Shown here: piece after piece, positions 1-32,397 of the stretch
Position numbering within the stretch: position 1 is the first letter of the stretch
How the letters are laid out: each line of letters opens with the position of its first letter
DNA from: a virus
Length of the DNA: 32,397 nt
Reading direction: 5' to 3' (one strand)
Virus record (IMG/VR): IMGVR_UViG_3300042564_001261
Location: 1 to 32,397 of that record
Program-made: the position numbers and the translations under genes
Notes under the pieces: generated by a model
What the model was told of the DNA's origin: nothing
What the model saw: only the letters and a program-made list of their open reading frames with translations
Databases searched by the model: none

Positions 1-55
1 TACGAGCACATTGACAGCTCGACAATTACATCTTAAAAACAATCTAAACAAGTAA
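1..55 (+). CDS. Scaffold protein, 3' end (partial, split by contig end)
   Basis: This is the C-terminal tail of the protein encoded at 31723-32325. Position 1 is the third base of a codon; the frame then reads through to a TAA at 53-55. It duplicates the end of that gene because of the 127-bp overlap and should be merged with it when the genome is closed. Confidence 0.9.
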   Translation, partial: TSTLTARQLHLKNNLNK

Positions 56-127
56 AATCATGAGCTTAAAAAAATTCATAAGCACTAAATTTGATTATGA
101 TGTTGCTGATTTGGCACCATACATTGA
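1..127. repeat. 127-bp terminal direct repeat (copy 1), contig overlap
   Basis: These bases are identical to 32271-32397. They hold the last codons of the scaffold gene and the first codons of the capsid gene, so the repeat lies inside coding sequence and joins the two ends in frame. A length of exactly 127 equals a common maximum k-mer of de Bruijn assemblers. The repeat is therefore best read as an assembly overlap of a circular or terminally redundant genome, not as a biological terminal repeat. Confidence 0.95.
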
Positions 128-1019
128 TCAACAAAGAGAAGACCTAATCACTCGCTCTGTCACAGAGGCGAAAACTTTGGGTTACATCGCAATCCAGGAA
201 GGTATCAAAGGATCTGAAGCAATCAAATTGCTTGATGATTCAATCATTTACCAGGCTGGTGATTGCACAATGTCACCAGATGGAGATACAATCTTCTCTG
301 ATCGTAATATCGCAGTGGAGACATTGGGATACATGAAGCGCTTTTGCCAGAAAGACCTTGCTGGTTTCTGGACACAGTTAGCACTTCGCCCAGGAGCAAT
401 GGCTGAAGATCAATCTTTGCCATTCGAAGCACAATTGACTTCATACCTTTTGAGCTTGCACGCTCTTGAGCTCGACAAATTGATATGGAGAGGAAACAAA
501 TCAACTGGTACTGGTAACTTGGCATGGATGAACGGATTCGTTCAATTCTTGACTGTTGCCAATGGATGTGTTAATTTGAATACTTCTGGAACAGCTGCAA
601 TGGATTCATCGAATGCATATGACATCTTCTATGAGTGCTTTACAAATACTCCAGAAGCAGTGGCAGAAAATCCAGCTTTCGTATGTTTTGCTGGTCGTGA
701 GAGCTTTAACTTCTTGATGAAGAATCTTGTTGACTTGAATTTCTTCCATTACTCTCCAGCGCAAATCGCTACTATGAACGAGGTAATCGTACCAGGTACA
801 GATATGCGAGTGGTTAAGGTACCAGGATTGAATGGATCAGATGCAATCTTCACTGGTAAAGCTACAGATTTCGTATTCGGTACAGATCTTTCTTCTGACT
901 TCGATAACTACGAGATGTGGTATTCTCAAGATGATGATGTCATCTATGTTCGTTCTAAATTCCGTGCTGGTGTACAGGTTCCATTCTTGGATCAGATCGG
1001 TGTGTGGAGAAACGACTAA
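60..1019 (+). CDS. Major capsid protein (probable)
   Basis: 319 residues. It forms the icosahedral shell. The call rests mainly on position and size: it follows the head protease (30478) and scaffold (31723) across the contig junction, with only four bases between the scaffold stop and this ATG, the usual protease-scaffold-capsid order. The sequence is an even mix of helix and strand with no membrane segment, repeats or enzyme motif, as expected of an HK97-fold shell protein. There is no N-terminal delta-like extension, which fits a separate scaffold gene. Codon use is very regular, as in highly expressed genes, and a hairpin directly downstream may limit read-through. I do not recognise a diagnostic capsid motif, so this is an inference from synteny. 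Confidence 0.8.
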   Translation: MSLKKFISTKFDYDVADLAPYIDQQREDLITRSVTEAKTLGYIAIQEGIKGSEAIKLLDDSIIYQAGDCTMSPDGDTIFSDRNIAVETLGYMKRFCQKDLAGFWTQLALRPGAMAEDQSLPFEAQLTSYLLSLHALELDKLIWRGNKSTGTGNLAWMNGFVQFLTVANGCVNLNTSGTAAMDSSNAYDIFYECFTNTPEAVAENPAFVCFAGRESFNFLMKNLVDLNFFHYSPAQIATMNEVIVPGTDMRVVKVPGLNGSDAIFTGKATDFVFGTDLSSDFDNYEMWYSQDDDVIYVRSKFRAGVQVPFLDQIGVWRND

Positions 1020-1034
1020 TCAAATGAATTAAAT

Positions 1035-1060
1035 GGGAGCGCTTTCGGGTGCTCCCTTTC
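1035..1060 (+). terminator. Hairpin after the capsid gene, possible partial terminator
   Basis: GGGAGCGC (1035-1042) pairs with GTGCTCCC (1049-1056), one pair being a G-T wobble, around a six-base loop. Only a short TTTC follows. The weak T-tract suggests attenuation or 3'-end protection of capsid mRNA instead of full termination. Confidence 0.6.
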
Positions 1061-1081
1061 ACAAAATAAAAAAGAGATATT

Positions 1082-1618
1082 ATGGCTTTATGCGAAATGA
1101 CTTCTGGCTTCAATGACAGAGCATGTACGAATGGAAAGGGAGGGATTAAATCAGTATTGCTCTTCCCAGTGTCAGCGATCACAGCTCCAATCGGATTAAC
1201 AGCCAATGAAATCACTTCATTAACTGTGACTGGAGAAACATTTTTGTATAAATTGAAGAGCAATCTTTCAAGCTATACAGCTCCAGTGAAAGTGAACAAA
1301 GATAATGGGACTTTGTGGTATGAGCAGACATTGACAATGATCTTGTCAAGCGATACCAAAGAGCTTCGATCAGAGATTCACTTACTTGCACAGAATGAGG
1401 TGTGTGCATTGGTTGAGAAAGCTGATGGCACCATCGTAGCACTTGGACTTGAGGAAGGTCTCCAGGTGAATGATGCAGCAGAATACACTTCTGGTGTGGT
1501 GAAATCAGACCGTAATGGTCACACGATTGTCCTTGTTGGGATGGAGAATAATGAGGTGCCGAATGTGCTTGCTTCAGTGTATGCTGACTTGCTTGAGCAA
1601 CAATCACCAGCCGTTTAA
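1082..1618 (+). CDS. Virion structural protein, candidate major tail tube protein
   Basis: 178 residues. No catalytic motif; the sequence is rich in predicted beta strands and ends in a helix. Its pattern (an N-terminal Cys/Asn/Asp/Arg/Cys cluster, a central YEQTLTM strand, a late DRNGH turn and a final short helix) resembles a family of abundant structural proteins in Bacteroidetes phages. No other tail-tube candidate is evident in the genome, and this gene sits between two RNA hairpins (1035 and 1641) that would isolate it as its own highly expressed unit, as expected for a protein needed in hundreds of copies. The alternative is a head decoration protein, given its place directly after the capsid gene. 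Confidence 0.5.
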   Translation: MALCEMTSGFNDRACTNGKGGIKSVLLFPVSAITAPIGLTANEITSLTVTGETFLYKLKSNLSSYTAPVKVNKDNGTLWYEQTLTMILSSDTKELRSEIHLLAQNEVCALVEKADGTIVALGLEEGLQVNDAAEYTSGVVKSDRNGHTIVLVGMENNEVPNVLASVYADLLEQQSPAV

Positions 1619-1640
1619 ATTCAGATCACCAAAATAATGG

Positions 1641-1669
1641 AGGGAGGGGATGATTCCCTTCCCTTTTTT
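1641..1669 (+). terminator. Strong intrinsic terminator
   Basis: A 10-bp stem (1641-1650 with 1655-1664, one G-T wobble) closes a four-base loop and runs into six T residues (1664-1669). This is a textbook Rho-independent terminator and should end the capsid/tail-tube transcript. An ATG at 1650 lies inside the stem and is therefore not a credible start for the next gene. Confidence 0.85.
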
Positions 1670-1688
1670 GCTTAAATTAGTATACCAT

Positions 1689-1919
1689 ATGAAAATAAAA
1701 GCAGAATATATCGGTACAGAGATCCGAATGAGAGGCCAGAGATGGTTTATCTCTGAAGGGAATGAAGCAGAATACCAGGAGGCTGGATTGAGCTTCATCT
1801 TTGAGGCGAAAAAACCTAAATTAAAAAAGGATGCTACAGATAAAAAGGAATCAAGCGAGCACATTGATTGTGACAGTGACGGAGATGCAGCTTCTGACAG
1901 CTCCATTCTGGCTGTTTGA
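1689..1919 (+). CDS. Small hypothetical protein, head-tail region
   Basis: 76 residues from the ATG at 1689. An upstream in-frame ATG at 1650 lies within the terminator stem, so I prefer 1689. The first 45 residues look like a small beta domain containing RMRGQRWFISEG. The C-terminal 30 residues are a charged Lys/Asp/Ser tail that overlaps the next gene in another frame for 89 bases. The N-terminal part resembles small structural or accessory proteins found near connectors, but I do not recognise a function. Confidence 0.55.
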   Translation: MKIKAEYIGTEIRMRGQRWFISEGNEAEYQEAGLSFIFEAKKPKLKKDATDKKESSEHIDCDSDGDAASDSSILAV

Positions 1920-2199
1920 ATTCACTCATCAGCAGAGCTTTGAATCAGTGACATGCATCCTGGACAATATCAGCCCTGGTATTGCACGATACGATGAATT
2001 CGTGATCACAGATGGTGTCGATGTGGTATTCCCATACAATGGTGACTATACATATCGCATCTATGAGCAAGATTCAGATACCAATCTGGATCCATTGCAA
2101 GCTTACAATTTATGTGAGGAAGGCATTGCGGTAGTTATTGAAGATCAAGCCGCAAATAATCAATATGACACTGAAATAATACACACAATATATGAGTGA
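1831..2199 (+). CDS. Conserved phage protein of the head-tail connector region
   Basis: 122 residues, all-beta in appearance (LIVTVTE, FWLFEFTH, DVVFPYNGDYTYRIYEQ). This pattern is one I associate with a small structural or assembly family of Bacteroidetes phages. The first strand, LIVTVTE, is needed for that pattern, so the start at 1831 is favoured over the internal ATG at 1885. It therefore overlaps the upstream gene by 89 bases out of frame. The 3' end overlaps the portal gene by eight bases. Its position directly before the portal suggests a role in virion assembly; the exact function is unknown. Confidence 0.6.
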   Translation: MLQIKRNQASTLIVTVTEMQLLTAPFWLFEFTHQQSFESVTCILDNISPGIARYDEFVITDGVDVVFPYNGDYTYRIYEQDSDTNLDPLQAYNLCEEGIAVVIEDQAANNQYDTEIIHTIYE

Positions 2200-4162
2200 C
2201 AAGATGATCACGCTATCCTTCTCAAAAGAATACCAGAAGCCGACTGAGATGAAGGACAAGAAGACTGGCATAATGAACTGGGGCAGAAAAAATGACTATC
2301 CGTTTTTTCTAATCGAGCTTCTAAATGGATCTGCATGGCATCAAGGAATTGTCAAAAATAAAACTTTTTATATTGCAGGATCTGGTCTTGAAGTTACGAC
2401 TGGTGATGCAACGCTATTCATGCAGAATCCATACAGCGATTTTGATATGAATGAGATTGTACAAAGAATGGTATTTGATTTTGAGGTATTCGGGGCAATG
2501 GCTGTGATTGGTACATGGAATCGTGAAGGTACTAGAGTTGTAAGATGGGAGCATATTGATATTGATGCAATCAGAATCAGCGAAGATGAGCGCACATACT
2601 ATGTGAGCGATGATTGGAATGCCCGGGAACAAACACCAGAAGCAACCAATTTCAGAAGCTATCCGGCAATGGATGAAGGCAACCCAACGGGATCCTTTAT
2701 ATTTTATTACAAGGAGCCAGCTAAAAAAGCCAAAGGAGAAAAAGGAGTATATCCAAAACCGACATACTATGGCGGTATCACCGCAATTCAAACAGATGTG
2801 GACATCTCAAAGTTCCATATGTATGAAATTCAGAATGGTTTTAAGGCCGGGACTTTAATAAATCTTGCGAGCGGTTTCCCGGAAACAACTGAAGAGGAGC
2901 GCAAAATAAAAGAACAAATTAAAGGCCGTACACAATCAGTCGAAGATGCTGGTGAGATCATCATCACATTCAGTGATTCAACAGATACAGCTCCGACAGT
3001 TTTGAGCTTGAATGGAAATGATCTGAGTGATCGCTATCTGATGACTGAAAAATCTGTGCAACAGAATATACTGGTATCTCATTCAGTTACATCTCCGTCT
3101 TTGTTTGGGATCATCAAAGATGGATCATTCAACGCGGCAGAAAGCGCTGATCTTTTCGAGATATTCAAAATGACATATGTCAACGCCAGACAAAAACAGA
3201 TTGAATGGATGATCAACTACATGGGCAAATTGTCTGGAGCTATGGCTACATTGAAACTTAAAGACGTGGCTCCAATTGCATCTGCTGTGAAGGCTTTGCC
3301 GACAGCTCCAGCAGGATCAACATCTGCTGCTCCGATTGATGCTCCAGTTGATGTGGCAAAATCTGCTCTGAATGGGGCCCAGATTGCATCACTTGTGGAA
3401 GTCGTTGCTCAAATTAAAGCCGGAATTTTAACAGCCGATTCAGCTTTGCAAATTTTATTGGCATCATTTCCATCAATTGACGAGGTGCAGGCACGCAAAA
3501 TTGTGGGTCTTCCATCAGTGGCAATGGCATCATGTGGATCAGAGCATGCATTCAGCAAAGATGAGCTTGAGATATTCAGCGAATATGGCAGAAATGCAGG
3601 AGATTTTTATGTTATCAAAGAAGAGATCATTGAATGGGACACGCCAAATGATCAAGTCTTTTCAAGATCAGATGAAATTTTTGCATCCGTTGGTGAACTG
3701 GTTATTCAATTGACAGATTTTGATAAAAATGTAGTTGACATGATGAGCCGTGGTGAAGACTCTACAGCAATCGCTAAAGCTACACAGAGCACAATTCAAC
3801 AAGTGGCTGAATCAATTGCGAAGCTCACCGCTTTGGAAGTGATTTCACAAGGCCAAGTGACTGATCTCGGGCAAAATTTAGTGGACAAAGCTGATGCTCC
3901 GATCTCGCAATTTGAAGTTGTATATACATATAAAGAGCGCCCTGGCGTTCCGCCCGTGATCACAAAGAGTCGCGAATTTTGTACAAAGCTTATTGGCTTA
4001 AATCGGCTTTATACTAGAGAAGATATAAATAAAATTGGAGATCGAGTAAATCGCAATGTATGGAACTATCGAGGAGGATGGTATACAAATCCGGAAACGG
4101 GTGCAACAACTCCATATTGTCGACATATTTGGGTGCAGCAACTTGTAATTAAGAGAGGATGA
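2192..4162 (+). CDS. Portal protein with C-terminal MuF-like domain
   Basis: 656 residues. The portal is the ring at the capsid vertex through which DNA is packaged and ejected. Residues about 1-360 have portal features: an N-terminal segment rich in aromatic residues, a core with HIDIDAIRI and KFHMYEI, and a long helix after SHSVTSPSLFGI. Residues about 365-395 form an Ala/Pro/Ser linker, followed by a helical part (NGAQIASLVEVV onward). The last 85 residues (from about 570) match the end of Mu gpF-like minor head proteins: REFCTKLI, YTREDI, a WNYRGGWYTNP turn and a final PYCRHIWVQQ. In many phages this domain is a separate gene; here it is fused. The gene overlaps its neighbours by eight and four bases (ATGA), indicating translational coupling. 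Confidence 0.85.
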   Translation: MSDKMITLSFSKEYQKPTEMKDKKTGIMNWGRKNDYPFFLIELLNGSAWHQGIVKNKTFYIAGSGLEVTTGDATLFMQNPYSDFDMNEIVQRMVFDFEVFGAMAVIGTWNREGTRVVRWEHIDIDAIRISEDERTYYVSDDWNAREQTPEATNFRSYPAMDEGNPTGSFIFYYKEPAKKAKGEKGVYPKPTYYGGITAIQTDVDISKFHMYEIQNGFKAGTLINLASGFPETTEEERKIKEQIKGRTQSVEDAGEIIITFSDSTDTAPTVLSLNGNDLSDRYLMTEKSVQQNILVSHSVTSPSLFGIIKDGSFNAAESADLFEIFKMTYVNARQKQIEWMINYMGKLSGAMATLKLKDVAPIASAVKALPTAPAGSTSAAPIDAPVDVAKSALNGAQIASLVEVVAQIKAGILTADSALQILLASFPSIDEVQARKIVGLPSVAMASCGSEHAFSKDELEIFSEYGRNAGDFYVIKEEIIEWDTPNDQVFSRSDEIFASVGELVIQLTDFDKNVVDMMSRGEDSTAIAKATQSTIQQVAESIAKLTALEVISQGQVTDLGQNLVDKADAPISQFEVVYTYKERPGVPPVITKSREFCTKLIGLNRLYTREDINKIGDRVNRNVWNYRGGWYTNPETGATTPYCRHIWVQQLVIKRG

Positions 4163-4671
4163 ATATGATGATCACAGTGGACAATCTGAAAAAACTCGGA
4201 TTGATCCACAATAATACAGACACAAAAATTCTGGGTGTAGCAATCAAGCGAACTCAAGACATGCACATTCAACCAGCAACAGGGACATGTCTATACAAAG
4301 CTTTGCTCCAGCGCATCGAAGATGATGACTGGACTCCAGAATACAGCGGGCTCATGAATGATTACATTCTGCCATGTCTTGTGGCTTTTGTTGATTACAG
4401 GGCTGCTGTATTGCTTAATGAGAAGCTCACAAATAAGGCTGTGGGCAGAAGCAATGACGAATATCAAAACGCAAACACAGACGCTGAGACAACAGCCCTT
4501 CGCGATTTGCTTAGAAAAGATGCTTATTTTTACAAAGAGCGTCTTATTGGACATTTGATTGATGACAATGGTCAGAAATATCCAGAGTACATTACTGACT
4601 GTGGAGATGACTGCAATGAGAAAGTGGACAAAGACAGAACAGGATACAAACCGACTGGATGGATAGTGTAA
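4159..4671 (+). CDS. Head-tail connector / head completion protein (DUF6712-like)
   Basis: 170 residues, mostly helical. The pattern AIKRTQDMHIQPATGTCLYKALL near the N-terminus is typical of connector (adaptor) proteins that dock under the portal in Bacteroidetes phages. The tail end is charged and Cys-rich (DCGDDCNEK). The start overlaps the portal stop by four bases (ATGA); a second and third Met follow within four codons, so the exact start is uncertain by up to nine bases. It sits between portal and a tail-terminator-like gene, as expected for an adaptor. Confidence 0.7.
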   Translation: MNMMITVDNLKKLGLIHNNTDTKILGVAIKRTQDMHIQPATGTCLYKALLQRIEDDDWTPEYSGLMNDYILPCLVAFVDYRAAVLLNEKLTNKAVGRSNDEYQNANTDAETTALRDLLRKDAYFYKERLIGHLIDDNGQKYPEYITDCGDDCNEKVDKDRTGYKPTGWIV

Positions 4672-4817
4672 AAAAAGAATTTAAGGCCTCAAAAAAAGCG
4701 ATTGATAAGCTAAAAAAATATCTGGAAAAGAATGGAGAAAACTCTCAATCAGCTGATGCGAGAATTCAGCGAGATCGCAACAGCTCATCGACAGATCAGA
4801 GAATACTTTCAAGGTGA
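4659..4817 (+). CDS. Small Lys-rich protein (52 aa) overlapping both neighbours
   Basis: The frame ATG at 4659 to TGA at 4817 covers the otherwise unused 60 bases between two genes. It encodes a helical Lys-rich N-terminal half (KKAIDKLKKYLEKNG) and a Ser/Arg-rich C-terminal half. The N-terminal half looks like a genuine amphipathic helix. The C-terminal half overlaps the next gene and may simply be a read-out of it. Small proteins at this position are common in related phages. Function unknown. Confidence 0.45.
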   Translation: MDSVKKEFKASKKAIDKLKKYLEKNGENSQSADARIQRDRNSSSTDQRILSR

Positions 4818-5391
4818 TTTCTTTGATGCGATAAGCAGAGATGCAGCTCAATATCCTCTGATGGTAGCAACTTTGCAGCCAGGATCATTGGGTGATGGAT
4901 TTGTCCAGGTGAATGTGATCATTACTATCTGTGATAAATACAATATCCAGGAATATCGCCAGATCAATGAGGTCCATTCAGATTGCTTGAGCATATGCAA
5001 TGACATCAAGATCACGATGCAGCAATATCGCTGGACAGAATTCTCTGACATCAACTTTACCATTGCCACAGATCCTTTCATTCAGAGAGGTCAAGATGTG
5101 ACAGCTGGCTGGAGCATGAATGTATCGCTCAATGTATTCGATGATGGCAATTGGTGTGATCTTCCTATGGATGATTACGATTTCGAGAATGGAACTCCAT
5201 CACATTCGAATGATTGTTATCCTGGTATCGTTGTGAATAGTGATGAAACATTCACCCATAGCATTCAATCAGGTACAACATATGTGCTTCCAGATACAAC
5301 ATACAATGTATATGTGAATGAGATCCTACAGAATACAATTACTCTTCCCACATTGGGAGCAACAACTGATATAAATATAGTATGGCAATAA
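4732..5391 (+). CDS. Tail terminator-like protein with C-terminal beta domain
   Basis: 219 residues. Residues 1-125 resemble tail-terminator/completion proteins: an N-terminal helix, then YPLMVATLQPG and several strands, with VHSDCLSICNDI and a late strand before AGWSMNVSL. These cap the tail and join it to the head. Residues about 150-219 form a separate domain with ETFTHSIQSGTTYVLPDTTYNVYVN, a pattern shared with tail-fibre modules of Bacteroidetes phages. The gene sits between the connector and the fibre, and its last ten bases overlap the fibre start. The fusion of a terminator with a fibre-like module is an inference. Confidence 0.6.
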   Translation: MEKTLNQLMREFSEIATAHRQIREYFQGDFFDAISRDAAQYPLMVATLQPGSLGDGFVQVNVIITICDKYNIQEYRQINEVHSDCLSICNDIKITMQQYRWTEFSDINFTIATDPFIQRGQDVTAGWSMNVSLNVFDDGNWCDLPMDDYDFENGTPSHSNDCYPGIVVNSDETFTHSIQSGTTYVLPDTTYNVYVNEILQNTITLPTLGATTDINIVWQ

Positions 5392-7742
5392 ACATCAACA
5401 TACCTTCCCAGGTAACAGAAGAAATCAGAGAAGGAGTAACAACTACAGCTCCATCGGAGGATACAGTATTTAATGCACTTGCTGATAAAGCGAATAGTGC
5501 AGACCTGGCAACGGTGGCCACAACTGGTGACTACAATGATCTTATCAATCAGCCATCAATACCAGCAGCTCAAGTAAATTCCGACTGGGATGCTACATCT
5601 GGAGTGGCTGAAATTTTAAACAAGCCAACGATTCCAGATGTGAGTGGTTTTGTACCATACACTGGAGCGAATGCTGATCTGGACATGGGCAGCTACAATG
5701 TGACAGCTGATCACATGGCGCTCAATGTATCTCCATCTGGATCTGGTTATGTGGTGGGAGCTACACAATGGAATAATACAATAGGCAGCTCTGAAACTTT
5801 ATTGAAGGGAGGGAATGTATCTCTCAAGAATGGAGTGGATTTAGTGGCCAGAATCGTGAATAAAGTTACTCCGAACACTACACTAACAAAAGCAGCATAT
5901 CAAGCTGTGAGAGTGAGTGGAGCTCAAGGAGGAAGATTGGCTGTTGCGCTTGCGAAAGCAGATACTGATAACAATTCAGCGGATACAATTGGATTGGTCA
6001 CTGAAACAATTAACACAAATCAAGAGGGATTCATCATCACTGTGGGCCAATTGCTCGATGTGAATACAACTGGATCTCTCCAGGGAGAAACATGGGCAGA
6101 TGGTGATGTGTTATATCTCTCACCTACGACAGCTGGAAAGATCACGAATATCAAGCCAACTGGAGCAACTGGTCACATCGTAGTGATTGGTTATGTGGAA
6201 TATGCTCATGCCAACAATGGAGCAATCTATGTCAAGATTATGAACGGGTGGGAGTTAGATGAACTTCACAATGTTTATATCAATCCATCAACTTTAGCAG
6301 ACAACAACCTTTTACAATACGATTCGGCTACTTCGCTATGGAAAAATGAAAGTTTAAGCACGGCAGGTGTACAGCCAACGCTTACAAGTGGCACGAACAT
6401 AAAGACGATTAACGGAACTTCACTATTAGGAAGCGGAGATATCACCGTAGGTGGAGGCATAACCGTAGGAACAACTGCTGTCACTTCAGGGACTATTGGA
6501 CGAGTATTTTTTCAAGGTACGGGGAATGTAGTGCAGCAAGATGCAGGTTTATTATTTGATAGCACATCTAAAACTTTTACTAATTATGGTAAAGGAGCAA
6601 TCGCTACAAATACTTCTTTTGGATTACAAGTTTTTGAAAATATAACTACGGCATTTCAAAATTCTGCTTTTGGTGTTAGGTCATTACAAAAAATAACAAC
6701 ATCAAGTTACAATTCTTCATTTGGATATGAAGCGTTGATGAATCATTCAACTGGTGATAGTAATACGGCATTTGGATGGAACGCTCTAAAAGGCAGTACG
6801 AGTGGAATTTCAAATACTGCAATAGGAGTGAATGCCGCCTCAACAATTACTACGGGTTATGGAAATGTAGTTTTAGGAGCAAGTAGTACAACGGGAATAA
6901 CAACGGGAACATTCAATACTTTAATTGGGTGTAACATTACGGGACTGTCAACAACACTTGCTAACAATGTTATTTTAGCAGATGGAAATGGTGCAAGTGG
7001 TACAGCACTATGGAAAAATTCAAGCAATTTTGTAGGAATAGGATATAATCCAACTTCAGGTACTTTGGGAGCGAAACTCGATGTTCGTGCCCAAGGTGCG
7101 CTATCTACTGACATTGCTTTTAGAGTACGGAATAGTGCGGATAATTTAAATAATTTCCAAGTAAATGGAAATAACTCTATTTATATGCTCGGAGATGGTG
7201 ATTTGGGTTCAATTCGACTTACTCGCCAAACTGGGCATTCAACACTATTACAACATAGAAGCACGAATACTTTACCTTCTGTTTTTACAATTTCATCATT
7301 TGCACAAGGGGGGTCAGAACCACAAATAAAATTTGATACTGTTTTTGCCGATGGGTCAACGCCAACTTTTACTATTGCTAGGCTTATATTTGGATTATCT
7401 GATTTAACAGCTAGTTCTTTGTGGTCACCATTTGGCGCATCAACAGCTACTGCATTTACAATGAAAAACTCTTTGGGCTATATTGGCTACGGAACTATAC
7501 CAACGGGTACGCCAGCAGACCATTTTGCGATGTATTCAGCTGATATTGTAGCGGGTAATGCTGCGCCACACTTCAGAACTGAAAATGGGGGAATTATAAA
7601 ACTATACAAAGAAACAACAGCAGTAGCTGCTTCAACACTTGTCAGTAATTTAGGAACGCCCTTAACGGATACAGATACATTTGACGGTTACACGCTAAAA
7701 CAAATAGTGAAAGCATTAAGAAATCAAGGATTATTAACATAA
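5382..7742 (+). CDS. Modular tail fibre / receptor-binding protein
   Basis: 786 residues, Gly/Thr/Ser/Asn-rich, no enzyme motif. Modules in order: an N-terminal attachment part with motifs frequent in Bacteroidetes phage fibres (DYNDLINQPSIP, DWDATSGVAEILNKPTIP, FVPYTGANADLDMGSYN); a region around 130-300 with VARIVNK and DGDVLYLSP; a hinge LLQYDSATSLWKN and GTNIKTINGTSLLGSGDI (about 305-360); then YadA-head-like trimeric repeats (NSAFGVRSL, NSSFGYEAL, NTAFGWNAL, NTAIGVNAA, about 425-500); and a C-terminal region ending in GYTLKQIVKALRNQGLL. From about 6290 the base and codon use changes (more ACG and TTA/TTT codons), suggesting a swapped receptor-binding half. No S74 chaperone domain is seen. 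Confidence 0.8.
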   Translation: MAININIPSQVTEEIREGVTTTAPSEDTVFNALADKANSADLATVATTGDYNDLINQPSIPAAQVNSDWDATSGVAEILNKPTIPDVSGFVPYTGANADLDMGSYNVTADHMALNVSPSGSGYVVGATQWNNTIGSSETLLKGGNVSLKNGVDLVARIVNKVTPNTTLTKAAYQAVRVSGAQGGRLAVALAKADTDNNSADTIGLVTETINTNQEGFIITVGQLLDVNTTGSLQGETWADGDVLYLSPTTAGKITNIKPTGATGHIVVIGYVEYAHANNGAIYVKIMNGWELDELHNVYINPSTLADNNLLQYDSATSLWKNESLSTAGVQPTLTSGTNIKTINGTSLLGSGDITVGGGITVGTTAVTSGTIGRVFFQGTGNVVQQDAGLLFDSTSKTFTNYGKGAIATNTSFGLQVFENITTAFQNSAFGVRSLQKITTSSYNSSFGYEALMNHSTGDSNTAFGWNALKGSTSGISNTAIGVNAASTITTGYGNVVLGASSTTGITTGTFNTLIGCNITGLSTTLANNVILADGNGASGTALWKNSSNFVGIGYNPTSGTLGAKLDVRAQGALSTDIAFRVRNSADNLNNFQVNGNNSIYMLGDGDLGSIRLTRQTGHSTLLQHRSTNTLPSVFTISSFAQGGSEPQIKFDTVFADGSTPTFTIARLIFGLSDLTASSLWSPFGASTATAFTMKNSLGYIGYGTIPTGTPADHFAMYSADIVAGNAAPHFRTENGGIIKLYKETTAVAASTLVSNLGTPLTDTDTFDGYTLKQIVKALRNQGLLT

Positions 7743-7751
7743 AATAAAAAA

Positions 7752-8063
7752 ATGGGACTTTTAATCGAATCAACAAAAGAAAAATCAATCACCATTACTG
7801 GTACGGATATCGCTTTGCCGTTAGTTTATGGACGAATTGAATTTGCAGCTAGAGCTAACGGAAAGACGTTAGAGATAGCTATCGGCACATATGCAAGCAA
7901 AGCAGCATTTGAATCTGGAGCTGGTCAGATGTTTACAGATGTTCCCCAGGGCAATATCACAGTGGAGCTTCAGCCTGGTGAAATTCAAGGCCTGGATACA
8001 GCACACACATATGCAAAAGCTGCATTCGAGCAGATGGGATACAATGTAACAATTCAGATGTAG
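7752..8063 (+). CDS. Small tail-associated protein, function unknown
   Basis: 103 residues, with beta-rich N-terminal and helical C-terminal parts (YAKAAFEQMGYNV). It starts MGLLIES and contains YGRIEFAARANGKTLEI. Small proteins of this shape often follow fibre genes in phages of this group. It may act in fibre assembly or be a minor virion protein. Its TAG stop forms the first three bases of late motif copy 1. Confidence 0.55.
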   Translation: MGLLIESTKEKSITITGTDIALPLVYGRIEFAARANGKTLEIAIGTYASKAAFESGAGQMFTDVPQGNITVELQPGEIQGLDTAHTYAKAAFEQMGYNVTIQM

Positions 8064-8080
8064 AACATCTTTACATATTA
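8061..8080 (+). promoter_or_regulatory. Late motif copy 1 (before holin)
   Basis: It matches TAGAACANNNTTACATATTA at every fixed position. It ends four bases before the holin ATG at 8085. The TAG is also the stop codon of the preceding gene. TACATATT (8072-8079) resembles the Bacteroidetes -7 box TAnnTTTG without its final TTG. Proposed phage-specific promoter of the lysis genes. Confidence 0.6.
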
Positions 8081-8084
8081 TTCT

Positions 8085-8501
8085 ATGACATCATTCATCC
8101 GCACTGCCATCTTAACATGCATGGCTTTCTTTGCTCCAATTGCATTGATTCTTTTGGCTATAGGATTGGCAATCCTGGCAGATACAATCGTGGCACTCGC
8201 ACTGACGAAAAGAAAATTCACCAGCAAGCGATTACGCAATGGAATCCTTTCCAAAACCATCGCATATGAGGCAGCTGTATTGCTTCTCTTCCTGGTTGAC
8301 TATGCGATGATCAATGATGCCATGCTCACAGTGTTCAGTGTGCCATTCGTGGTGACGAAAATTTCTGGCCTCTTCCTGATTGGAATCGAGATCTCCTCCA
8401 TCGATGAGAAGATCCGTAACAGATACGGAGATGACAAAGGAATCATCAGTCGATTCAAGGCCTTTTTGAACGGCATTAAGAAAATCAAAGATAGTTTATG
8501 A
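8085..8501 (+). CDS. Holin
   Basis: 138 residues with three hydrophobic stretches, at about 5-40 (possibly two helices), 60-78 and 88-106, and a Lys-rich cytoplasmic tail. The tail end, GIEISSIDEKIRNRYG, follows the pattern of the phage_holin_4 type family (E..SI.EN). Holins collect in the inner membrane and trigger lysis. It is the first gene of a lysis cassette: a lipoprotein/spanin gene overlaps its stop by four bases, and the endolysin follows. Late motif copy 1 lies just before its start. Confidence 0.75.
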   Translation: MTSFIRTAILTCMAFFAPIALILLAIGLAILADTIVALALTKRKFTSKRLRNGILSKTIAYEAAVLLLFLVDYAMINDAMLTVFSVPFVVTKISGLFLIGIEISSIDEKIRNRYGDDKGIISRFKAFLNGIKKIKDSL

Positions 8502-8935
8502 GGTATTTAATTTTCATATTGATCTTATCTTCATGCTCTGCCACATATCATGTTCGCAGAGCACAGAAACATATTACAAAAGCACAATTAAAGGGTGCTA
8601 AATTTGGCACAGATACAAGTTATCAATATATTTATCGCACAGATACATTATACAATGAGATCACAAAAGAAATTGAGGTGATTAAATCAGTAGTTGATTC
8701 TGTGCCGGTGCTTCACAATGTGATCAAATATGTGCCATTGACAAGATATCAAGAAAGAATTGAATACAAACTCAAAAGAGATACATTGAGAGTGCTCAAA
8801 TACATTACAAAAAAAGAGAATAAAACCAAGGTCAAAACATCACCTGTTAATTTGATCACAAAAATTGTGCTCGCCATCTGGCTTCTCGTGGTAGTTTGGC
8901 TGATATATAAAATGGCAACATGGAAAGAATCGTAG
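8498..8935 (+). CDS. Candidate unimolecular spanin (lipoprotein with C-terminal TM)
   Basis: 145 residues. Residues 1-13 are a short lipoprotein signal (MRYLIFILILSSC) with lipobox LSSC, so Cys13 would be lipidated and placed in the outer membrane. Residues about 20-115 are charged, with helical and strand segments (AQKHITKAQLKG, YQERIEYKLKRDTL). Residues about 119-141 form one transmembrane helix, followed by a short tail. An outer-membrane lipid anchor plus an inner-membrane C-terminal helix is the architecture of u-spanins, which fuse the two membranes at lysis. Location between holin and endolysin supports this. The known u-spanin family relationship is not shown; the call is from architecture. 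Confidence 0.6.
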   Translation: MRYLIFILILSSCSATYHVRRAQKHITKAQLKGAKFGTDTSYQYIYRTDTLYNEITKEIEVIKSVVDSVPVLHNVIKYVPLTRYQERIEYKLKRDTLRVLKYITKKENKTKVKTSPVNLITKIVLAIWLLVVVWLIYKMATWKES

Positions 8936-9408
8936 AAATAGCATCCAAATATATTGGGCAAAAAGAAAAGCCCGGAAATATGGGATTTGTCAATCCGGAA
9001 TTTGATGCAAAAATGAGATCGGTTGGATTTGCAAATACTCAAGCATGGTGCGCATATTTTGCGGAGCTTGTATGGAGAGAAGCTGGTCAGGATACATCTC
9101 ATTTTAGTGCATCAGCTTTCAAAACATATTTGAACTATATGGCAGCTGGCAGAAAAGGATCACAAATTGCTGTTCCTGGTGCATTGGCTGTATGGCGATC
9201 TGTAAAAAATGGGCAGAAAGGATGGACAGGGCACATTGGAATTGTGGCTGAAGCTACCGCAGACTACTTCAAATGTATTGAAGGGAATACAAATAAAGCT
9301 GGAGGCAGAGAAGGAATTGAGGTTGCTATAAAAAATAGGTCATATCAATGGAAAGCAGTCAATGGACTTGAGCTTGTTGGATTCATACATCCGGTAAATG
9401 AAGATTGA
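8920..9408 (+). CDS. Endolysin, CHAP-type peptidoglycan hydrolase
   Basis: 162 residues. A single CHAP-like (NlpC/P60-related, TIGR02594-like) domain with nucleophile Cys44 in QAWCAYF, His105 in GHIGIV and a third polar site at EGNTN (Glu121/Asn123). It cuts amide or peptide bonds in host peptidoglycan. No signal peptide and no wall-binding domain, so export depends on the holin. It overlaps the spanin gene by 16 bases and the next gene by 11 bases. The lysis module is thus holin, spanin, endolysin. Confidence 0.85.
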   Translation: MERIVEIASKYIGQKEKPGNMGFVNPEFDAKMRSVGFANTQAWCAYFAELVWREAGQDTSHFSASAFKTYLNYMAAGRKGSQIAVPGALAVWRSVKNGQKGWTGHIGIVAEATADYFKCIEGNTNKAGGREGIEVAIKNRSYQWKAVNGLELVGFIHPVNED

Positions 9409-10393
9409 TGTCAAAATAATCAAAGATTTTTTACTTGAGAATCCAGAGATTGGCAGCCGTACAGCTGCCAGTGCTCTCATGGCTTTACATCCTCAAGTAT
9501 TCTATAAGTACAATTCAGTATATCACAAAATTCGATATTACAGAGGGGAGCAAAAAGATAAACACTGTCCTTCTCCAATTGCTGTAAGATCTGAAGAGCA
9601 AAAAATTGAAGCTATGGGATGGAATAAGATGCTGCCAGTAAGCGATTACAAAGAGCTCGATACATTCACCTTCCCGAAGGGATCGAATCGTATTCTCATC
9701 ATGAGTGACATTCATTTGCCATACCAGGATAATGAAGCGCTCGAGATAGCCATCAACTATGGCATCAAGCATGGAGCGAATTGTGTATTCTTGAATGGAG
9801 ATACCATCGACATGTACCAGGCTTCTCGATTTATTAAGGATCCAAGATTGCGCTCCCTGGGAGGAGAGCTGGAGATGACCAGAGAATTCTTTGCATCACT
9901 CAATGAAGCGATACCAGGGCCGATATATTTCAAGCTGGGGAATCATGAGGAGAGATGGGAGAACTACCTTAAGGTGACAGCTCCAGAGCTTCTGGGGATC
10001 ACTGACTTCGAGCTTCAGCACATTCTCCGATTCGGACAATATGGTGTGCAGCTGATCAAGGGAAAGCAGAAGGTGATGATTGGCAATCTGGCAGTGATGC
10101 ATGGCCATGAATTCGGGAATTCAGTATTCTCTCCAGTGAATCCAGCGAGAGGCCTCTTCATGAAGGCGAAAGCGAGCTGCATCATTGGGCACCATCATCA
10201 GACATCAGAGCACAGTGAGAAGGATATGCATGGGAATGTGGTGACAACATGGTCCAGTGGATGCCTATGTGGCCTATCTCCAGAATATCTCCCATACAAT
10301 AAGTGGAATCATGGATTTATGTTCGTGGAGGTATTCCCCTCCGGAGATTATGAGGTAAGAAATTTACGCATAATTGATGGCAAAGTCAGATAA
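9398..10393 (+). CDS. Calcineurin-like metallophosphoesterase
   Basis: 331 residues. Residues about 1-55 form a small helical, possibly DNA-binding domain (SRTAASALMALHPQVF, then YHKIRYYRG). From about 100 the metal-binding motifs of the calcineurin-like superfamily follow in order: SDIHLP (D-x-H), LNGDTID (GD), LGNHEERWE (GNH-E), VMHGHEFG and IIGHHHQTSEH (GHxH). The full set of metal ligands argues for an active phosphodiesterase or phosphatase; the substrate is unknown. The N-terminal domain hints at nucleic acid, for example a nuclease acting on host or phage DNA. It is co-transcribed with the lysis genes and is the last gene before the switch region. Confidence 0.8.
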   Translation: MKIDVKIIKDFLLENPEIGSRTAASALMALHPQVFYKYNSVYHKIRYYRGEQKDKHCPSPIAVRSEEQKIEAMGWNKMLPVSDYKELDTFTFPKGSNRILIMSDIHLPYQDNEALEIAINYGIKHGANCVFLNGDTIDMYQASRFIKDPRLRSLGGELEMTREFFASLNEAIPGPIYFKLGNHEERWENYLKVTAPELLGITDFELQHILRFGQYGVQLIKGKQKVMIGNLAVMHGHEFGNSVFSPVNPARGLFMKAKASCIIGHHHQTSEHSEKDMHGNVVTTWSSGCLCGLSPEYLPYNKWNHGFMFVEVFPSGDYEVRNLRIIDGKVR

Positions 10394-10457
10394 ATTTGTA
10401 TTTTAGCATTCGGCATAAGTATACGCATCAGTTTAGTTTACATCATTAGGTAAGAGA

Positions 10458-10486
10458 AAGCACTCCAGATGGGGTGCTTTTTGTTT
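10458..10486 (+). terminator. Intrinsic terminator at end of late operon
   Basis: AAGCACTCC (10458-10466) pairs with GGGGTGCTT (10471-10479), one wobble, around the loop AGAT, followed by TTTGTTTT. It closes the late transcript ahead of the early promoter. Confidence 0.85.
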
Positions 10487-10488
10487 TA

Positions 10489-10529
10489 TTAGACATTCAT
10501 TAGACATCGTTTAGACATTATTTAGACAT
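10489..10529. repeat. Four TTAGACAT iterons at exact 11-bp period
   Basis: TTAGACAT starts at 10489, 10500, 10511 and 10522, each followed by three variable bases. The spacing of about one helical turn puts all four on one face of the DNA. An inverted partial copy (TATGTCTA, 10593-10600) runs into the early promoter box, and the degenerate copies AAGACAT occur at 10617-10623 and 10638-10644, the last reaching the ATG at 10643. This looks like an operator array or a protein-binding origin; no binding protein is identified. Confidence 0.8.
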
Positions 10530-10575
10530 TGCTACGGCTGATATTGAAAATAATTGAAAAAAATGTTCAAAAAAA

Positions 10576-10606
10576 TTTTCATATATAAAAACTATGTCTA
10601 TCTTTG
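10576..10606 (+). promoter_or_regulatory. Early promoter (Bacteroidetes type)
   Basis: TATCTTTG at 10599-10606 matches the Bacteroidetes -7 box TAnnTTTG. The -33 element is weak (TTTTC near 10576). It lies between the iterons and the first early gene and overlaps an inverted iteron half at 10593-10600, so binding there would be expected to block it. Confidence 0.65.
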
Positions 10607-10642
10607 TAAGGTCAATAAGACATAACAATTAAAATTTAAGAC

Positions 10643-10801
10643 ATGAAAACAACACAAAAAAACACAGAACTACAGATCTCTATTAAATTCTACACAAACA
10701 AATTATGGGATGAGAGAGGATATGGTTTATCTTATTTATTAAGCTTAACTGATCAAGATTTAATCTCATTATATAACGAAGAATTTGAAGACGAATTTTA
10801 A
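10643..10801 (+). CDS. Small early protein, 52 aa
   Basis: The first gene after the early promoter. It has a Lys/Thr-rich start, a central GYGLSYLLSLTDQDLISLY helix and a very acidic end (EEFEDEF). No membrane segment or known motif. Small acidic proteins made first in infection often inhibit host proteins, but nothing here shows that. The start is an ATG preceded by an A-rich stretch. Confidence 0.6.
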   Translation: MKTTQKNTELQISIKFYTNKLWDERGYGLSYLLSLTDQDLISLYNEEFEDEF

Positions 10802-10811
10802 TTTTTAACAC

Positions 10812-10961
10812 ATGAAAAAAATGTCAACTATCGCGGAGCTGGATGCTAAAATGATCTTAATCGCTGCATCTGCCGGACTATCTCTGGATCAATTCAGAAA
10901 ACTATCCCCGAAAAAATTTATTGCAATCTGTAATCAGTATCATTCAAATCTTAAAAAATAA
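10812..10961 (+). CDS. Small early protein, 49 aa
   Basis: ATG at 10812, with a second in-frame ATG three codons on. It is a helical, basic protein (MSTIAELDAKMILIAASAGLSLDQF, then LSPKKFIAICNQYH). The spacing of helices suggests a small DNA- or protein-binding fold, but I recognise no family. Part of the early gene run. Confidence 0.55.
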   Translation: MKKMSTIAELDAKMILIAASAGLSLDQFRKLSPKKFIAICNQYHSNLKK

Positions 10962-10973
10962 AATCAATCAGCT

Positions 10974-11078
10974 ATGAAAAGATTTATCCCATCAACTCCT
11001 GAGCACTGGGAGGTCGTTCAGTGTATTGCAGCAATGATGGCTGTGCTAAGTGTAATTTTTTATTTTTATTCGTTATGA
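10974..11078 (+). CDS. Very small membrane protein, 34 aa
   Basis: A short polar start (MKRFIPSTPEHWE) followed by one hydrophobic helix running to the C-terminus (VVQCIAAMMAVLSVIFYFYSL). The stop overlaps the next start by four bases (ATGA), a coupling used throughout this region, which supports translation. A single-pass inner-membrane peptide; function unknown. Confidence 0.5.
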   Translation: MKRFIPSTPEHWEVVQCIAAMMAVLSVIFYFYSL

Positions 11079-11515
11079 AAATCAAGTGTAAAGAGTGCAA
11101 CGGTGAGGGTGCATATGAAGTTGCTTGTTGGGAGACTAGCAGAATGGTAAATTGTGAATGTTCATATTGTGATGGGCAAGGCTATAATGAAGAGGACATT
11201 GAAGAATATGATGAGGAGGATAATGATCCTGTCACAAATTCGGGTGAAAATTGTGACTACATCAGTCCAGAGCTGAAAGAAATCTCAGACACATTTGAGA
11301 TGTTCTACAGAGATATATCAATGAGCTTCACAGGACAGCCAACACGCAACTACCACATCACCTACTTCATTGAACGTGGAGATGTGGAGAAGGAAGCAAC
11401 TCCATTGCTTGGTGGATTGACATTAAATGCTTCAAGCATCACCCATGCAGTAGCTCAGTTCATTTCTAGCAGCAGGGTCAATGAATCTGAAATCAAATAT
11501 ATAGTAGAGCTATGA
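11075..11515 (+). CDS. Small protein with DnaJ-type zinc-binding CxxCxGxG repeats
   Basis: 146 residues from the ATG at 11075, which overlaps the previous stop by four bases; an upstream GTG at 11021 is less likely. The N-terminus carries two CxxCxGxG units (CKECNGEG and CSYCDGQG) with extra Cys residues between them, the pattern of the DnaJ central zinc domain. Then comes an acidic stretch (about 35-60), and a C-terminal part with FIERGDVEKEATPLL. There is no J domain, so this is a stand-alone zinc module. Role unknown; protein or nucleic-acid binding is possible. Confidence 0.65.
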   Translation: MKIKCKECNGEGAYEVACWETSRMVNCECSYCDGQGYNEEDIEEYDEEDNDPVTNSGENCDYISPELKEISDTFEMFYRDISMSFTGQPTRNYHITYFIERGDVEKEATPLLGGLTLNASSITHAVAQFISSSRVNESEIKYIVEL

Positions 11516-11655
11516 CCTGGAAAGTAACATACAAAGCAAAAGCTGATGGCAAATGGAGGATCATGTACCGGATCCTCCAAGCCAATAGCCAAGAAGATGC
11601 AAGGAGAAAAATGGATCTGTGGGATCCTTTAATAATTAAAGTTGAATTGATATGA
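11512..11655 (+). CDS. Small early protein, 47 aa
   Basis: It is ATGA-coupled to both neighbours (11512 and 11652). It has a beta-like start (WKVTYKAKADGKWRIMYRI) followed by a charged helix (NSQEDARRKMDLW) and a final strand. This is a compact fold with no recognised family. The tight coupling on both sides is the main evidence that it is translated. Confidence 0.6.
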   Translation: MTWKVTYKAKADGKWRIMYRILQANSQEDARRKMDLWDPLIIKVELI

Positions 11656-11915
11656 ATATACTAGAGAGAGCAAATGACATTGTGTTTTTAAGATCAGAAG
11701 AGAAAGAAAGAGCATATGGTGATTTCCATGAATGCATGCATAAGACAGCAAAAATTGCTTCAGAAATGTCAAATAAAGAAATCAGCATAATTGATTGCTA
11801 CAACGTGCTGATCGCATTAAAATTGGCAAGGCAAGCTAATGCTCACAAAGAAGACAATCTACTTGATGCAATAGCTTATATGGCCTCATTGAACGAATTA
11901 AATAAGAAGCCATGA
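11652..11915 (+). CDS. DUF6378-like protein
   Basis: 87 residues, all helical. The pattern R..E....YGDFHE....AKIASE, then IIDCYNVLIALKLAR, then NLLDAIAYMASL matches what I know of DUF6378, a small phage family often near nucleotide-metabolism genes. It overlaps the ThyA-family gene by four bases (ATGA), suggesting a linked role. The biochemical function is not established. Confidence 0.65.
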   Translation: MNILERANDIVFLRSEEKERAYGDFHECMHKTAKIASEMSNKEISIIDCYNVLIALKLARQANAHKEDNLLDAIAYMASLNELNKKP

Positions 11916-12691
11916 ATAAATACGAGAGCAAATACGTTGAGCTGCTTTATGAATGCATGCATTTTGGTAAACCAGTTGAAGGGCGTAATGGGAAAACATT
12001 GCAAATATCAGGGGCCCAAATCAGAGCAAATATGTCTAATGGCTTCCCAATTGTGACCGGAAAAAAAATATATCCAAAGACTTGCTTTATTGAGACTGAA
12101 TGGATGTTGAGTGGAAATACCAATACATCATGGTTAAATGATCGTGGGGTCAAGATATGGGATCAATGGGCAAATTCTGATGGTGATCTCGGCCCAGTAT
12201 ATGGCCATCAACTTGTAAACTTCAATGGGGTTAATCAAATTAAAAAATTGGTTGAGCAATCATCAATTGATATACATAGCAGAAGATTATTGTGCTCAAT
12301 GTGGAATCCAAAAGATATTGATCAAATGGCGTTGCCACCATGCCACTATGCTTTCCAATTTGTTGTGGCTGAAGGTATGGCAGATATTGTTGTATCAATG
12401 AGATCTCTTGATTTATTTATTGGTTTGCCTTATGACATGGCGATGTATGCTACAATTTTATCTGTATATTGTAATCAATTTGATCTAATATCAAATGATG
12501 TTATCATAACAGCGGGGAGTGCTCATATTTATGCCGATCATCTTAATGCTGCTCGGCTGTATTGCAATAATCCTAAGCACGAATTGCCTAAGCTATTGAG
12601 CTGCAGCACAATCACAAATTTTGATCATAAAGAAATGGCAATATCAGACTATTGCAGCGAGGAAAGAATAATTGTTGAAGTAAAAAAATAA
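11912..12691 (+). CDS. ThyA-family pyrimidine modification enzyme, predicted dCMP hydroxymethylase
   Basis: 259 residues covering the whole thymidylate-synthase fold: Arg25, Glu61, Trp83, DLGPVYG (92-98), SRR (123-125), catalytic Cys144 in LPPCHYAF, RSLDLFIGLP (164-173), and His205/Tyr207. Asp175 stands where thymidylate synthases have the Asn that recognises dUMP (E. coli Asn177). In T4 gp42, dCMP hydroxymethylase, this residue is Asp. Ser203 replaces the usual Asp before His, and E-T-E-W (61-64) replaces E-L-L-W; from memory gp42 has the same Ser and an E-L-E-W. Likely reaction: dCMP plus methylene-tetrahydrofolate to 5-hydroxymethyl-dCMP, or to 5-methyl-dCMP. A plain thymidylate synthase is the alternative. 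A MazG-like gene follows four bases later. Confidence 0.75.
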   Translation: MNKYESKYVELLYECMHFGKPVEGRNGKTLQISGAQIRANMSNGFPIVTGKKIYPKTCFIETEWMLSGNTNTSWLNDRGVKIWDQWANSDGDLGPVYGHQLVNFNGVNQIKKLVEQSSIDIHSRRLLCSMWNPKDIDQMALPPCHYAFQFVVAEGMADIVVSMRSLDLFIGLPYDMAMYATILSVYCNQFDLISNDVIITAGSAHIYADHLNAARLYCNNPKHELPKLLSCSTITNFDHKEMAISDYCSEERIIVEVKK

Positions 12692-12694
12692 GAT

Positions 12695-13000
12695 ATGAAA
12701 CTAAAAAATGAATTTAACCCAGTAAGAAATTGGGCAGAAGATCGTGGAATTTACGCAAAAGGGGATGTAAAAACTCAATATATCAAATTCCAGGAAGAGT
12801 GTGGGGAGCTTGCTAAAGCGATCATAAATAATGACGATGATGAATTCATTGATGCCATTGGCGATTGTGTAATTGCTTTGACTTCTGTGGCCAAATTTAA
12901 GGGGCTTAATATCGAGGACTGCATAAATTCTGCATATGCTATTATTGAGAAGAGAACAGGGCAGATGAAAAATGGATCATTCATAAAAAATCAAGATTAA
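12695..13000 (+). CDS. MazG-like nucleotide pyrophosphatase, possible dCTPase
   Basis: 101 residues, all-alpha. The MazG metal site is visible: EExxE at 34-38 (EECGE) and ExxD at 50-53, with Asp57 after it (DEFIDAIGD). Such enzymes split dNTPs or modified NTPs into NMP and pyrophosphate. Next to a predicted dCMP hydroxymethylase, the attractive role is removal of dCTP and supply of dCMP, as T4 gp56 does. The substrate cannot be read from sequence, and general MazG-type house-cleaning or ppGpp turnover are alternatives. Confidence 0.75.
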   Translation: MKLKNEFNPVRNWAEDRGIYAKGDVKTQYIKFQEECGELAKAIINNDDDEFIDAIGDCVIALTSVAKFKGLNIEDCINSAYAIIEKRTGQMKNGSFIKNQD

Positions 13001-13001
13001 G

Positions 13002-13424
13002 ATGGCATCAATAAAAGAACTGATTGCAATTGCTCATCAGCATGGGCTTGTTAAAAAAAGTAGGAAACGAGATATTGTATACAAGCGTCAATACATGTTT
13101 AGTGAGCTCCGCAAAAGCTTAACATTTGAGCAGATAGCACATATTTTTGAGATGAATCACAGCACTGTGATTTATGGAATATCTCAACACGATCTGTTTA
13201 TGAAGCAAAATGATATGATCTACATGAAGGTGATCAGCGAAATATATCAAGAAGTCAACAGATTCAGCATTGATGCGCTTAGTTCAAAAAATTTATACAT
13301 GGATGTGATCAGCACCTCCGGCCCAATTGTCACATTGGAGATCCAACTTACTTCCACTGATCCCGAATGGTTTTTAAATAATAAAGGCATATTGAGTAGA
13401 GAAATTTTCAGAGAATCACTGTAA
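13002..13424 (+). CDS. Stand-alone DnaA domain IV-like DNA-binding protein
   Basis: 140 residues. Residues about 22-65 follow DnaA domain IV: an Arg/Lys-rich helix (RKRDIVYKRQYMFSELRK), then an HTH with FEQIAHIFEMNHSTVIYGI. In DnaA the equivalent signature, DHSTV, reads the DnaA box. No AAA+ ATPase domain is present. The last 50 residues look beta-rich and are unrecognised. The gene ends directly in a repeat-dense non-coding region (13419-13597), which makes it the likely binder of those repeats, as replication initiator or as a competitor of host DnaA. Confidence 0.7.
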   Translation: MASIKELIAIAHQHGLVKKSRKRDIVYKRQYMFSELRKSLTFEQIAHIFEMNHSTVIYGISQHDLFMKQNDMIYMKVISEIYQEVNRFSIDALSSKNLYMDVISTSGPIVTLEIQLTSTDPEWFLNNKGILSREIFRESL

Positions 13425-13597
13425 AATCTTTACACTTTTTTACGCTTTACACCTCTATTTTTGATTTTTTTATGATGGTAGGAAATTAAAAAAATGTTTT
13501 TTTCCCCTTTACACTGTAAAAAACTCATCAAAGCTAAGGCACCACTGCAATATAGGCGTAAAAACAGCTGTAAAAAGGTGTAAAGCAAACTGTAAAA
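13419..13597. repeat. Repeat cluster CTTTACAC / CTGTAAAA, candidate origin or operator
   Basis: CTTTACAC occurs at 13428, 13445 and 13507 on the plus strand and at 13578-13585 on the minus strand. CTGTAAAA occurs at 13419, 13514, 13568 and 13590. At 13508-13520 the two meet as a perfect palindrome, TTTACACTGTAAA. The region is non-coding from 13425 to 13683, very A/T-rich, and lies between a DnaA domain IV-like gene and the primase-helicase. This layout fits a replication origin; an operator for the downstream promoter is the alternative. Confidence 0.7.
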
Positions 13598-13652
13598 AAA
13601 TTTTATTTATACAAATATATGAGCCGTTTAGCTCTTTTGATCCAGGATTGAG

Positions 13653-13660
13653 TACATTTG
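13653..13660 (+). promoter_or_regulatory. Promoter -7 box of the replication operon
   Basis: TACATTTG matches TAnnTTTG, 23 bases before the ATG at 13684. No clean -33 TTTG sits 19-21 bases upstream (nearest is GTTTA at 13626-13630). A short GAGC/GCTC inverted repeat (13621-13634) just upstream may be an operator half. Confidence 0.55.
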
Positions 13661-13683
13661 TAGAAATCATTAAAAATTAAAAC

Positions 13684-13914
13684 ATGAAAAAAAGACTTAT
13701 AGTCAGAAATTTGAGAGAATTCTTTGAATCAAATGTGACTAACCCATTTACACATCTTGCAACACTAGAAAAGGAGATCATGCTGAGTGCTCATCCTGAC
13801 TTAGAAATTGAAATTGAAACGGCTGACACATGGATTTTGTTCTCACAGACCGGGATGAAGGTGGATCAAGATGGATCGCTTAACTACATTTATCAATTTA
13901 TTGCTGTCAAATGA
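13684..13914 (+). CDS. Small hypothetical protein before the primase
   Basis: 76 residues. Basic N-terminus (KKRLIVRNLREFFES), an acidic middle strand (LEIEIETADTWILF) and a final beta strand. It is the first gene after the repeat cluster and is ATGA-coupled to the primase-helicase, so it probably works with it or regulates the operon. No family recognised. Confidence 0.6.
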   Translation: MKKRLIVRNLREFFESNVTNPFTHLATLEKEIMLSAHPDLEIEIETADTWILFSQTGMKVDQDGSLNYIYQFIAVK

Positions 13915-16151
13915 AACTGCCACTATCTAAACTGAACAGGCTGATTGATGATGGTTATAGTGTGATCACTATCGGAGACAAAAAGGTGCCTAATATCAAG
14001 TGGAAAGAATTTCAGACTAGAGCAATGTCTAAAGACGAATTTGCGAAGGTCTATGATTTAGACTCAACACAAGGCCAAGGCATATGTACTGGCTATGGAG
14101 GACTTGAAGTGATCGATATTGATCTCAAAACTCTTCCAACTTTACAAGCTCAGCAAGAATTTTGGAAGGAATATCTGACATTTTTGAAAGACAATATCGC
14201 CGATTTTGACGAGAAATTTGTAATATATAAGACGATCAATAATGGATATCATATTCTGTACAAATGTGAAGAGATCCAGGGTAATCAAAAACTGGCAAAA
14301 CTACAAAATAGCCCGGAAGCAATTATTGAGACTAGAGGCACGGGAGGTTATGTATTTATTTATGACAAAAAGGTCACAGCCTTAGGATACTCCGATATCA
14401 AACAGATCAGCATTAAAGATCGAGAGGTGCTCATGGCCATCTCCAGGTACTTTGACTATAAAGAGCCTATTGAAGAGCCAGAGCCGGATCAGATTCCTGA
14501 AGATAGCATTTCGCCATGGGCTGACTTTAATCAACGGAATACTGTATGGGAGCTGATTCAAGATGACTTCACAATTGTCAGACGTCTTAAAGACAAGCAA
14601 GTGATTAAAAGACATGGAGCGGCATCTGAGCATAGTGGCTACATCTACAATAATTCTGGCAATCTCTTCCTCTTCACAACTGGCACCATCTTCCCGGCAG
14701 AAAAGATCCTATCTCCATTCGCTATTTATGCTTGGAGATTCCATAATGGGGATATGAAAGAGGCCTCAAGAGAGCTTTATCAGAAGGGCTATGGCTCTAG
14801 GCATGTCAAAAAAATTGATCCGGTCAGCTACTCTCCAACTGATATTACAATTGATGCAGATGAATTGATCTTTCCGATTGATATCTTTCCTCCAAACATT
14901 CAGAGATATATGCTCGAATGTCATCGAACACTGAACTCTTCGATTGATTACATGGGCTGTTCAATGATGTGGATGCTTTCGATCATCATTGGTAACTCGA
15001 TCAAGATCCAGGTTAAAAGGGGATGGGTAGAATCAGGCATTTTATGGATGGCTATTGTGGGACGCCCAGGGGTTGGTAAAACTCCAAACATTAACAACAT
15101 CATCTTCCCTCTTCAAAAGGCAAACAACAACGAGATCAAGACATATATCAAGCGCATGGATGCGTTCAGAGAATACATGGAGAAGGACAAAAAGGAGAGA
15201 GAAGGCGAAGAGCAATTGAAGAGACCAATCAAAACTCAATTCATTGCTTCTGATATTACTCTGGAGGCTCTGGTTGAATTGCACGAAGAGAACAAGAATG
15301 CTGTTGGTGTATTCAAAGATGAGCTTGCGGGCTGGCTCAAAGACATGAACAAATATAGGGCTGGCTCAGATCTTGAATTTTGGTTGTCATCTTGGAGCAA
15401 CAAAGGAGTAGCTTTGAATCGTAAGACATCAAAAAGCTCATTCGTTGAATCTCCAGTGATTCCAATCCTGGGAGGTATTCAACCAGGGATCCTCAATCAA
15501 TTCTATACAGAAGAGAACAAAGACAATGGTTTCATTGACAGAATTCTGACATGCTTTCCAGATCTCGATGTTGAGGAATACAATGACAATGAGATGGACT
15601 CAGATCTTCTCCAATGGTACGAAGACTTCATCATTGACATGTATCAACGGGTCAAGCGCTATGTGGTTGTGTACGACAATGACAATGAAATTCAATCGAT
15701 CATTGCTACATTTTCGCAACAGGCCCAGCTGGAATGGAAGCGGATTTTCAATGAGATCACTTCGATGCAGAATTCGCCAATGGAAAATGAATACATGAAG
15801 AGCATGCTTCCAAAACAAAAAAGCTACATTCCAAGGTTTGCACTCCTCATCAATACTCTTGACTCAATGACTTCAGAGGAAGGTTTTCCGATTGATTTTA
15901 TCACTAAGGAGTCTCTCCTTAAAGCGGAGAGGTTATCAAGGTATTTTATCAATATGGCTAAGAAGATTAAGATGCAATCAACTGAGACATTTGAACTCAA
16001 AAAAGTGATGTCGGTGAATAAACTAAAGAGCAAAAAGGACCAGGTCCAAGAGATGTACAAAGCGAATCCAGAATTTAACAGAAGTCAGATGGCAGACATT
16101 TTAGGCATCTCAAGGCAGACGATTAACAACTATATTAACGAAATGAAATAA
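13911..16151 (+). CDS. Primase-helicase (Prim-Pol domain plus DUF3987-type ATPase)
   Basis: 746 residues. N-terminal bifunctional primase-polymerase (AEP) domain: GICTGYGGLEVIDIDLK with catalytic Asp69 and Asp71, NGYHILYK with His114, and ETRGTGGYVFIY at about 139-150. A second, unassigned domain follows (about 200-300). From about 340 a DUF3987-like helicase/ATPase domain has a Walker A loop, GRPGVGKTP, near 385, and a likely Walker B region in VGVFKDEL. The C-terminus ends in a helix-turn-helix (about 718-746: RSQMADILGISRQTINNYI) that may bind the origin. It would lay primers and unwind the phage chromosome. No DNA polymerase gene is seen, so the host polymerase is probably recruited. Confidence 0.85.
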   Translation: MKLPLSKLNRLIDDGYSVITIGDKKVPNIKWKEFQTRAMSKDEFAKVYDLDSTQGQGICTGYGGLEVIDIDLKTLPTLQAQQEFWKEYLTFLKDNIADFDEKFVIYKTINNGYHILYKCEEIQGNQKLAKLQNSPEAIIETRGTGGYVFIYDKKVTALGYSDIKQISIKDREVLMAISRYFDYKEPIEEPEPDQIPEDSISPWADFNQRNTVWELIQDDFTIVRRLKDKQVIKRHGAASEHSGYIYNNSGNLFLFTTGTIFPAEKILSPFAIYAWRFHNGDMKEASRELYQKGYGSRHVKKIDPVSYSPTDITIDADELIFPIDIFPPNIQRYMLECHRTLNSSIDYMGCSMMWMLSIIIGNSIKIQVKRGWVESGILWMAIVGRPGVGKTPNINNIIFPLQKANNNEIKTYIKRMDAFREYMEKDKKEREGEEQLKRPIKTQFIASDITLEALVELHEENKNAVGVFKDELAGWLKDMNKYRAGSDLEFWLSSWSNKGVALNRKTSKSSFVESPVIPILGGIQPGILNQFYTEENKDNGFIDRILTCFPDLDVEEYNDNEMDSDLLQWYEDFIIDMYQRVKRYVVVYDNDNEIQSIIATFSQQAQLEWKRIFNEITSMQNSPMENEYMKSMLPKQKSYIPRFALLINTLDSMTSEEGFPIDFITKESLLKAERLSRYFINMAKKIKMQSTETFELKKVMSVNKLKSKKDQVQEMYKANPEFNRSQMADILGISRQTINNYINEMK

Positions 16152-16157
16152 TGAAAT

Positions 16158-16424
16158 ATGAGAGGATTAGCACAAATAGAATTTGAACGAGCAACAGGAT
16201 ATAAAATTGATAATACTCACCCATTTATATGTACTTATTGGCATATGTACGAAGAGGTTGGAGAGGCAGAATATTACAGAAATTATTGTGAATGGGTTGA
16301 GAAAAATTGTGCCATATTAACGGAAGCTCAGTGTAAGTATATTTATTTTCATATGCCTGTACACATTAAAAAAAATGAGGAAGATATGCCATCAATTAAA
16401 ATAAAATCAATTCTTAAATTATGA
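16158..16424 (+). CDS. Hypothetical protein, 88 aa
   Basis: Helical and aromatic-rich (YWHMYEEVGEAEYYRNYCEWVEKN). No recognised motif or membrane segment. Seven bases after the primase stop and ATGA-coupled to the next gene, hence part of the replication operon. Function unknown. Confidence 0.6.
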   Translation: MRGLAQIEFERATGYKIDNTHPFICTYWHMYEEVGEAEYYRNYCEWVEKNCAILTEAQCKYIYFHMPVHIKKNEEDMPSIKIKSILKL

Positions 16425-16615
16425 CAACAGTATATGAAATATTAGAGCATTTCGGAAATATCAATCCAAGTGTAAAATTGACACCACAAAAAATACAGCA
16501 TGTAATAATTGGATATATTGAGCACGAAAAAGAAATGTTGGGACAAGCATTTTATGACGGACGCCAACAATGTCCATTAAATACATTTGAAAGTTGGTAT
16601 ATTTTACATACTTAA
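16421..16615 (+). CDS. Small conserved-type phage protein, 64 aa
   Basis: The pattern KIQHVIIGYIEHEKEMLGQAFYDG is close to a small helical protein seen again and again in Bacteroidetes phages (a helix, then E-K-x-x-x-x-x-A-F/Y, then Gly). The gene at 17669 is similar in its EMEKKQAIEFGYD segment. The function of this family is unknown to me. Confidence 0.6.
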   Translation: MTTVYEILEHFGNINPSVKLTPQKIQHVIIGYIEHEKEMLGQAFYDGRQQCPLNTFESWYILHT

Positions 16616-16625
16616 ATTATAAACA

Positions 16626-17093
16626 ATGAATAAGACAAACAAGGAGCGCATCACAGCGCTGGAGAGAGCACATCTCAAGGAAAAATATCCATCTGTTCCG
16701 GATCATGCACTGGCCATGAGCAAATGGTCAGACTCATCTGCAAACGGACTCACAAAATGTGTAACAGCATGGATCAACTTAAATGGATACCAGGCAGAGC
16801 GAATCAACACGATGGGAGTATATCGTGAAGCTGCAAAGATCAAAGATCTTGATGGGATCTCTCGCACTGTGGGCAAAGGTAAATGGACGAAATCAACGAG
16901 CACAGCTGGATCGGCGGATATCTCAGCCACAATACATGGCAGATCAGTCAAGATTGAGATCAAATATGGCAAAGACATTCAGTCAGAAGCTCAAAAAAAA
17001 TATCAAGAAGCTATCGAAAGGGCCGGAGGTACATATCTGATTGTGAAAAATTTTGATGATTTTCTCATTTGGTTTGACAACTTTGTAAAATAA
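16626..17093 (+). CDS. VRR-NUC-like nuclease
   Basis: 155 residues. The C-terminal half has the PD-(D/E)XK core of VRR-NUC type: Asp98 in GSADI, Glu111-x-Lys113 in IEIKYGKD, and Gln123 with the following helix (SEAQKKYQEAIERAGG), then the strand TYLIVKN. Such nucleases resolve branched DNA or cut flaps in phage replication. The N-terminal half is charged and helical, possibly DNA-binding. It lies between the primase and the ERF gene. Confidence 0.75.
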   Translation: MNKTNKERITALERAHLKEKYPSVPDHALAMSKWSDSSANGLTKCVTAWINLNGYQAERINTMGVYREAAKIKDLDGISRTVGKGKWTKSTSTAGSADISATIHGRSVKIEIKYGKDIQSEAQKKYQEAIERAGGTYLIVKNFDDFLIWFDNFVK

Positions 17094-17105
17094 AGTTTAT
17101 ATTTG
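17073..17105 (+). promoter_or_regulatory. Promoter of the recombination operon
   Basis: TTTG (17073-17076) and TATATTTG (17098-17105) match the Bacteroidetes -33 and -7 elements with a 21-base spacer. The ERF gene starts at 17127. This is the best consensus promoter in the window; its -33 part lies within the end of the nuclease gene. Confidence 0.7.
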
Positions 17106-17126
17106 TAAAAATTTTAATTCTTAACA

Positions 17127-17672
17127 ATGAAAAAATCAACTACAGAAGGCAGTGATGCCCAGATCCCTACAGGAAATGTGTATGTCAAGATGTGGCATGC
17201 AAAAAAAGAGATCGGAAAGGTCTACAAAAATGCCACAAATCCTCATTTCAAACGGTCTTATGCTGATCTCAATGCTATTCTTGAAACAGTGGAGCCAATA
17301 CTTTTGGCACATGGTCTGCTTTTGCTACAGCCGATTGAGGATGGCAAGGTGATCACATTGATCCTGGACCCGGAAACAGAGACCTCAATCTCTTCTAGTA
17401 TGGCTCTCCCAGAGGCAACAACACCACAACAGATGGGATCAGCCGTAAGCTATTACCGAAGATATAGTTTAACGAGCCTGTGTTGCCTTCAGACAACAGA
17501 TGATGATGCTGAACTAGCAAGCAAGCCGAAAGCAAAGCCAACTGCTACAGATGAGCTTGTTGATAAGTTTGTCAAGTCATTAGAAGCAGGTACAAACAAG
17601 TGGACAGCTGAGAAATTCATCAGCACGTATGCACTAACTGAGTCACAAATCATCAAAGTAAATCAGCTATGA
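17127..17672 (+). CDS. erf: ERF-family single-strand annealing protein
   Basis: 181 residues. Signature blocks of the ERF superfamily are present: a YADLNAILETVEPILLAHGLLL helix region, the VITLILDPETETSISSS strands, and GSAVSYYRRYSLTSL followed by TDDDAE. It anneals complementary single strands in phage recombination. An Ala/Pro/Lys linker (about 133-141) leads to a short C-terminal helical part. With the exonuclease at 18182 and the SSB-like protein at 19131 it forms a Red-like system. Confidence 0.85.
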   Translation: MKKSTTEGSDAQIPTGNVYVKMWHAKKEIGKVYKNATNPHFKRSYADLNAILETVEPILLAHGLLLLQPIEDGKVITLILDPETETSISSSMALPEATTPQQMGSAVSYYRRYSLTSLCCLQTTDDDAELASKPKAKPTATDELVDKFVKSLEAGTNKWTAEKFISTYALTESQIIKVNQL

Positions 17673-17908
17673 AAACAGCAGTAGAATATTTGTACACACA
17701 ACTACAAATGAACAATGAAATCCTTGAAAAATGTACAAGAGTACATCAAGAGATGGAAGATAAAATCTTTGAACAAGCTAAAGAAATGGAAAAGAAACAA
17801 GCTATAGAGTTTGGCTATGACGTAGCAGATTACTTAGCTTGTGGAGTTTTTAGTGAAGGAGAAATTGAAGATAGGTATAATGAATTCTTTAAATCAGAAG
17901 AACAATGA
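17669..17908 (+). CDS. Small helical phage protein, 79 aa
   Basis: A mainly coiled-coil protein (MKTAVEYLYTQLQ, QAKEMEKKQAIEFGYD, DRYNEFFKSEE). This arrangement is very familiar from Flavobacteria-type phages, where it occurs in several copies per genome; the 64-aa gene at 16421 shares the central motif. ATGA overlap with ERF; the next start overlaps its end. Function unknown. Confidence 0.65.
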   Translation: MKTAVEYLYTQLQMNNEILEKCTRVHQEMEDKIFEQAKEMEKKQAIEFGYDVADYLACGVFSEGEIEDRYNEFFKSEEQ

Positions 17909-18039
17909 AAACAAAATTTTACAACACGTGGAAATGGTGGGGAGTAATATGCTTTACTCCAATGATAGCAATTGATTGTGATGATAAAACAATCAGAATG
18001 GCTTGGATTATTTGGCAACTTGAAATAATAAAGCTATGA
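17905..18039 (+). CDS. Small hypothetical protein, 44 aa
   Basis: Trp-rich (KWWGVICFTPMIAIDCDD, then MAWIIWQLEIIKL). ATGA overlaps on both sides (17905 and 18036). Moderately hydrophobic, perhaps membrane-associated. No family recognised. Confidence 0.5.
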   Translation: MKTKFYNTWKWWGVICFTPMIAIDCDDKTIRMAWIIWQLEIIKL

Positions 18040-18185
18040 AACGCTTTACAGAATATGCACTCATCGCCATGACGATCATCACCTTGGCATCCATCTGGGG
18101 ATTGACATACTATTTTTTCGGATGGTATGGCATCCTGGCACTGGCAATCATCGCCATCGGTTTATCAATTTACACTACGATATGA
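18036..18185 (+). CDS. Small membrane protein, 49 aa, two TM helices
   Basis: Two hydrophobic helices (about 7-27 and 30-46) joined by a short FFGWYG turn, with a basic start (MKRF). ATGA-coupled to genes on both sides. A tiny inner-membrane protein among recombination genes; a role in superinfection exclusion or host takeover is possible but not shown. Confidence 0.55.
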   Translation: MKRFTEYALIAMTIITLASIWGLTYYFFGWYGILALAIIAIGLSIYTTI

Positions 18186-18802
18186 AATTCAGAGCATCAT
18201 CCCTGGGGAAGCTGATGACATCAGCAAGATCCAAATCAGAAACACTATCGCAGACAGCAAAGAGCCACATCGAGCAACTGGCGAAGGAGGATTTCTTTCA
18301 ATACAAGAGCGAAATCAAATCAAAGTACATCGATAAAGGGCAGCAACAAGAGCCAGATTCAATTGATCTGATCAACATAGTGCGCCAGGAATCCTATGTC
18401 AAGCACACGGGAAGAGTGAGCAATGAGTATCTAACGGGCGAATGTGATATCTTGGTGGATGATCGGATCATTGATATCAAGACAAGTTGGTCAATTGATA
18501 CATGGCCAGCTCTTCCACAAGAGGGGGCGAATAATGATTATGAGTGGCAGATGAGAGCATATATGATGCTGTACGATCGTAATATGGCCGAGGTGATTTA
18601 TTGCCTAGTCACTACAGATCCAGATCTATTGAGCCCATATGAAAATCATTCGCTTCACCAGGTAGATCATATTCCGGCGGATAAACGAATCACTGTCATC
18701 CGATATGAAAGAGATATTCTGCTGGAGGCCGAGATCATGCAAAGACTGCGCATCTGCTCAGAATACTTTGAAAACTACATGCAACTTTTAATCAGCAAGT
18801 GA
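18182..18802 (+). CDS. RecB/YqaJ-like exonuclease (PD-(D/E)XK)
   Basis: 206 residues from the ATG at 18182, which overlaps the previous stop by four bases. An in-frame start at 18122 would reach further back over the two-TM gene, and the N-terminus MKFRASSLGKLM fits this nuclease family. Core motifs: Glu57 region, TGECDILVDD with Asp89, IIDIKTSWS with Asp98-x-Lys100, and a QMRAYMMLY (Q-x-x-x-Y) helix. It is expected to resect double-strand ends and hand 3' tails to ERF. Confidence 0.8.
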   Translation: MKFRASSLGKLMTSARSKSETLSQTAKSHIEQLAKEDFFQYKSEIKSKYIDKGQQQEPDSIDLINIVRQESYVKHTGRVSNEYLTGECDILVDDRIIDIKTSWSIDTWPALPQEGANNDYEWQMRAYMMLYDRNMAEVIYCLVTTDPDLLSPYENHSLHQVDHIPADKRITVIRYERDILLEAEIMQRLRICSEYFENYMQLLISK

Positions 18803-19131
18803 TGGTAAGACAGAAACAGATTTGTGATCTATCGAATGGATCACTGCACTATGAGGTCAGATTCACTGCACTATGCGATGAATTGATTTCAACAGAGCTT
18901 TATGATGAGCTGAATGATCTGATTAACTATAAGATTCTAACTTCAAGATGGACATCTAAAACTGGATGCAAGCCAACCGAGCTGGCAAAGCATGTGGAGG
19001 AATATGCAGATGCAATCACTGACTTGTCATTGCTGTATGACATATTGAGAGCAGAAGGCAATTGCACAGATGGAAAATTTATGAAGGGCATTAAATATGC
19101 ACATGATTACTTAACAAACAAACAGAAATAA
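18802..19131 (+). CDS. Hypothetical protein, 109 aa
   Basis: Helical and acidic, with YDELNDLINYKILTSRW followed by KPTELAKHVEEYADAI. ATG shares one base with the exonuclease stop (TGATG); a GTG three bases earlier is possible. It lies between exonuclease and SSB-like protein and may assist recombination. No family recognised. Confidence 0.6.
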   Translation: MVRQKQICDLSNGSLHYEVRFTALCDELISTELYDELNDLINYKILTSRWTSKTGCKPTELAKHVEEYADAITDLSLLYDILRAEGNCTDGKFMKGIKYAHDYLTNKQK

Positions 19132-19394
19132 TGGAACAAAAAAACAACACAGGAGCTATCTTCAAAAACGACAAAAAGACAGCCGAAAATCAACCAGATT
19201 ACAGAGGCAAGATGATGGTGGATGGTAAAGAATGGGAGATTTCTTTGTGGGTGAGGACAGCTCAATCAGGAATCAAATACATGAGCGCTTCAATTCAAGA
19301 GCCATATGTGAAACCTGAACAACAACAACAAGCCCCAGTATCAATCGAAAAGAAGATACAAGATGCAACAGAAGATGATGGTCTGCCTTTCTAA
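19131..19394 (+). CDS. Candidate single-strand DNA-binding protein (DUF736-like)
   Basis: 87 residues. A beta domain with QPDYRGKMMVDGKEWEISLWVR and GIKYMSASIQEPY is the DUF736-like pattern. A Gln/Pro linker follows, and the last residues, EDDGLPF, resemble the acidic D-D-x-(I/L)-P-F tip by which bacterial SSB proteins recruit partners. Together with ERF and the exonuclease upstream, a role as phage SSB is likely, although no canonical OB-fold SSB motif is evident. Confidence 0.65.
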   Translation: MEQKNNTGAIFKNDKKTAENQPDYRGKMMVDGKEWEISLWVRTAQSGIKYMSASIQEPYVKPEQQQQAPVSIEKKIQDATEDDGLPF

Positions 19395-19575
19395 CGGAGA
19401 GCAGCTCACAGACTGGATGATTCGTCAAGTGAAAGAGCGATGTCGTGACAGATATCGCTTGATTCACTTCTCTGAAGATTCAGGTCTAAAGTATGGCCAA
19501 TTATGGAGATTCATACATGGCCATCAAGTCAACCAGCAATTTATCAATGACCTATTTAATTATTTACTACCTTAG
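19378..19575 (+). CDS. Small HTH-like protein
   Basis: 65 residues from 19378; the same frame is also open from ATGs at 19363 and 19375, so the start is uncertain. LIHFSEDSGLKYGQLWRFIHGHQVNQQFINDLFNYL reads like an XRE-type helix-turn-helix. It overlaps the SSB-like gene and ends four bases before the sigma-like gene. A small regulator is possible. Confidence 0.5.
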   Translation: MVCLSNGEQLTDWMIRQVKERCRDRYRLIHFSEDSGLKYGQLWRFIHGHQVNQQFINDLFNYLLP

Positions 19576-19578
19576 TAC

Positions 19579-20106
19579 ATGTTTTGGTCGAGAGAAGCAT
19601 ATGACATTAGCAAGAAGATAACAGCCAACAGTGAGCTGTCATCCGACCTGGTGAGTCATGTGTTTCTCATTTTGCACCATCTCAATATACCGGAGGAGGA
19701 TCTGCCAAGGACATTCGCAAAATTTGCATATAACCAATGGAACTGGAGACAATCTCAATTCAATCGGCAATATCAGCGTGGTATCATTAGCATTGAGTTG
19801 CCCGATAGCTTTGCAGGAAAATCCACAGAAGAGAATTCAAATGAATACGAGGATCTTCTGATTCAATTTTTGGAGATAACTCCAGAAGATGACAGTCAAA
19901 TGTTTTGCAAAGAAATTGCTCGAATGCATTTGTATGGGATGACTTACAGAGATATAAAAGCTGAGACAGATCTATCACTCCAAATTATTCACCAAGCCAT
20001 TAAACAATTCAAAAATGATCTCTATTCTTACTATCATCACTCTATGCTCGATCGGACTGGCGAGAGCACTAATGACGTTCAACATGCCAGATCGGAAACC
20101 ATTTAA
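19579..20106 (+). CDS. Sigma-70-like factor (divergent), candidate late-gene activator
   Basis: 175 residues. The N-terminal part (AYDISKKITANSELSSDLVSHVFLIL) resembles sigma region 2 start, with the conserved D-L after a short loop; FAKFAYNQWNWRQSQFNRQY follows. The C-terminal part (MHLYGMTYRDIKAETDLSLQIIHQAIKQFKNDL) is a region 4-like helix-turn-helix. Divergent sigma-like proteins of this size occur in Bacteroidetes phages. It is the last long gene of the early block and late genes carry a shared upstream motif, so it may direct host RNA polymerase there (inference). The last 31 codons overlap a membrane-protein gene in another frame. Confidence 0.6.
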   Translation: MFWSREAYDISKKITANSELSSDLVSHVFLILHHLNIPEEDLPRTFAKFAYNQWNWRQSQFNRQYQRGIISIELPDSFAGKSTEENSNEYEDLLIQFLEITPEDDSQMFCKEIARMHLYGMTYRDIKAETDLSLQIIHQAIKQFKNDLYSYYHHSMLDRTGESTNDVQHARSETI

Positions 20107-20233
20107 TTGTCAAAGCTGCCTGTCATTCTGGATCGCAGTCATTGGATATTGTGCAGTAGATCCGTTCATGATCATGCTGGCATTTATCACATATCTGATC
20201 TCTGATTTAATTCTTATTTATGAAGCTCATTAA
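20015..20233 (+). CDS. Small membrane protein with CxxC (DUF1360-like)
   Basis: 72 residues. First TM helix at about 2-20, then KPFNCQSCLSFWIAVIGY with a CxxC and a second TM, and a third TM to the C-terminus. It resembles small DUF1360-type proteins (C-x-x-C-x-x-F/W). It overlaps the sigma-like gene by 92 bases out of frame; the N-terminal TM argues that the early start is real. Confidence 0.6.
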   Translation: MISILTIITLCSIGLARALMTFNMPDRKPFNCQSCLSFWIAVIGYCAVDPFMIMLAFITYLISDLILIYEAH

Positions 20234-20423
20234 ACGCATATGGCGATGGCTATTCAAACGAGAGCCAAAACCGACAAGCACTCCGGTAGACAAATCTGCT
20301 GATGAGCTACATCTGGCAACAATTGGAGCAATACTGATCAATGAGCTGTATAAATCACGAGCTCTCCGAAAGAAAATCAGAGGCACCAACTTAGAAACAC
20401 AACTCAAAAAAATACTCAAATGA
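20220..20423 (+). CDS. Small basic hypothetical protein, 67 aa
   Basis: Strongly basic N-terminus (MKLIKRIWRWLFKRE), Pro/Thr linker, then a helical part ending LETQLKKILK. It overlaps both neighbours slightly. The amphipathic basic start could bind membrane or nucleic acid. No family recognised. Confidence 0.55.
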   Translation: MKLIKRIWRWLFKREPKPTSTPVDKSADELHLATIGAILINELYKSRALRKKIRGTNLETQLKKILK

Positions 20424-20767
20424 CGCTATCTAAAGAATTACAGGCACAATTGAATCGATTTGGCAAGACTCGATCATGCTCTTTGAATAGTGAGCTGAAG
20501 AATGAGCTCGCAATCCATCTGATGGCCATTAAAGCAATCCGACTTAACAAGAGCTGTGGAACATGCATCCGTAATGCCATGCAAGATCTTCTCAATGCTT
20601 CTACGAAAGAGGTGCGTATTGAGACATTTATAGGCATCAAGCAAGAGGCACCATCAGCAGATGTTGATCTCGATTCAATGTCCTACAAAGAACTCAAGCA
20701 ATATGCTGGTGTGAAAGGAAATATAAAGAGAGAGAAGATATACGATTTGATCAATAGCTCTAAATAG
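20420..20767 (+). CDS. Hypothetical protein with C-terminal SAP/HeH-like helix pair
   Basis: 115 residues. The first 70 residues are helical with a Cys pair (SCGTC). The last 35 (MSYKELKQYAGVKGNIKREKIYDLI) follow the SAP/HeH/LEM-like two-helix pattern often found in DNA-associated phage proteins. It directly precedes the small terminase and its TAG stop is the start of late motif copy 2. Confidence 0.55.
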   Translation: MTLSKELQAQLNRFGKTRSCSLNSELKNELAIHLMAIKAIRLNKSCGTCIRNAMQDLLNASTKEVRIETFIGIKQEAPSADVDLDSMSYKELKQYAGVKGNIKREKIYDLINSSK

Positions 20768-20784
20768 AACAGATTTACATATAT
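20765..20784 (+). promoter_or_regulatory. Late motif copy 2 (before small terminase)
   Basis: It matches TAGAACANNNTTACATATTA except that the end reads ATAT instead of ATTA. It lies six bases before the ATG at 20791. The TAG is the stop codon of the preceding gene. Proposed start of the packaging transcript. Confidence 0.6.
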
Positions 20785-20790
20785 ATAGTT

Positions 20791-21189
20791 ATGGCCAAAA
20801 ATAAAGCATTTCTTTATACACTATTCGAACTCGCAGAGAGGTATATCGATGAATGCCTATCTCATACTGTCCAGGAGGTAAGCCAGGGGAAAGTAGTGGA
20901 GAAATTAAATCGGCACATACCTACGATTGATTTTTTCTTGAGAATCTGGATCCCGAGGAACTATGATAAAAGTTACACTATAAAAAGAATGACATACTAT
21001 CGATGGCTGAACTGGGAGAATACAGAGAAGCAAAGAGTGATACATGCAATCGATGAAGCATTCAAAGCTTTAGCCAGGGATATCGTGGCCAACGAGGGGA
21101 AGGGGATATTCTATGCGAAGAATCGACTGGGGATGCATGATCGCCAGCAAGTGGAGACAAAGCAAGTGGAGAGATTTGACTTCGAATAA
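20791..21189 (+). CDS. terS: Terminase small subunit (probable)
   Basis: 132 residues. An N-terminal helical part with an HTH-like YTIKRMTYYRWLNWENTEKQ segment, then a long helix (VIHAIDEAFKALARDI) and a C-terminal GKGIFYAKNRLGMHDRQQVE, the pattern of TerS C-terminal parts (A/L-K-N-x-x-G-x-x-D). It selects phage DNA for packaging. The large subunit follows after a 73-base gap that holds a terminator and a promoter, so the two subunits are not simply co-expressed. Confidence 0.75.
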   Translation: MAKNKAFLYTLFELAERYIDECLSHTVQEVSQGKVVEKLNRHIPTIDFFLRIWIPRNYDKSYTIKRMTYYRWLNWENTEKQRVIHAIDEAFKALARDIVANEGKGIFYAKNRLGMHDRQQVETKQVERFDFE

Positions 21190-21211
21190 AATTGAGTGCT
21201 GCAAACCAGGG

Positions 21212-21249
21212 AAGAGCTGTGCATCCAGATGAGATGTGCAGCTCTTTTC
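21212..21249 (+). terminator. Intrinsic terminator between terS and terL
   Basis: A 14-bp stem (21212-21225 with 21233-21246, two wobble pairs) closes a seven-base loop and is followed by TT (four T in total from 21245). Strong stem, short T-tract. It separates the middle block and terS from the large late operon. Confidence 0.75.
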
Positions 21250-21250
21250 A

Positions 21251-21258
21251 TATCTTTG
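21251..21258 (+). promoter_or_regulatory. Promoter -7 box directly before terL
   Basis: TATCTTTG matches TAnnTTTG and ends four bases before the terL ATG (21263). No TTTG is seen at the -33 position. If used, transcription would begin at or next to the ATG, giving a leaderless message. Confidence 0.5.
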
Positions 21259-21262
21259 AAAT

Positions 21263-22465
21263 ATGAGCACGATCAAAGGATACAAACCACATGCAAATCA
21301 GCGACTGATTCATGATGCCATCAACAATGGATCAGAGAAATACATCGCTCTGAACATTGGGCGCCAATTTGGTAAAACCATGCTGGGCATCAATCAGATG
21401 CTATACTGGGCCATCAATGACAAAGGATGCAATATTGCCTGGATCACTCCAGTGTATAAGCAAGGGAAAAAAGTATTCAGCGAGATGGAAAGAGCCACAG
21501 CTTCCAGTGGCCTCTTCGACTTCAATAAATCAGATTTGATCATCACTGGCTTCGGATCCACAATCACATTCTTTTCTGGAGAGAGGCCCGACAATATCCG
21601 AGGGAATACATTCGACTATCTGATCATCGATGAGATGGCTTTCACCAGGCCAGAGCTTTGGGATGAGGTGCTTTCAGCGACTGTGCTGGTCAAGGGAAAA
21701 AAGGTGATATTCATCAGCACTCCGAAAGGAAAGAATCACTTTCACAGAATATGCATGCAGCCGAACTATGACAGCCGATATCGCTATTTTCATTTTACAA
21801 GCTATGACAATCCGATGATTCATCCAGCTGACCTGGAAGAGAGGAAGCGCTCCATGCCAGATCACATCTTTCGCCAGGAGTACATGGCAGAATTTATCGA
21901 CAATAGCAGTGGCCTCTTCAAGAATGTCAGATCCTCCTCCGGTACCTGGGAGCGAAAGGGCAAATCATATGCTGGCCTGGACATTGGCCGAGCTGATGAC
22001 TACACTGTGCTCACCATCTTGAATGAGGATGGCCAGATGATCCATGTGGAGAGATGGCGACATGATGAGTGGAGCAAGATCATCGATAAGGTGGCCAATG
22101 TGATCAAGGCCTTCAATGCGGTGACTGTGGTGGAGGTGAATAATCAAGGGGATGTATTTTATGAGATGCTGCAAACTAAGTGTAGAAATCAGGTGCATCC
22201 ATTCGTCACCACATCGAAGAGCAAGCCGATGATTATTGAGGATCTCGCACTGGCATTCGAGCAAGGTGATATCAAGGTCACATCTGATCAGTGGCTGATT
22301 GATGAGCTCGAGAATTTCACTTATATTTACAATATCAACACCAGGAAGGTACAGTATTCAGCTCCCTCTGGGATGCATGATGATGGAGTGATGAGTACAG
22401 CTCTGGCCATGCATGCATTGAAGCACTACAGAATGAAAGGAAAATATAAGATATTAAGAGCATGA
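21263..22465 (+). CDS. terL: Terminase large subunit
   Basis: 400 residues. N-terminal ATPase: Walker A GRQFGKT (33-39, Lys38), Walker B YLIIDE (119-124), and the coupling motif FISTPKG (150-156). C-terminal RNase H-like nuclease: Asp240 in GLDIGRADD, Glu291 in VVEVNNQG, and Asp373/Asp374 in MHDDGVMSTA. It drives DNA packaging and cuts concatemers. It starts the long late operon that runs through the tail genes; its 3' end overlaps the chaperone gene by four bases. Confidence 0.95.
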   Translation: MSTIKGYKPHANQRLIHDAINNGSEKYIALNIGRQFGKTMLGINQMLYWAINDKGCNIAWITPVYKQGKKVFSEMERATASSGLFDFNKSDLIITGFGSTITFFSGERPDNIRGNTFDYLIIDEMAFTRPELWDEVLSATVLVKGKKVIFISTPKGKNHFHRICMQPNYDSRYRYFHFTSYDNPMIHPADLEERKRSMPDHIFRQEYMAEFIDNSSGLFKNVRSSSGTWERKGKSYAGLDIGRADDYTVLTILNEDGQMIHVERWRHDEWSKIIDKVANVIKAFNAVTVVEVNNQGDVFYEMLQTKCRNQVHPFVTTSKSKPMIIEDLALAFEQGDIKVTSDQWLIDELENFTYIYNINTRKVQYSAPSGMHDDGVMSTALAMHALKHYRMKGKYKILRA

Positions 22466-23193
22466 AAGCAATCGAAATCACACTACCAGGTACATTGAGA
22501 CAATGCACTCCAGAGATGCTGTCCAAGTGGCTGATGATCGCACCAGTATTCCATGAAGCGAAGGATGATCTCTCCGCATCGCTTGATTTTCAATGCCAGG
22601 TGATATCCATCTTCAGTGGATTGAGTGTGAATAAGGTGAGGAAGGCCCATGTGGATGATGTGATTGAATGCTTCACACATATCCTGGATATGCTGTCAAC
22701 GTATAAACAGAATGAGCTCCCATCTGGAAGAGTGGAGATCGATGGCCAGGTTTATATCTTTGAGCCAGATTTCTCCATTATCAGCACTGGGCAAATAATC
22801 GACATGAAGCTGATTGAATCTGTCCAGGAAGATCCATGTGCAGCGCTCGCCATCTGTTATATTGAGGAGGGCATGGAATATGGCCAGGAAGATGCGAGAG
22901 GGAAGGTGCTGAATCCATCGGCCAAGAGGAAGGAGGTATTCAAGCGAAGCTTTCCAGCTGATGAATTCCTGGATTTCTTCGGTTTTTTTTTGCGGCAATC
23001 AGAACAGAGGAAGCTCGCTATACTCGGCATTCAGATGGTGAGGCTGAAGAGACAGAATCAGAAGATGAGAGAGATCACAGCTCATCAGATCTCATCAATG
23101 ACAGCGAATGGTTTACCTGGACAGGCCTCATCCTTCACCTGGCGAAAGAGCTTCACAAAGATGTTGACGAAATTACGAGGCAGCCGTATGTAA
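22462..23193 (+). CDS. Tail assembly chaperone, zero-frame product (G-like)
   Basis: 243 residues if read without frameshift. Residues 1-175 look like a normal folded protein (ITLPGTLRQCTPEMLSKWL, then VEIDGQVYIFEPDF). After the nine-T run at 22983-22991 the zero frame becomes a basic, Arg/Lys/Gln-rich string that does not look like a selected sequence. The gene sits between terL and the tail genes upstream of the tape measure, where G/GT-type chaperones are found. This version may be the short form that does not bear the tape-measure-binding C-terminus. Confidence 0.6.
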   Translation: MKAIEITLPGTLRQCTPEMLSKWLMIAPVFHEAKDDLSASLDFQCQVISIFSGLSVNKVRKAHVDDVIECFTHILDMLSTYKQNELPSGRVEIDGQVYIFEPDFSIISTGQIIDMKLIESVQEDPCAALAICYIEEGMEYGQEDARGKVLNPSAKRKEVFKRSFPADEFLDFFGFFLRQSEQRKLAILGIQMVRLKRQNQKMREITAHQISSMTANGLPGQASSFTWRKSFTKMLTKLRGSRM

Positions 23194-23270
23194 AGACCTT
23201 ATTCTGGCTGAACTATTTCAAGCTCAAATCGGAACAAGATTACATATTATCAAAGCATGGCAGATCTTGA
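22462..23270 (+). CDS. Tail assembly chaperone, -1 frameshift product (GT-like)
   Basis: Reading the nine-T run (22983-22991) with a -1 slip opens a frame from 22992 to a TGA at 23268-23270. It encodes an acidic linker (EAEETESEDERDHSS) and then a convincing helical domain with WFTWTGLILHLAKELH, QPYVKTLFWLNYFKL and DYILSKHG. Total length about 269 residues. The end overlaps the next ATG by 14 bases, as other genes here do. A two-form chaperone made by -1 frameshifting before the tape measure is the known rule in tailed phages. A one-base assembly error in the T run would give the same picture. Confidence 0.75.
22983..22991 (+). promoter_or_regulatory. Slippery run T9 for -1 frameshifting
   Basis: Nine T follow GG; in the zero frame they read GGT TTT TTT TTG. 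Both TTT codons can re-pair after a one-base slip. Codons before it belong to a well-formed domain and codons after it are well-formed only in the -1 frame. Confidence 0.7.
23230..23249 (+). promoter_or_regulatory. Late motif copy 3 (inside chaperone 3' end)
   Basis: It matches TAGAACANNNTTACATATTA at all fixed positions except the first two bases (CG). It ends seven bases before the ATG at 23257 and lies inside the -1 frame chaperone coding sequence, so it must satisfy a protein and a regulatory need. Confidence 0.5.
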
Positions 23271-23808
23271 CTTCCTTGATTCACTTGGTATATCGGAGAA
23301 TGAACTCCGACAGCCAGAGAGCGCATACCAGAAGCTGATTCTCAAGATTGCAAACCAGGTCACAGAGGACTTTAAAAAGTACATCGGAGAGAATGTGATG
23401 AACACTGGAGGCTTGATGCAGTCAGTGGTATACATGCCGACTGGAGCATTCAGCTTTGAGATACAAGCTGATCAATACTATAAATACCAGGATCAAGGTG
23501 TGAACGCTGCACCAGAGGTGGAAGGATTGGACTATAAAAGGGCCCGAGTACAAGGGAGCGCTTTCTCATTCAAGTACATCTCCCCAGGAAAGAACATGGT
23601 CAAGGCAATCCAGGAATGGAAGGGAGGCACGATGGAGAAAGCCTATGCCACAGCTCGCAGCATCAAGATGCATGGATTGAAACCAAGGAATATCACAGAG
23701 AATGTGATGACAGATGCAGTGTTGAATCAGATTGCTTCAGATCTGGCAGCAGTGACTGGCCTCATGTTCGATGTATCATTTGTAAAAAATACAGCAAAAT
23801 GGCAATAA
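23257..23808 (+). CDS. HK97 gp10-like neck/tail-completion protein
   Basis: 183 residues. An N-terminal helix is followed by NTGGLMQSVVY (the G-x-L-x-x-S pattern of gp10 relatives), then YYKYQDQGV, the segment HGLKPRNI (like the R-P-F region) and C-terminal helices. Such proteins complete the head-tail junction. Here the gene is in the tail operon rather than near the portal. It overlaps the next gene by ten bases. Confidence 0.6.
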   Translation: MADLDFLDSLGISENELRQPESAYQKLILKIANQVTEDFKKYIGENVMNTGGLMQSVVYMPTGAFSFEIQADQYYKYQDQGVNAAPEVEGLDYKRARVQGSAFSFKYISPGKNMVKAIQEWKGGTMEKAYATARSIKMHGLKPRNITENVMTDAVLNQIASDLAAVTGLMFDVSFVKNTAKWQ

Positions 23809-25010
23809 CTTTTCACCAACAGCCACAACTATTCACTCCAGCGAGTAATCCAGTGATGTGGGTATTCTCATCCGATCAGACTGGGCAGCCAAATTTCAGC
23901 TTTAAGGTACAGCTGTGGATCAATGGCGCTCTCTTTGGTACCTATGAGCTTTATCCAATGCAAGGGACATTCTGCAAATTCGAGGCCTCTGAATATGTGA
24001 GGAGCTTTGTAGCAACACACATACAATCAACTGGTGGCTTTCCTTTCGAATCTCAAGATCAAGGAATATCTGTACAGATATATGTATTTGAAAGCTACGG
24101 CACTCCTCCAGAAATAATCACAGCATCTGAGGAGAGATCAGAGGGCAACTATGTGTTTAATGGAGCTGTGAGATATCAGCAGTTTTATGAATACAATTAT
24201 CAGAGATATTGGCTGAATTTTGCCAATGGCATGCAGCCAAAGATGATGACATACTTTCCAGATTCGGAGAAACAATTTACACCATACATAGATCCATTCC
24301 TGGTGGGGATATTGGCTGAAAGAGCTTTGCAATACTATGAGCTCACTCTTGAAATATATGACATCATTGGCACCATGACATACACATACACTGATGTGAT
24401 TGATTTGGACTTCATTGTGAATATGCTCGACATATCACCAACGAACATGGATGCCAATGGATGGACATCTGGAACTGAATGGGATGATTGCTACTATTAC
24501 GAGGTGATATTGACTGCAACACAATCAGCAGCTCCATTCACTTCACAGAGCACAGAAAGATTCCGACTTTACCTGGACAGATCATGCAGCCGATTTGATG
24601 ACATGCGTTTATATTGGGTGAATAAATTCGGAGTAGTGGATCAGTATTCATTTAACAAGCTTTCAATCCAGAGCTCCAATGTGAACACATATGATTACCA
24701 GGTGCAGCCAGGTGTATGGGGAGAGGGATTCTATGATTTCAATCTCAATGCTCCAGAGAAAAAAGTCGCAGTCAAAACAGCTGAAGATCGCATCACCATC
24801 AATAGTGACTGGATGAAGCCAGCTGTGCAAAATTGGCTGGTAAGAGAACTGTATGAATCTCCTCAAGTATGGCTATACAAAGATGGAGCATTTCAGCCAG
24901 TGATCGTGGAGAATAATCAGAATGTATTGAAGAGCAGATTCAAGGATGGCCTCATCCAGGAGACAGTGAATCTCGTGGTGACATGGAGCTATAGATCACA
25001 ATTAAATTAA
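23799..25010 (+). CDS. Tail-tip/baseplate-type structural protein
   Basis: 403 residues from the ATG at 23799; the same frame is open further upstream, but this start has the usual short overlap and begins a clean domain (MAITFHQQPQLF). It is rich in aromatic and beta strands. The block FRLYLDRSCSRFDDMRLYWVNKFGVVDQYSF is a motif I associate with tail proteins of Bacteroidetes phages. Located just before a second large tail protein and the tape measure, it is likely a distal tail or baseplate component. No enzyme motif. Confidence 0.6.
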   Translation: MAITFHQQPQLFTPASNPVMWVFSSDQTGQPNFSFKVQLWINGALFGTYELYPMQGTFCKFEASEYVRSFVATHIQSTGGFPFESQDQGISVQIYVFESYGTPPEIITASEERSEGNYVFNGAVRYQQFYEYNYQRYWLNFANGMQPKMMTYFPDSEKQFTPYIDPFLVGILAERALQYYELTLEIYDIIGTMTYTYTDVIDLDFIVNMLDISPTNMDANGWTSGTEWDDCYYYEVILTATQSAAPFTSQSTERFRLYLDRSCSRFDDMRLYWVNKFGVVDQYSFNKLSIQSSNVNTYDYQVQPGVWGEGFYDFNLNAPEKKVAVKTAEDRITINSDWMKPAVQNWLVRELYESPQVWLYKDGAFQPVIVENNQNVLKSRFKDGLIQETVNLVVTWSYRSQLN

Positions 25011-25011
25011 C

Positions 25012-27282
25012 ATGGAGCTATACATCAATAACATCCTGGTGGATCTCAATGAGAAAATTCCATTCCCATTGACATATGCCATCAGCGATATCAAGGATAT
25101 CTCTTCCAGGAAGGGGAATAATAGTAAAACAATTGCGCTGCCAGGTACATCAACGAATGTGCAACTGATGGCGAATGTATTCAGCTTGAGTGCTACGGCT
25201 GGAGCTCCCATCACCTTCATGAACTTTGATCCATCGGTGAAAGCATCAGCGAGATATTATCACAATGGAGTGCTCGAATTCAATGGAGTATGCCAGCTCC
25301 AGGATTGCGTACAGCAAGATGGGAACTGGACATTCAATATTGTGCTGATCAGTGAAACCATCGACTACATTGGCCGATTGAAAAATATCAAGATCAACGC
25401 ACTCGATTGGAATGAATACAATCATCCTTTCACAGCAGAGATTCAAGCAGATTCCTGGAGTGGAAACATCATGAGCAATGGTGTAATGGTATCGAATGGG
25501 AGTGGCGCTGATTGGTATGGCTTGGGATATTACTATGGCCTCATTGATTATGGATATGAAAGGCCAGCTCCAGATACATTCGCAGTGGAGCACATTCCTC
25601 CTCATACATTTTGCTATGACATACTGAAGAGATCATTCAATGCAGCTGGCATCACCTGGCAGAGTGATTTCTTTGAAAGCCAAAGATTCAAGAGATTACT
25701 CCTGGCCTATCCTGGTGGAGTGCTTCCACAGATCACACCAGAGCAAGCTGCACTCGATAGCTCATTCACATCAGAGAATAATGATGCCGATGGATTCGTG
25801 ATGAATGCGATATCAGCAACTGGTAACTTTTGGATAAATAATTTCACAGCTCTGAATAACTACGATGGTACCATAACAGCAGATCCATCTTCACAGATTC
25901 AGCAGCCATCTCCATTGATGTTCGTACCTTCATCGGAGGGCCTCTTCGCTGTCAACTATCAGGGAGATCATCGAATCACCATCAGCACTAATGCCGGCAT
26001 CCTGGTATGGGGAAGCTACAGAGTGAGCTTGATTGTGCGAAAGAATGGAGTGATTGATTCAACGACTACAATTGCAGAAGGAGCCATCACTCCAGGTGTG
26101 GCTTCCATGACTGTTGATTATTCCTTCGCTGTGCTTCCATCAGTTAACTTGACATTCAGCGATGTGCTTGATGCCAGGCTACAGCTTGAGGTAATGGATG
26201 GACAGATCGCTGGATTCGGAAATATATCAGTGACCATTGAATCATTGGGTGCTGATTTGAATATCGAGAAGCAGCCACAATCACTCACTCCAGGATCAAC
26301 ATTAAACCTGGCAACTATGCTGCCAGACATGACAGCTGATTCATTCTTTCGAGGCATTCGAGATATGTTCAATCTGTACATCAAACCGAATGAGCTTGAT
26401 CCTACTATCTTGGAGATTGAGCCTCTCGTAGATTTCTATGAGGGCACAGATACAGCTCTCGATTGGACCTATAAGATAGATAAATCTCAAGCTGTCAAGA
26501 TTACTCCGACTATCAACTTTGCTTCGAAGGATTACAGATTCACATTTGAGAAGGATGATGATTACTGGAGCAAGCGATATTCAGATGATGTGCTTGTTGA
26601 ATACGGGAATAATTCAGTGGCATCTGGTAATGCATTCAGCCAGGGATCAACAGATGTGAAGCTTCCATTCAGCCAGAAGCCTCTGGTCAGGATTCCAGAT
26701 GGGGAAGGTTTCACAGATCTGATTATTCCATGCTCTTATCAGATGAAAACAGAGAGCAATGGTGTGAGCCAAATTGTGGAGAAAGTAGCCAAGCCATTCA
26801 TTGTACAATTGATCAGTGGAGAGGTGGGTAAATTGGAAGATGGATCCTGGATTCATGTTGATGAATTCGATAATCCAATTGCTCGCACTGAATATCCATA
26901 TGTTGGCCATCTTGACAGCTTGCTTGATCCGACTTTTGATCTCAATTGGGGTGTTCCACAGTATGTGTTTTATTCAACTGGAGAGGTCACTCTGTACACT
27001 ACGAACAACTTGTATGGATATCACGAGAGATTCATTAGAGAGATCATCTCCAGGTACGGAAAGCAGCTCACAGCGAAGGCTATGCTTGAAAGCAAGGACA
27101 TCGGAGAGCTCAACTTCAAAAAGCTGATCATGATTGATGGAGTAATGTTCAGATTGCAGAAGGTCAATAATTACGACAGCGGCAAAAATAACAGCACAGA
27201 AACGGAATTCATCCGATTGGTGGAGGCAGAATCAGCACAAACTTATACAGTAACAATATCACCAGATAAATACCAAAGATAA
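25012..27282 (+). CDS. Large tail-tip / hub protein
   Basis: 756 residues, beta-rich. The N-terminus LYINNILVDLNEKIPFPLTYAISD, followed by the SKTIALPGTSTN motif, is characteristic of a family of tail-associated proteins in Bacteroidetes phages. A long middle part holds several beta domains, and the end has EFIRLVEAE. It stands next to the tape measure, so it probably forms the tail tip to which the fibre attaches. The stop overlaps the tape-measure ATG by one base. Confidence 0.6.
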   Translation: MELYINNILVDLNEKIPFPLTYAISDIKDISSRKGNNSKTIALPGTSTNVQLMANVFSLSATAGAPITFMNFDPSVKASARYYHNGVLEFNGVCQLQDCVQQDGNWTFNIVLISETIDYIGRLKNIKINALDWNEYNHPFTAEIQADSWSGNIMSNGVMVSNGSGADWYGLGYYYGLIDYGYERPAPDTFAVEHIPPHTFCYDILKRSFNAAGITWQSDFFESQRFKRLLLAYPGGVLPQITPEQAALDSSFTSENNDADGFVMNAISATGNFWINNFTALNNYDGTITADPSSQIQQPSPLMFVPSSEGLFAVNYQGDHRITISTNAGILVWGSYRVSLIVRKNGVIDSTTTIAEGAITPGVASMTVDYSFAVLPSVNLTFSDVLDARLQLEVMDGQIAGFGNISVTIESLGADLNIEKQPQSLTPGSTLNLATMLPDMTADSFFRGIRDMFNLYIKPNELDPTILEIEPLVDFYEGTDTALDWTYKIDKSQAVKITPTINFASKDYRFTFEKDDDYWSKRYSDDVLVEYGNNSVASGNAFSQGSTDVKLPFSQKPLVRIPDGEGFTDLIIPCSYQMKTESNGVSQIVEKVAKPFIVQLISGEVGKLEDGSWIHVDEFDNPIARTEYPYVGHLDSLLDPTFDLNWGVPQYVFYSTGEVTLYTTNNLYGYHERFIREIISRYGKQLTAKAMLESKDIGELNFKKLIMIDGVMFRLQKVNNYDSGKNNSTETEFIRLVEAESAQTYTVTISPDKYQR

Positions 27283-29819
27283 TGGCAACAAAGGAGGCAG
27301 TTTTTTCCCTTAAAGTAGACACTGGAAACAGTGTAAACGACATAAAGAGCTTTGATCAAGCAGTTAATTCACTCAATAAAGATGTGAATACCTTACAGAG
27401 CACAGTGCAAGAGGGCGCTGGTACAGATGTATTCGCACAGAAGCTCACAGAATTGAATGCAAAAGTGGAAGCTGGTGGCTTGACTATGCGAGAGATGACG
27501 CAAGCCATGAAGCAATACCAGAATATTGCTGCCCAGGCTGGGATGGAATCACCAATCGGCCAGGAAGCCATCAACAAAGCATCTGAATTGAAGGATACCA
27601 TCGGAGATCTGAAGGCAGCAACGACTGCACTCTCTTCTGATTTCAAAGGATTGGATACAGCACTCGCTGGCATCAGCACTGGTGCAGCAATATTTCAGGG
27701 ATTTGAGAGCGCCATTGCTCTCACTGGAGTGGAGAATGAGAATCTGGTGAAATCCATGCAGAAGCTTGTTGCTATCCAGGGTGTAGTGAATGCCATCAGC
27801 GAGGTAGCGAATAATTTGAACAGTGATGCAATCCTGGGAATACAGCTGCGCACTACCTATGAGAAGATATATGCTCAAGTAGTGGGCAACAGCACTGGAG
27901 CATTGAAGGGATTGAAGCTTGCACTCGCTGCGACTGGTGTGGGAGCTCTCGTGATCGGACTGGGATTGCTCATCACGAACTTTGACAAAGTGATGGATTC
28001 CATCAGTGGTGTATCACAGCGCCAGAAGGATTTGAATTCTACGATGGATGCATATAAATCAGCAGCTGTTGATGCAACTATGCAGACCAATAAAGTGAAG
28101 AATTCATTTGACCTGGCGAGAGAGGGAGTGATCAGCAAGGAGGAAGCGCTTGCAACATACAACAAGGAACTCGGTGACACATTTGGCCAGGCAAAAAATC
28201 TGAATGAAGCAGAGAAATTATTTGCAGAGAAAACAGATGCCTATATCCAGGCAGCATCCTTGAGAGCCCAGGCTGATGCACTCATGAAGATGGCAGCAGA
28301 GGAGAGAGTGAAATCATTACTCGCTGATCAGGAAACAGAGCGCATCTCAAGGACCAAAGCAGCAAAGGATCCATACTCCATTGTGAACATGGCAAAAAAG
28401 GAAGGCGAAGCTACAGCAAAGAAATCCAAAGATAGAGCTGATGACCTTGATAAATTGGTGAAGGATCTCACAAAGGAAGCAGAGCAAATTGAAAACAAGA
28501 ATAAAATTGTGAGCGAAGGTGAGAAGGAGGTGAATGATAAAGCTGAAGAGCAAAGAAAAGCAGCAGCAGACAAACAGAAAGCTCGAATCCAGGAAGAGAT
28601 CAAGAGAGAAAGAGAGCGCCAGCTTCAGATCATCGAGATACGAAACCAATTGATTGCTGACATCGAAGCAGCAGAAACAGCTTATTATGATAGTTTGTTA
28701 TCAGCAAGGGATAAAGACCTTCAAGATGCACAAGATTACTATAATGGACTAATTGGTGCAGCTGAAAGAGAAGGTCTTGATACCACTACTTTGAAGCTTG
28801 CAGCTGAAAAAGCGAAAGCTGATATCACTGACAAATATGACAAGGAAGATCTGGCGAAAAGAGCCGAGGCTGAACAGAAAAAACTGGATCTGATCAGAGC
28901 ATATCAATCAGTTATCCTGGATGAATACCAGAATGAACTCATCGACTTCGAAAAAACTCAAGAGGATAAGTACAAGAAACTGAATGAGGCCCATCAAGCT
29001 GGATTGATTTCAGATGTGGAATATCAAGCTGCCAGTGTTAAGCTCGAGGAGGAGTATTCAGCAAAGATTGTCGAGATCAACAAAAAGAAAACTGATGCCA
29101 TTGCAGAGAATGATAAGAAAGCTCTGGCAACAAAACTGGAGACAGCACAGAAGATCGTGGACAGCGCACAGCAAGCTCTCGATTTTGCTTCTGAATTAAA
29201 CAGTGCAATAAATGACATCGAAAACAATCGACTGGCAGCAATGGCCATGGAGACCGATGCACAGATTGCCGAGCTTGAGAAGAGACGAAATGCAGAGCTT
29301 GCCAATGCCAATCTGACTGGAGCACAAAAGGAAGCGATAAATAAGAAATTTGCAGCTCAAGAATATGCATTGAAGGTCAAGCAATTTGACCAAGAAGAGA
29401 AAATTAAAAAGCGCCAATTTGAAAAGGAGAAAGCATTAAAGCTGGCAGAGATTGCCATCAATACAGCAGCTGCCATCATCAAGGGGATTGGTCAATTTGG
29501 TCCTCCTCCATCACCATTGGGGATCGCTGCAATCACATCAGCTGGAGTGCTTGGGATTGCGCAAGCAGCAGCTGTGGCATCTCAAAAATATGAAGGAGGC
29601 CAGGCGCCAACGATGCCAGATTTCGGAGGAGGTGCAGCTTCGACTGGAGCATCAGCATCTTCATTCGCTCCGAATACCAATGCACAGCAGACATCACTGG
29701 CGAGCTATCTTCCAGGAGGAGCCAATGGTCCAGCTGTCAGTCAAGTGGTGGTGCTGGAGAGTGACATCACTGGCACCCAGCAGAAGGTGGCTGCACAGCA
29801 GAGCTTGAGTACATACTGA
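27282..29819 (+). CDS. Tape measure protein
   Basis: 845 residues, mostly coiled coil (Lys/Glu/Ala/Gln-rich from about 280 to 710). A hydrophobic segment at about 210-234 (ALAATGVGALVIGLGLLITNF) and a C-terminal Ala/Gly/Pro-rich hydrophobic part (AAIIKGIGQFGPPPSPLGI) are typical of tape-measure proteins, which set tail length and insert in the host membrane. At about 1.5 A per residue the tail would be around 125 nm (inference). The last 53 bases overlap a minus-strand gene end to end. Confidence 0.9.
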   Translation: MATKEAVFSLKVDTGNSVNDIKSFDQAVNSLNKDVNTLQSTVQEGAGTDVFAQKLTELNAKVEAGGLTMREMTQAMKQYQNIAAQAGMESPIGQEAINKASELKDTIGDLKAATTALSSDFKGLDTALAGISTGAAIFQGFESAIALTGVENENLVKSMQKLVAIQGVVNAISEVANNLNSDAILGIQLRTTYEKIYAQVVGNSTGALKGLKLALAATGVGALVIGLGLLITNFDKVMDSISGVSQRQKDLNSTMDAYKSAAVDATMQTNKVKNSFDLAREGVISKEEALATYNKELGDTFGQAKNLNEAEKLFAEKTDAYIQAASLRAQADALMKMAAEERVKSLLADQETERISRTKAAKDPYSIVNMAKKEGEATAKKSKDRADDLDKLVKDLTKEAEQIENKNKIVSEGEKEVNDKAEEQRKAAADKQKARIQEEIKRERERQLQIIEIRNQLIADIEAAETAYYDSLLSARDKDLQDAQDYYNGLIGAAEREGLDTTTLKLAAEKAKADITDKYDKEDLAKRAEAEQKKLDLIRAYQSVILDEYQNELIDFEKTQEDKYKKLNEAHQAGLISDVEYQAASVKLEEEYSAKIVEINKKKTDAIAENDKKALATKLETAQKIVDSAQQALDFASELNSAINDIENNRLAAMAMETDAQIAELEKRRNAELANANLTGAQKEAINKKFAAQEYALKVKQFDQEEKIKKRQFEKEKALKLAEIAINTAAAIIKGIGQFGPPPSPLGIAAITSAGVLGIAQAAAVASQKYEGGQAPTMPDFGGGAASTGASASSFAPNTNAQQTSLASYLPGGANGPAVSQVVVLESDITGTQQKVAAQQSLSTY

Positions 29820-30453
29820 TGAAGGATCTATTTTCAGCTGTGAGGAATGAATCTGAACAGCTGAAGGATCCGAAATCGGAGAGATATCTCTTTGCTTTGT
29901 GCAATGAATGGCCGAGCTTGAGATTCTCTCCAGGATAGGATCTCATTGGCCAGGTATTAAAGTATATTGATTTCAGAAGGTGATTGTGCGACTGATAATC
30001 AATCTGACCAAAGAGCTCGATAAATCGACATGACTGGATGAGCACTGGCTGATGGCATTCATAATTGATAAGCTCCAGATTATTGGCTGCCAGAAAATCA
30101 ATGGTATTCTCACATGCTTGTTGGTATGTGATTGAGTGTCCTGGTGAGATGGTGATATATCCATTCCTCATCACCTGGTGAAATGGGAATCGATCTGTGA
30201 TAAAAAAATCATCGTTCATCAGAATGAATTCATCACCAATGAGCTCGCAGAATATCATGACTTTGTCAGTGACTTCTGATCCTGGTGATTTCAGATGTGA
30301 CTTGTATGGAATATGTACAAAAGGGAGATCCATTCCAGGAGCATCTCCAATGATGTAAACTTCAGCATCTGGATAGGCCATATATAACCATCTGATGGAC
30401 TGATAAATTTCGAAGGTGCTTCCCTTGGATTTGAATGGATAAACAAATTTCAT
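29767..30453 (-). CDS. Stealth-like sugar-phosphate transferase (glycosyltransferase-like)
   Basis: 228 residues, the only clear minus-strand gene. It begins MKFVYPFKSK, has a Rossmann-like EVYIIGDAPG strand and the motif FILMNDDFFI with Asp81/Asp82, which recalls Stealth CR2 capsular phosphotransferases. The C-terminal SFSCSDSFL also fits small relatives I know from Bacteroidetes phages. The substrate is unknown: host surface sugar, virion protein or modified DNA are all conceivable. Its 3' end lies antisense over the last 53 bases of the tape measure. A TAATTTTG box on the minus strand (30458-30465) directly precedes its ATG, so it probably has its own promoter. Confidence 0.65.
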   Translation of the reverse strand: MKFVYPFKSKGSTFEIYQSIRWLYMAYPDAEVYIIGDAPGMDLPFVHIPYKSHLKSPGSEVTDKVMIFCELIGDEFILMNDDFFITDRFPFHQVMRNGYITISPGHSITYQQACENTIDFLAANNLELINYECHQPVLIQSCRFIELFGQIDYQSHNHLLKSIYFNTWPMRSYPGENLKLGHSLHKAKRYLSDFGSFSCSDSFLTAENRSFISMYSSSAVQPPSAGCQ

Positions 30454-30472
30454 AGAACAAAATTACATATTA
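30453..30472 (+). promoter_or_regulatory. Late motif copy 4 (before head protease)
   Basis: It matches TAGAACANNNTTACATATTA at every fixed position and ends five bases before the ATG at 30478. On the opposite strand the same bases give TAATTTTG (30458-30465), a TAnnTTTG box leading into the minus-strand gene, so this 20-bp block may serve two divergent promoters. Confidence 0.65.
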
Positions 30473-30477
30473 AAGAT

Positions 30478-31689
30478 ATGATAAAGAACATTCCAATTTA
30501 CGAGATCAGCATTGATCTGAATAATGAAGAGACAAATGTGAGCTTCAATTCATTGGTACATGATCCAGCTCATGAGATCTCATTTCAGACATTTGCGAAT
30601 GCGAAGAGATTCGAATTCAATGATGTGGAGCAAGTAATCAGTGGAGTGGCAATATCAGCAGATACTCCCATCTATCGATACGACAGCAAAACGAAAGAGG
30701 AGTATTATGTGGTATTCACAAAGCAAGCAATCAAGGATATCATCTTCGACTATGCCAGGAGAAAAAATTACAATAATGTAAACCTGGAGCATTCACATGA
30801 TCAGGTGCGAGATGATCTCTTTATGATCCATTCGTACCAGGTTGATGCAGCGAAAGGATTCACAGCTCCGGAAAGATTCAAAGATGTGAATGATGGCAGC
30901 TGGATTGTGAGCTACAAAACTCCGAATTCAGAGCTATACAACAGAGCGAAATCTGGAGAGTGGACTGGATTCTCCATTGAGGGAGATTTCATCCTGGAGC
31001 ATGTGGGGAACAGTGAAGAGGTGATGCTGTCAGCAATCCTGGAAGAGCTCGACAGCTTGAAAGAGATGGCCTTCGCAGAATCTTACACTGATTATCCAGA
31101 AGCTGCGACAGCGAATGCACAGATCGCATTGAGATGGGCAGAAGAGAATGGATGGGGTGACTGTGGCACAGCTGTAGGTAAAGCACGAGCGAATCAATTA
31201 GCCAACAGAGAAGCCATCAGCAGAGATACCATTGCACGCATGGCTGGCTTCGAACGCCATCGACAAAATAGCCAGAAGGAACTTGGTGATGGATGCGGCA
31301 GATTGATGTGGCTTGCATGGGGAGGTGATGAAGGTATCGAATGGGCCAGCAGAAAATTGAAGCAATTGAATACTCAATTCGCAAAGAAAAGGATCTCATT
31401 CGATTTCGATGATACTTTGACTACAGCAAAAGGTCAAGACATGGCCAGAAGATACCTGGCAGCGAATGATGAAATCTTTATCATTACAGCTCGCACTCAA
31501 TCCAATGGAGGACCGGTATATTCGCTGGCTGAAAAGTTAGGCATCAAAAAAGAAAATGTTTATTTCACTGGAGGAAAGCACAAGTGGATGCTGGTGAAGA
31601 GGCTTCGAATTGATAAGCACATCGACAATAATGAGGAAGAGCTTCAGCTGATCAGAGAGAATACCACAGCAGAAGCCTGGAAAATTTAG
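30478..31689 (+). CDS. XkdF-like prohead protease fused to a HAD-like domain
   Basis: 403 residues in three parts. Residues about 50-175 match XkdF-like S78-type head maturation proteases: ISGVAISADTPIYR, EYYVVFTKQAI, NVNLEHSHD with His105, and GFSIEGDF with Ser166 as probable catalytic pair. Residues about 203-297 form a helical domain (YPEAA, GTAVGKARANQLANRE, WGGDEGIEWA). Residues about 303-403 resemble a HAD phosphatase: FDFDDTLT with Asp309 and Asp311, ITART, Lys369 and a final HIDNN with Asp383. The protease should cut scaffold and capsid proteins during head assembly. The purpose of the HAD part is not known. It is followed by the scaffold gene. Confidence 0.75.
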   Translation: MIKNIPIYEISIDLNNEETNVSFNSLVHDPAHEISFQTFANAKRFEFNDVEQVISGVAISADTPIYRYDSKTKEEYYVVFTKQAIKDIIFDYARRKNYNNVNLEHSHDQVRDDLFMIHSYQVDAAKGFTAPERFKDVNDGSWIVSYKTPNSELYNRAKSGEWTGFSIEGDFILEHVGNSEEVMLSAILEELDSLKEMAFAESYTDYPEAATANAQIALRWAEENGWGDCGTAVGKARANQLANREAISRDTIARMAGFERHRQNSQKELGDGCGRLMWLAWGGDEGIEWASRKLKQLNTQFAKKRISFDFDDTLTTAKGQDMARRYLAANDEIFIITARTQSNGGPVYSLAEKLGIKKENVYFTGGKHKWMLVKRLRIDKHIDNNEEELQLIRENTTAEAWKI

Positions 31690-31706
31690 AACAAGAATAC
31701 ATATTA
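31687..31706 (+). promoter_or_regulatory. Late motif copy 5 (before scaffold)
   Basis: It matches TAGAACANNNTTACATATTA with one mismatch (A for the first T after the spacer). The TAG is the stop codon of the protease gene. It ends 16 bases before the scaffold ATG (31723), a larger gap than for the other four copies, which allows a short leader ahead of scaffold and capsid. Confidence 0.6.
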
Positions 31707-31722
31707 TTTAAACACAAGAAAA

Positions 31723-32325
31723 ATGACAACAGATTTCAAGGCAATCATGGAATCAATTCGTGAACTGAAAGCTACATTCACAGCAAAAGCAGAAGCCTTC
31801 AACGAGGCAGTGCTTGAGGATGGCACAATGATCTCCTATGAGGGAGAGCTTGTTGTCGGTACAGCTGTATTCGTAGTGACAGAGACAGAAGAGATTCCAG
31901 CTCCAGAGGGCACGCACGCTCTTGGTGGAGAATTGACTGGTATCTCAATCGTTGTTGATGCAAATGGTATCGTCACAGAGGTGATTGATACACGAGCTGA
32001 AGCATCAGGAGATGAGCCAGTGGCAGCATCCGAAGAGGAAGCGCCAGCAACAACAGAAGCAGCGATGTCAGCAGAGGATGTTGAATCTATCGTGAATGCA
32101 AAGATTGAAACATTCAGCGCAATCTTCGAAGGGATGGCTGAAATGATCAAGACAATTGCATCCGAAAATGAATCACTCCGCAATGAGGTGACTGGATTGA
32201 AGGGAGAATTCGAATCTTTCAAGGCAGCTCCATCAAACCAGGTGACAGAGGGCGAAAAATTTTCACGAGTTACGAGCACATTGACAGCTCGACAATTACA
32301 TCTTAAAAACAATCTAAACAAGTAA
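31723..32325 (+). CDS. Scaffold / capsid assembly protein
   Basis: 200 residues. An N-terminal helix, a small beta domain (MISYEGELVVGTAVFV, PAPEGTHALGGELTGISIVV), then an acidic Ala/Glu/Pro/Ser-rich linker (about 90-118) and a C-terminal coiled coil (IVNAKIETFSAIFEGMAEMI) with a basic end (LTARQLHLKNNLNK). This layout and the place between protease and capsid genes are those of a scaffold, whose basic C-terminus often binds the shell protein. Its last 55 bases are repeated at the start of the window; the capsid ATG follows four bases after the stop. Confidence 0.75.
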   Translation: MTTDFKAIMESIRELKATFTAKAEAFNEAVLEDGTMISYEGELVVGTAVFVVTETEEIPAPEGTHALGGELTGISIVVDANGIVTEVIDTRAEASGDEPVAASEEEAPATTEAAMSAEDVESIVNAKIETFSAIFEGMAEMIKTIASENESLRNEVTGLKGEFESFKAAPSNQVTEGEKFSRVTSTLTARQLHLKNNLNK

Positions 32326-32397
32326 AATCATGAGCTTAAAAAAATTCATAAGCACTAAATTTGATTATGATGTTGCTGATTTGGCACCATACATTGA
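32271..32397. repeat. 127-bp terminal direct repeat (copy 2)
   Basis: Identical to 1-127. It marks the overlap at which the contig closes. Removing one copy gives a 32,270-bp genome in which scaffold and capsid genes are intact and adjacent. Confidence 0.95.
32330..32397 (+). CDS. Major capsid protein, 5' end (partial duplicate)
   Basis: The first 22 complete codons of the capsid gene at 60-1019, cut by the end of the contig. Same sequence and frame; not a second gene. Confidence 0.9.
   Translation, partial: MSLKKFISTKFDYDVADLAPYI

Follow-up and report, generated by a model that had tools for sequence, protein, structure and literature searches.

What does a phage with a genome of some 32 kb make with a thymidylate synthase (TS)-like enzyme in which the residue that defines dUMP specificity is Asp instead of Asn? 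This question is raised by IMG/VR virus record IMGVR_UViG_3300042564_001261, whose 32,397 nucleotides, analyzed in their entirety, are referred to here as the window. The record most likely represents the complete, circularised genome of a tailed phage (32,270 bp, GC content 41%), in keeping with its 127-bp terminal direct repeat; its genes include those for the portal, protease, lysis and packaging functions, an ERF/exonuclease/SSB recombination system and a DUF3987 primase-helicase. Between a metallophosphoesterase gene and the early genes, some 630 bp (10394-11020) have no convincing gene and could be a regulatory region. The features that bear on the enzyme are collected in Table 1.

Table 1. 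Coordinates in the window of the putative cytosine-modification cassette, the diagnostic codons of its enzyme and the terminal repeat
Feature	Position	Strand	Evidence or remarks
DUF6378 protein, 87 aa, predicted four-helix	11652..11915	+	PF19905 E=2e-11; overlaps enzyme start by 4 bp
ThyA-superfamily enzyme, predicted dCMP 5-methylase, 259 aa	11912..12691	+	PF00303 E=1e-65, alignments, clade conservation
Pro95-Val96-Tyr97 codons	12194..12202	+	E. coli Pro92-Val93-Tyr94, gp42 Ser94-Asn95-Tyr96; hydroxymethylase Ser absent
Leu141 codon, TS-like	12332..12334	+	3 before Cys144; E. coli Leu143, gp42 Asp145; hydroxymethylase Asp absent
Catalytic Cys144 and His145 codons	12341..12346	+	E. coli Cys146, His147; alignments
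Asp175 codon, cytosine-specificity residue	12434..12436	+	E. coli TS Asn177, T4 gp42 Asp179
MazG/PRA-PH all-alpha NTP pyrophosphatase, 101 aa, predicted dCTP pyrophosphatase	12695..13000	+	PF03819 1e-6; PF01503 above cut-off
Terminal direct repeat, 127 bp	1..127		Identical to 32271-32397

The open reading frame of the enzyme begins with ATG, has no internal stop and is a real gene. Among PDB profiles the best match of its product is E. coli TS, the top Foldseek matches of its structural model (mean pLDDT 72) are all TS, and its sequence is closer to E. coli TS (36% identity) than to the T4 dCMP hydroxymethylase gp42 (23%). Curated family models also label it TS, but they score it below most of their cut-offs. 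The alignments reveal that Cys144, Arg124/125, Arg164-Ser165-x-Asp167, Glu61, Tyr97 and His205-x-Tyr207 are all retained. At the position that marks a thymidylate synthase, Asn177 of the E. coli enzyme, the phage protein has Asp175; pairwise and multiple alignments both place its GLPYDMAMYA opposite E. coli GLPFNIASYA and opposite Asp179 of gp42, so that the initial annotation was correct on this residue in both proteins. Every member of the window's clade has Asp at this position, while the homologues from bacterial genomes have Asn in 80 cases out of 80, and Asp is hence confined to viruses within the sampled family. Because the whole clade keeps the Asp and all 80 bacterial homologues the Asn, Asp175 is neither a chance substitution nor a sequencing error. 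The dereplicated viral enzymes divide into 74 with Asp177 and 77 with Asn177, these 151 loci being a sample drawn by similarity searches and not a census. According to PMC8670742, a single N-to-D change turns TS into a dCMP methylase both in E. coli (N177D) and in L. casei (N229D), the works cited there being Hardy and Nalivaika 1992 and Liu and Santi 1992. The D179N change in gp42 abolishes both dCMP affinity and activity (PMC6400193).

The neighborhood of the gene supports a cytosine pathway. The DUF6378, enzyme and MazG genes are contiguous; an initial search brought up 14 viral contigs, every one of which has them in this order. Conservation within these 14 relatives is highest for DUF6378, with 72-85% identity in every one of them, followed by MazG (55-74%) and the enzyme (55-62%); other genes have 22-52% identity or are undetected. 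The MazG neighbor scores above cut-off with both PF03819 and PF01503 and has the E-x2-E...E-x2-D motif, which places it in this family. When the 151 dereplicated viral ThyA loci were restricted to those with at least 1.5 kb of downstream sequence, a MazG gene was found within 3 kb of 70 of the 72 Asp177 enzymes versus 3 of the 73 Asn177 enzymes (Fisher p=6e-35), with a profile trained partly on the same loci as were counted; plain tblastn with the window's MazG gave 27/27 versus 0/12. There are exceptions to the rule: L241 and L252, in contigs of ~245 kb, combine Asn177 with MazG, and L232 has Asp177 without it. Phages often encode MazG proteins (1053 records), at least one of which has no such enzyme alongside; the implication from Asp177 to MazG therefore runs one way, and the dCTP specificity of the partner stays a prediction. 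The pairing of TS with a pyrophosphohydrolase is not new, since the MetaGPA survey (eLife 2021, PMC8670742) had found Asp177 TS, and TS together with a PF01503 pyrophosphohydrolase, on cytosine-modified environmental contigs. With Asp175, its conservation throughout the clade and the MazG partner, dCMP rather than dUMP is well supported as the predicted substrate, and the shift in specificity that had originally been proposed is thus upheld.

What the enzyme would do with dCMP is a separate matter. The initial annotation announced a dCMP-hydroxymethylase signature and cited, in addition to Asp175, Glu63 and Ser203 as agreeing with gp42 and not with TS. The alignment confirms the agreement: Glu63 aligns with gp42 Glu62 (Leu60 in TS) and Ser203 with the Ser of gp42 GSLHVY (Asp205 in TS), and Met163 (Gln165 in TS) is a fourth gp42-like position that had been overlooked. 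These residues of the window clade count against a methylase and in favor of a hydroxymethylase, in which the methylene intermediate would be hydrated and the virion DNA would contain 5-hydroxymethylcytosine or a derivative of it; that DUF6378 is also found beside genuine gp42-type enzymes speaks for the same reading. As hydroxymethylase markers, however, Glu63 and Ser203 had to be rejected, for they vary inside the clade and are missing from most Asp177 enzymes: of the 74 dereplicated viral ones, 46 keep the Leu of TS at position 60 and 50 the Asp of TS at position 205, where only 4 have Ser. The published determinants of hydroxylation in T4 are Ser94-x-Tyr96 and Asp145, which stands at -3 from the catalytic Cys, where TS has Leu; the D145N enzyme is inactive and its formation of 5-hydroxymethyl-dCMP is abolished (PMC6400193). 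The window enzyme has Leu141 and Pro95-Val96-Tyr97 at these sites, keeps the His147 that is Thr in gp42, and retains a C-terminal tail of TS length (RIIVEVKK) that gp42 lacks. Thus, of the gp42-type features it has the Asp at position 177 and neither an Asp/Glu at -3, nor a Ser/Thr-x-Tyr, nor a missing tail, whereas all those expected of a dCMP 5-methylase on a TS scaffold (Asp177 with Leu143, Val93, His147 and the tail) are present. The -3 residue is Leu in 68 of the 74 ThyA-type Asp177 enzymes, Asn in the 6 of Xp12/AXL1 type and Asp/Glu in none.

The greater identity to TS than to gp42 also argues against a hydroxymethylase, and no glucosyltransferase or carbamoyltransferase was recognised in the window. 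One long open reading frame there (29767-30453, minus strand; PHROG 7999), overlapping a presumed tape-measure gene at its end, was considered as a hydroxymethylcytosine glycosyltransferase on account of a possible NDDxF motif noticed by eye; this candidate was discarded, as it had no Pfam or PDB match and was absent from 20 Asp177 records. A control is provided by the DUF6378 locus L342, whose genome is of the same class as a Flavobacteriales MAG: the enzymes of this locus and of its viral relatives have the complete gp42 signature (D-x-P-C, F-x-N-D and, in L342, S-N-Y). Because such true gp42-type enzymes turned up at other DUF6378 loci, the methyl and hydroxymethyl types can be told apart; the residue test discriminates and therefore assigns the window enzyme to the methyl type. 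AXL1 has Asn at -3 and Pro for His147, and the basis of the Leu141 rule is therefore gp42 and TS rather than a natural enzyme proven to methylate dCMP. A hydroxymethylase is, in our estimation, unlikely. The wider suggestion of 5-hydroxymethyl- or 5-methylcytosine in the phage DNA stands, with 5-methylcytosine the better of the two, but the hydroxymethylase label does not. Our preferred reading, with a probability of about 0.72, is that the gene encodes a phage dCMP 5-methylase built on a thymidylate synthase scaffold.

It could be objected that, everything but Asp175 being TS-like and the curated models calling it TS, the enzyme might still be a dUMP thymidylate synthase or a dual dUMP/dCMP enzyme that raises the thymidylate supply. 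We consider this quite improbable, since the 80 bacterial homologues without exception have Asn177, diverse phages all have the Asp, which goes together with MazG, and the N177D change in TS shifts its preference to dCMP (PMC8670742). The laboratory N177D and N229D enzymes are a close parallel to the window's methylase candidate, with an Asp placed in a TS scaffold that has Leu143, Val93, His147 and the C-terminal tail; the phage enzyme differs in being natural, confined to phages and further altered at Glu63, Met163 and Ser203.

A second parallel is Xanthomonas phage Xp12, represented in our comparisons by its relative, Stenotrophomonas phage AXL1. In Xp12 DNA all the C is replaced by 5-methylcytosine and AXL1 DNA resists cutting at C-containing restriction sites (PMC9206674); the Xp12 dCMP methyltransferase gene has had no formal assignment, and AXL1 gp63 is the probable Xp12-type 5-methylcytosine enzyme. 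Like the window enzyme, gp63 has Asp at position 177 and an adjoining gene for a MazG-family pyrophosphohydrolase. The two are nevertheless only 23-24% identical, gp63 having in addition an insertion; moreover, the AXL1 genome is larger, with its own polymerase, DHFR and dCMP deaminase, and profile comparison found no DUF6378 match in it. Xp12 also induces a 5-methyl-dCTP deaminase, and the dCMP deaminase gene adjoins the AXL1 enzyme, both of which would suit a role in salvage. That the window's 5-methyl-dCMP would serve the nucleotide pool or thymidine salvage by deamination to dTMP, and never become a DNA base, is nonetheless very improbable, as no deaminase was recognised in the window, the adjoining MazG fits dCTP exclusion, and MetaGPA ties Asp177 TS to physically modified DNA (PMC8670742). 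The MetaGPA set differs from the window in that position 147 is changed in the modified contigs, whereas the window keeps the His of TS; the emphasis of that study is on a hydroxymethylase and carbamoyltransferase pathway. The likeness to T4 gp42 extends beyond the four shared residues to a dNTP pyrophosphatase partner, though of a different family. The T4 gp56 dCTPase, which works with gp42 in removing dCTP and supplying dCMP, is of the PF08761 dUTPase_2 type, and the partner in the window is MazG. The best reading of these comparisons is that the window enzyme would be a natural counterpart of the laboratory N177D/N229D enzymes and of the Xp12 activity.

A plausible course of the reaction can be proposed. 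Asp175 would recognise and protonate the cytosine, such that Cys144 attacks dCMP and not dUMP, with 5,10-methylene-THF as the carbon donor; a hydride from THF would then reduce the exocyclic methylene to methyl, with 5-methyl-dCMP and DHF as the products. Reduction to the methyl is expected because the TS reduction site (Leu141, Val96 and the closing C-terminal tail) is kept and the Asp with which gp42 activates water is missing. The MazG-like pyrophosphatase would probably cleave dCTP to dCMP, which both feeds the methylase and removes the unmodified dCTP. Profile libraries recognised no DHFR, dNMP kinase or DNA polymerase in the genome; recycling of DHF would therefore need the host's DHFR, and host kinases would make the 5-methyl-dCTP that the host polymerase then inserts. 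5-Methylcytosine is thus probably built into the phage DNA, where it could account for much or all of the cytosine and would protect C-containing restriction sites. As to restriction-site avoidance, palindromes containing C/G occur in the window at 0.93 of expectation, and A/T-only 6-mers, which comprise only 8 words, at 0.69.

The Asp177 enzymes are not all alike. In a sister viral clade, of which L058 (5657-6496) and L081 (9905-10819) are two members among others, Asp177 is set in a TS active site that is canonical in all else (Gln165, Asp205, Leu60, His147); lacking the Glu63, Met163 and Ser203 changes, these natural N177D enzymes are a closer parallel to the laboratory mutant than is the window enzyme. 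In L058 and L081 the gene that follows encodes MazG as its C-terminal domain, and the contigs of this clade carry genes for a primase-helicase and a ribonucleotide reductase-like protein. The window and sister clades each have an SH-aLRT support of 99, and all the Asp177 sequences fall to the same side of one branch, with T4 and AXL1 on very long branches. A single origin of Asp177 is possible on this tree, and so we do not claim that the window clade arose from canonical TS independently. Among phage isolates no close relative was found by megablast and none for DUF6378, and the ThyA matches had at most 40% identity. The best isolate matches of the MazG and exonuclease proteins include phages of Riemerella, Flavobacterium and Nonlabens, hinting at a Bacteroidota host; a terminase search in a sample of Bacteroidia gave distant matches only.

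The third gene of the cassette has a distribution of its own. DUF6378 is present at 18 of the 19 window-clade loci but at none of the 49 sister-clade, 6 Xp12-type or 77 Asn177 loci. A search seeded with it, limited to the best 80 matches with ~490 more viral loci beyond, yielded 74 further loci (46 after dereplication). Among these closest relatives of DUF6378, 33 of the 74 loci have a TS-type enzyme and 35 a gp42-type one by profile score, a ThyA-superfamily enzyme lies within ~4 kb at 43 of the 46 dereplicated loci, and the two genes are adjacent (<=200 bp) in 25 of these 43. In the reverse direction, gp42-type loci reached via the enzyme have DUF6378 in 14 cases of 15, the exception being a 2-kb fragment. 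L342 (742-1647 and 387-749, both on the minus strand), L417-L430 and L366-L415 are instances of DUF6378 near genuine gp42-type dCMP hydroxymethylases. Since DUF6378 lies near enzymes with the Asp145, Ser94-x-Tyr96 and Asp179 equivalents in many viral contigs, it tracks both cytosine modifications. A further group (L375, L377, L394, L400) has ThyA-superfamily enzymes near DUF6378 and MazG that carry an unusual RVPC motif and IRSCDAVRH(L/F)(R/K)N; their -3 residue is neither of the methylase nor of the gp42 type.

The model of DUF6378 is poor (pLDDT 63) and has no PDB match. A K-x2-R...KEDNLLDA..Y pattern and the C-terminal part of AXL1 gp64 had suggested a second MazG-type or an Nmad1-type domain, an idea that was abandoned when profile comparisons gave no match. 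The link to cytosine modification appears to be new: a literature search found no paper connecting DUF6378 with dCMP hydroxymethylase, and the MetaGPA text does not mention it. As the putative third component, DUF6378 may control entry into the nucleotide pool, bind the modified nucleotide or scaffold a complex. We would give even odds to the proposal that it is a core component of viral cytosine modification, for example a pool-controlling or a carrier/regulatory one, that serves dCMP methylases and gp42-type hydroxymethylases alike, and that it and MazG together make up a compact cassette by which even phages of 30 kb, with no DNA polymerase recognised in them, could replace their cytosine.

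dCMP methylation is itself a known activity; what is new is the widespread variant, and no annotated isolate has this version. If our reading is right, the substitution of 5-methylcytosine, complete or partial, which has hitherto been best known from the one classical phage group of Xp12, would be widespread among environmental phages of small and medium size, and its enzymes would carry the annotation "thymidylate synthase". From raw sequence, the combination of Asp177 with MazG tells such phages from the carriers of true TS, and the residue at -3 from the catalytic Cys would predict whether the methyl or the hydroxymethyl base is made. DUF6378 would then be a marker, and possibly a new component, of cytosine modification.
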